Assembly: GCF_000189635.1 (NCBI RefSeq) | Contig: NW_002476448.1 | Span: 1-64,000, forward strand | Source of the DNA: Tetrahymena thermophila SB210 | Lineage: Eukaryota > Ciliophora > Oligohymenophorea > Hymenostomatida > Tetrahymenidae | DNA: 64,000 nucleotides | Direction of reading: 5' to 3' | Shown: positions 1 to 64,000 of the stretch, piece after piece | Layout: each line of letters opens with the position of its first letter | Numbering within the stretch: the first letter of the stretch is position 1 | Position numbers and translations under genes: made by a program | Notes under the pieces: generated by a model | Database searches by the model: none | Told to the model about the DNA's origin: nothing | The model's input: the letters and a program-made list of their open reading frames with translations, nothing else

Positions 1-1730
1 CACAATCCAAAATAAATAAACTGTTTTTTACACAAGGTCAAGTGTCAAATTTGAGAGATTAATGCAATTTGCTAAACCAGAACCTAAGCCTGATGCACCT
101 TCGTCACCAATATTATTGTAACTTTTTAAATATTGAAAAAAATATATCATAAAATAGTTAATTCGAAGGAAAAAATGAAGAAAAAAGATGAAATAATAAG
201 ATTAATTAATTAATAATAAAAGTAAAAAATTTGAAAATAAAAGGATGAGCTAATTAAATTAACAAAGAAAGAACAAAAAAAAGCAAGCGCAATAAAAATA
301 AAAAGAAAAAAGAGCTTTCTTGTTTTTAATTAGTTTTTATAATTAAAAATATCACAATCCAAAACAAATAAACTGTTTTTACTCAAGGTTAAGTGTCAAA
401 TTTGAGAGATTAATGCAATTTGCTAAACCAGAACCTAAGCCTGATGCACCTTTGTCACCAATTGAATTCTTACTTTTTAAATATTGAAGAAAAAATATAT
501 CATAAAATAGTTAATTCGAAGGAAAAAATGAAGAAAAAATATGAAATAATAAGATTAATTAATTAATAATAAAAGTAAAAAATTTGAAAATAAAAGGATG
601 AGCTAATTAAATTAACAAAGAAAGAACAAAAAAAAGCAAGCGCAATAAAAATAAAAAGAAAAAAGAGCTTTCTTGTTTTTAATTAGTTTTTATAATTAAA
701 AATATCACAATCCAAAACAAATAAACTGTTTTTACTAAAGGTTAAGTGTCAAATTTGAGAGATTAATGCAATTTGCTAAACCAGAACCTAAGCCTGATGC
801 ACCAATATAATTCCAACTTTTTAAATATTGAAGAAAAAATATATCATAAAATAGTTAATTCGAAGGAAAAAATGAAGAAAAAAGATGAAATAATAAGATT
901 AATTAATTAATAATAAAAGTAAAAAATTTGAAAATAAAAGGATGAGCTAATTAAATTAACAAAGAAAGAACAAAAAAAAGCAAGCGCAATAAAAATAAAA
1001 AGAAAAAAGAGCTTTCTTGTTTTTAATTAGTTTTTATAATTAAAAATATCACAATCCAAAACAAATAAATTGTTTTTACCTAAGTCCAAGTGTCAAATTT
1101 GAGAGATTAATGCAATTTGCTAAACCAGAACCTAAGCCTGATGCACCTTCGTTATAAATTGAATTAATACTTTTTAAATATTGAAAAAAATATATCATAA
1201 AATAGTTAATTCGAAGGAAAAAATGAAGAAAAAAGATGAAATAATAAGATTAATTAATTAATAATAAAAGTAAAAAATTTGAAAATAAAAGGATGAGCTA
1301 ATTAAATTAACAAAGAAAGAACAAAAAAAAGCAAGCGCAATAAAAATAAAAAGAAAAAAGAGCTTTCTTGTTTTTAATTAGTTTTTATAATTAAAAATAT
1401 CACAATCCAAAACAAATAAACTGTTTTTACTTAAGGTAAAGTTTCAAATTTGAGAGATTAATGCAATTTGCTAAACCAGAACCTAAGCCTGATGCACCTT
1501 CGTCACCAATTTAATTATCACTTTTTAAATATTGAAGAAAAAATATATCATAAAATAGTTAATTCGAAGGAAAAAATGAAGAAAAAAGATGAAATAATAA
1601 GATTAATTAATTAATAATAAAAGTAAAAAATTTGAAAATAAAAGGATGAGCTAATTAAATTAACAAAGAAAGAACAAAAAAAAGCAAGCGCAATAAAAAT
1701 AAAAAGAAAAAAGAGCTTTCTTGTTTTTAT
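1..1730. repeat. Five-unit ~350 bp tandem array carrying LRR exons
   Basis: Five head-to-tail units begin at about 1, 353, 706, 1050 and 1401; spacings are 352, 353, 344 and 351 bp. Most of each unit is AT-rich intron that differs between copies at only a few positions. Each unit also holds one exon read on the minus strand (see the LRR gene entry). Exon differences are confined to about 18 nt at each exon end, while the middle 54 nt is the same in all five copies. The third unit is short because of a 9-nt in-frame loss in its exon. The array runs off the left edge, so the copy number is a minimum. Confidence 0.97.
32..1520 (-). CDS. Leucine-rich repeat gene, one repeat per exon (partial, both ends open)
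   Basis: Read on the minus strand in the ciliate code, exons 1431-1520, 1080-1169, 736-816, 383-472 and 32-121 each encode one ~30-residue LRR with core GASGLGSGLANCINLSNL. Introns (261-263 bp) start GTAAAAAC or GTAAAAAAC, end TTTAAAAAG and split every joint codon after base 2, so exons join in frame in any number. Junction residues give beta-strand ends such as LKLYL-N-INSI, LTLGL-S-WNYI, LTLNL-Y-KNSI and LTLNL-D-YNNI. The consensus LxLxLxxNxIGDEGA resembles ribonuclease-inhibitor/NLR-type LRRs, so the likely role is protein or ligand binding. The 3' end lies beyond the window. I could not place the 5' exon; an ATG at 2139-2141 (minus, MSILKTKLQ) is one candidate. Splicing and repeat type are inferred, but phase, splice motifs and LRR pattern agree in all five copies. 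Confidence 0.85.
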
Positions 1731-2629
1731 TATTAACCATTATTTTGATAAAAAAGAAATATTTTCCTGACTTGTTTTATCTGTATTCAATATCTTATAA
1801 TAAATTATTCTTCAATATGGAATAGACATTAACAACATATACATTATAAAAGATTAAACAGTTAATAACATTAATTTATAACAATAAATAAATTCAATCA
1901 TTTTAATTTATATTTTTTTGGTTATTGCAAATTTGATTTTATTCTTTTTCTTATTAGCTACTTTCTGAATATATATAGACAATTTTAAGGAAACAGAAAT
2001 TGAGATATTAGAGTAAAATATTTTATTTAATCAATAATAGTAATAACTTATCAATTTATAAATAAATAAATTAAAAAATATCTCTTTTTTTAGAAGATTT
2101 TCTTGAGCCTAAACTTGTAACTTAGTTTTTAAGATAGACATTTTTAATTAATAAATTATTTAAACAAACAATTAATCTTTTTATAAAAATAAATTAATAT
2201 CTCAAAAATTCATTTATTTTAGATATAAATTATAATTTCACATAAGTATCAAAAATAGTTAAGTTAAAATTATTTATATTAATAAATATCAAGTTTTTAA
2301 TTAAATTATTGAAAAAATGTTTATTAATAAATAATTTTATTTTTGAAAAGATTTAAAATATAATATTATTTTTATAACTAAAACGTAAACATGCATAGAT
2401 AATTGATTTCAACGAATATTGAATATAATAAGAATGTTATAATTTACCATTAAACTACTTAAACCGAAAGGAAATAATGTAAGTATTTTTATTATATAGG
2501 TTTTATTACATTTAAAAGATTTTTATATATTAATTTTCTATTTTTTATAAAATAATTGTTAGAATATTGCTAAGAAATTAAGACCTTAAGTATCCATCCA
2601 TCCTTCCCATCAATCGATCGATCGATCTA
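1731..2629. other. Noncoding; may hold the unplaced 5' end of the LRR gene
   Basis: Very AT-rich with no convincing exon. A short (ATCG)n run lies at about 2612-2627, beside the stop codon of the FHA gene. The first exon or promoter of the LRR gene should be in here if that gene is functional. Confidence 0.5.
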
Positions 2630-3943
2630 TCAGTGAATAGAAGCTTAAAACATAGTTTGATTGGCTTTTATAATCATCCCATCTACAATTTACTCTTCTT
2701 TTTACAAATATATCCATGTACCGTTTGTAGAGGGAAGAGACCCATCGCCATCTTTAAGAATCCATCCAATATTTGGATTGAATTATATTAAACATTAAAC
2801 TTTAGATATTAATTTATCTTTAAAGCACAAAGAACACTTTTCAGATCTACCTAAAGTGACTTCTTAGTATTCTTTTGGATCTAATTCATAAACCTCTCCA
2901 TTAGAATAGCCTCCATAAAATTAAGCCTTTAAAATGATCTCTTCTTTGTTTTAGAAATATTTCTATGAGAAACTTTTATTTGGATTTTCTCTAGTAATAA
3001 ATTTTATAGTGCATAGTGTAAGTCCAAAGTTAATTAGATCTTGATTGCGTAATATATGAGGAATAGTTGCCTTTTTAAAAACGCCAAATCCTACTCCTAA
3101 GTCAACTATGGAGTAGAAATTGTTTTTAATATCATATTTTATTTGGAAGTGTCGGCCTCTTTATTGCTTTGCTTGGACTGGATCAGTAGGAGGTATTATA
3201 AAATCATTTATAACTAAGGCTTATTTTGTATCTTTTGATATTTTCTTTGCCTTTTTCTTACAACCAAAAAACACATATCCGTCTTTTTCATTTCTCAGTC
3301 CATTCAATAATCCTTAAGCATTTATTGTTAAATAAAGATCTTTTTTTAAATTAGCTGATGCTATGACAGTTAATCTTAAAACTGGTGCGAAGTTTATTAT
3401 TTCTGATAATCTCTTAACACGTTCTGCAAATTGCCTCTATTATTCTTTCATCTCTTCTGTATCATTTACATTTTATTTTTACGTCATCACTTATTGCAAC
3501 TTAGAATTCGACTAGTACTAAAATGGAGAAGTGTAAGTGTGTTTCATAGAATTTGTGTTTAAAGGAGAGAGTGGCTCTTTAGTTGTTGCAGTGTAATTGT
3601 AATTCATAGTTTTATCAAGATTATTTTCTGTCGTTTATTTTTTATTTGAGCTTGAACTGATGTTGCTATTTAAAGAGTAAGTTTGGTAAGCAAATTAATG
3701 ACCTTCTTTTCTCAAAGGTACAGGTGATCTCGATCTTTAAAGCTATTCCCTTGTAATTTAATTATAATCATCATATTCTGTTTCTAACTAACGATAAGTG
3801 CGAGGATGATACTCTGAATTTTGCAAATGATTAATATGATAAGGATAGAAATTAGAAGGGAGGTAAGTTTCTGTTTAATTCCTTTCATATACATCTTAAA
3901 ATGAATCAGCACCACAAATATTTTAACTTGATGAAGTACCCAT
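2630..3943 (-). CDS. FHA-domain protein
   Basis: Single exon, 437 residues, ATG at 3943 and TGA at 2630-2632. The C-terminal ~76 residues form a clear forkhead-associated domain: VTLGRS at about 362-367, then SKVQC, GWILKDGDGS and the STNGTW motif near the end. In FHA domains the Arg-Ser of GRS and the Asn of NGT bind phosphothreonine. A conserved-looking region (residues about 220-340) precedes it and contains IVDLGVGFGVF, possibly a degenerate second FHA fold. The N-terminal ~150 residues are low-complexity, rich in N, S, T and Q. The role is probably phosphothreonine-dependent docking; the partner is unknown. The gene lies 758 bp downstream of the Aurora-like kinase on the same strand, a suggestive but unproven pairing. 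Confidence 0.85.
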
Positions 3944-4701
3944 ATTAATTTACTGTAACCTTTCTTAACTAGAATTACGCTATTTTACTATAATTACTTA
4001 CTTAATATTTTTCTGATTTGTTATCAGTTTGAAAAGTAAAATAAGTGAATCAATCAATCAATTAATTAACTAATAAACTTAATTGATATTTAATAATTGC
4101 AGTAATTGTTAGTAAAATAGTCAAATTTAGAGTATCCATCAATTCTTTTATTAAAGTGTCAAACCATTTATACTGAACCTAATTATTTAAATAAAAAATT
4201 TAATAATAAATTATTATTTTTGTTAAAAACTTTAACACTCTCAAAACAAAATATATTTATTACATATTTTAACTGACTTGATTATTTTTTTAAAAGCATC
4301 AAATAAAGTATTTTATTTTAGTTTACTATTAAACCATGAAGAGCTATTATTTAAATTTAGAAAGTATGATCCGTTTATGTTTTAATTTATTTAGAAAAAG
4401 GAATGAATGAAATTATAAGTCAATTCTATCAGAAAAACAAAGATGAAAATATAAATTAAAAATAAAGGAAAACATTAAAACAATAAGTTATAATTTAGTT
4501 ATTTGATATATTAAAAATTGTATATAGTTTATTATATATATTTTCAGATAGATTTTAACTATTTTTTAAATCAACTAGCTGCCTGCCTGCATGTCATTCA
4601 TTTTAAACAATTAATTAATTGTTGAGCTTTCTATCAAAATACAGTCATATAAAGATTATCTTTATTTAAATAGAAAAAGAAATTTAAAAAAAAATGAATT
4701 T
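3944..4701. other. Intergenic
   Basis: AT-rich spacer between two minus-strand genes. It should contain the FHA gene promoter and the kinase 3' UTR. No ORF or repeat of note. Confidence 0.6.
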
Positions 4702-7700
4702 TCATTTAAGTAAACATAAACAAGCTTCACTCACTTTAGGATCCCAGTCAGCTAAGCAGTTTCTAGTATTTTTTAAGATCCATTCATGGTTTAAAGCAGT
4801 TTCTAAAGATATTCTCTTATTCGGGTCTCCAACCAGCAGTTTACTCATAAAATCTTTGGCTTCTTTGCTAATGTAGTTAGGAAAATCATACTTAACCTAT
4901 TTATTAAAATATTTTAGTTGATATAAAATTTATTTATTAAGTTACCATTAAAATCTTTTAGTAGGCTTCATTATGGTTTTGTCTGTTCTCAAATGGTGGT
5001 TTACCTTAAATTAATTAATTATAAAAAATTAAACAATACAAACACAAAAATAAAAGTGATTCTTTACCAGTGATTAATTCATATGTTAGTACTCCAATGC
5101 TCCAAATATCTACCTTGAAGTCATAGTCTTTTCCTGAAACAACTTCTGGAGATACGTAATCGAGTGTACCACAAAAAGTCATTCTTTTTTCTTCTGTATA
5201 GATTGACCAGCCAAAATCACTTAATTTAAGGACTCCGTAGCTATTCAATATATTTTCAGGTTTTATATCTCTATGTATGATACCTTAACTATGTAAATAA
5301 ATTAATCCTTCACACACTTGTCTAATATAATTTGCTGCCTTTTCTTCGGTAAATTTCTTGTTTGCCTAATTTAAAAAATATATTAGAACTTTGATTCAAT
5401 ATTCTAAAATATCTACCTCTCTTTTTATTTCTTTATAAATATCTCCATGAGAAGCAAGCTCAAGAATTAGATATATTTTTTAACTATCATCGAAGAAGCC
5501 GTGCATTTTCAAAACATTTGGGTGATTTAAATAAGTCTAAATTTTAATTTCTTGTTGGAGTTATTTTTCCATGCAGCTTTCTATCAAATTCTTCTTGCTT
5601 ATTTGCTTAATTGCAAAGAGCATATTTGTAAGCTTATGTCTAATTTTTATACAAATAAATTTTATTGTTAAACTCTTCTTTGATTTTCAAATAAATAATT
5701 TAAAATAAAAAATTGATTTATTTACCTGCTTAAGTAGACATTACCAAATCTTCCTCTACCTAAACATTTTCCAATTTAGAACGAATCGATCGACCAAAAA
5801 TTTTATATAAGGCTTTAGTCCACAAAGGGATCTGGTTATTCAATGTTGAACATTTGAGATGAGACTTATGATATTCCATCAACAACAGTGATTTATTGAG
5901 ACAGAAGAATATTAATCACAGGTTTTTCAGGGGAGGTTGAGTATTCTTGCTTAGAGGATTCTACGAGTCTGTGCTCTTGATTTATTAATAAATTGCCTTT
6001 TTTCTAACTGCTTCCTTTCTTTTTCTCATCATCTTTCTTTAAATTCTTTTAAGGAGAAGAAAAGATTTAATTAGGATGAAGAGTATTTTGACTCTATTAT
6101 TTTTATTCTTACTATTCTTAAGCTTATTGTTATTACTATTGTATTTTTTTTTGTTAGTTTACACAGTTGGAGAAAGAGAAATTGTATTACTACATTGTAA
6201 GTTAATCTTTCTCAGAAGAAATGATAATTGTAGGATTATTACAAAAAGTTAATTTTCCACCATTACCCTAAGAAGATGGGGTGAGTTAATGATTCGAGGA
6301 ACTGATTTCTTATTTGTTTGTTGGTGATTTCATTTATGGAGTACCTTAGTTTTGGTAATAAATATTATCATCTTTGTTAGAAGGAGATTTCATTGCAGGT
6401 GTTCCCTGATTTTAAGAAAATAGATTGTTCTTATTGAATGAGTTTACTGATTGGCTATCTACTTTTAAATGTATTTTAATAGGAGTTGCCTAGTTGCTAT
6501 TTTGAGACTCTCCTAGTTATTAATAAATTTGTTATTGACTTTGTTGAGTTTGCTGCTATTCTTTTAAATCTAAGAAGTTGCTGCTTGGGAAACCTTGAGA
6601 GCAAGAGTAATTTTCACTCTTTTAATCATCAAAGTTAAAGGGATTCTTAAAATTATTAAAATTATTCATGTTGCAGCTGCTATTAACTAAACAGTTATTG
6701 TTCTCAACAATACTGCTTGTGTTATTGATATTATTGCTACTTGAATTTAGATTTGCTGCTGAAGCATTGTTGCTTAAATTTTTGCTGCTTAGCTATTTAT
6801 TAAGAGAACTTAAAATTTATTACTTATTTTAGTTGCTAAGACTTTCATTTCCAAAGATATTATTTGTATTTAAGTTTATGCTTTGCTAAAAGTTGCTCTG
6901 AGAATTGTTTTGTTGATGGCTACTCAGTAACTTAAACTGGCGAGTTATAGGTTTTATTGTTGGCATTACGTAATCATATAGAATGCTCTTTAAGCTGCTG
7001 CATTAGTTTTTATTCGGGATTGGCTCAGGGAATAACGAAACTTATTTTGGTGTTGTGTCAAGTGGAAGCTTGTCAGTCTGACCATTTGCAGGAATAGATA
7101 TATTATTTATAACTGCTTATGAAAAGCTATTTCCTTAGTTATTGTTGTTAGTGTTTGTAGGAGTGTTATTAGCATTAGTGTTTGTTGGATTAGTATTTGA
7201 ATTCTACTAAGACAAGCTGCTATAAATATTTGGTGCAGCCTTAGCATTACTGTTTGGGTTATTAGAATTTAAAAAATTAGGATTGCCGCTTAAGGTGTTG
7301 TTAGTTGATTGGGTTGAATTCATATTTTAAAGGATGTTATTTATAGTTGTATTCAACATACTACCAGCACACACTGAGTTATTAAATAAGTTAGTACTAT
7401 TAGTCCAATTCAAAGTATTACTTAAGTTATTTTACTACATTGATAAGTTAGCATTACCAATATTATCATTGTTGTTATTATTACCCATATTATATTGTTA
7501 GTAAATGTTATTATTAGTGTTGGTGCCATTGTAATTTTGTTGAAGTACTTAACTACCGTTTGTAGATGAGTTTTTATTTGGATAGTTATTGACATCTTTA
7601 TTATTATTATTGTAATTATTGCTCATAGCTATCATCGTGTTGTTTTATGTGTTTATTTGGAGATTTGTTAAGTTAAGGAAGTTTGTGCTATTTAAGAAAT

Positions 7701-8886
7701 TACTTTCATCTTCATTGTAGTAGCCATAGCAGTAGCTATTGCCAGGCTAAATGTTAGTTTAGTTATGATTTTATTAGTTAATCATCATCATGATGTTATC
7801 TTCTTAATCGTTTTAGAAACTAAGCTCTTGCTCATTTAGTGTAATAAAGTTATTATCGGTTGTTAATATTCCGTTACTTGATTTATTTTATCCTATTCCG
7901 TTAAGCATCTCTCCACCCATAGTGATGTTCTTCTTTTTCAAGCTTACATAAGAATCTTTGGTTTCAATATTTAAATATGTCTTTGGGAAGAAATTCCTGT
8001 TATTTTATCCTTCAGAGCAGCCATCAACACTACGATATTAATCGAATCTGCTGCTATTAGGATAATGGCTTAAAAATCCACTGTTTTTATTGTTATTATA
8101 TGAACCATAATCATGAGTCTTGTTTTAAATAAGTTCTTAATTATTATCTTTTAAATTAGATGAAAGCAAGAAGGAATTTTAGCCATTAGATTGAAGCATT
8201 TCAGAGCTTTCGTTTTTGTTGAATTAATTCATTCTTCTGGTATTGCTGATTGGAGATGAATCAAAGTTGTGTTGGGTGCTCATAGTATATGATTACTATT
8301 AATTCTATTAGGAAGACGAAGAAGAAGATTATTTTTCTATATTTTATGTAAAGCTGTTGTAGTTAACAGTGCTGAGATTCTTTTTTCTACTCAAATGAGA
8401 AGAAAAAAAGTTTCCAGCAGGAGTTTCTAGAGATTAAGTTACCATTTAAAGAGAATTAGATTACTTTGGACTTTTGCTTGACTTAGATTTGCTCATACCT
8501 GATAAGTTATTCAAGTGGGAGGTATTTTGAGTATTTCCTTGGTTGTTTATAGAGGAAGCATGGCCTGAAGATAAGTAAGAAAATGGGGATTATTGTAAAT
8601 GAGATTATGACTAGCTTTACTGCTACGCTTAAGACATTCTTTTTGATTTTTCATTGATATACAAGCTAGAGGAATCAAAGTGGCTAAGATAGTTATTTTC
8701 TTTTTCAATATGATTAGAGCTCAAAGGTGAACGAGAATGGCTCTATTTCAAAAATGAAGTATTACTGTTGTTTGTTGAAGTATTCAGCATGTTGGAGCTG
8801 TTTTGATTCTTTGAAGTAACGATGAGTTATGACTTCTTTAAATAGCTATTTTGACTCTTACTGCTTTTCTCATTTATAGGAGTCAT
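4702..8886 (-). CDS. Aurora-type Ser/Thr kinase with >1000-residue Q/N-rich N-terminus
   Basis: Five exons (8886-5726, 5639-5417, 5365-5068, 5004-4946, 4896-4702) sum to 1312 codons including stop, 1311 residues. Residues 1-1033 are low-complexity, rich in N, S and Q, with several poly-Gln tracts written mainly as TAA/TAG. The kinase domain follows: glycine loop GRGRFG, FAIK lysine (K1065), HRDIKPEN (D1161), DFGWS (D1178) and [12 protein letters not shown], with T1191 at the activation-loop position of Aurora A T288. EKQLQQEIKIQTYLNHPN and the DFGWS variant are Aurora hallmarks. Aurora kinases act in chromosome segregation, and in protists also at basal bodies and cilia. All known catalytic residues are present. 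Typical Auroras have 50-150-residue N-terminal extensions, so this one is exceptional. Subfamily and localisation are not decided by sequence. Confidence 0.9.
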
Positions 8887-9842
8887 ACACCTTCATATTT
8901 ATAAAAATACAACCATAATTAAGAATCAATTTAATTTTTAAAAGGAATTTTGTTTAATTAGCATGGAAAATTTTTAAAAAATTAGAGTAGATTGTTCGAT
9001 TTTCTATGAGAAATAAAAATTTATGAATAATAAAATAAAAAGCCAGAAAAATAAAATTCAAAGATATTTTTTATTAATTTTAAAAATCCTTAAAATTAAA
9101 GATTAAAAGTCATTCTAATAAATTTAATTTTAATTCTCTTAATTATTTTTAAATTCAATGAATATTTATATCATTTTTTAGATTAGTTTTATTTAAGTTG
9201 CTTTCTTTTTATCAAAAAATTTAATCTTTTTTGTTTGGGTAAGAGACTGATTTATTTATTGATTTTTTATTTGTTAATCTATAAGGAGCGAGTGTGAGAA
9301 ACAACTAAAGATTTAAATTTATAGAGAGTTATACTTATTTCAAATTCTTTCCCGAAGTGAAAACGAATCTTCTTTCTCTTTTTTAAATCAATCACTCAAT
9401 CAGCCAGTATTCAAAAATATATTTACTAATTATAATTAAGCAGCTGCTATTATCTTAACATTATAATACTTTCTTATAATATTTTGTGTTTTTTGCTTTA
9501 TTTAAAAGTCTTTCAGAAATGAAATTATTCTTGTTTCGATAGAAAATAAACAGCTAAATAAATTAATATTCATTGCATGATTTATGATTTTTAAGTTTAG
9601 AAAAAATCTCCTTTATCACAAATCAACCATAGAAATAATTAATTATAATTTCTTATTTATTAAAAAGAGCACTACTCATTTTCTATCGTTTTTAAATGAA
9701 AATTAATTACAAAGTACCTAAATTTTAACTTGAATTTTGATAACCAATAAATTAATAATTTAAATTGGTTATTTAAAAAAAATATGTTAAAGAAATTTAT
9801 GATGCACAAAGACATTCATTAATTCAATCAATAAATCTAAAT
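8887..9842. other. Intergenic
   Basis: AT-rich spacer holding the kinase promoter. No coding signal seen on either strand. Confidence 0.6.
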
Positions 9843-11020
9843 TCAATTTAAAAATGCTTATTAGATTCCAAATGTTCCTTTACATTTATACTAATCTAAA
9901 TATTTATTTATATATCCTTACTTATTTGATTTAGAGTTATTTGTGCTTGACAAACTCTGACCAAACGGATTGCTGAAATAACCTGATTCTTTAATGTTGC
10001 TTGGCTGAGAAAACTTTTGGAAATCTAGTTTTATAGGATATTTAACGTTACTTATAAGTAGTTTAACACAAAAGAGATAATTAAACTTAAATAAATGATT
10101 TGTTTACTTTTAGAATTACCCTAGGTATCTGAATTTCCTAAGTAGGAATGTGGGCTTGTAGGCTTAGATGAAAGATATGAGCTTTTTACTTTGGTATTTT
10201 CATTGGTATTTATCTGCTATTATGATGTAGAAGGAGACAAATGATATGTCTAATTAGGAGATTAATCCATCAGTTAGTTAAGTTAAGAGTGTGATTGCTG
10301 ATTGTTTGCATAGCTGAGCTATTATAGCTGCTACTATATAAATTGCTATTAACTAGCTTAATACTGCTAAAGTATTTAGTTTTTGTGAGTCATATGCATA
10401 TTTGAATTTGTTTTTTATTTACTCATATTATTTTTCATAACAGTATTCATTTTTTCTTTACTAAATGTACTTCCTTGGTTCTGATTTAAGCTAGAACCAG
10501 TATAATTTCCCACAATGCTTCCTGAATGATGGTTTTGATTATTTTAATAGCTTTTCGTAGAGCCTAAATTAGAGCCAAGTCCAGATCCACTCTTTTTAGA
10601 AAAATTCTAATTACTAAGCTTACTAACTGAGCTACCATTGTTGCTTGTCTTATTTAAGTAACTGTTTCCTTACATACGATTGTTCATTTGAGTATTTAGA
10701 GAGCTTGGAGTACCATTCAATAAGCTGCTATAATTACTGCTTGCAGTATTGCAAGCATTCATATTATTCTAATTTATATTAAAATTAGATGCCTAGTTTA
10801 CACTATTCCCATTATGATTGCTATTTTAGCGCTTTGGAGTTACATTTTATTAGTTACGTGCTGTATTGCAAGTAGTATTAAAGCCCATTTGGCTATTAGT
10901 AGATAAATTTCCATTAGTCATATTATTTGATTGACGTAATTAATTACGAGAAGATTATGGACCAATCAATTTTAATTCAAGTTTAGATTTGCTCGAAGAA
11001 GAGCTGCTGTCAATCATCAT
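9843..11020 (-). CDS. Q/N/S-rich low-complexity protein
   Basis: Two exons, 11020-10120 and 10024-9843, sum to 361 codons including stop, 360 residues. The 94-bp intron splits a GAT codon after base 1 (donor GGTAATT, acceptor AACTAG). The first residues are MMIDSSSSSSKSKLELKL; the rest is a monotonous Asn, Gln and Ser composition with a Gln-dense segment around residues 210-245. There is no signal peptide, membrane segment or recognisable domain. It lies upstream of the Aurora-like kinase on the same strand and resembles that kinase's N-terminal region in composition only. Such prion-like proteins are common in ciliates; function unknown. Confidence 0.75.
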
Positions 11021-12026
11021 TTAATTTATTGATTAATTTATTTTGCTGAAATATGTCAGTACTAATTGAAAGTAAAAGTAAATAAAGACTAACTGCTATA
11101 AATGAACCTATCTATAAATTATATTTATTTACTAAAACTCGCCTCTTCTTTTTCTTTTTTGTATTCAATCAATTATTTATGTATGTATGAATGGAATTGT
11201 ATGTAGATAATATATAATTAATTTTTTAATTTGTTAACTTTTGAGTTGTTTTTGTTAATTTATTTATTAATATTGATTGATTATGAACTATACACTATAT
11301 CTATTCAATTCTTTATATTGTATTTTGAATTTATTGTATTTTAAATACTGTTTAACAAATATCTCTCCTTTTCTTTTCATTCATTTATCTATTCATTTGC
11401 CTTTTTGTTTGTTTGCTTATTTGAGTCTTTATTTATTCAAAATGAAGATCAAAATTTAAATTTCTTCATTTTAATCTTGAATTTATATTTTTTTTGTTTC
11501 TTTTGATATGCCATAATAGATTTCATTCATATAAATATAAATGAAAAATTCAATCAATATTCTTAGAGTGAATCTTTTCAATTTCAAAATTATAAAAAAC
11601 ACTTCAAACTTCTAAATCATTTGCATAACAAGGCAAATCTTGTTTGTCTGAGACCGCTATTATTAATTCTAAAAACAATCAATTGATATTTAAATTCACC
11701 TTTCAATTTAAAACAGCTTTTTTATCAATCGTTTAAAATTTATATAAAAATTTAAGTAATAAAAAATAATTTTTCATAGCAAATCGGATTTATTTATGTA
11801 TCAACTTTTTGCTTTCTTAATAATACTCTTTTTTCATTTAAATAAAATCTTTGAATTTTTATTTTTTTAAATTTATTAATCTAAATAAATAGCATTCAAA
11901 ATCTAAGTATTTTAAAATTAAATGGCCAAATATCAATTTATAATTTTAAATACTTAAAATTAAAAAACATCAATCAAATTTTTTCGCTTTAACCTATTTG
12001 CTCTTCTGTGAGTTATTAAGCATAAA
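11021..12026. other. Intergenic
   Basis: AT-rich. A hydrophobic 60-codon frame at 11277-11459 (plus) is built of Leu, Ile, Phe and Tyr codons that arise by chance in such sequence, so I do not call it. Confidence 0.55.
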
Positions 12027-12099
12027 TCCCTCATAGTCTAGCTGGTTAGGATACAAGGTTCTCACCCTTGAGACCCGGGTTCAAGTCCCGGTGGGGGAG
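12027..12099 (+). tRNA. tRNA-Glu (CTC)
   Basis: A full cloverleaf can be drawn. Acceptor TCCCTCA pairs with TGGGGGA (two G-U or G-T type pairs tolerated). The D-arm contains AGTCTAGCTGGTTAGGA. The anticodon stem CAAGG/CCTTG encloses loop TTCTCAC with anticodon CTC, and the T-arm is CCCGGGTTCAAGTCCCGG. Internal box A and box B fit RNA polymerase III. No CCA is encoded, as expected in a eukaryote. It decodes GAG. It is not one of the ciliate suppressor-type tRNA-Gln genes that read TAA/TAG. Confidence 0.96.
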
Positions 12100-12102
12100 T
12101 TA

Positions 12103-12110
12103 TTTTTTTT
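12103..12110 (+). terminator. Pol III terminator of tRNA-Glu(CTC)
   Basis: A run of eight T residues starting four bases after the mature 3' end, the usual RNA polymerase III stop signal. Confidence 0.8.
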
Positions 12111-12857
12111 ATAAAATATTAGAAGTAAAAAATGAAAGAAAAGTTAAATTTAAAAATAAATTAACTTAAATTATTTAATTAATTTAATAATCATTTTAAA
12201 AAAATATTTTTATAAATAAAAAATTAAATTAGTAAATAAATTTATAATCTATATAACAATATAATAAAAGATAAGTAAAATCATCAATTAATAAAGCATA
12301 ATAAAAGCGCTTTGTTAATTTAAAATTCTAAAAAAAAGAGGAATTAAATAATATTTTAATATTGAAAATTTTATATTAAAGGCTATTAAAATTATTTTAC
12401 CGTAAATCCTCGACTAATAGCAAAAAGCAAGGACAGACAATAAATGAAAATCTATTAAATTTTTAACAGATTTATTTGAAAAATATTTATAAATAGAATA
12501 GAATGTCTTAAAATTGAGGAATTATATTTACTTCTAAAAAACTAATTAAAATGTAAAAAATTAGAAAACATTTAATAATTAATTAAATACTTTAGTAAGA
12601 TATTAGTAAGATGTTTATAAAATAAGCAATACTATAAATATTTATTTATTTAATGTTTTTATTTCAGAATAAACTATTATTAAAGTATAATTTTTAATAT
12701 TATATTTTTTATTTGAATTAGGATCAATAATTTTATTTAAAATTAATTAATCTTTTATATTCTTTTAAATCTTTTTAAATTAAAAATTGATTATAAGTGT
12801 TTTTTTTTTTGACTTTTGTTTTTCGCAAAATTTTATTTTTATTATTATTTTTTTTTT
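12111..12857. other. Intergenic
   Basis: AT-rich spacer between the tRNA terminator and the stop codon of the minus-strand TPR gene. No feature seen. Confidence 0.55.
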
Positions 12858-14138
12858 TCAATTAAAATAATTGTCCCAATGTGAAATTCTGCTCATATAA
12901 GTAATTTAAGGCTCTATCTCCTTTTGATAAGCTGCTAAAGTGTAAATTTGTTAAATACTCTCTTGTATTTTTTTAGTAAATACATTTAGAAATTCTTATA
13001 ATTGTGGCTCAAAACCTACTAATTGCTTAAGTTTAGACTAGATTTTAGGATCATTCATTGAAAGGTATTCCAAAGCTTTTTCTATTTACTCCTTTTGCTT
13101 TATGAAAGATTTAGAAAGCTAAACAAGATAAACCAATAAATAAAAAGAATCAAAGTTGTAATAATCCTCTCCATCATATTCTATGGTTTGCATCAGAAGA
13201 CGAAACAAATTCTCAAAATCGATATTTTAGTCTTTGAATCTATACTGATATGAGAAAGAAACGTATTGCAAATATTTGTTGAACAAAAAAGGTGTTTATT
13301 TTTAGCTTACAATTCCTTCCAAAATGTCATCACATTCTTCAAATTAATCTAGCTCAATTAAAACTTCACATAAATAGACTTTCATCTGTTAGTCGTTTGA
13401 ATTAATTTTTAAAGCTTTGTTATATATTTCTAATGCTCTTAGCAGGTTTTCAGTCTTGTTTTGCTCATTTTGAACATACAACATCGCTAGTAGTTACATA
13501 GCAAGAGTATTATTAGGCTATACCTAGAGACAATTTTTGAGAATAGTAGCACATTCATTGAAAATGTCTTAGTCTTCTTAATCCAAAAAAAATTTGTAAA
13601 GAATCTCTTTACCTATTTGGTGATATACCCAAGCTTATTCCTCTTTTTGCAGTGAGCATAGTATTTTTTAGAAGGACTTTTCTTAATCTTCAATATTTTT
13701 TTTTATACTTCCTTGTTATGTATAGCCATTCAAAAGGATTTATTTAGTGCCTAGGTGGTTCTCAGGATCAATAGTCTTTTAAGCCATAGAAAATGAAAGG
13801 AAATAATAAATATCTGTTTATTCGCCAAGCTTCTCATATGAATTGATTAATTAGCTTGCAAATTTCTTTGCTTTTTCACACGACTATTGGTCTAATACAT
13901 GTAGAAGATAAGTGTTGTTTTTAAAGTAAAAAGGAGAGTCTTCATAGACACTATATAAAGTATTAATTGATTTTTTGGGATCAGAAAACTACTCACAAAA
14001 GCCGCAAATAGTTTTCAGCTCTGGTAAACTTTCTTTTGAAGTTTAGAGAAGCTCTAAACATAGGCTTTTGCATTCTTCTACTTTGAAATTAAACTAAAGT
14101 TTTCTAATTTATTATAGCTTTTATTCTAAATCTTGCAT
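12858..14138 (-). CDS. TPR-repeat protein
   Basis: Single exon, 426 residues, starting MQDLEQKLQQIRKLQF; stop TGA at 12858-12860. The protein is helical throughout. Tetratricopeptide-like helix pairs are clearest in the middle (about residues 215-285): CLQVQPNNTLAMQLLAMLYV, then ALEIYNKALKINSNDQQMKV and LIELDQFEECDDILEGI, with the spacing and Ala/Leu/Tyr/Pro positions of TPR units. There is no signal peptide, membrane segment or catalytic domain. TPR proteins act as scaffolds, for example in chaperone, anaphase-promoting or intraflagellar-transport complexes; nothing here identifies the partner. The C-terminal ~70 residues are Gln/Glu-rich helix. Confidence 0.8.
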
Positions 14139-16050
14139 TTTTGATTAAATATTCAAAATAAATATTAACTAATTTTATTTTTTTGATGGATGATTGAATT
14201 TTTTATTTTTTTAATTATTAAAAAAGTTTCGATCAACGTATTTAATTTAAGATGTCCTATTACTATTTAATTTATTATAAATAATTGAGTAAGATGTCAT
14301 TATTATTATTGGGAAATTATTTGGTTGATTACTAAGCCATTTGGAATTAATTTTCCTTTCCATACATAGATAGTCCTTAAATTAGAACAATCGTCAGATA
14401 AATAAAAACATCTAGAAATATTCTATGTAAATTCTTATTTTTTATGGCTATTATTTTTGCACATTCAAAAATAAGATTACAACTTCTTTTGATATTATAA
14501 AAATGCACTTTAAGTAAGTAGCTATCAACCATTATTTCAAAACAAAATTTGCATTTTGAAAAACATTACAATTAATTTTTATTTGACCTTATGTAAGTAA
14601 GTTTTTGATGGCCAAATTATTGGAAAAGATCTTTGTCAACAGAAAAACTTTAATTTGCTTGGCTGATTAGAGACATGAATATTAATCTTACAAATAATTA
14701 AAACGCGAATACATATTTTTCAATAGAGTTCTAATATTCCATACGATAAATTACTTATAATCTCTATATATGAAGTTAAATACTAAAAAAAATATATTAT
14801 CTTTGAATTATTGATCTATCAAAAAATAAACTCAGTAAAATAAACAAAAAAAATATTTATTACATAATATTTGATCACAAACTGACTGACTGATAAATTA
14901 TCGAATTTATTATTTTTAAAAAAAGTAATGGACTACTAATTTATTAAAATATTCAAACACTATTATTTTTTAATAGAATAAAACTATGAGTGTAATCCTT
15001 ATTAGGTCAAACATTCCAGTAAATTCATTTAAAAGTTTTTGATACAAAAAAATATTAATAAGTAGACCTTAAATTAGTATATGCTATTCTTTACTAAAAA
15101 AAAAGTATTATTTCATTTAAAAAAAACAAAAGATCTGCTTTATAGATAAATAATTAAATAAAATTTATTTTATTTTAACAATTTAAACATTTTGAAAATA
15201 AATACCACATAATTTATTTTTAAAAAAAGCATTTTCACTAATATTATTTATTTTTTATAAAATTAAATGAAAGCAATTAAATAATTATTTGAATTAATTT
15301 TGAAAGTATTTTGAGTGATTGTTAAATAGACTTAAAATAACAAAATCTCAAAACTTCAATAAATTTATGATTAGAGTTAAAATGAATTTAAAGCGTCTAA
15401 GCTTAAATGTAACAAATCTTTTTTATAGTACTTGTAAACAATTCTTCAGTTAAGTTAATATAACAATACAATTAACTATTACCATGGGCTATCACGTAAT
15501 ACTACTTAGTAATAACAATCAAAAAAGCAACAACAAAAAAAGAATTTTTTTTAATTACAACAAAAATTTCAGTATTTTTCATCAAAAATTCTTTCAAGTA
15601 TTTTTATATCTTGATTAAAAATTATTGAATTCGAATACTTTTATTTTTAGCTCTTTCTTACCTCCAAATTCGAATAACTACACGGAATTTAAATAGATTT
15701 CGAGTTGGAGTAACAATTTTGTTAAATATCTGTTCACATTAATTTTTGGTAGTAAGTATCTTATTTTTAATACTAGCAAAACGAAATTTTAACTTTTTAT
15801 AAAATCTATGTTATTGAATTAAGTTACATAGTTTAATACTTTTTAATCCAGCTAAGTAGTTTTTTATCAAATTAGAACCGATTGGTTACTTTAGCTTTTG
15901 AAGAAAAATATTTACCTAAATAAATTTAGATATAGATGTAATAGATAGAAAAATTAGATCAATAATTCTATTTACTATGAATTTTTAAAGGTAAAAGAAA
16001 AACATAAATAAACAAGTTTTTAATTATTGTGTTTCCTTTCAATATTAGAT
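14139..16050. other. Intergenic, ~1.9 kb
   Basis: AT-rich on both strands with no exon pattern, tRNA or repeat I can support. Confidence 0.55.
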
Positions 16051-16751
16051 TCAAGCTTTTTATGGAGTATTTTTATATGCAAATCCACGTTTTAAATCAT
16101 GCTTTGTTTCTTTTATTAACTAATTGACATAATCAAACTCTTACTTTTCTAAGTCTACTAATTTTGTTTTATTAAAATAATTTATTTGCAAAAGATTTTA
16201 ATAGTTTTTAAAAAAAGTTCTTTCTAAATATATATGAATGCTATTTATTTATTAATCTATCTATCCTTTTACTTTAATATCAAATAAATCATTTAATTAA
16301 ATTTTATACCGCTATCGACATCACTATTATTTAATTCTACTTCCGAATGATGCGAAAGATGCTCTGTTGATTCTCTTGCTGATGGTTTATCAAATGAATC
16401 TCTTGATGGACTTCTTTGAATTTAGCTTGTGTCTACGATTGGCTTTACTCTATTTACTCTGCGCATAAGTTCTATATCACCATTAATTTTTTGAGCCAGT
16501 GTAGCCTTTAAAACATTTTATGCTTCCTAATTTAAAAATTGGTTTAAGTTTTTATAAGACATAATTAGCTATTAAAGTCTTTATAATATACCTCAGAGTT
16601 ATCCAAAGAAACAAGATTTTCTCTTAATATAGAAGTGATTCTAAGAAGCAAGTCAGGAAGATTACTTTTCTTATAATCTTAATAGTATTGTTCTTTATTC
16701 TTTTCTATACCTATACACTATAAAAAATATTTATTATTTTTTAATGAAATG

Positions 16752-16787
<36 letters not shown>

Positions 16788-19032
16788 ACCTAGTTAATTT
16801 TTATAAACAAACATGTTTTTCAAAATAAATAAATAAATAAATAAATTAATTTTTTGTAAAACTTTTTCAAACAAAATATTGAAGAAAAGTAAAATTTTAC
16901 TCTTTCTAATTTCATTAAGGTACGAATCATCCAATCGTAAACTCTAGATTCGATTAAATGACAGTTATCTGATTTGTCGCTGGTGTCTTTGTATTTTTGG
17001 TATATTTCATCAATTTACAACTTGTCTTATTTTATTTCTAATTTTTCAATAGGGAATATTTCTTGCTTTAAACTATGCAATTAGGATTTTAGCTCATCAT
17101 TCTTCTTTTTTAAAGTATCAATTCTTTTTTCGTAGTCAGATATAGAAATGAGTAAATGACTATATGTGTGTTCTCTATTTAAGAATTTATGAACTATTTC
17201 TCCAGCATCGTTCACTCCCTTTTATCAATTCAAAAATATTAACTTTTTAGTTGAAAAAATAAACTAAATGTTTGTTACAGTGGAAGCCTTTATCTTTTAA
17301 AAGGCTTACTCAATGCCTTAATACTTTTTCATCTCGCTTTCCATTTTCTTCTTAAGAAAAGTGCTCAAAAATTGATGGACAAGCTATAGTTTTCTCCATT
17401 TTTTCTATTTAGTTAAGTAATTTATCAAATAGAATTAATTTTATTTTAATTTTACTAAGTTAAGATCTCTAATATCATTTGCAGCTATTTCTGCAATTTC
17501 TTATTGTCTCTTGATTCTTTCATCTCTTTGCTTTTCTAACTCAGTTTACTCCATTAATTGTTTCTTGAAATTCTCTAAATAAGCTTCTCTGTCTTTATTT
17601 TCTTCTTCTTTTGCCTATTATTTTTTTTTTTGACTTTGAAACTTAACAAAAATAACAAACCAAATTCATACTTTTAAAACATGCTCTAAAGCTTAATGAG
17701 CTTTGCCTTCTTTTTATACAATTTACTACTACTTTAAAACAGCATTAGTAAGTACTGATTCTCCTAATTCGAGAGTATCTTCTGTGCTGTGGGCTTTGAG
17801 TTTGTAAGCAATAATATCATTCTAAATAATAAATTTTCTTTAATTCTATAATATTTAAGATCATTTATTTATTTACTTTCATTCTATCAAGCATATGTTC
17901 GTATGTTTTTTTATTCATTTCAGCTTCTTCCTAAAGGGATTTTGTACTTTCAAATTCTTATTCTAATTCATTGTAAACCTTTCATACGAATAAAACGAAA
18001 TAAGTCTCTTGTGTTATTTTTTTTTTTTCATTAACAATAATTGTTTATTAATTTTCAAAAATAGCACTCAAAAGTTTTTTTGTGCTACAAAAATTTAAAA
18101 CTTCTTTTGCTATTTAATAACTTATTATTATTTATTTATCAGTAATTTCATGAGTTTTTTGCACAAAAAAAGATAAAATTTAATACATCTCCTGCGCCGT
18201 CAGTGCGGATAAGCAATGTTTTTTCTTGCATTTTCATCTTGTCTATATCTGACTAGCATTTTAAATAAATTCAATTTAATTAATATAGTTTAGAGCTGCA
18301 ATTTATATAAGCTTTTATAGCTATTCTTAAATAATTTAATTGATTATACTCTCATTGATTAGATTTCTTTCTCGCGTTTGTCAGATTTACTTCTTAAAAT
18401 ATTAAATGATTTTTTCAGACTATTCAAATTTCCATCAACTTCCTTTTCTTAGTTTTTCTATTGTTTTAATAATTAATTTTAAAGAATAAAACAGTTTATT
18501 TGTTCATTCTATTAATGTATTTTGAGTTTAAATAATTCAAATGAGATATCGCTTTATTTACTTTATGAGACTCAGAAAGCTAGGGATAATAGTCTTTTTC
18601 ATGGCCAAGAATATCATGGATATCGTTAGTTCTATATTTTTGAATAAATATATTTGTAAACATTTTTATAATTGAAATGTGTTTAGTTACTTATAATATT
18701 TATCTAAAGATCTTAAAGCAACAAAAACCTAAGACTAACTTAAGTTTGACTAATTCAAAGTATTCAAGTTAGTTGTAGAACTATTATTGTTTGGGGTGGG
18801 ATTATTAGTATTCTATACTACTGAATTATTATTTGTAGTATTTAAAAAAACTGAACTTCCATATAAAGGTCGCTTTTATCCATTAGGAGTCTCCTTATTA
18901 AATCTCCTATCTAAATTCTTAATGCTAGAATAGTTTTTGTTCTGATTTATCTATATTTATGTAATAATAATACTATTTTTTTTAAATACCATTTGCAAAA
19001 ATTCTCACGTCTGGAAGCTATACTGACGACAT
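16051..19032 (-). CDS. Outer-dynein-arm docking coiled-coil protein (ODAD3/CCDC151-like)
   Basis: Thirteen exons: 19032-19009, 18950-18691, 18631-18562, 18457-18350, 18252-18187, 17978-17877, 17821-17672, 17614-17456, 17404-17279, 17218-16901, 16717-16592, 16526-16310, 16157-16051. They sum to 611 codons including stop, 610 residues, close to the ~600 usual for the family. After an Asn/Thr-rich start (residues 9-85) the protein is almost all coiled coil. The central block KWRKLQLVHQFLSTFLKK, then FQKIKASTGVNDAGEIVHKF and a YSHLL...YEKRIDTLKKK segment, matches the pattern I associate with CCDC151/ODA docking-complex proteins. These anchor outer dynein arms to axonemal doublets and are needed for ciliary beating. 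The family call is from memory of the pattern, not an alignment; CCDC63/114 relatives are the alternative. Intron 16718-16900 carries two AAAT microsatellites. Confidence 0.7.
16753..16854. repeat. AAAT microsatellites inside an intron
   Basis: Two runs of TAAA units (about 16753-16788 and 16834-16856) lie within the 183-bp intron of the CCDC151-like gene. They probably vary in length between strains without coding effect. Confidence 0.85.
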
Positions 19033-20102
19033 TCTAAGCAATAACCTGACTTTTTAATCCTATATCTAATTAATTATACCTCTTCACTTTGTTTTTTACT
19101 TACTTCAAAGCTAGATTTTATCTTTGAACCTTTAATTTATTTACTGATTGCTTGGTTTGTTTGTTTGCTGTTTCAAGATATCTTTTACAAATTAAAAAAC
19201 CTTAACAAAGCAAATTAATAAACTAGTAAAACTATTAAAATACCAGTTTTAATCCAATTTATACTTTTTAATTAAAAATGAATTACTAACATATTAACTC
19301 TCCCATTTTTTCTTAATAAATAAAACCATTAAAATTATTAGATTTTTAAATTCTAGTGAGAACTATTTATTTAATGCTAAATAATATTTTTTTCAGTAAT
19401 TAATTTTTTATCATTCATTTTAATAAATAGCGTTTTTTTTCTTTAAAATTATTTCAGTTTTTATTGTTTATTATATTAAATAATTCACCTTTAATTCAAT
19501 AAATTTTGCTTTTTTAACTAAATTTTCACATACATTTAGTAAATAAAATATCTCTCCAATTCAAAATATTTTTTTCAATTTTCTATAATTTTGGAAAAAT
19601 GAAATTTTTGATACTAAAAAAATAAAAAAAATAATATGATAAATTGAATTAGCATTATTGAATATATATAAAATAAAATTAAACGATTATTTTTATCTTA
19701 TTTATTTATTAGAAGGGAATAATATGATTAAAAGAATAAAGAAAATATTATAACCTTATTAATCAGAGAATATGAATTATAACTAACTAATTGAATAATT
19801 ATAATTTTGCTTATTCATTAACAAATTAACTTCATGACTTAACTTTGAATTGCTTAAAACAATAAGAAAAATATCAAAATTTAATAGTTTACATGCATGA
19901 AATATAAAATACAATAAAAGAAATATTTTGTTTTATTTATTTATTCATTTAGCAAAGTAATATAAATTGAAAAACTAACTTCTATCACCTGCTAAGTAAA
20001 TTGACTTAATAAATCATTAGGAAAAATAATTGGTAATTATTATTTATTTATTGGTAGTATTTTTATTGTTAATGAATTATTGATCAAAAATAAATAAATA
20101 AA
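19033..20102. other. Intergenic
   Basis: AT-rich spacer with the promoter of the docking-complex gene. Nothing else seen. Confidence 0.55.
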
Positions 20103-22700
20103 TCATTAATTTGTTGATATCTATTCTTATTAGTTATTTTGTTCTGTGCTTTCTTAATTTTCATCATCGTCTTCTTCAGGTACCATTTCTTCTAATAATT
20201 CAAAAATAGCGTATTTTATATTCTTGAGATTTTTTAAAGTGGTAGCAATATTTTCATGTTCTTCATTAGCTCCCTTTTAAATGACTTCCATCATATATCT
20301 ATGTAATCTACATCTGTTCAAGTCAGTTAAGATTTTTTCTTCAATATCTAATAAATATTAAAAATAAATAAATCAATTAATTCAATAAAAAAATAGTTTT
20401 AATTAATTAATAATTTACTTTTTCTATCCTTGACATATGTTGTGAATTTAATATAAATTTCAGAAATTATGGTCTTTTATTCAGAAATCTTATTCATGGT
20501 CTTATCTATTTTTTCTTAAAATTCAACTTCCAAGTTCTTTGTTTATTTATTTAAAAATTCATTTATTTATTTATTGATAATAAGATAGAAATAATTTAGA
20601 AAATATTTTTATTAAGAGAATATATTTTTTATTGATTTATTTATGATTACATTTTTATTTTCCTTGAGCTTCAAGATGTCTTCTTCGAGTTCTTTTATTC
20701 TTCTTTTAGTTAATTCAGCATCTACTTATTTATCTGAACCACCACTTGAGTTCATTAAGGCATTTTCAAGATTTTATTTAGCTTTAGTTTCATCTTCTTG
20801 TAATTATCTAACTTCTTGCTGTTTATAAGATTTTCTAGTTAAAAAATTTTCTTTCTTTTTATTTATATATTTACTTCAATAGCATCGATTTGCTTCTCGT
20901 ACTTGTTGAAAGATTCATCTCTATTTTCGTATTTCTTTTTTAAGGTCTACAATTTTTCTATAAAGTAAAAAAATATTAATAAATTTTAGAGTGTTTTTAT
21001 ATTTATTTAGATAGTTATTTAGTTTATTTATTTATTTATTTGTTTATTTGTTTATTTGTTTATTACCATTTTGGCTCTTTTCTTCTTGTTTAAGCTCTTC
21101 AAGAGTTTTTCCACTTGCAGAAACAGTCTTTTGATAGAAACTCTTAATTAAATTAATTTACAAAGCATTAAGATCTTTTAACTTTTGCTTATCTTATTCT
21201 AATTGCTTTTCTAACTCTTTGGTGTCATCAGAAGAGATCTTATGGTTGTTAAAAAGCTTAATTCTCTTTTAAATTGTTTAAATCATTTGCTTGGTGTTGT
21301 TGATGTGCTCTTATCTGTTAATTCTACCAGCTATTTAATCAATTTCCAAATTAACTTCCAAAGAGGCAATTTCCTTTTTAGTTTAGATTATTTTAACAAT
21401 GATTATTAATTTTAAATAAATTATTTTTTACGAATTTTAGCTTTTAAACACTTTCAGAAAGATGGTTGATGCTATTATCTAAGCTATTGCTGTTTTCTAA
21501 ATCAGCCTTTTGTAATTCTTTGAGACGTACAATTTCTAACTTTTTAGTTTTAATATTCTATTGAATTTGTTCTAATTTTGCTTGTAAATCCTATCTGTTT
21601 TTATTTTTTATAAAAAAATAATTCTTAAAATTTTCTTGATAAAAATTAAAATTAATTTGTTCAATAATTAGTTAAAATTACAATTAAATAAATAAAGTTT
21701 ACATTATTTCATCTTTATCTGCACTTTAGCTGATTTTTTATTTCATTTAATCCTTTTCGTAGAGTCTGTGATTAATTGAAATGGATAATTCGTTTAGTTC
21801 TTCTTTTCTACGGGTTTATAACTAATGAAGCTCATCACGATAACCTTCAAGTATTCCTTCAGCATGAGCTATGGTGGTGTTTGCTTCCTACATTCTTATG
21901 GTGTCATCTGATACATCAAGATCCTTACTTAACAAAATCTCTCTGCATTCCTTATAGTTTTCTTCAGTTTTATTGAAGTGAGAGTGCTTAGCTAAATAAT
22001 TTAGAATGAAAATTAATTGTTAGCAAGGTAAAATTTATTTAAATTAAGATACAAAATTTGAATAAAAAAATTTATTATTAATAAAATTTAAATTGATTTG
22101 TCTAATTGAAAATAAAATCAAATAAAGATACGAAAGAGCGAGCTGAATGAATTTTTTAATTTAATTTTGAAATTTGTATTTATAGCGATTATTTAGAGTG
22201 AATAAATCAATAAAATTTATTCATTCATTAGTCAATAAATTAATTGGTTGCTGAATGGTAGATGAAAATTTATTAATTTTTTTCATATAAAAGTAGTAAT
22301 AATTAATATTATAATTAAGAAATTCAGTAAACTCTTAGCATTTATTTTTGCTAATATTTTTGTTAGCTTTCGCTTTTATAGTTAGTTGCTCATAACGCTA
22401 AAATTATTTCAAAATTCTTTTTCATTATTGCAAAGGCTTTTTCTATCTTTTTTTAAATATTTCAAAATTTATATTGATTGATTAATTACATGTAAGATCT
22501 TCTTCTTGAATTTTGATAAGCTTCATTCCTTTAATCATTTCTTGAGTCTTTTCAAAGAGGTCTTTCCATTTGGTTGCATTAAGAGTTATTTCGTGAATTT
22601 TAGGTTGGAAAACATCTCTATTTACGCCTTCAAAATTCTTTTCTAAGCCAGTGGTTACGATAGTTCTATAATCAGGGAAAATAGAAGTCTCATTAAGCAT
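20103..22700 (-). CDS. Coiled-coil protein, family not recognised
   Basis: Eight exons: 22700-22490, 21991-21703, 21594-21432, 21373-21067, 20957-20875, 20818-20651, 20536-20419, 20347-20103. They sum to 528 codons including stop, 527 residues. Residues 1-70 (MLNETSIFPDYRTIVTTG onward) look globular. From about residue 75 to 490 heptad-like Leu/Ile spacing with Lys, Glu and Gln indicates a long coiled coil. The tail is acidic (EEMVPEEDDDEN) and Gln-rich. A small head plus long coil suggests a structural role in cytoskeleton, kinetochore or cilium, but no diagnostic motif was found. The first intron (498 bp) is far longer than the other six (56-114 bp). Acceptors at 21594 and 20818 were chosen because only they keep the frame. 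Confidence 0.75.
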
Positions 22701-22894
22701 ATACCTCTTATCTATGGCTATTGTATATAATTATAATTAATATAGATGAATAATATGAAATATTTAAATAAAATAATTATATATCCCAACAATTCAAAAA
22801 TAGCAAAAAAGCAGTATTGTTTGTTTAAAAAAAATAAATCTGATCAAGTGCTATTATAAATGTGAAGGTGAAGGTAAAATTATCATAAGTTGAT

Positions 22895-23083
22895 TCATTT
22901 ACCAGCAGGAACGAAGTCAGATTTGGAAGTTTTATCGTTTACAACAGCGTACAAGCCAACTGAAATAATTGCTACTATCAAGCCTACAACAACCCAGTTG
23001 TCCTTAACAAATTCTTGGGTTTTTTAAGCTATGCTTTAACGAGGATTTTGTGTATACTTTGAAAGTTCTTCAGGTTGTCTCAT
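22895..23083 (-). CDS. 62-residue single-pass membrane protein
   Basis: Single small exon, MRQPEELSKYTQNPRQ onward, stop TGA at 22895-22897. A polar N-terminal half (about 30 residues) precedes one hydrophobic segment, WVVVGLIVAIISVGLYAVV (about residues 30-48), and a short charged tail ending FVPAGK. There is no cleavable signal peptide, so it is probably inserted with a cytosolic N-terminus like tail- or signal-anchored proteins. Size and layout recall small ER or mitochondrial membrane factors such as RAMP4/SERP or Sec61-type subunits, but the sequence is not close enough to assign. The codon choice (GGC, TTC, GAC, CCT) looks like that of well-expressed Tetrahymena genes. Confidence 0.7.
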
Positions 23084-26000
23084 AATTGATATATTGTGTA
23101 TTTCTTACCTATTTTAATCAATCAGTAATTGTCTATTAATCAAATTTTCAATTAATTGAAATAATTATCAAAGTATTATTTTACCGCTTTACTTTTTCAA
23201 TTTTTTTTCTTTATCAGTTTCTAACAAATAATGCAAATATTTATAAAAGCACATAATAAATAAAGAAAAACTTAACAAATTAACAAATAAAATAATAAAA
23301 AACTTAGATAGATAGATAAATATAAAGATAAAAATCACTAAAATAGTTGCTAACTAACTAATAACTAACAAACAAATTTATTTCAAAGTAACAAAAGTAA
23401 ATAAAAGATAAATAAATTAACAAATAGCTAACTAGCTAGATAACAATCAATCAATCAATCTATCTATCTATTCATATGATTTTATTTTGTATTTAAATGT
23501 TTTATACTAAAAACATTCTAAATATTTTTGTATGATGATACATTTCTAAATAATATGGTCAACAATGGCATATTTTATAAGATTAAAGCAAAAATTTATT
23601 ATTTGTTTTTAGTACTCAAAAGAGTTAAGCATAGAATTGGTTTGGTTTTTCTAATAGGGTACTTCTCAGGAAATTAATTAGAAGTATATATATTAAAAAG
23701 TGCATTAATTTTTCTTACTTTTAATTATTTTGTCAGTCAATTTTATCTATTTTTAATTATGATTCCCTCCTTCCTCACATATTTTTCAACCTAATTAATT
23801 GTATTACTATCTTTAAAACAAAATATAAATTCTTAGCAAAGCTATAACTAAGATAAGTAAATCAACATATTGCTAATTTTTTAAAAAGATGCAAATTAAT
23901 TTTATACTTTTCATAAAATAAATAAACAAAAATACTTCTTATTACAAAAAATTAATTTTTAAATTGTTAAAAATAAATAAAAGTTTGGTCATTAATTGTT
24001 ATTTATTTTTCTTATTTCAACTACCATTTAATCAAACTAATTATTTTTCTAAAATTTTGAAAAAATCAATAAAATTCTTACTTAATTTTAATTCAAAATC
24101 AAAAATTTAGCTTTAAAATTATTTTTAAATTTTGCCAAACAGATTGCAATTAACACTTGTCAAAATTTTAGAAGCCTTTCACTTTTTAAAATATCTCTTT
24201 AAAAATTTGATATAAAATCAGATTACACTCACATTGATCTATCAACACTTGTGAATAGATTATCTAAAAAAATAATCTTCACTTATTCAAATTTTTACAC
24301 ATGGTCTCAAAATATTTATCCTATTTTGCAATAATTTTTGATTTTATAAACACAAAATTTTATTTATGCAGTACAAATTTACTAAAAGTTCAACAAATTT
24401 TAATTTTTATCCTATAAAAATAATATTTTAGCCTTTAATTGATTCATTAGCTTGCTTGCTATTTATCCTTTACTTATTTTTTATTAGCAAAATAAAAATT
24501 ATATGGAAAATTAATAGCCTATTTTAAACAAAAAAAATAAACGTTTATAAAATAAAATTAATTTTCCTACTAAAATAAATTAAAAAAATTTTAATCGAAT
24601 AATAAATAAAATTAATTTTATTAAATTCTATCTTTAAATATTAATAGAATATTTGCTATTAATTTTCAAATATTTATAATCTATTTTAAAATATTTTTAT
24701 TCATTTTTAAATATTTTATATTTATTTTAAGAAAGATTTTCAATTAATTACAACGAATTAATAATTATTTCGAAAATGATTTAATTAATTTTAACTAATT
24801 AAAAATTATTTTTATAAATCATCTATAAAAATTTAATTTATTTAAAGTAGAATTTGTTAATATCTTTAATTAAATAGAATAATTTTGTTATCTCTAACTT
24901 AAAATGAAAATAAAAAAGGTACTCATTTGAAAGGTTTGATACTTTTTAAATGAATATACAAAAATTATTTTAAGATTCTTATTATATAAATTTAAAAAAA
25001 TAGTAAAATTAAATATTTATTTTATTATAACTTTAACTAATTATACAAGTTTATGTGTTTAATTTTATGAATGATAAAAAAAAGAAAACAATAATTTTTT
25101 AAATTTTTAATTTTTTTAAATCACTTTAAAAATAAATAGAAGCATGTTAAATTAATTGATTACATTTGTTAGCTGAAAATTTTATTTGAATTTATACAAA
25201 TAAATTTGAATGGTAATATCTCAAAAATAAGAAGGATTTTTAGTTCAATATTTTATATTTAATTTGTAAAATTAGGCTATCTAATTAGAAGGGATTAACA
25301 TTTTTACACTTTTATTAAAATATTTAGGATTTTAATAATATTTTGATCATAGAAATATCATTTTTTATGAATTGAAATATCTCAAAAATAAGAAGGATTT
25401 TTAGTTCAATATTTTATATTTAATTTGTAAAATTAGGCTATCTAATTAGAAGGGATTAGCATTTTTATACTTTTATTAAAATATTTAGGACTTTAAAAAT
25501 ATTTTGATCATAGAAATATCATTTTAAGATTTATGTTTCATAATAATATTTAAATTCATTTCAAAATATTTTTGTTTCATATTTAACTAAGGCTAAAATC
25601 TAATTGGCAAGCTAGCTTTTTACTTTGATTATTAATGTGTTCAACCAACTGTAAATAATAACTTTACTGATATAAAAATCTAAATATAAATTAATAAATC
25701 TTATACTTAAATATAATTAGTATCTCTTTTTTTGTATTTTCTCTTAATATTTGTCTTTGAATAGAAATTAGAATGTTTGAATTGCATGTTTGAGCACTGT
25801 TTTATTTTATCAGAGATATAATTACTATTTTAAATATTTTAAAGGTAGAATTTGATGCTAAACTTTGATATTTATAAATGATTTTTTTAGTTTAAATCTC
25901 ATTTTTTAAAATTCTTACTATTAAATAAAAGTGTTAAATATAAATTCTTGACTCACTTTTAACAATGCTTTTAATATTAAGAAAAAATGTTATTAGGTTT

Positions 26001-27677
26001 AATTAATATAGATAGATATATTTATTGATTTCATACTTGATATTAAATACTATCAGACTTCTTTTTGATTAACAATTACATATTTTTAGAAATTGAAATA
26101 ACTCAAATTTAAATTTGAATTTCATATTTATTCCTATTTGTAAAATATTTTAAGAGACAAATTTAAAGAAAAAGGAAGTGGAAATTATTTTTAAATCTCA
26201 GAGATTAGAGATATACCATTATGTGAATGTTGTAGACATATATTAGATATAATTAATTAATTATTAATTGCTCTGCTTAATTATAATATTAAACACTTAC
26301 AAATTTATTTTTGATCAATATTTACTTAGTTTTGAGATAGTGAGTAATATTAGAAATTTCATATCAAAAAAATATATTATTCCAACATGTTCATTGAAAT
26401 TCTCAAAACACTCAGATTTTCCTAATTCAGCAAAAATTACTGCCTTTAATAATTTAATGATGTAAAAATAAAGAATTTGAGACATAAAATATTAAAATAT
26501 TTCATTTCATTAACTCATATAAAATATTCATTCAATTTAAATATAAATAATCTATCTTATAAAAATTCATTTAAAAATAAATTTGATTAGTGAGGGACGG
26601 ACAATCGTATCAATTATTTATGATCACTTTTCTTGAAAAATTTATATTTGATGATTACATTGTGTTCCTGAATTATTTATTTTAATTTTTCTATTTTAAA
26701 AAGAATTTGTTAAATTGTGCCAAATCGACACAATCAATATCAACAATTTATGAATTGGAAATTTAACTAACTCTTATTAATTTAAATTCAAAGAAGCAGT
26801 TTGGTTACAATTTGGTTATTTATTTTCTTTTAGAAAGATGTAAGGAAAATAAATTATAAAACGACAATATGAAAATTAAATGAATGATTTAATTTTTGGA
26901 TATATCATCATAATATAATTAAATTGATTAGTAAAAATTGTATTAATTTAAAGTTAGTCATATATTTTCAATCAAGCAAATTAATAATGAAGTTGCTTTT
27001 TATATCAAACTGCAAACAAAGATGAAATTATTCCGGAAAAATTTTAACTGCAAAAAATTTCAATTATTATATTTGCATAAAATTGAGGTTAATGAGTGTT
27101 ACAGAATAAGTAGTTTTGTGTGTAAAATAAGACATGTAATAAATTTAAAAGGGGAAAAAAAAAGTAATTAAAAGTATGTAATACTTTTTGTTTTTTTTTA
27201 ATTATGTTGAGTACTATGAAAATGATAAATTCAGTAATCAATCAGAAATTGTGTATTTTCATTTAAAAACAATATTTTCTAGACAAGAGTTAATGACATT
27301 TTCACCTAAAATCAGGAAATATACTTTGACTACAAAGACTAAAATATTTTTTAGCTCCATTAATTTAGCTTCTTAATAATGATACTTAAATATTCAAAGA
27401 CATTGTAAAGGATTCTATAAGAATTCCATATCTTACAACTTCCTCTGATCAAATCTTTTTCATTTTGGCTTATTTTAGAATCAATTATTAAAAGACTAAT
27501 AAATTTTTTCTGATATTATTGCATCACTTTACTACAATTTTCTCAAGAAAGTTTAGTGCTTAACATTATGTATGTATCTTTCTGGTCATTTAAAAAAAAT
27601 CAAATCTATTAATTCATAAACAATATTTATTGAAAAACAAATAAATCTAAATACAAATTAAAATAAAAACATAAAAA
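23084..27677. other. Gene-poor stretch, ~4.6 kb
   Basis: Extremely AT-rich. The only clear structure is the 161-bp tandem duplication listed separately. Short frames at 26268-26465 and 27188-27376 have random AT-rich composition and are not supported. The promoter of the thiolase gene should lie near 27500-27677. Confidence 0.55.
25215..25530. repeat. 161-bp tandem duplication
   Basis: Two copies start at 25215 and 25376 with the same words (AATATCTCAAAAATAAGAAG, then AATTAGGCTATCTAATTAG). About four substitutions separate them over ~150 bp, so the duplication is fairly recent. It is noncoding as far as I can see. Confidence 0.9.
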
Positions 27678-29488
<1,811 letters not shown>

Positions 29489-30371
29489 TTTAAAATTTAA
29501 TTTAACTGTATTGTGTATTCATAATTTTATTTTGCAAACCCTTTTAAAATTGTAATAATTTTAGTTCTCTCAATCAATCAATCATCACTCTTATTATTAT
29601 ATCAATGTTAAAGCAATTAATTTTAAATATGAAAGCTATGATAAATATTAAACTGAGATAAATTTATTTTTATAAAACAATATTAAAATCTAAATAAAAA
29701 TATGTTATAATTTTTACTAAGTTAATCTTGCAATATTTAACAAAAATTGTATGTCTTTTTTGGTTAAATCAAAATTGAACTCCTTAATAAAAACATTAAA
29801 TGAGTAAACCTGAAAGTTAATAAGTAAAATATTTAGAAAATCGTATGTATTTACTCAATTTCTAATTAAAAAAAGTGTTTAATTATTATTTTGAAATTTA
29901 AATTAGCCTTTTTTAAGAATTTATTATTAATTTACATTGATTCATTTTATAAAATTATTTTATTTATCATAATAAGTGCTTATTGGATTTTTTAAAAATT
30001 TTCTTTAAAGTAAAAAATATAAATTTCAATAAAATAAAAATGAATGAATGAACACTAAAAGAATTTCGAAAGATTTATTTGTAAGTTTTATGGAAAATAC
30101 TAGGAATTTTTATAAATAGTTAAGCCAGCTCAAAATAAAAGATTAAAGGATATAAAGAAAGAAATGATGACGCGAATATGATTCTGATATCGAAAGATTT
30201 GATCGAAAGAATATCTTCAAGAATATTAAAAGTTTTAATAAATATATTCTTAAAAATATTGTTTATAGATTGTTATTTATTTATTTATTTAGGATGTATA
30301 AATAATTAATTAAAAATTCTTTAAGATTATTAACAAAAAATAACACATATTACTAATTTAGTTCATTTAAA
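29489..30371. other. Intergenic
   Basis: AT-rich spacer containing the thiolase 3' UTR and the RidA promoter. No other feature. Confidence 0.6.
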
Positions 30372-31222
30372 ATGGCTGACTAAAAGCACGATTAAGTTGT
30401 TGACCAAGTCCACAAGAAGCTCAAGCCCAATGAGTTGATCACCACCGTTAATACTGATAAGGCACCCAAAGCAGTTGGTCCTTACACCTAAGGAAAGATA
30501 GTTGCTGCCGGAGCTAGATTATTCTACGCTTCTGGTCAAATTGCTATTAACCCTGAAGTAAATTTGATAAACTAAAAACCTAACTTTTACTAACCATAAA
30601 ATAAAAATTATTTTCTAGACTAACACTTTTGATGAGACCTCCTGCGTTGTTTCTCAAACTGAATAGGTAAATTAATAAAACAAAATATGTAAATTTAAAA
30701 CATAAATAAAAGCAAAAAAAATAAATTGATATTTTAAATTATTATTAATTTGCATCTTTAAATTAAAATAAGGTTTTGAAAAACTTAACTGCCGTTTTAC
30801 ACGAAGCTGGTACTGATTTGGAATACGTTGTTAAGGTCAACATCTTCTTGGATGTAAATACTTATTCAAATTTGTTTACATTTTGTTTTTTTAGTGATTA
30901 TAAATAAATATTAAAGATATGCTTGATATCAAATAAATCGAAATAAATAAATAAATATCTTAGTCTCTAAATAAATTATAATAAAAAATTAGTAGAAAAT
31001 AAAAAATTTAATATTTAAAATTGTTAAAGCTAATATATTTAATACTGTTATCTTATTAATGTTTTAATTTTATAATAGGATATGGATAATTTTGCTAAAG
31101 TTAATGAAGTTTATGGCAAGTATTTCACTGGTGATAACAAACCAGCTAGAGCATGTGTTGCTGTCAAGACTCTCCCTAAGAATGCTAAGGTTGAAATCGA
31201 ATGTGTTGCTGTTGTCCCATGA
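30372..31222 (+). CDS. RidA/YjgF/UK114-family reactive-imine deaminase
   Basis: Four exons: 30372-30557, 30619-30666, 30773-30853, 31079-31222; all phase 0 and totalling 153 codons including stop, 152 residues. After a polar 30-residue lead the RidA fold is complete: [23 protein letters not shown], a helix [38 protein letters not shown] and the signature [12 protein letters not shown], ending VEIECVAVV. The arginine in PARACV is the substrate-binding Arg of enamine/imine deaminases. These trimeric enzymes hydrolyse reactive 2-aminoacrylate made by PLP enzymes; some homologues have other roles. The family usually has ~130 residues; the extra N-terminal ~20 are KH/QD-rich and do not look like a clear mitochondrial presequence. 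Confidence 0.93.
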
Positions 31223-32262
31223 GGTCAGTTAAAATAAATGAATTCATACATACATAATAGATTTAATTAATCAATTACTTGTTTTTTATTAAGTAATATT
31301 TTAACAAAATTATTTCTGTTAATATGCTTTTTTAAAAACACTTTTGTCTATAGATGATTTATTTATTTATTTATTTTAGTAATTAAAAAATTTCAATTTT
31401 TTAGTACAACTAATAGTTAAATAAACCAAATAAAACTCATAAGAAAATCATTATTTAAAAATTAAAAGTGATTTTATCTAAAACTAATCCATGAATAATT
31501 AATTAAACTGAATTTTACTTATTTATATTTGTTTAGAATGATCTATGTGATCTAAGAATGATATTAAACTATTTAAATATAAATATTAGATTTTGAGAAT
31601 TGAATGTATTTTTTATATTAAAATAAATATTTGAATTTTTAGCAAAACTACGAAAATTAATTTTTATGCAATTAATACACTAAAATAAAGTTTTTTCTTG
31701 AAAAAATTAAGGATCTAAATTGCTCTTGTTCACTAATATTTATTTAATTAGTAATTTATTTATTTCTCTTTTCTTTCTAAAATTTTTTTAAAATTCAAAA
31801 AAAAAGATAAAAATAGATTTTTCTGATAATTTATTTTTCTATTACTAAAAAACTAAATTGTTAATTCGTCTCTAAAAATCTTAAAATTGCTAAAAAAGAA
31901 TATGAAAATGAAGAAAATAAATATGAGTGGAAGAAAGGATGCTTGTTATAAAAAATAAATTTAAATAAAAGAATGAAATAAATATAAAAATTAATAAGAA
32001 TTCTATTTATTTGTGCATGAAAATAAATAGTTTAATTTGTTTTATGAATACTTACTTTCTGAGGTGACATATATACATACAAATTGATAATTGAAGAATG
32101 AAATGCAAGTAAATAAAATAAAAACTTCTAATTTTTTTCTTTCTTTCTGTTTGTTTGTTTGTTATTTATTCACACTCTATTTTAAAACTTATACTTATTT
32201 ATTTATTTGTGATTGATTAAATTAATTTATCTAAGCTTAAATGAATGAATGAAATATTTTTC
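31223..32262. other. Intergenic, between convergent genes
   Basis: AT-rich spacer between the 3' ends of the RidA (plus) and SCAMP-like (minus) genes. Nothing supported. Confidence 0.6.
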
Positions 32263-32913
32263 TCAAGGCTATGAAATCTATGATTGGGATCTGTCCTTGG
32301 AAGCTACGGATGCAGAGTCTGATTATGTGAGTAGCTTTGCAGGACCATCTTCCCATTTATGAGCTTTGTAAGTGCAGTAAAAGTGAATTACTATAACAAC
32401 AAAAAAGAATATAGATTCAATCACACATAAAGCTTTTGGAAATGCATCAACGTCTTTAATTCTTACAAAACCATTAAAATTACCGAAGTCACCTATCATA
32501 AAGGCGATATAAAATAATCCCAGAAGAACGGATAAAATTTTGTATATCTTAAATTTAGAATCATTATCCAAGAAAGCGAGCAAGCCTTAGTAAAAGCAAA
32601 TTCCCTCAAAAGGATTAAATAAGATAAAAAAAGCGACTGATAGACCTATTCTAAAACCAACTCCTTGAACACAGTTGTTAATAAAGTTGATGATAGAAAT
32701 TAATAATATAAGAATATGCCCAAGCCAGAGTAAGGTTGCTATCTTTTTGTGTGGGTCTTACAATTCACTTCTATCGTAGTGAATAACTTTGATCAAAGGA
32801 GGATAGTTGAAATCAGTCCATTTAATACCTGATTTAGAAGATGCATTAACTGCATATTTATTTCCTGAACTTCCTATTTAAGAGCTTAATGCTGCTTTTC
32901 CAATACTATTCAT
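32263..32913 (-). CDS. SCAMP-like four-pass membrane protein
   Basis: Single exon, 216 residues. Four hydrophobic segments lie at about residues 66-90 (LLWLGHILILLISIINFI), 95-120 (IGLSVAFFILFNPF), 135-158 (KILSVLLGLFYIAFMIGDF) and 175-198 (VIESIFFFVVIVIHFY). Before the first is WTDFNYPPLIKVIHYDRSEL, matching the N-x-P-P...Y-H-D pattern ahead of the first span in secretory carrier membrane proteins. The FNPFEGICFYQGL loop corresponds to the SCAMP segment between spans 2 and 3. Both ends are polar and presumably cytosolic. SCAMPs sit in post-Golgi and endosomal membranes and take part in vesicle recycling. The NPF motif in SCAMPs is normally N-terminal, so the one here is probably coincidental. 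The family call is by pattern only. Confidence 0.72.
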
Positions 32914-35368
32914 AGTTTTTAGGATTTTTTTATCTTCTTTCTTTATTAAATTGCTTGGTTCTTTTCACCTATTTTTATTTTTTGTTAAGATTTTTATGAC
33001 AATATTCACTCTCTTTTCGTTTGATTGTCTGTCTGTCACTACTGTTGATAATAATAATTATTTATTTATTTAGTTATCTTCTACAATATTTTTTATTGAT
33101 TTTAATTTATTACACTTTCTACTCTTTCACTTATAACAAAATATTGTATATTTTACAATGCAAAAATTTTTTTATTTTCATCATTTATTTATTTTTAAAG
33201 GCAAATGCAATTAATTGTAATTCGCAAAATTTATTGATCATGCATGAAATATTATTTCTTAACAATTTCTTACCAAATCATTTTTAAAAAATTACAATTC
33301 ATTAGAATTGTGTATACTACATTGTAATCTTATAATTCATAGCAGCTCAATTAATTAAAATGTCAGTTAAAACTCTATACTAAATCCTTATTATTTCTAT
33401 TCATAGAGCTTTAAAAAATCATTTTTATTTATTTTTATAACTAAATAAAAAGTTTTTTTTTAATTGCTACTTGAAAATCATTTTTTTTAACTTTTGAATT
33501 GGCTATTTTAAATTTTGTTACAAATATTTAATTAAATTTAAGAAAAAATCCTACTGTGATGTAAAAATTAAATTAAATGATATTATTTTAGTTCAAAATG
33601 CTACAATTAATTGTTTCATTTAAAGTGATAAAATTGATAACTAAAAATTCAGTAACCAACAAAATAAATATCCAAAATAGCTTAGACTTAAATATTAATG
33701 ATTTTTCAAAGATTAATTAGAAAGTATCCAACTATATCATTTATTTATTTTGAAATTTTTAAATATGCCAAATTCTATGTATCTATCTATATCTTATGAT
33801 GGAAGTCGAAAGTTTAGATATTTCAAAATTAATGAAAATTTTGAAATGATTCTGCATTTTATTTTAGATTTTTATTCATTTTTTGTGATATACAAACTTT
33901 CGACTCTCATCTATATCTGAAATTTTCATTTAACTAACTCTACTAAAACTTTAAAGATGCTGAAAATTATAATTATTATAAATTATTTAAATTTTTTTTA
34001 GTTAAAATTACAACTTTATTTACATAAATAAAGATAGATAGATAGAATTTTTATAAAAAATTTAAAAATATTCTTCTAATGTTTAAAAATATTAAAATTA
34101 TAGAATTAAATGAAAATTTTCACTTTGATTTTATAAATTTATTTATTTGACTATTTTAAAATGGGTTTATTAAATAAATAACTCAAGTATTTGGTTAATT
34201 ATTTTATCAATTTACCTTTTGGGATACAAATTTTGTATTTTATTATCATTTTTTTTGTTAGTAGTCTTTATCTATTGCTTAAATAATTATCTTATTCATA
34301 TTAATTTATAGAATATGTAACTAAAATATTGCTAAGTTATCAAGCAAGTAATTAATTTATCTAAAATATTTATTTTTAAACAAAAATTAAATTAATTTTT
34401 TCAAAATAAGTTTTTTTTTGTTGAAAATATTCTTGATTCAATATAAAAAGTAGTTTTGTTTTTATTTTGATATAAATTCTAAATATTGGATAATGTTAAG
34501 ATTTATTTGAAATGATTTTATTTTGATTAATTAAAATAAACCAAAATGAGTTATTTGATTTGTGCTACTACAGCTTTAAACTATGGATTCTATCTATAAG
34601 GAAATTTAAAGTTAGATTGCCTTTTTAGAGAAGAAGGAGAAAGAAAGAAAATGAAATTTATTAAATATCATTTCGAATGTATGTATCTATCTATGTATGT
34701 ATTATTTTTAGATGATGTGTTAAGTTGATATTGTATTTATGAGTATATTAATTAATATATATATAATTATATATCTTTATCAAATAAAACTCTAAAATAT
34801 TTGAAAATAGAATGAACTTTTTCTACTAATTTTCATGTCAAAAATAATGTTATTTAACCTAAGAAATGGTAAATTATATGTAGAGCTTCAAATAAAATTT
34901 TTAAATGAGCTGTAAATGTAGATCTCAAATTTTTTTTATACATTATGCTTGAGATTTAGTGCAGAATTTCTTATATTTTTATTGATTATATTGGAAGAAT
35001 TTTTGTATTATATGATTATTAGAGAGATTCTTAAGATATTTTAAAAATGCATTGCATACAAGATAGATAAATGTAGAATAAAGTTAGAAATTATTGCTAT
35101 AAATGAAGGAAAAAAAGAATATTTCAATTGAAAAGCTAATAAGAGTAGCTATGTAAATCCCATTATTGAATTATTGAAAATCCATGTACATATGCAATAT
35201 GAATCTCATATGAATGCAAATTCTAAAGTTTATCTTATTAATTTTTGCAGCATACTTCAAATTGATTAAGCATACATGTAGTGCTTGCTCGCCTCTGCAT
35301 ATGCTATGCTATCTTATTGACTATTGCTGCTAGCTATTGCTAAATTGGTCTACATAAATATAAATTTC
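32914..35368. other. Intergenic, ~2.5 kb
   Basis: AT-rich. It contains a 12-bp perfect inverted repeat (33804-33815 and 33894-33905). The hydrophobic frame at 33021-33287 has chance-like composition and is not called. Confidence 0.55.
33804..33905. repeat. Inverted repeat, 12-bp arms, 78-bp loop
   Basis: AGTCGAAAGTTT at 33804-33815 recurs as its exact complement AAACTTTCGACT at 33894-33905. The arms contain CG and GC steps that are rare in this background, so chance is less likely than for an all-AT palindrome. The loop itself holds a weaker palindrome around TTTCAAAATT/AATTTTGAAA. Confidence 0.7.
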
Positions 35369-35827
35369 TCAAGCAATAGGAGCCTTTCCGTTTTCGGCCT
35401 TGAATTGTTCAACATGGTTAATATAGTTAACGAAATGCTTGACTTTGTTGAGGACAGGGATGGTTTCAGCAGAAATAACGTAACCAAGATCTTCTTCAAC
35501 TTGCATGGCTAATTCAATAGAGTCGAACTCATCCAAACCGTGGTCTTGTAAGACAGAGTTGATATTCAAACCTTATTTATTAGTAGTTCTGAAATAGCCT
35601 CTGACTAATTTGAGGACATACTATTCAATATCTTCTTATTTCTTAAGAGTAAGTTGGTTTCTGTTGACGATTTAACCTTCAACATACTAAGTTAAATCTC
35701 TCTTGGCACCAGCTTATTGCTATTTCTTGGAAACCTAAACTTCGTTCTTAGCAGCAGCGAAGTTGTAAAAGGTTTTTTGGCTCAATTTGGAAGGCTTGGT
35801 AACAAGGCTTAAAATATTTCTGAACAT
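35369..35827 (-). CDS. Mitochondrial acyl carrier protein
   Basis: Single exon, 152 residues. The N-terminus MFRNILSLVTKPSKLSQKTF is basic, Ser/Thr-rich and free of acids, as expected of a mitochondrial presequence. The ACP fold is at about residues 62-150: helix KKQEDIEQYVLKLVRGYF, then INSVLQDHGLDEFDSIEL with the phosphopantetheine serine at S103 in D-S-I-E (usually D-S-L), followed by the acidic helix ELAMQVEEDLG. In mitochondria ACP carries acyl chains for type II fatty-acid and lipoate synthesis and is a subunit of complex I and of the Fe-S LYR machinery. A roughly 35-residue Q/K-rich linker between presequence and ACP domain is longer than usual. Codon use suggests a well-expressed gene. 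Confidence 0.93.
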
Positions 35828-37544
35828 TCCTTTATATCCTTTTCTTTTTACTTCTTTGAATTCTTCTTATTCTTTTTTATTTAATATTATTTTTACTCTT
35901 CAAATCATGAGAATAATCATTCGCTCACTCTCTGCTGCTATCAAATATTAAATAAAGAAAAATGAACTAATCAATAAATTATTAAATAAATAAATAAACA
36001 AACAATAATTTTAATCATTATCAAGCAAGCAAGCAAACTCTTTCCATTAAGAAAGATATATGCAAAAAAAAAAGAAAGCTTTTTCTTTCCATTCTTTTTT
36101 GCTAATCTTTTATTACGAATATCCATCTTTTTATCTAATTATTAAAATGCATAAATCTTTCGTACCAATTTTCATTTTCTTTCTTCTTTTTGCATGGAAA
36201 TTCTTTTGCTTTTCATTCATTAATTTTTTTAGTTGCTTTTTAAACATAAAACAAAAGAAAAGCAAATCTTGATTTAATTTTTTTTTAATGCCTATCCTCA
36301 TTTTTTGTTCATTTACTTAAAATTTTAAATGAAACTGAGTTAATAAATATATTTATTTTTAATACTTAATATAAAAATTAAAAATTATTTTTTATTAAAA
36401 AATAATAGCTTTTTTCAATTAATTTACTACAATCTTATTTTTAACTTAATTTGTCCTATTAAAATAGTATTTAGCTATTTTTCATTTATTTTATTAATTA
36501 AATAAATTAAGTAGTTAATTTTTATTGAATATTTCATCCTCATTAAAATCTTTTATTTTATTTGGTTTAGTAAAAAGTTATTTAATAAATTTTAATCTCA
36601 AGGTTTAACTAAAGGCATAATAATTTATAGTATTATGAATTATATTTTGAATTTCATAAGCTTATTATTGTTTTTTTATTTATTATTAGTTAATTATTTA
36701 TTGTAGATAACTTCAATAGATTATGATTATGAATTATAATATATTTTGTTGTAATTAATTAATATTATTTAATATTTTACTTTAAATTATTATGATAATA
36801 ATATGTTTTTTATAATTTTTTTATTATAGATATTTGAATATTTTGCTTTCAAATTAAATGATGCATAAGAAAATAAGATAATGTAATTTTTAATTTTTTA
36901 TTTTTAGATTTAAAATAAAACTTAATTGATATTTTTTATATTTTTTCATATAATGGTTATTTATGAGAGTAAAATAGTATTTATATTTTAAATTAAATGA
37001 CTTAGAAAGATAATTTTGTTTTGAAATAAAAAATAAATAATGAAATAAATAAATAAAAACTGGATTTTTGGTACAATTTAATTAGAATATCAAATTTAGA
37101 AGTAAAAAAATTAAATACAAATATTTGAGTTTATAAATTTAGAAGAATAAAATAGACATATAGTTTTATCTTGTAGAGTTTATAATACATAAAATAGCTT
37201 TTTATTATATTTATAATCAAAAATGTCTTTTATATAAATTAAAATTAATTAAATTTAATTTAATGTTAAAATTCATTATCTTTATAAATTTTAAAGAGAG
37301 ATATTTCCTGACTATTATTAGAATTATCAATAATATTTTTTACATTTAAATGTAGCCAAATAAATATAGTTTATAATGTTAGTTATTTTTAGTAATATTT
37401 TTAAAATAATTTATTTAAATTAATTACCTGTAATTTAATGAAATTTTTTAATTTAAGTTTCTAAATATTTCAAATTATTATTTTGAGTGAAGCTTAAATA
37501 AACATTATTCAAATTGGTAAGTTTCTAAAGAGGCTAATTTAAAA
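35828..37544. other. Intergenic, ~1.7 kb
   Basis: AT-rich; a Phe/Lys-rich frame at 36060-36272 is judged chance. The ACP promoter should lie just above 35828. Confidence 0.5.
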
Positions 37545-37760
37545 ATGATTTATCCAAAAAATTACAAAATCACAAAAATGGATATTGAAATTGAATTTGA
37601 AAAATTACTTCTTACAGACGATCTTCTAAGATCTTTCAAATACTATAATCCCTCTTTTATTACGACACAAAAAATAAAAAAGATTTCAAGTGATAATTCT
37701 TTAATTTTTTATGTCAGAGTAGGCTTCAAAGATGAGGGGGGGGATACCCTTAATTAATGA
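37545..37760 (+). CDS. Short putative ORF, 71 residues, possibly a gene remnant
   Basis: Starts MIYPKNYKITKMDIEIEFEK and ends GFKDEGGDTLNQ before TGA. Unlike neighbouring chance frames it uses C-ending codons (GAC, TTC, ATC) and a mixed composition (D, E, K, Y, F, S), with a plausible strand-turn-strand segment around SDNSLIFYVRVGF. It ends just after a run of eight G residues, remarkable in this sequence; a length change in that run would alter the downstream frame. No family recognised. It could be a small gene, an exon whose partners I missed, or a decayed fragment. It lies 180 bp before a tRNA on the same strand. Confidence 0.35.
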
Positions 37761-37941
37761 GGATTTAGAGTATATATTTTTTAATATAAAAATTTTAAAT
37801 ATTGTTTAAATTAATCTAATTTTTATAACATCTTAATTAGTTAGTTTAGATTTTTTTGTCAAAATGATACAAAATTTATATAAAAAATATTGATTTAAAT
37901 GTAAGAAAAATAATTTTTGTGTTTGTGTAGTTTAATTGTAA

Positions 37942-38014
37942 TCCCCTATAGTCTAGCAGGTTAGGATAGAAGGTTTTCACCCTTCAGACCCGGGTTCAAG
38001 TCCCGGTGGGGGAA
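37942..38014 (+). tRNA. tRNA-Glu (TTC)
   Basis: The cloverleaf is complete: acceptor TCCCCTA with TGGGGGA, D-arm AGTCTAGCAGGTTAGGA, anticodon stem GAAGG/CCTTC around loop TTTTCAC (anticodon TTC), T-arm CCCGGGTTCAAGTCCCGG. It decodes GAA. It differs from the CTC isoacceptor at 12027 in only a few positions, including compensatory changes at one anticodon-stem pair. No CCA is encoded. Confidence 0.96.
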
Positions 38015-38015
38015 A

Positions 38016-38021
38016 TTTTTT
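38016..38021 (+). terminator. Pol III terminator of tRNA-Glu(TTC)
   Basis: Six T residues directly after the discriminator region, a standard RNA polymerase III stop. Confidence 0.75.
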
Positions 38022-38169
38022 AGTTAATTAAAAAACAAAAATTTAGCTTTTTAAAAAAGATGATGGTTGAATCAGAATTAAAGAATGTTTTTAGAATTAA
38101 TTAATTAGTTTTATTTAGTTATGTATTCAAACATTTTGCAAGAAGAATTTAATACAATTTTTTAAAATA

Positions 38170-39278
38170 TCAATCAGGCAATATATATTTTGTTCTGAAA
38201 ATAAAAGTTTGTTCTTTCAATTTTAGATTTATTTCACCAATCTCTTTGATTTTTTTACAATTTGAGTTAATTTTTTATCTTTTTAACTTTAAAAAAATAA
38301 GTTATTCATATTTTTGTAAATTGAATAAAAATACTTCAAAAGCAATCTTATCGAATAAATTTAGTTGCAACTTTATAGAACTTTGCACATAGAAAAGTAT
38401 CCTTCAAAATCAATTTTATTACAGCTAAAAATAAAATATATTTATAGATCATTTTAAAATTTGTCTAATTAATTTACAATAACTCAAGAGTGTAAGATTT
38501 TAAGTTCTTACATTATGAAATTGAAGTAGATAACTCCAAAGCCCCTTCATTATTAATTTCGTTGCATCTATTTGATCGAATTATTCAGTTAAAATATAAA
38601 ATTTTCAAATAATTACATTAAATCTAGACACAAATTTTTCAAATTATAGCAGAGAGGCAAGCACTAGCTAAAATTTTAAATATCTTCAGATTTAATTTAA
38701 TTTGATCTTTTATATTTAATAAGTATTAAATTTTTTTTTTAATTTAAATAAAAACAACTCCAAATTTATTGAAAATTGATTAAGCAATTTGCATCCTACA
38801 ATTGCTTTAGCTATTTCATCTAAACCCTCTTTGCCAATTTAGTTAAATCTTAAATATAAAATAAAAAATAATTTAATTTTTGATAATTTTAATTTTAAGC
38901 ACTGCAAATTGATTTAGAGTTATATAATCTGAAGACATTGATGCAGTTTCTAGCTAAGTTATAGAACTCCTTAACTTTAAATCCATTTATATCTTTCAAT
39001 TATATTTTAAAATAATATATAATTAAGTTTATATTATGATCTAATTTTGTTTAAATAATTTAAAATCATTGAAAAAAAATAAAAATAATTGAACAAATAT
39101 TTTTAAAAAAATATTTATTTCTAGAAGATTAATTCATAAACTTCTTACTATAAGTCTATTTAAATATTTTTGATGTTAGAAACTTCTGATTCTATAAACT
39201 TTAAATATAAAAGATAATATAAATGAAATTATTTAAATTAATTGAAAGTTTTACTTGTTGAAGGTTTTCAAAAAACAT
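38170..39278 (-). CDS. Leucine-rich repeat protein, one LRR per 90-nt exon (complete)
   Basis: Eight exons: 39278-39255, 39198-39149, 38992-38903, 38848-38759, 38706-38617, 38567-38478, 38424-38335, 38278-38170. They sum to 211 codons including stop, 210 residues. Exons 3-7 are each exactly 90 nt, start and end in phase 2, and encode one 30-residue LRR apiece. Examples are FNQIGKEGLDEIAKAIVGCK, CNEINNEGALELSTSISQCK and CNKIDFEGYFSMCKVLQSCN, each ending in a strand like LKSYTLEL or IYSIRLLL. The last exon holds a decayed repeat and a short tail (RTKYILPD). There is no signal peptide or other domain, so it is presumably an intracellular binding scaffold. Layout and phase match the array at 1-1730, but repeats here are highly diverged and most introns are only 49-56 bp. 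One donor (GTTGTT, at 38758) is weak. Confidence 0.75.
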
Positions 39279-40027
39279 TATTTTTTAAAGCAAACAAATT
39301 ATTTATTTTGTGAATTTAATTTATTTTTAAATTGAAAAAAAAATTATGGAGTACTTTTTTAATAATTAATTTCAAAGCTTAAGAACGAACAGTAAAAATA
39401 TAAAACAAGTAATAAGCAAATAAAGATATTAATAGGTATAAATACAAAGCATTGAATAAAATTATTTTATTTACAGTCAAAAACAGAATTACCTGTCATA
39501 AACTTCCAAAAAGAATATCAGAAGAATATTTATTTACTATAATTAGAAAAATGTAATTTATTATAATTTATGTTAGTAGATTCATTTGATGTTTGTTGGT
39601 TAGCTATTTATTTATTTATAATTTTATTTTATTTTATTTATTTATTTATAAAAAAGAGATATAATAATAATAGAACAACTGAAGTTTGTTTTTTAAAATA
39701 AATTCTATTATTTAGTTATTATTAAAAATAAAGAATATTTTAAAGTTATTAATAATAAATCTTATTTTGAAACTTCATTGTCTTTTATTTATCTCTACAA
39801 GAATTAAATGTTTTTATAATTGGTTGGTTGATTCATTAGTAATATTTTACTTACTAATTTTATTTTATTTTAAATATTTCAAAAGTCAAAATTTTTTAAA
39901 TAAAGGGTTTGTTTGTTTTTAGATTAAAAGCTTATAAATACTTATTATTTATTCATTTGTAAATATTTCAAAACGCATTTTCTATTGTTATTTTTAGTGG
40001 GCTCCTTAATAATATTTTTACTTTTTT
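39279..40027. other. Intergenic
   Basis: AT-rich spacer upstream of the LRR gene and downstream of the VAP gene. No feature. Confidence 0.55.
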
Positions 40028-41080
40028 TCAATTTCCTAAGTAAATTCCTATTAGCAGTGAAATAATTGCAATAATTATAGCTGAAATTGGTTGAATTCCA
40101 TTTATGCTTTTTGATTTATTTACTTAATTTTCTGAATTATTTAGTTATTCTTGCTTTTTGTTTAGTAGCTTCCAATCCTGTTCCAGCTTTTTTCTTTCTT
40201 GATTGAGGACAAATAATTGCTTGTCTTACTCATCTACTTTCATAACTAGTTTTTCATATAGCTATTTGTAATCATCTTAAGTAGGAGAACCCGAACCCTA
40301 AATACTGTTCATATTTTCATTTGCAAATCCATTTATAGAACTTGTATACTTTTGCTTATTAACTTGAGAGTAAAATAAATTTTAATCACTAAATTTGGAA
40401 CCTATTCCATTTACTTGACTCGAACGTTTAGAAGATAATGATGTCAATTAAGCAGATTTTGCAGTCATAGGAGACTATGATGCTGATAATTTTGGAGAAG
40501 TAGAGCGTTAATTTAGAGGAGAAAAGTTAATTTATTATTGGTTATTCTATTTATTTATATTTCCTGTTAAAGAATCTATTTTTTAAGCTGTGGTTAGCAT
40601 GTGATCCATCCCCTGATTATCTTGTATTTCAATTGTAAAATGATTTTTTTTAATGTTAAACTAAAAGGTATTTTGATCTATATAATGCCAGAAATCATAA
40701 ATAGATTAACACTACTCTAATTGATAAATCTACTTGAGCTAAGGAGTAAATTCGATATATCTTACTTCAAATAGATCTTTTGGCGTAAACAAGTTAATGC
40801 TAACTAATTTAAAATCAATTTTTATCTGACTACCAACTTCAATGATGTGACAAGGATTCACCAAACGATAGTTTTTAGGACGATTTCCTCTTATTTTATA
40901 TATAATTGGGTTCTATACCTAGCTGTTTATTAAATTTAAAGATCCTATGCCTATTTTATTTGATACAGATTATTACTTAAAAGCGGATGAACCATTTTGT
41001 TATGGATTATCTTCTACTATCTGCAATTTGATAGATTTAGAAGAAAACTGTAGAATATCCGCCGAGTTAAACCTATCCAT
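40028..41080 (-). CDS. VAP-like (MSP domain) tail-anchored membrane protein
   Basis: Single exon, 350 residues. Residues about 12-125 form a major-sperm-protein domain: ILQFSSKSIKLQI, then NPIIYKIRGNRPKNYRLVNP and LFTPKDLFEVRYIEFTP. These resemble the immunoglobulin-like strands and NP/TxP turn motifs of VAP proteins. A Ser/Asn/Gln-rich linker follows (about 165-270), then a coiled coil (DDYKQLYEKLVMKVDEQDKQ through KKLEQDWKLLNKKQEQ). A C-terminal hydrophobic anchor, ISAIIIAIISLLIGIYLG, ends three residues from the stop. VAPs sit in the ER membrane and recruit FFAT-motif lipid-transfer proteins to contact sites. Domain order is exactly that of VAP-A/B and Scs2, with a longer linker. Confidence 0.87.
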
Positions 41081-42373
41081 AATTTATTTAATAAATAAAG
41101 CTAGAGAGATTCTAATAAATTGTATTTAGACTTTAAAAATTGTAAATAAAACCCTATTTATTATTTGTTTAGCGATTTATTAAAAATACTTAATTCTTTC
41201 TTACTTTTCGATATAATAAAAGCTTAATTTTTTAATGATTAAAGTACAAAATTTATTTCTTGAAATACAATCAATCAATAAATGAATATATATGTATTAA
41301 TTCACTCACCCATTAATTCATTTGAAAACCAGCAAGAAGAGTGAGTTAAGAATTGTTTGCTTATTATTTTGACTTTATATCTAATATTATTAAAATTTAG
41401 GTTTACCAAAAAAATATCATTTATTTTGTTAGCTAAAAAAGAAAGTGATTGACAGTCAGTCAGCGCATTTATATTAATATTAAAATAGATGACATGTATT
41501 TATTTTAGTGATACGTTTTTAAAGCATAAATAACAAAGATACATCCATTACTATTCAAGCATAAAATTACATTTTAAAAATACTTTTTATGGTATTTGCT
41601 TATTTAAAGTATTTATTTATCTATTTATTTTTTATTCTTTAAAATAAATTATTATTTTATAAATTTTAATGTTAAATATTTAAATTATGTTTAAAGTATT
41701 AAGAGCGAAAATAACCTTTAATTTCCAAAGGTGAGTGAATAACGAATAAATTAATATTAATTCGATTATTTATTTAATATTTGTAATTATTAAGCACTTA
41801 AAATAATAATTTACACGTTCACTCTTCTGAAAATAAATGAAAGTGGGGATGGATTATCAAATAAATTTAAATTTGTAAAAAATAATTATAATTGAAAAAA
41901 AAGTGATTAAATATAAAAAGGAAATATTTAATTTGTCATAGATTTTATGAAATAAGATACTAAGATTTGAATATGAAATAGGTAATAACTATATATAAAA
42001 GTAAAAGAGATAAGAGAAATTGTGCTAATAATATGCTATCTAGCTAGTTAGGTATTCAGAAAAATATTTCTGGAATAAATAACGAATAAATAATATAAAG
42101 TATTAAGTTAATTATAAGATTAGGAAGTTTATTAATTTTAATAAATATTATTTTAGTTTATATGGCTAAATATTTTAACTATCATCATAATTGATATTGA
42201 TTTGTTATTTTTATACTACTTTTGAATATTTTAAGATCAATTTTATTGAATATGGTCTGATTTATCTTATTATTTTTGTAGTTTTTATAATAATTTGAAT
42301 CGATTAATCGTTCGTGGTTATAGTATATAGTATTGAGTTTAAATAAATAAATAGAGTATCAAACAATTAGATT
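41081..42373. other. Intergenic, ~1.3 kb
   Basis: AT-rich. No coding or RNA signal I can support. Confidence 0.55.
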
Positions 42374-44079
42374 TCAGTTTTTCAATGCCTATATTCTCAT
42401 GAGATTGTTTTGATTGTAGCTATCTTAAATATTTAAGCTTAATATATTTGTGTTGAATGGTTCTTTTATCATAGATTTGTTAGATTGTTATGAGCTTGTA
42501 GACTCAGTTAAGTTTTCATCGTAGCCTTCTTAAAATATGTTTACAAGCTTTTAAGGATGCTGCATTAATTTTTTCATATATTTCATTTTTATATTAGATA
42601 TGTCCTTGTAGTTTTAAAAATATTCTTCGATCAATTCCTCCTAAAAATTCATAAATCAAAAAATATTTTAAAATTCGAGTTCAGTTTTAAAAGTTTTTAA
42701 ATATGTTGAAATCAAAGCCAAATTTTTTTACAGGTAAAAAATAAAAATAAATGTGCTATTTAATTACTTCATATTAGAGTTTTTCGAAGTTTTGAGGTAT
42801 TTTTTCTTTACTTGTGACGATTCTCAAGTGTAATTAATTTAGAGATTTTTGAATCTAATTAGTTAATATTAAAAATATAAGAAAAAGAATACATTTAATA
42901 ATATAATAAATTGTTTAATTATTTATTTACCTTTTGCGTATATTCTTTTTAGTTTCTTTCATCTGTGATGACAATTCTCGCAATCAAAAAGTCTTCTTTA
43001 TTTTTCTTCAGTTGGGTTTTCATGAGCAAATTTTATATGCAGTAAGTTATTTTATTCTATTAGTTTAAATAAAAATAAAATATAGGATTGATTATTCACA
43101 TAGTAAAGTAACTTACACATTATTTTAGGATGGATTTGTTGTAAAATAGCTCGAAAACTCTTGGAAACTACAAAAATAGATATAGCGGGTGTAAAATCTT
43201 TTTGTTATATTACATTAAGATTAATTATTTAAATTACAAGTAGTAGTTAAAAGAAAAGCACAATAGAAAGACGAAAGGTTGGAGATATAAATGGAAATTT
43301 AGTTAAAATTTAGAAATAAATATATAAGCTAAAAAGCAAACTAAATATACTTTGTGTCTTATTTTCTTAGAAGTAAGGTAGTTGACAAGACCTTCTGTTT
43401 CATCGCAAAGGTCTCTCTGTTCCTTCAAGTAATATGGAATAAATGGTTCAATAAGCAGTGCATTATCAATCTAAATTCAGATGAAAAAATATTTTAGCAT
43501 AGGTTTGATGAAGGTTTATTTGTAACTTATCGCAACTGAAATGAAAATTAAATATTTCATTGTTTTACTGAAATTATCAAAGCGCGAATTAAGTAAAATG
43601 GTTCAATAATTACATTGAAAACATTCAAAGTTGTAAAATGTAAAAGGTAAAAATGAAATGATGAATAAATTTATTCACACGGTTTTGAGGCACAATTTTA
43701 ATGATATTTTTTAAATGAATAAATATAAGAAAGTAAAATAAAATAATATTTTTACACGTTAGCTAAATTTCTTTTTTCTTCCAAAAATGAGGATTCCAGA
43801 TGACACAAGAACATAGTGGATGTTAGATGGATTCGATTAACTTGATATACAAACTACTAAGTGAAGTTATTTTCCCTATATTTATTACAAAATTAATTAA
43901 TTAGTTAAATTCTTCCTCTTCCTAATTCTGCTTAATTTTTTTTTTTATTTTTGATTGATTTTTTTAAAATTTGCGAAAAAATTCAAAGACATTTAAGGAA
44001 AAATGCATCCATAATAAAAGTGGGAAGTAGGTGGATATGTGCAAATACAGTCTTTTAATTTATTTATCAGCCATTGCAT
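42374..44079 (-). CDS. Unidentified multi-exon gene
   Basis: Proposed exons: 44079-44049, 43930-43758, 43470-43351, 43167-43117, 43056-42931, 42854-42768, 42640-42374. They sum to 285 codons including stop, 284 residues. The last six exons are well supported by consistent phases and protein-like composition (IDNALLIEPFIPYYLKEQ, FPRVFELFYNKSIL, KKNKEDFLIARIVITDER). The first two rest on frame, an MQWLINKLKD start and a donor GTATTT, and are less sure. The protein looks helical and soluble, with a Ser/Asn/Gln-rich tail. There is no signal peptide, membrane span or motif I recognise. The neighbour upstream on the same strand (44647-45907) is also unidentified, and I cannot exclude that the two are one larger gene. 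Confidence 0.6.
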
Positions 44080-44646
44080 TTAGTAATGTTATGTTAACGT
44101 AATAATCAAAAGAAAGCAAAATTAATAAGATCACTTCACTGTTTATTAATCTATTTAAATTTGTGAAGAGAAAATAAAAAGAGATAGAGTGAGAAAAATA
44201 AATTAATAAACAAGCAAGTACTCAAATTTTTTGCATTTCTATTAAGTAAGTGCATGATCAGCTTAATATCTCATCAGCAAGGAATTTTTTTTAAAGACTT
44301 CAAAAATAAATTTTAATTTTGATTTTCTTCTATCTTTAATCAAAATATTCGCAAAATTAGATAGATAGATAAATGAATGAATAGAAAAGTAATTTACTAG
44401 TTAGTTATTTTTTTTGCTAATTGTGATTATTTAAAAGCAATAATTTTTAAAAATTGTTAAGAAGGATAGGAGGACTGATAAAAATAAAATATCATTCAAT
44501 CTATCTTTCTATTAATTATAGTAAATTTTTGTAATTATTTACTAATTTATAGACTGAAATCTTTAAAACTGTGAACAAAATTAAAATTTTTTCATTAAAT
44601 TTTTGTATTTATTCAATTCTTTATTCTCATATATCATTTTTATTAC

Positions 44647-45907
44647 CTTTAAAGTATGACTAGTTTCACCAACTCTGATTCCTTTTACTGTGCACTCTCT
44701 CAAATGAAAATTGAAAGAGTTTTTTCCCTTTATATCTACGTTTGAGAAGTCTCCTGAAAGAATTCCACCAAATACCATGATTTCAGCTCTGAGCTAGTCA
44801 ATAGGATAAAAACTAACTTAGCTGACTTTGATTTTAGGAATATTTATATTTTTATACCAAACATACTCCTTGTTATCGAAATTGTATTCTATGTTCAAAT
44901 TGTCATTAAATGAAGCTTCAAATTTTGGAGTTCTCTCACTCTTTTCTGTCTAACTTTCGTTAAAGGGCAATCCAAGCCATTAAAATTCAGTAGGGTTTTA
45001 AATTAATTGATTCAAACTGTGGAAATTCTTCTTAAGAAAGAGTCCAATTTTTTATTTAGAATTTTGAACTTACATTGCTAAAAATATGTGTTTTTTGCAG
45101 GTTTATCAAATATTTTTTCTTGCAAGAATAAAGAAAAATGGAAGAAATAACTTAATCTACAGATTATATTTGATTCAAGAGGAAATTATTTTGTGAATAA
45201 TGTTAAGAAAGAATCGCAAGAAATAAAATATTGCAGTTTGTTGTTTTGTTTATTATTATTGTTATCAATATTGTAATTTGATTTATTGCCTTTTTTTTTT
45301 TGTTTGGGTATTTTTTTATATTTTAATTTATTATTACTTTTAAAACTCAAGTATCAAAAAATTCATCTAAACCTTACTATACATTCCTGTTATGCTCTTC
45401 CCATTTCATGTAAAAAGTAATATATTTAAAATTAATTAATGCAAATCATTATTTGATGGGTAAACAAATCACCTATCTATTTCTCTCACTCTTTCTCGTT
45501 TGTTTGTTTTGTTTTGTTTTATTGATTGCTTGTTTGTTTGTTTATTTATTTATTTTGCTTGTTTCATATCACATTTAATCAAAATTTATTCGATTTCCTC
45601 ACAATATTAATATTTAATTTTTAATTTAGTTTGATTGTTCTCCTCTATTCTTTTTTACAAATTACTCACTATATGTATATAATGATTTAAACTGAAATTC
45701 TTCCTCTCCAAATTTTATTTTAGACACCAAGTACATAAAATCCCACAAAGAGTTGATGATAGAATAGTAATTTTTCAATTTTATGCTGCAAAGTAACTTC
45801 ATTAAAGTAATATTAGTAGTCTCTTTGAGAGGTATCTGCAAAGATTTTGTTACTCTTAAATGAAAAAGCTGACTTAAAAATAGACCTAAACAGTCATAAA
45901 CAGTCAT
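44647..45907 (-). CDS. Unidentified gene, 3' end uncertain
   Basis: Exon 1 (45907-45670) starts MTVYDCLGLFLSQLFHLRV and ends at a strong donor, GTGAGT, in phase 1. Exon 2 (45077-44647) follows a TTTTTAG acceptor with matching phase and encodes about 143 residues, including KIGLFLKKNFHSLNQLIQNP, EYVWYKNINIPKIKVSQVSF and MVFGGILSGDFSNVDIKG. The second part looks beta-rich. A donor GTAATA ends exon 2. A 9-nt last exon at 44492-44500 (Ile-Glu-stop) would close the frame at 226 codons, but reading through instead stays open far into noncoding sequence, so the terminus is undecided. The 592-bp intron is long and could hide another exon; exon 1 alone also reads to a TGA at 45599. Family not recognised. 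Confidence 0.5.
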
Positions 45908-48614
45908 GTCATATTTTTAATTTTTACCAGTAAAAAGTAACGAATTTCTATTATTTTTTTTTACAAACTCAATTTAGAAATATTTTTTGAAAATTCAGAA
46001 GAGGCTTAAACAAGTTTTAAGGAAATAATACTTCTTTCAAGTGAAGCTGTTGAGAAAAATATAGCAATACATGAACTAAGCATTCAAAAAAATTTGATTA
46101 AGATGTTATGAAATAGTGCCTTAATACTTATTATGCTGATCATTTTGATTTATGATTTTGATTTCTAGCTAATTTTTAAAAAAAGTGGGGAATGCTTGAT
46201 TTAATAGATTATTTGTTTGTTTGTTTGCTTTTAAATAATGTGCAATTTTTTTATTTTAATTATAACTCAGTTCAATTAAATTTTTTTTTTCCTCTCTGTC
46301 TCTATCTATCTATCCTTTCACTGTTTTAATAAAATAGATACTTATTAAATTAATGAACAAATATACTTTTAAAAAAAACAGAGATTTATTTATTTAATTA
46401 TTCAAATAATATAGTTTTATTCTTTCTAATTATTAAATTAACGAATTTTTATTCAACTCATTTTCAAATTAAATTTTACTAATCAACTTACTAACAAATT
46501 TTGGAGATGTAAAAACTGAATTAAAGCATACATAGTGTCTGTTTCTCAACCTGAGTCTCTGAAGAAAAAGCAAATATAAAGTAGAAAGAAAAATTTGCAA
46601 AATTATAAATCAATCAAAGAGGAAACATTAAACATAAATAGTGGAAAAAAGAAGAGGGGGGAAATTAAAGGAACGAGATGTAATTAGTAATCTTCAAATA
46701 TTGAATTATTTAATTTAATCAATTTAATTACTTTTTTTGCTATATTTATAATTCTTTATGAACTTGCAAAATATATTTATTCCATACATAAAGAAAAATA
46801 ACAAGAAGGCTATAAAATATTTTAGTTTACTTCATTTTTACTTACTAAACATTTTTAAAAGTGTATTCCTTCAATATAAAAATTTGCTTTGATAAAAATT
46901 TTATAATTATTATAGAGTATAGATTAGTGATATGTTGGTTAATAATTATTTATCAAATCATCAACTGTTTGTTTATTTGATTAACTATAATTTTTTTCTC
47001 ATCTTCTAGTTTTTTGACTCTGAAAAGTTATTATTTACATTCAAAAAATAATTCTCATTATTTAATCATCTAGTTAATTTTTTATATTTGTCTCATTATT
47101 TATGTTAGTATTATTTATTTTAATTCTTCCATATACTAAAAATATGAAATAAATAAGACTTCTCTCTGTATACTAATTCATTTTTTTATATAGGAGAGAA
47201 AGGAGAATTGAAATTCATAGGAACAGTTTTTAAAAAGAACGTACTATGTATGCAGATGATGAATAAAGATAATTTTTATTTATTTACCCAAAATTAATTT
47301 TTATCGAAAATACAAAATACAAAATCAACTAATCAAGATTACTCTCATTTTAATTAATTTATTTTCATGTTTTTTTGGTAATAAAAAGTGAAGATTTCCA
47401 AAATAACTTTAATCAATTTTTCCTCTAAAAAAAAGTATTATGCATATCAAATATGTTACAACCTGAAAAAATTAAAAGCTAGACAATTTTTGAAAAAGAA
47501 TTTTAGAATTTACCTATTTTTTTTATTCTTCTAGAAGAAAATATAAGAATAAAAAAATAATGATAAAGCAATTAAAAAAAACTTTACATGTTTAATAAGA
47601 ATTTTGAGCTATTAAAATAAAAAGAGTTCATGTGCTAAACTAGCCTGAATTTTTCTGAAAAAAACTAAAATTATTTTTTTGAAAGTATTTTATTAAAAAA
47701 AATAAAATTTTAAAGTGAAAAGTTTGTAAATTTTAAAATTATTTTTCTTGATCTTTGATTAAAATATCTGAAAAACATAAAAATAACACATTGTATGAAG
47801 TTTAAGTTTTTTAATTTTTGATATTGAGGGTTAATTAATCATTTAAAATCTTAATAAAATGATTTTAATATTTTTATTTACTAATAATTCATTCATTAAT
47901 TTTAAGAATTAATTTTGTTTTTTTATTCATTTTTATAGATTTCTCTTGATTGTTTGAATTAAAATGATTTGTTTGGCAAAATAGAATATTCAAATATAGC
48001 TTTCTTTACTGCTAACTTTTCAATCAAGGATTAATAAGTAAGTGTTAGTTGTAAAAATAATCATTTATAAACGTTTTTATTTTGGTTGATTTTTATTAGA
48101 GTTTTAAAATGAAGATATAAGAAAATGTACGAAAGTATGCAATTAATTATTTGCTCTTTTTAAATGCATTAATTTTAAAACTATAATAATATGGCAAATT
48201 TATGGGAAAATAAATAAATAAATAAATCATTATTACTGAAGAAAAAAATATTGATCTATGAAAAAAAGCTTATTTATTTGTTGCATTTTTTTAGAAAAGT
48301 GGTTATTCAATAGTTATAATGTAATTTGTATGTTTTTATTGGCTATTTATGATTAGGTTAAAATTTAGATCTAATTGATATGATTGATTAATATATATTT
48401 AATTAATTAATTACATGTTTAATTTATTTACAGACATATAATACCCAAATTTAGTAGTTTATTTGTAATAATTTAGTTTTTTTTTCAAATATTTGCAGTA
48501 TTTGTATACTTAATTAGTTATTTTATGAAAGAAATGTTTATATTTATTTTGTCTTTCTATTTTTCATTGACAGATAGATAGATAGGTAAGTAGGTTTATA
48601 CTCTCGTTTTTAAG
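45908..48614. other. Gene-poor stretch, ~2.7 kb
   Basis: AT-rich. A plus-strand frame without ATG runs from about 46517 to 46930 (see rejected items). Otherwise nothing. Confidence 0.5.
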
Positions 48615-49433
48615 TCATGGAAGTTCAATATTATCACGAATTTATTCTAGTTTTGCTATTTTTTGCATAAATAACTTTAATTCAACCACATTTTTTTTGT
48701 GCTCTTTGTCTAAGAAGTTTAAGATATCTTTGTAATACTTCAATACTTAGGTGCGGTATTTATTTTCTAATTCCAAGTGTCTCTTTAACTATTCTACATT
48801 GTTGTTAATATCATCATTAATAGACTAAGCAGAGACATTTTCAGTTGAGCCTCCCATTGCTTACTATTAAACTATGTCATAAGTTTGTTACAATTTTTAA
48901 TTATTTTCTTTAACCTTTTCTTTGAATTTCTTTAAGTCTCTGATGTTTTATGCAAAATTAACTAATTCATTAGGAGGATTAGGCAAGTTTTCAGGTAGCT
49001 GAGCCTTCAGCATTTCATCAACAGACTGATCTTCAATACCTAAATTCATAGTGAGACGAAAGATTTTCTACTTATCAAAAATCTTGTGATCAATCCACAA
49101 TTTAGTCAGCTTTAATATCTCATTCTTCAACTTGCTATGCTCAGTGTCTTTAATACCCAAAACATTTTGCAATATAACGTTGTAGAATCCTTCCTTGAAC
49201 TTTTCATTTTCAGAGCGATAAAGAAGTTCATGTAAAATGAAGAAAAGCCCTATCCTATCCTTCTCAACTCCTCTCTTTTCCAAAAACACTTAATCCCATA
49301 ATTTTGTGAAATCCTCTCTATAATCCTCACTGCAATATTGCAACAAAATTGTACTGGAATCCTTAATCGAATTGATAGTAAGATTCACAGATTTGAGAAT
49401 CTCATACACTTTAGTTTTCTGATCCTAATTCAT
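48615..49433 (-). CDS. CID-domain protein (RPRD1/Rtt103-like Pol II CTD binder)
   Basis: Single exon, 272 residues. The N-terminal ~135 residues are an eight-helix CTD-interaction domain by pattern: VYEILKSVNLTINSIKDSST, FTKLWDQVFLEKRGVEKDRI, GLFFILHELLYRSE, FYNVILQNVLGIKD and a final LTKLWIDHKIFD helix, the last matching the W-x-x-R/H-x-I/V-F signature of the family. A coiled coil follows (about residues 170-268: LKKFKEKVKENNQKLQQ, then VEQLKRHLELENKYRTQVLK), as in RPRD1A/B (CREPT). CID proteins bind the phosphorylated RNA polymerase II C-terminal domain and act in termination and 3'-end processing. The fold assignment is by motif; which CTD phospho-form it binds is unknown. Confidence 0.82.
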
Positions 49434-50915
49434 TTTACCCTTCCTATTTCTATATGCTTCTTAATTAATATCTTCCTAATATAATTGCTTCCTTCTTTCT
49501 TTGTTATTTATTTCTTTAAAATTTAAAGTTTGTAATTATTCAATTTTTTTCTTTTTGCGCCTAGAATTCAAAATGAAATTTATTTATATCTAATTCAATA
49601 TATTTCATCAAATTTATTTATAATGATATATATATTCAAGTAATTTTAATACACTTAATATCACTCTGAAACTATCTATATATTTTTTTTTGCTAACAAA
49701 TATTTCCTGCTTGCTATTTCCATCACATTGTCTGTCTATCTATTTATCTGTCTGTTTACCCTCTAATCAACTTAATAATTTTGATGTCTCTTAAATTTTC
49801 TATGCAGTTTTTCTAAAATATCTTTCAATAATTGATTAAGGTGAAACATTACAAATTATTCTTTGATTAAATCATAATTTTTAAATAATTTTATAAAGTT
49901 GAAAAAAAAAAAATTATTTTTTTAAAAAAGAAATAATTTTAATTTACAAAAGATAAATTTAAAAATAAATATGTTTGTTTAAATAAAATTAACTTGATCA
50001 GAGAAACAATAAATAGCAACAAAACTTGTAAAAGTATTAATAGTTATAAAAAGTATTTTTGTAAAATCAATTAAAATATGTAAATATTTTAGAATGCTAT
50101 TTTCTTAATTAAAATAATTTACTTTTATCCTATTTTGCTTTGAAATAACAGTTTTGTATTTTAATGTATTTTAAGAAAGAATTTCAAAAATAAAAATTGA
50201 ATTAAATTTAAAATACAAGTAGAAATATTATAAAAAGAGTGAAAAGAATGAATGCTATTTAATATAAGAATATAAATAGATATATAAATTTATTACAATA
50301 AAATATAATCGTTAAGTCAAATAGCATTCATTTTTCATGCTATTTAAAATAAATTCTCAAAAGAGCAAAAACCGATTTTGTGAAATTAATAATTGATTAA
50401 TTTTTAGAATAATTAATTAGTTGTGATATACGTTTTTGGAATTAATGCTAGTAAAATTATGAAAATATGTTAATAGTGTGATGATATCTTAAAATAGATT
50501 AACAACATTAATAATTATTATTAAAGCTTAGCTAGGAAAATTACATTAGAAAAGATGAAAAAGAAAAGAATTATTGGTAATTAATGGTGATTGATTGCGA
50601 TTTTAATAAATAGAGTTTTTTAGTTGAGAGAATAATTTCATTATAGCTTATTTGTTTATTTATTTAGGTAGGCTAAGCTAATTAATTAATATAGATAATT
50701 AATTAGATGAGGAGGAAGTCAAATAATAGATTTGATTATTTTTAAGGGAATTTTAATTATATTTTAAATATAGCGAATGAATTGAGTTTTTTATTAGAAT
50801 TTGAATGATTTCTCACAAATAAAGAAATACGTCAAATTTAATCTATTTAAAATCACTGAGTAGTGAGTGAATATTTTTTCGTTAGTCTTTTTTGTGTTAT
50901 TTCATAAATTAATTT
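49434..50915. other. Intergenic, ~1.5 kb
   Basis: AT-rich. It contains an inverted repeat (about 50248-50260 and 50319-50331) whose arm word ATGCTATTT recurs at 50338. No gene. Confidence 0.55.
50248..50331. repeat. Inverted repeat, 13-bp arms
   Basis: ATGAATGCTATTT on the left pairs with AAATAGCATTCAT on the right across a 58-base loop. The word ATGCTATTT appears once more directly after the right arm. It could form a hairpin; no function is evident. Confidence 0.65.
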
Positions 50916-52067
50916 TCATTCCTGTCTTCCATTTTCGTACTACAAATATTCAAAAGGGACCAAAATGAATGTGGATTTACGACTTTTCTTCCATGAATCC
51001 TCATTCTTTTTTTACTTCAAAAACATAAGCATATCATCTAATTCTCTACATTCGAGGAACTCTTCTTCATTTATAAGCATAATTCTAGAGATTATATCGA
51101 TAAGAGCTCTGTGCCCATCAAACAAGAACATGTCCATAGCAAATTAAGAAAGAGGCAAAGGACATTTATATGACATTATAGAAAAAAAATCTTAGTCAAA
51201 AGCTAATCCAAAATCAATGCTATGATGATTTAAAGCCTCCAGAACTCTGGGGCACTCTAATTTTATTTTATTCTCAAGGGATTCAAGCAACTATTTGCGC
51301 ATTACCATCGTTTTTTAATAAATTTTATGATGGTTTTGCTCTTGCATTATATAGAAAAGTATCCAAAATGCCCATTCTTCAATATCTTCATTGGTGACTT
51401 ATTCTTTGCCAAATGATTTTTTGGGGTTTACAAAATTTTTCTTATCATGTAAAGTCAAAAGAATTGTCGCTGCAATAACATTCATGCCTTATGCATAACC
51501 AGTTCCATTTACATCTATGTTACTAAAAGCATTTAATACTTTATAAAGCTACTTTTATCCAAGAGAATCTTCTCCTTAGAAAAATTCCTATTCAACTACA
51601 GTACGATTTACATCCTTCCTAATTTCGTTATCCCAGTCGGGATTTATATAGCTTGATAACCTCTGATAAATCCCTCTTTCATATTACTATTAATTTTTCT
51701 TCACATTAGCTAGCCAAAACCATATTCTTGGTCTTAATGATTTAGGAATACCTCTTCTTAAATTGGCTTTTATTTCACTATAAGAAGTACTCTCTTTATT
51801 TTTAGTTTTAGTTACTTAAATCCATTCCTTTTTAGTGTAGATTTTGAGACTACTATCAAGATCTTCTTATCCAAGTATTAAATTTATGGATTGCTTATTA
51901 AAATTGTTAGACATCGGAGTCGATGCATGTGAAGATGGTGCTGATGAATCTACGCTACCCATATATCTACCATTCTCTGAATAATTGCTAGACTAGGAAA
52001 TTCTTTTTTATTTCTCTTAGTCATCACTAGGCGTTCTTTTGAAACTGAAAATTTCTTTTAAAAACAT
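50916..52067 (-). CDS. TBC-domain Rab GTPase-activating protein
   Basis: Single exon, 383 residues. Residues about 98-330 form a TBC domain: LRRGIPKSLRPRIWFWLA, then NEIRKDVNRT (the I-x-x-D-x-x-R motif with the catalytic arginine finger) and GYAQGMNVIAA (the Y-x-Q-G-M glutamine finger). HHSIDFGLAFDQDFFS, LSQFAMDMFLFDG and RALIDIISRI complete it. Both catalytic fingers are intact, so it should be an active Rab-GAP. The N-terminal ~95 residues are Ser-rich and include many short polar runs. The target Rab cannot be told. An in-frame stretch upstream of the ATG lacks another Met, so an additional 5' exon ending near 52090 is possible. Confidence 0.92.
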
Positions 52068-55000
52068 TTGCTCTTATTAAGTATCAAATTCTTGACTAAA
52101 TATTTAATTAATTAATTTATTTTTTTTTCAATATTTTACTATAACCCTTCAATTTCTTAACTTATTTTTGATTAACTTTTTAGTTTTAGGTCCTCACCAA
52201 TAAATAATCATATGTGCGTATTGTATTTATGCATATTTATTTATGAGTTAATAAATCCCTATTTATAATTATATGCCTGTTAAATAGAATTATCCTATAA
52301 AGCAAAATATGATAATTTGTCTCTCAGTCTATTTTTGAAAAGAGGGAAGGATTAACATCATAAATAAAAAAATAATCATGTAAAATTTCTCTTTTCAGCA
52401 TCCTGAAATTCACTAATTCATTTATTGAAGGAATGTTTTTAAAAAATTTATATAAATATTTTCAAAAGATTTTTAACTAATCTATGCACAAGCTACTTCA
52501 TTAATTCACTAAGACCTTTAAAAACACAGATTTTTAGGATTTAATAGTCCCTCTAATTATTTATTAATTTTTTTTATTTATTTTTATCTCTTTATTGTTG
52601 TGTTTTTTCTATATTTATATTTTTTTTTAAACCTATTAATATATTAATACTATATGAGTTCAATATTTCCTATAAGATTGTGATTAAAATGGATATATTT
52701 TATTCATTTAAAATTTTTATAATACTAAATTATTCTGTTAAGTTTGATTTGTTTAGTCATTTCTATTGAAATAGCAAGTTCAACAATCAATTTATATTAA
52801 CAAATTAACCCTCTGTACGAAAATTAATTCAGTAAGATAAATCATAAACATTTTGGATTATCAAGTGAATATTTACAAACATACATCTGTTTCAAATAAA
52901 ATTCTTCTATTTTAAATTAAATTTTCTATTTTAATTCAATAAAAACATTTAAAATATAAAAATTTTACATAATATTTTTTTTAAAAGTATTTTAATTTAG
53001 CCAAATTAAATTTAATAATTTTTAGAGCTTTTTATTAACCTTTAAATTGATTTCTAAAACTAAGCTTTGTAAAAAATTATTTAAGATTATGATAGTAACT
53101 AATATGTGCTACATAGATGATATCTATTTAATTGATACATACATTTTTTTTGTTATTTTAGTCATTCAAAATAAAGATATTTTATTCCTGAAAAATAATT
53201 TTTAATACTTTTTGAAAAACAAACATAATATTCGAAATTAATTAATTATTCATTATTTGAAAATAAAAATTCATTTTTAAAAACTAAAACATGATAATTA
53301 CTATATTCTTATTTATTAAAAATATTTATCTCTTAGGTATTATCTGAAAATTAAAAAATTCAATAAATTAAACTATATATTTAGAATATATTTGAGTTAT
53401 TTTATCAATCAGGAATAAGCAATTTTTAGAAAGAAAGTAATATTTTTTTATTATTTAGATATACTTTTAGGTAATAATTATTTCTGAAAATTTAATCAAG
53501 TTTTTTAACAATTTTAGCATAAATTAAATTTATAAATTAAATATCTTAAAAAATTAGTTTCATATAGCTATAGTTTTACCAAACTTAATGCATTAAATAC
53601 TTACTAATTCATAATTTATATTAATTGGTAAAAAATTATTAAATTAGGTATGAAAATCAGTTATTTTTAGCAAGTTTATTTAACATATAAATAAGAATCC
53701 TATTAAATATATTTTAGAATTATAAGTATGAATTTATTTATTTATTAATTAAATGAGGTAAGCATTAGTAAATTCCTCAAGTTTAAACCAATAAAATCAA
53801 TATATAAACATTTTTATTGTAAGTATCAATTTTATAAAATTTTTTAATAAAATGAATTAGTTAGGATAAACGTATAAAGAAATATTAAAAATAATTTTAT
53901 TTTTTAAAAGCAAGTAAATTAATAAAAGAATAATATAAAATTAAATCTTATGATTTTTATTAGTGTTATTTATTTACATCATTCATTATTTTTTAAAGTT
54001 AAAAATCAACTTGTAATATTCATAAATTAATTTTGATACAATTATTTTCAAAATTAAGATAAATTATTTCTTAAAATATAAAATATTTTTTATATAAATC
54101 AATCAAAAATAATTTTGATGAAAAGTAGACTTGCTAAGAAATACTAGCATAAAAATATATAATAATTAAAAACCTACTAAAGTAAATTAAAAATGTATAA
54201 GTCTTATTTGTAAAAGTTTTAGATTATGATTATGAAAGTTAAAAAATAATTAATTGATGTCAAGCTAAAAATAGCTGAAGAAATAAAATTAAATATCTTA
54301 AGCTAATATTTTGAATTTCCTGACAAAAATACTAAATTCAAATAACAATTAAAGTTGTTTGAATATTTGAATACAATAAATTGTTTAAAATTTAGGTTCT
54401 AAATTAATTAATTAAATTTTATTTCTCAAAACAGAGGAAAAAGAATTGAATGATCTTCAGATAATATTTAAAAAAAATATGACTATAAAATTGATGTATG
54501 GTTAATAAAAGTAGAGATGCATGGTTGATTTCAATTAATATAAAATATTTATGGTAAAATTTTATAATTCAAGTATTTATTATTTTTGTTAATTTAATAA
54601 ATTATCATAAAAATTTTAATAATAAAACCATTAAAAAGTTGTCATTTTCTCTATAAAAATATTTTTTTTTGAAACCTTTAAATAATATATTTTATAAATT
54701 GTATTTTTGGCTGTTTGGATTTAATTATAAGTTAATATTATTTGAAGTAATAATCAATAAAACAAAAAGGGTTGATAGATAGATATATAGTTGAGAGACA
54801 AATAAATTGATAGATAGAGAGGTTAACTTTTTTGAATTTGAATATCATTTAAAAAATTGTGATGATTCTAAATCAAATTAAAATATGTGAGTTTGCGCAC
54901 ATTAGAACGGTAAAAATATTTGAATGATAATTAAATTCAAATTAAAATGGAAAGATAATTAGTTCGTTTCCAAAATGTGTAATATTTAATGATTTGCAGG

Positions 55001-55496
55001 TAAAATCAATCAAATAAATTTAGGGCAAACAAATCCTTGATATCTATCTATCTATGTATACAATTTAACATTTATTATTAAGAATAATTGAATGCATTTT
55101 ATTAAAATCAATCAAAAATCAAATGATTTAATTAGATAATGAATGAGTGTATTTATTGTATTATATTTGGGGTTGAAGAAAAAATTAACAAAAATTTGAA
55201 TAAAATAAAAATTCCTTATACTTAAAACAGAATATATTAAGAAACAAATTATCAAACATTTATATATTTAAGTCATTCAATACATACAAGAAATTCAAAA
55301 AGAAAGAATAGCTGCATTAACATTATTATTAGCTAAAATATAAATTAAATTGGCAGCATAATAGCATTAAAGGAAAAAAAAACTCATTTTAAACTATTTT
55401 AAGAGAAATCATTCTAATTAGAAGCTCAATATCTTAGATTGATATCTAAAAAACCTTTATTGAATTAGCACATAACATACATTATTATAAAAAGAA
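52068..55496. other. Gene-poor stretch, ~3.4 kb
   Basis: AT-rich; it holds the divergent promoters of the TBC gene (minus) and the Q/N-rich gene (plus). The segment 55290-55490 is open in one frame up to a TGA and may be 5' UTR of the latter. No repeat or RNA seen. Confidence 0.55.
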
Positions 55497-57838
55497 ATGC
55501 TTTAACAAGAAAAATCAGCTGGCAATTTGAATGCTAGTATAAACAGCAATAACCTAATGCATGGAGGTACTCCAAGTACAATACTTCCTGTCAAATCTAA
55601 AGTAGTGAGATCTTTTACAAGCAGTGGAAATTAGAGCTTGGAATAGATCATGAAAAGAGCTAATGAAATCATTAAAAAATCAAAAAATAGCACTGGTTAG
55701 GGCGGACGTCCTGATATTACTGACATCCTCCATCCTCTAACAGACTCGTTTGTGACTCTGACTACAGCCGATTCTTTAGTAAAACTTTTTTTTTGTTTAA
55801 GCAGGTCTCAAATCATGATAAAACCACTTAAATTTCTCCATAAAAAAACTTATCAATATGACTTTCAGCTTTTTGCATAAAACAAACTGGAAATAGAGTG
55901 TTTTTATTTGATGACTCATAAACCTAAATTTCATAAAATAAATAAATAAATTAAAATCAAATCTTCTTTTAAAAAATACAGTAAAAGAATAGCCAGAGCA
56001 CAAATAGGGAAGGATGTAAAGTATCGCCATTTGTAACAGTATCTTCTCCAGAAAATACAGAATCTAAAAAATCTAATCCACACTCCAGCGATAAATCAAG
56101 CAAAGCAAAGTCTAAAATTTCCTCTGGAAGCGCAGGATAGGAAGACAGCACTAATTTATCTGCTAGAGTTAATATTGCAAAGCAATTGCATAACAACTAC
56201 ATGTCAGAAGCAGATTATGTGTTTGAAAACTTTGACAATATTTTTAAAGTTTCATTTGTCCCTTAACCTAGCAATTAGTAGCACGGAAACCATTTTGCTT
56301 AGAAGCAGAGTGGCCCTTCTTAGCATACTTCCTTTAGCGCAAATGCTAAAGATAATGATAATTCATGTAAGATAGCTCTTGCTGAAGTATTTGAAAGAAT
56401 TCGTAGGGAAGAAAAGAGCTTATAATAATAGCAAAGTAAATAACAAGGCTTCAATTAAAATTTACCATTATAATAAAACCAAGCAAATCCAATTCACCTT
56501 CGCTCTCACAGTTCAATTGTTAACACAACTGAAACTTCATATTTGATACCTAAATAAGTACAATAAACAACTTCTTCATATAATAATAAGACACAATAAT
56601 TATAGTAATAACAACCATCGATATAGCAGTAGCTTTCCTCGTCATTTAACTAGTCTTCTAGCTCATAGCAAAAAAATTATTAAATTCCCTCTCAATATAA
56701 AGACACCAATTACACTTCTTCATAATCTATACCTAGCAATTAGTAAGTTTCTTCATAGTAATCTTAGATAATTAACTCAGAAATTGAAACATATTTAAAG
56801 AAGCCTCAACCTGCTAAAATTAAAACTTAAAGCGGCGCACCTCTTCACCCTCACCCTCCTCTTCCTTAATCTACAAAAATGAATATTAATGGATACAATA
56901 CTAACCACTTTAATCAACAAAGGTTCCGTTATAGAAATTCACTAAAAGACAAAGAAAACATTTAAGATGCAGCAAATACTTCCATTGGATAACTAAATAT
57001 GAGTAATGGATAAATAATGACAAATCCTAATAAAAATGGATCATTCTTGTGCACACCTGTAGCTGCAAACCACAATAATATTCCTATTCCTTAACAATAC
57101 CAAACTATTTAATAATAGTAATAATAATAACAATAACAATAATAGCAAACTTAAAACTAACATTAACATTAACACTAGCGCTCTTCTTCTAACATTGGAG
57201 ATATTAGCTAGTATTTATCTAATAACAACCATTAATAAAATAATGCTTCTAACTCTCTACAAAATTCATTTGGGTTCTATCGTCCCAGATTTGACTCAGT
57301 TAGTGGTCCAAACAATAGTAATAATAATAACAGTAACAATTTGGCAAGCGAAAGATTGAATACAATTGGCATAGAATAAAATATAAAAACTTCTGGATAT
57401 GCTAGTCTAAAAGAGAGAACAAACGGTAATAACAATATTAGTTAAATAAATGATATATCTTGTGACAAATCTGCCAATTATTCATCTATGAGAGTGAACA
57501 CTTCTTATAATGGCACATTGTCATAAAATTAGAACTAAAATAATAACAATATTACTAATTAAAACTCAAGAAGTGGATCGTTCCAAATGAATATCCCAAA
57601 AATGACTGTTGGTAAACATAATGCAGCTACCAGTATACTGAATAGTTTGTTAGGCAGCCAAAGGGTTTAGCAACCTTAACCCACAGGCAACAACTCAAAT
57701 ACCAATCAAAATAGTAATAATACAAGCATAACCTAAGTGGCTTATAATCCAGCTGCCTCTAACTCAAGTTAAGGAAACAGATCTACTTCTGTTCCAAGAT
57801 CTAATTTAGGATTTTTACTTTAAAAGAAGATGATGTGA
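55497..57838 (+). CDS. Ser/Asn/Gln-rich protein, 712 residues
   Basis: Two exons, 55497-55778 and 55982-57838, separated by a 203-bp intron (donor TTAGTAAAAC, acceptor AATACAG); total 713 codons including stop. Exon 1 has a more ordered look (MKRANEIIKKSK, GGRPDITDILHPLTDSF). Exon 2 contains one helical block (ARVNIAKQLHNNYMSEADYV and ALAEVFERIRREEKS, about residues 145-250). The remainder is disordered, with a 13-residue Gln run near residue 470 coded by TAA, TAG and CAA, followed by an alternating Gln/His/Asn stretch. There is no enzyme domain, signal peptide or membrane span. Function unknown; composition suggests an assembly- or RNP-granule-type protein. Confidence 0.8.
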
Positions 57839-60800
57839 TATAAAAAAAACTAATTACATTCTTCTAAGATGATATAGAGGATCTTATAATTGAATTAATT
57901 ATCTGTAGTGAATAAAATTGCAGAATAATAAATAAATAAATAATTCTATATAAATAAACCTCTTGTTTTCAACAATTTGCTGATAATTGAAGACTTAATT
58001 AATATTTTCCATATAAAACCAAAAATGATAAATAAATTTTATGTAAAAATTGACAAACAAACAAATAAATATAAATATATAAATAAAAATATATAATTAA
58101 TTATAAATTGAATTCAAAATATTTCTACAAAACTTAAATATGCCATTATGAATGTATGTATGTTGGTATTTACCATTTCTAATTTAAAAAATAAGAAACT
58201 TATTAATTAAATAAAGCAAGTATCATTCATCCATCCTAAATTATATAATTATCAAAAAATTATTACTTTACTAAACTTTAAATGAAAATAATTGTTACTT
58301 ATTTCTAAAAATGCTTAAGTTTGCTCAATAAAAAGTATAATCTTTATGTCGTGAATTAGTTAATTATTTATATTGATTGATTGCATTCACTTCTGTTTTT
58401 ATTTTTTACCTACATTTAAGAGTCATTTATTTTTATAGAGCTTTATCAATAATACTTAATTCCATTTATCAATGTCATAAATTGTTTGCTAAATCTTTAT
58501 TGTAAAATTTTATTTAAGTAATACATTTATGAAATGTAATTCATGCTTTTTTTCCTCATTTTTTTATAAAAAATAATATAAAATAAATAATTTATGTTAT
58601 AAATAAGAATTAAAAGTTAATTTTATCCTTTTAAATTATAAAAGTTTATCTAGCTTTTCCTTCAATTAAAAAAAATTTGTATTATAATAAAAAAAAGAAA
58701 TATTTGTGTAATTTCGATTACATTAATTTTTACATTATTATTTCTCTGTTTGAGATAGCAAATACTTTGATTAGCAGTTTTTCACCCAAAAATGAATGCT
58801 GAATGATAAATCAAATAACAAATTAAGTTAGAACAATTAATTTAGTGAAAATAAGAGTATAATTAATTATTAAGGATTATTTTAATATTATTTAAAATAT
58901 TACTTTAACTAATTATTTTTAATTTATTAAGTACTTGCTTACTTATTGTTACAGCAACTAAAAATATCTTACTTTTTGGTAAATATCAAAAATTCATTCT
59001 TTTTTCAGTAGTTTTATCATTTTATACACAGTCATATTTACAATTTAATTTCATAATTTATTGTTTAGAAATATTATTTAACTAAGTATGTCTCTTAATT
59101 GTGTTCAATCATGTTTTTATTATTTTTGAATTTTCTTATAATGTAAAAATATATTATTGATAATTTTTTATTTTTCATAATTTATCTAAAACTTTTAATT
59201 AGGTTATTAACCATTACATAAGTTAAAATATTTTTTATAATAATAAATATTTTTCTTCATAATTTTCTTCGATAAATAAATGAAACTAAAAAACAAATAT
59301 GATTAAATAAAGTCTATTTAAAAAACAGTTAAAAGTTAGTTAGTTAGTTATTGATATTTTTATATAATGAAATTTAGAATTTATTATCAATTAATAAATA
59401 AAAATTGATATATTAGAATATTAAATAATAGAATTAACAATAAAAATACATGATTAAACTTTTCTTATTAGAAAAACTCATTCTTGAATCAATAAATTAT
59501 TTATTTATTTATTTTGTATGTTTTTTAATATCTTATTAAAATTTTTTGAGGTATTATTTTATTTATAATTCTTAGGATTGTAATATGTAAAACTGACTGT
59601 TTTTGGAAATAATTTTTTTTTATAGCTAATTAATTATTTAAAAATTTTATTGTATTTCATTAATAGTGTATTTACATTAATAATATGTTTGCTATCTAAT
59701 CTTATTGGCTTCTGGTTCAAAAAAATTTTAAGAAATACCAATGCTTAAATTGCAACTAAATAAATAATCTTTTTTTTATAGAAAAATTATTTTTTACTTC
59801 AAAAAAATTACATTATTAGAAATTCATAAATATTATGAAATATAAAAAAGAAGTATTTTGAATTAACTTCAATGAATAGAATCTCTCATTAATCTTGAAG
59901 CCTTTAATAAAAACAGTTATTCTGTCAACTAGTTTTAAATCTTTAGTAATGTTAATCTATTTCATGTATTTTACTGATCTTTATCTATTTTTTAGTAAAA
60001 AGGCATGAAAATTATTTTATTAAAATCTATTTATGAAGTAATTTTTAAGAGCAAATTTTAAACAATATATATTAAAACCTATTAAATAAATCTCCTTTAA
60101 TTGCCTCATTTTTTATCAATAAAAAACTTAATTTTATTTCCATTTAAAAACTTAAAGAGTGTCTGCCCTAAATATTCTCCCTCTGTGAATTTGGTATTAA
60201 TGTATTTGACTAAAATATTTTTTAATTTAGTTATTACATTTTTACTGTTTGCTTCTTTTATAGTTTCGAGGATCTATTAACGCATAAAAAAGATTTCTAA
60301 AATGATTAGCAAATCTTGATATATTTCTTTTTTTAATCAAAATCTAATTAAAGCTGATTAAAATTGTTGCTAATATTAATTTTATGCTGCTTATTATTAA
60401 TATCAAATATAAAATATTTTTTTATTTAGTTAAACCATAATTGTTATTTATTTATTTTCCTAAAATATTTGCAAGTTCTTTTTTAATATTAATTAATTTA
60501 ATTATTTTTTAAAATCTCGATCTCATAAAATCATAACATTTTATCTTTCCCATCTGGCAAATTGTAATTAAAAATAATATTGCAATCTAATCATTTTAGA
60601 GTTGAAATTTTCTACAAAAAACAAACAATTTTTTTCAAAATGTAAACAAGCACTTATTAATTTAATTTTGAAATTTATTATAACAAAAACCCAATTGCAA
60701 AATTTTGAATTTTTAAAGTAAAATCTAATTAAAATAAATAAATAATTGTTATAAAAATAATCTACAAGCTTATTCAAATCAGTTTATTTCTTTAAAAATA

Positions 60801-63797
60801 AATAATTTTAAATTCAAAGTTTAATTTTACTTAAGATCACTAATAAATAAATATAAGTTATAATATAGAATTTTATTGATATAATTATGATGACTGCTAT
60901 TAATTAGGTTTACTCTTTAATTTTCTAATTATGCTTATTGCCTGTATAAAATTATAATTTTATAAATAATTGTAATTTCAATGAAATTGATGATTATATA
61001 TTTATTTATTTGTAAGGGAATTATAATTCCCCACACAAAAAAGTTGATGAAACTTTTAGTTAAATAATAATAATTTATGTTGAGTTAGGGATAATAATTT
61101 ATCTTAAAAATAGATTAACAAAAATGATAATATGATAATATAAAACTACTAAAATGTTTTAATATATTTATTTAATAAAAAAATTCTAATTTCAAAAAAA
61201 TAAATTTTATATGTTTTGACATAAAATTAACAAATTAAAACAAAGAAAAGCATTTACTTACTGCTCTAAATTTTTAATCAAAAAAGATTCTAATTTATAA
61301 TTAATTTCCATCTAATTAAATGTAATCTCAATCTTATTTGTTTGTTTTTTTTTTTTTTTTGAGAAATCACTGTCAAAAAGTTTTGTTTCCCCTCCAAAGA
61401 TTCACAAAAGTTAATTTCTAACATAATTTAATTAATTAAATCTAATTTCAATCACAGCTATATAATTTTTTAGACAAGAGTAGCAGAGAGTGACTTTTTT
61501 CCACAAAAAACTAGCAAAGTTAATTTAATTACTAAATAAAATCAAAGGTTTGATTGATTCTAACTTATTTTTCTTAAACAGTGATAAAGATTATTAATTA
61601 ATTAGCATTTAATTAGATTTAATTTCAATCTTACTTTACTTTTTTTTTTAGCAAACATTATCAAAAAGTGGTTTTTCTCCACAAAAAATAAATAAATTGC
61701 TAGATAAAATCAAACACAAACTTCTAATAAAAAAGTTAATTTTTTTTCGTTAACATAAATATACCTTATTTCAATTATTGTTATTTATGCTTTTCTTAAA
61801 AACCAAATTAGTATTTTTTGTTTTAATTACACAGAAAGCTATTATTTTCCACATGATACTGAGATAAAAAGGTTGATTTGTAAAATGTTACAGTACACAC
61901 TAATTTGATATATATTTAGAAAATGAACTATAATTCATGCTTTTTATAAATAAAAGCAAATTATTATCTTTTGTAAAAATAACACAAGAAAACTATTACT
62001 TTCTACTTAATGGTGATATAAAAAGATTGATTTATAAAATTTTTGTTTGAGTAAACACTTTGAATTTAAAAACATAAGGTTATTTAATTAATCAGCTATT
62101 AAGCTCATACTTTTTATGAGTAAAAGTAAAATAAAATGCATTTTATAGTAGTATAATTAATAAAAATAAATGTTTATTACTTACTAAGTGAGTTTTATTT
62201 TGGAAATATTAAATGAAAAATAAAAAAAATTTTATATATCGAAATTGAATTTGATTAAAATTAATATTTTTTTACTTTTTTAGCTTTGGTTTGAATCATT
62301 AAATATAGAAGAAATAGTTAATTAAAATTCGTTCTACTAAATGTGTCTTTTTATATTTAGGGATAGATTGAATATTTGCCACTCAAAAACAACAAATTAT
62401 AATTAAAAAGTTAAGTCTTAATTAGCATTAAACATAAAGAATCTTAGGTATTTACACATTTATCAATGTTTTAAAATCGAGATTACATTAGGCAAAATTT
62501 TTATAAATAAGTAATAAAAAATATTTTAGATAAAAAAAGATCAATTTTAACTATTGAATAAATTTGATTTAAAGAAGATTTGTTTTTATTATGATTTTGA
62601 TTGCTTTTGTGATTAAATCCTATTTAGAAGAAAAATAAAAATATATTATTGTGTAAAGTAAAGGTTTATAAAGATAATCACCTTCACACAACACCAACTA
62701 AGATAATCATAAAATTTATTATCTTTTCAAAAAATAAACAAACAAATTATTTTTCTTAATAGTTACAATTTTTATTTTTATAAAATGTCATGAATCTAGT
62801 TGTTTCTTTTTAAATTGAAGAATTATGAAAAGGGTTAAAAAATAATAATTAAATGAATTATTATCCTCCTCGGTCGGTGAACTTACAAAATGCAAATAAA
62901 TTGAACCTTAAAATATTATTTTTAGCATTAATCTTCATTTGAAATATTTTTTAGAGACCCTAAATGCTATCTGTAGAGAATCTTATGATTCAATTAACAA
63001 AATAAGATAAGATTTTAAAGAAAACTAAATTTTTATTCTAATCTATTTTATGATAAAGAAGCCTTTATTTTCTTAAAATAATTAAAAAAATTTATAAATT
63101 CTTTTAAATGCGTTAAATTCAATAAAATTAAATGAGTCTTATGTTTTTTCAATTAGTGGATTAATACATTTATCAAAATAGAATATTATAATAATTGCGT
63201 TTACGCTGATGACTTACTTACAACCTATTTTTATGTTACAATTATTAATAAACACTTCTGAAAAAATCTGATAAATTTCAATTTATTTATATATTTATTC
63301 CTAAAATTATATTTACTTATAGACTTCCTATCTTGTACTCTCTGCCTGCCGATGAATTTTTTACCATTTTTATGCATTAAAACTTTTGCCCGTTTTAGCA
63401 AGTGCTGAGTTTTTAAGGGTGCCCAAATTGACAGGTGCTACCGTATTTAAATTTTGTGGTATAATACAAAAGTATTTATGGAAAATAATTATAATTTTAA
63501 AATGAAAAGAAAACACATTTTAAAGCTAATTTACTGATTGATTTACAGGCACTAAAAAAAATTAATCACTTTTTAGAAAAAATAACAAAAATATAAATTA
63601 TCATATGAAAATTTTGTATTTTTTAATATTTGTCAAAATAAATAAGTCTGAATATTTATTTATTCTGTAAAATACATTTGACACAAAATATTAATTTAAA
63701 ATCTTTTGGTTTTAAAAATCGACAAATAAATCCTAACTAAATTTATAAAAATTTAAATAAAAATAAATAAAAGTTTTAATAAAATAATAGCGTTAAA
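57839..63797. other. Gene-free stretch, ~6 kb
   Basis: The longest stretch without a gene in the window and among the most AT-rich. It contains degenerate tandem repeats at about 61300-62060 (separate entry). A slightly GC-richer patch at about 63340-63440 has no recognisable RNA or ORF. Confidence 0.55.
61300..62060. repeat. Degenerate tandem repeats
   Basis: Two related-looking sets. The first has blocks near 61310, 61430 and 61610 that share TAATTAAAT-like lead-ins, then TAATTTCAATC or TAATCTCAATC; T-runs and CCACAAAAA-type words follow. The second has blocks near 61836 and 61990 sharing CTATTATTTTCCAC/CTATTACTTTCTAC and a GATATAAAAAGATTGATTT-like word. Copies are heavily diverged. Confidence 0.5.
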
Positions 63798-64000
63798 ATG
63801 AAAAAATTCATTTCATCTATAATACTGGTAGTTGCTGTTATATACTTTACAAGTGGATAATTTACTATGCTATACAATGCAAACGTAAATGTCTCATTTG
63901 AGTAGTAAATGTAGCTATTATCTAAATAATTACATGAATATAGGTATAAAGAATCATAGCCTTTTAAGTTCTTCCCATTTCAGTATCGCTAAGATAAAGG
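63798..64000 (+). CDS. Signal-peptide protein, 5' part only
   Basis: ATG at 63798; open to the window edge (67 codons seen). It starts MKKFISSIILVVAVIYFTSG, a textbook signal peptide (basic n-region, 13-residue hydrophobic core, Ser-Gly near the cut), followed by polar sequence with a Gln/Leu-rich helix (QQMQLLSKQLHEYRYK). It enters the secretory pathway; a surface, granule or lysosomal protein are all possible. No family can be named from this fragment. Confidence 0.65.

What the first reader, a model, noticed from the sequence alone, without database searches (positions are those of the whole stretch)
32..1520. Hypervariable LRR surface encoded in an otherwise near-identical tandem array
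Seen directly: five exons and their introns are nearly identical, yet each exon differs at the codons marked x in LxLxLxxNxI, plus the following turn. Read in order, the residues after the third Leu of the strand are N, S, Y, D; the next position is I, W, K, Y; the position between structural Asn and Ile is S, Y, S, N. The Asn and Ile codons themselves and the 54-nt exon core do not change. In LRR proteins these x positions line the concave binding face. Substitution limited to binding-face codons, with introns conserved, is the reverse of neutral drift and resembles diversified receptors such as lamprey VLRs or plant NLRs. Rapidly evolving LRR families are, to my recollection, known in Tetrahymena; this codon-level pattern is what deserves attention.
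Basis: partly seen in the sequence, partly recalled or inferred. Interest (0 to 1): 0.92.

Follow-up and report, generated by a model that had tools for sequence, protein, structure and literature searches.

The report
Tetrahymena LRR exons with hypervariable binding face
This is a piece of a known, fast-growing family of leucine-rich-repeat genes in a pond ciliate, whose nearly identical repeated exons differ only at, or right beside, the codons expected to touch a binding partner, as diversified recognition proteins do elsewhere.

Summary
On the minus strand, window 32-1520 holds five LRR exons (four of 90 nt, one of 81 nt) and four phase-2 introns of 261-263 nt. Among five copies, 12 of 15 nucleotide columns vary in the exposed codons (x of LxLxLxxNxI), 4 of 12 in the adjoining turn, 0 of 15 in the interleaved Leu/Asn/Ile codons and 0 of 48 in the exon core; the four introns vary at 2 of 261. 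No residue is encoded by two different codons.

A neighbouring protein is identical over 152 of 152 residues to ATPTT11, so the host is Tetrahymena thermophila (species of that chain recalled). Exon length, intron phase, intron length and six leucines match the group III '90-bp exon' LRR genes already described there (PMC6564038). The family is known; 'concave', 'hypervariable' and 'positive selection' do not occur in that paper's main text.

Best reading: recent unit duplication or homogenisation plus diversifying selection on the predicted concave face; brown-algal LRR-ROCO exons are the nearest analogue. Function, expression and gene ends are undetermined. The lamprey-VLR comparison holds only as analogy.

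The parts
1431..1520 (-). LRR exon u5 (90 nt, first in transcript order of those in the window)
   Evidence: AG|...|GT borders, phase 2, table 6 translation DNQIGDEGASGLGSGLANCINLSNLKLYL; TAA read as Gln
1170..1430 (-). intron u5-u4 (261 nt, GC 0.17)
   Evidence: GTAAAAAC...AAAAAG; near-identical to the other three
1080..1169 (-). LRR exon u4 (90 nt)
   Evidence: translation after junction residue N: INSIYNEGASGLGSGLANCINLSNLTLGL
817..1079 (-). intron u4-u3 (263 nt)
736..816 (-). LRR exon u3 (81 nt; lacks three turn codons, frame kept)
   Evidence: translation after junction residue S: WNYIGASGLGSGLANCINLSNLTLNL
473..735 (-). intron u3-u2 (263 nt)
383..472 (-). LRR exon u2 (90 nt)
   Evidence: translation after junction residue Y: KNSIGDKGASGLGSGLANCINLSNLTLNL
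122..382 (-). intron u2-u1 (261 nt)
32..121 (-). LRR exon u1 (90 nt, last one in the window; next intron runs off the window start)
   Evidence: translation after junction residue D: YNNIGDEGASGLGSGLANCINLSNLTLDL; donor GTAAAAAAC intact
1521..1732 (-). intron-like sequence upstream of u5, sharing its last ~212 nt with the other introns and then diverging; upstream exon not identified
   Evidence: 213-column match, no mismatch, 2 gaps, to positions 51-261 of intron u5-u4; no convincing first exon by codon-usage scan
1..31 (-). start of the intron after u1, cut by the window edge; differs from the other copies by one substitution and one inserted T

Best explanation
This is part of a Tetrahymena thermophila '90-bp exon' LRR gene of the youngest class (group III). 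The exon-intron unit of about 350 nt was recently multiplied or homogenised by unequal crossing-over or gene conversion, so introns and structural codons are almost the same in every unit. At the same time selection favours amino-acid change at the x positions of LxLxLxxNxI, which should line the concave face of an RI-like LRR solenoid, so every unit offers a different set of side chains to a binding partner. Shown here: anatomy, reading frame, phase, and the codon-level confinement of change. Inferred: concave-face location (motif, and alignment to solved RI-like LRRs), diversifying selection as the cause, and a recognition or binding function.
For: Five exons with intact GT/AG borders, phase 2, one table-6 reading frame. 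Exposed columns 12 of 15 variable (pairwise difference 0.49); structural Leu/Leu/Leu/Asn/Ile 0 of 15; turn 4 of 12; core 0 of 48; introns 2 of 261 (0.0038) plus a 2-nt indel. On the four complete spliced units, exposed pN 0.58 and turn pN 0.29, against pN 0 and pS 0 in the other 21 codon positions. No two copies use different codons for the same residue. If the structural codons were old and free to drift, all five being identical in five copies would have probability 1.5e-9 at the codon usage of eight long reading frames of the window, so the units look young and the exposed codons changed fast. Pfam LRR_6, E 2.5e-8. Of 18 solved sequences matched at E up to 1, the best is an LRR protein (9y6s_8O, E 1.9e-10); 5irm (E 2.7e-5; NOD2, name recalled) aligns L-N-L-D-Y-N-N-I to L-S-L-V-G-N-N-I. 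Host: 152/152 identity to ATPTT11. Family: PMC6564038 describes 90-bp exons, phase 2, ~257-nt introns, six conserved Leu, ectopic recombination.
Against: Five related copies from one array are few. The exposed/intron rate ratio from minimum substitution counts is 157 (95% interval 37 to 1392; five exon copies against four introns, which inflates it slightly), more than ordinary positive selection usually gives, so a second process may be involved. The published median Ka/Ks of about 0.4 for LRR genes found in only one or two species is below 1; a gene-wide average could hide a few diversifying codons, but it is not support. In exposed codons pS is 0.26 by the counting method, so pN/pS there is only about 2.2. 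No first exon was found, so the piece could be a relic. u3 is 81 nt. No transcript or population data, and no structure model of this protein.
Confidence: 0.7

Rival explanations
1. Old diversity with concerted evolution: the exposed codons are long diverged and merely escaped homogenisation of introns and core, because selection removes units made identical. The same surface is diversified, but the change is not recent.
For: Ectopic recombination and scrambling among 90-bp exons is documented in this species (PMC6564038). The exposed codons are far from each other in every pair of copies (5 to 10 of 15 nt).
Against: Leu, Asn and Ile codons directly beside the variable ones are identical in all five copies; homogenisation tracts would have to be a few nucleotides long and repeated. 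At codon equilibrium this identity has probability 1.5e-9, unless these codons are themselves constrained.
Confidence: 0.17
2. A codon- or site-targeted mutational process (retroelement-linked or conversion-based cassette replacement) writes diversity into these positions, in the manner of diversity-generating retroelements.
For: Rate ratio over the intron with a lower bound of 37. The published association of young LRR units with a LINE-like element (PMC6564038 abstract and section 15 part 1).
Against: No clear signature: 14 of 16 variable columns contain an A, which would fit A-targeting, but 21 invariant all-A columns exist in the same exon, including the adjacent AAT, and A is common in this AT-rich sequence. 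Precise skipping of Leu/Asn/Ile codons is easier by selection than by mutation. No reverse-transcriptase match among the 10 window reading frames given to Pfam, which is not a search of the whole window.
Confidence: 0.06
3. A relic or pseudogene fragment with relaxed constraint, in which the pattern is a leftover of past selection.
For: No first exon recognised upstream of u5; the upstream intron diverges abruptly; one exon is 81 nt.
Against: Frame, splice borders and structural codons are intact in all five units; the only exon indel is a multiple of three. Relaxed constraint would also scatter changes over the core.
Confidence: 0.07

Closest known systems
Tetrahymena group III 90-bp exon LRR genes (Xiong et al. 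2019, PMC6564038; abstract, sections 9, 10, 11 and 27, part 1 of 2 of section 15, and found passages read)
   Same: Same species by ATPTT11 identity; phase-2 introns; 90-nt exons; intron 261-263 against a ~257 peak; six Leu including number 16; unit of about 350 nt
   Different: Four 90-nt exons and one of 81 nt. The paper reports Ka/Ks below 1 and exon shuffling; 'concave', 'hypervariable' and 'positive selection' have 0 occurrences in its main text. Its logos (S19, S20 Fig) may show the variable positions, but figures are not held
Brown-algal LRR-ROCO exons (PMC11378527, abstract and section 11 read; Zambounis et al. 2012 not held, known only from that paper)
   Same: One LRR per exon, phase 2, exon shuffling, positive selection at sites 14, 16, 18, 19 on the concave side of a repeat ending LxLxxNxL: the same kind of site as here
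   Different: 72-bp exons and shorter LRRs in ROC-COR proteins; alternative splicing reported; no ROC-COR seen in the piece here
PRDM9 zinc-finger minisatellite (PMC8925151 and PMC5120217, found passages read)
   Same: Near-identical tandem units with positive selection at contacting residues and concerted evolution; horizontal dN/dS 2.7 in human PRDM9
   Different: Zinc fingers, DNA ligand, 84-bp unit
Lamprey VLR and plant NLR (recalled)
   Same: LRR solenoid with a diversified concave face
   Different: VLR: somatic assembly of 24-residue LRR cassettes; NLR: NB-ARC protein with LRRs; neither feature seen in the piece here

Membership tests
[quoted passage not shown]
   4 of 5 exons 90 nt, one 81 nt
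[quoted passage not shown]
   4 of 4 complete introns
[quoted passage not shown]
   Leu at codons 12, 16, 22, 25, 27, 29 in 5 of 5 exons; compared with the text of PMC6564038, not with its figure
[quoted passage not shown]
   two, then an 81-nt exon, then two; array cut by the window start
Group III subclass | introns near 257 bp | tested here: met
   261, 263, 263, 261 nt
Group III subclass | masked by one of the eight consensus repeats CRS1-8 | not testable with these tools
   consensus sequences are in supplementary data, for which the session allows no look-ups
Brown-algal LRR-ROCO | 72-bp LRR exons | tested here: not met
   90/81 nt
Brown-algal LRR-ROCO | ROC-COR domains in the same gene | not testable with these tools
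   one gene end lies beyond the window, the other was not identified
Lamprey VLR | 24-residue LRR cassettes (recalled) | tested here: not met
   30-residue unit (27 in one copy)
Lamprey VLR | somatic assembly | not testable with these tools
   needs germline and somatic genomes of one cell line
Plant NLR | NB-ARC domain in the same gene | not testable with these tools
   gene ends not seen; the five-exon piece gives LRR matches only

The most novel reading that the evidence does not exclude
A unicellular predator carries a genome-wide repertoire of LRR proteins whose binding faces are rewritten codon by codon, in this array at a rate with a lower bound of 37 times that of its own introns, by a process that ordinary substitution plus selection does not fully explain (micro-conversion from a cassette pool, or targeted mutation). 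It would be a protist counterpart of variable receptor systems, for telling bacteria, prey or self apart.
Probability: 0.12. Interest if true: 0.85.

Novelty: new member of a known kind. Interest (0 to 1): 0.47.

Why it matters
T. thermophila has 1,874 LRR genes, 934 of them in the youngest group (PMC6564038), and the paper that described them leaves their function as hypotheses to be tested. A clean contrast inside each array (exposed codons against interleaved Leu codons and introns) gives a direct genome-wide test of whether they are diversified binders. If so, this would be another case, besides brown algae, where single-LRR phase-2 exons are shuffled and their concave face diversifies.

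Tried and rejected
Whole-genome comparison: no genome is held for this window, so the decisive test on all copies could not be run. Viral contigs: 10 pattern matches, none a relative. Prokaryote genomes: 9 loci from 94 candidate stretches, all in bacterial records, best segments 31-43% identical; taken as general RI-like LRRs and not analysed further. A-targeted (retroelement-like) mutagenesis: considered and judged unlikely. Mobile-intron reading (identical introns inserted into old exons): rejected because the exon core is also identical. First exon: the codon-usage scan of 1-2640 scored the five exons 14.4-19.4 in frame; between the array and 2550 it gave only 6.1-6.6, the level of out-of-frame shadows of the exons (6.4-9.5); higher scores (9.5-10.7) at 2555-2634 occur in all three frames and so name no exon. 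Other copies in the window: a profile of the unit found the five exons (45.1-57.0 bits); the next hits were 6.6 bits (38824-38859), 6.0, 5.9 and 5.1 (38501-38566), none significant.

Literature for a report of site-level selection in Tetrahymena LRR genes: searches (1 of 1 listed; 20 of 65; 25 of 44; 15 of 277; 8 of 8; 1 of 1). The only paper on the evolution of Tetrahymena LRR genes among those listed was PMC6564038; most listings are partial and most subscription journals are not held.

Full report
What is there. The first 1.73 kb of the window is a tandem array with a 353-nt period and 4.9 copies at 95% matches. On the minus strand, read with the ciliate code, each unit holds one LRR exon bounded by AG and GT: u5 1431-1520, u4 1080-1169, u3 736-816, u2 383-472, u1 32-121. 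Four exons are 90 nt and u3 is 81 nt, lacking three turn codons in frame. The introns are 261, 263, 263 and 261 nt, GC 0.17, and phase 2, so one codon per repeat is split across each junction. The spliced frame reads DNQIGDEGASGLGSGLANCINLSNLKLYL-N-INSIYNEG... without a stop; Pfam gives LRR_6 at E 2.5e-8.

Where it is from. A reading frame at window 35369-35899 (minus strand) contains all 152 residues of PDB chain 6ynx_q, named ATPTT11, without a mismatch. That this chain comes from Tetrahymena thermophila ATP synthase is recalled. The long reading frames of the window that use TAA and TAG as Gln fit a ciliate.

The codon-level pattern. Within the 90 exon columns of five copies, 16 vary by substitution and 9 are gapped in u3, two of these 9 also varying among the other copies. 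I sorted the columns by the LRR motif. Exposed x positions of LxLxLxxNxI: 12 of 15 columns vary, pairwise difference 0.49. Interleaved structural Leu, Leu, Leu, Asn, Ile: 0 of 15. Turn GDEG: 4 of 12. Core: 0 of 48. The four complete introns: 2 of 261 ungapped columns, pairwise difference 0.0038, plus one 2-nt indel. A fifth, partial intron upstream of u5 matches one of them over 213 columns with no mismatch and two gaps. The 31 nt of the next intron in the window, after u1, differ by one substitution and one inserted T. Residues after the third Leu are N, S, Y, D at the four junctions (u1 ends in GT, the first two bases of a further junction codon); then D, I, W, K, Y; then invariant Asn; then Q, S, Y, S, N; then invariant Ile.

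Is it beyond chance? All 16 substitution columns lie in 27 of 90 columns (P 6e-11). Exposed against structural P 1e-5; exposed against intron P 1e-16; third positions only, 3 of 5 exposed against 0 of 21 structural plus core, P 0.004; third positions of exposed against structural codons alone are 3 of 5 against 0 of 5, too few to decide. Minimum substitutions are 18 in 15 exposed nt (five copies) and 2 in 261 intron nt (four copies), a ratio of 157 with a 95% interval of 37 to 1392, slightly inflated by the unequal number of copies.

What that implies. Not neutral drift, since intron and core lie in the same units as the exposed codons and have hardly changed. Not a simple mutational hot region, since Leu, Asn and Ile codons lying between the variable codons never change, not even silently; no residue anywhere in the exons is encoded by two codons. 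With the codon usage of eight long reading frames of the window, five independent old copies free to drift would share all five structural codons with probability 1.5e-9. So the units look recent or homogenised and the exposed codons have changed fast. Diversifying selection with recombination among units is the simplest account. The lower bound of 37-fold is large, and I cannot exclude small conversion tracts from other LRR exons or a targeted process. The counting method, on the four complete spliced units, gives pN 0.58 and pS 0.26 in exposed codons; as no synonymous codon pair exists, that pS comes from pathways between codons that also change residue, and the sample is too small for a site model.

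Structure. The piece matches 18 solved sequences at E up to 1, the best being 9y6s_8O, 'Leucine-rich repeat protein', at E 1.9e-10, and among them 5irm at E 2.7e-5 (rabbit NOD2, recalled). In the latter alignment query LNLDYNNIGDEGA lies against LSLVGNNIGSVGA, with the Tetrahymena unit two residues longer just before. In that fold the x residues of the strand face the concave side (established knowledge of RI-like LRRs). No model of this protein was made.

Known family. Xiong et al. 2019 (PMC6564038; abstract, sections 9, 10, 11 and 27, part 1 of 2 of section 15, and found passages read) describe exactly this kind of gene in ten Tetrahymena species: 90-bp exons, more than 98% of the introns before them in phase 2, ~257-bp introns in the youngest T. 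thermophila group, six conserved leucines, ectopic recombination, and association with a LINE-like element. They give a median Ka/Ks of about 0.4 for LRR genes found in only one or two species, speak of purifying selection, relatively relaxed, and suggest that some of these genes may serve in recognising bacteria. The words concave, hypervariable and positive selection do not occur in the main text. Figures and supplements were not seen.

Nearest mechanism. In brown algae, LRR-ROCO genes have 72-bp phase-2 exons, one LRR each, shuffled and alternatively spliced, with four positively selected sites on the concave side (PMC11378527, abstract and section 11). PRDM9 zinc fingers show the same evolutionary mode, concerted evolution with positive selection on contact residues (PMC8925151, PMC5120217, passages). 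The array here looks like the same mode in a ciliate LRR gene. Lamprey VLR and plant NLR are analogies only.

Verdict. The gene family is already described in this species, while the within-array codon contrast is not stated in the text that I found in print (searches: several with partial listings).

Noticed in passing
window 38400-39000, minus strand: A second, much more diverged LRR-like stretch in several short frames (for example GKEGLDEIAKAIVGCKLLNQFSINL and NEGALELSTSISQCKNLKSYTLEL, read by eye from the sequence), probably an older LRR gene or remnant; it barely scores with the array profile (6.6 and 5.1 bits, not significant), and Pfam finds no LRR in the two reading frames tried.
   Followed up: partly
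window 35369-35899, minus strand: Reading frame for a protein identical over 152 of 152 residues to PDB chain 6ynx_q (ATPTT11), an acyl-carrier-like protein; it points to the species.
   Followed up: yes
window 2633-4057, minus strand: FHA-domain reading frame (Pfam E 3.8e-13) directly upstream of the LRR array on the same strand; about 0.9 kb between it and the array holds no recognised exon.
   Followed up: partly
window 25207-25525: A 161-nt unit repeated twice in tandem at 96% match, unexplained.
   Followed up: no
window 12027-12099 and 37942-38014: Two tRNA-Glu genes, anticodons CTC and TTC.
   Followed up: no
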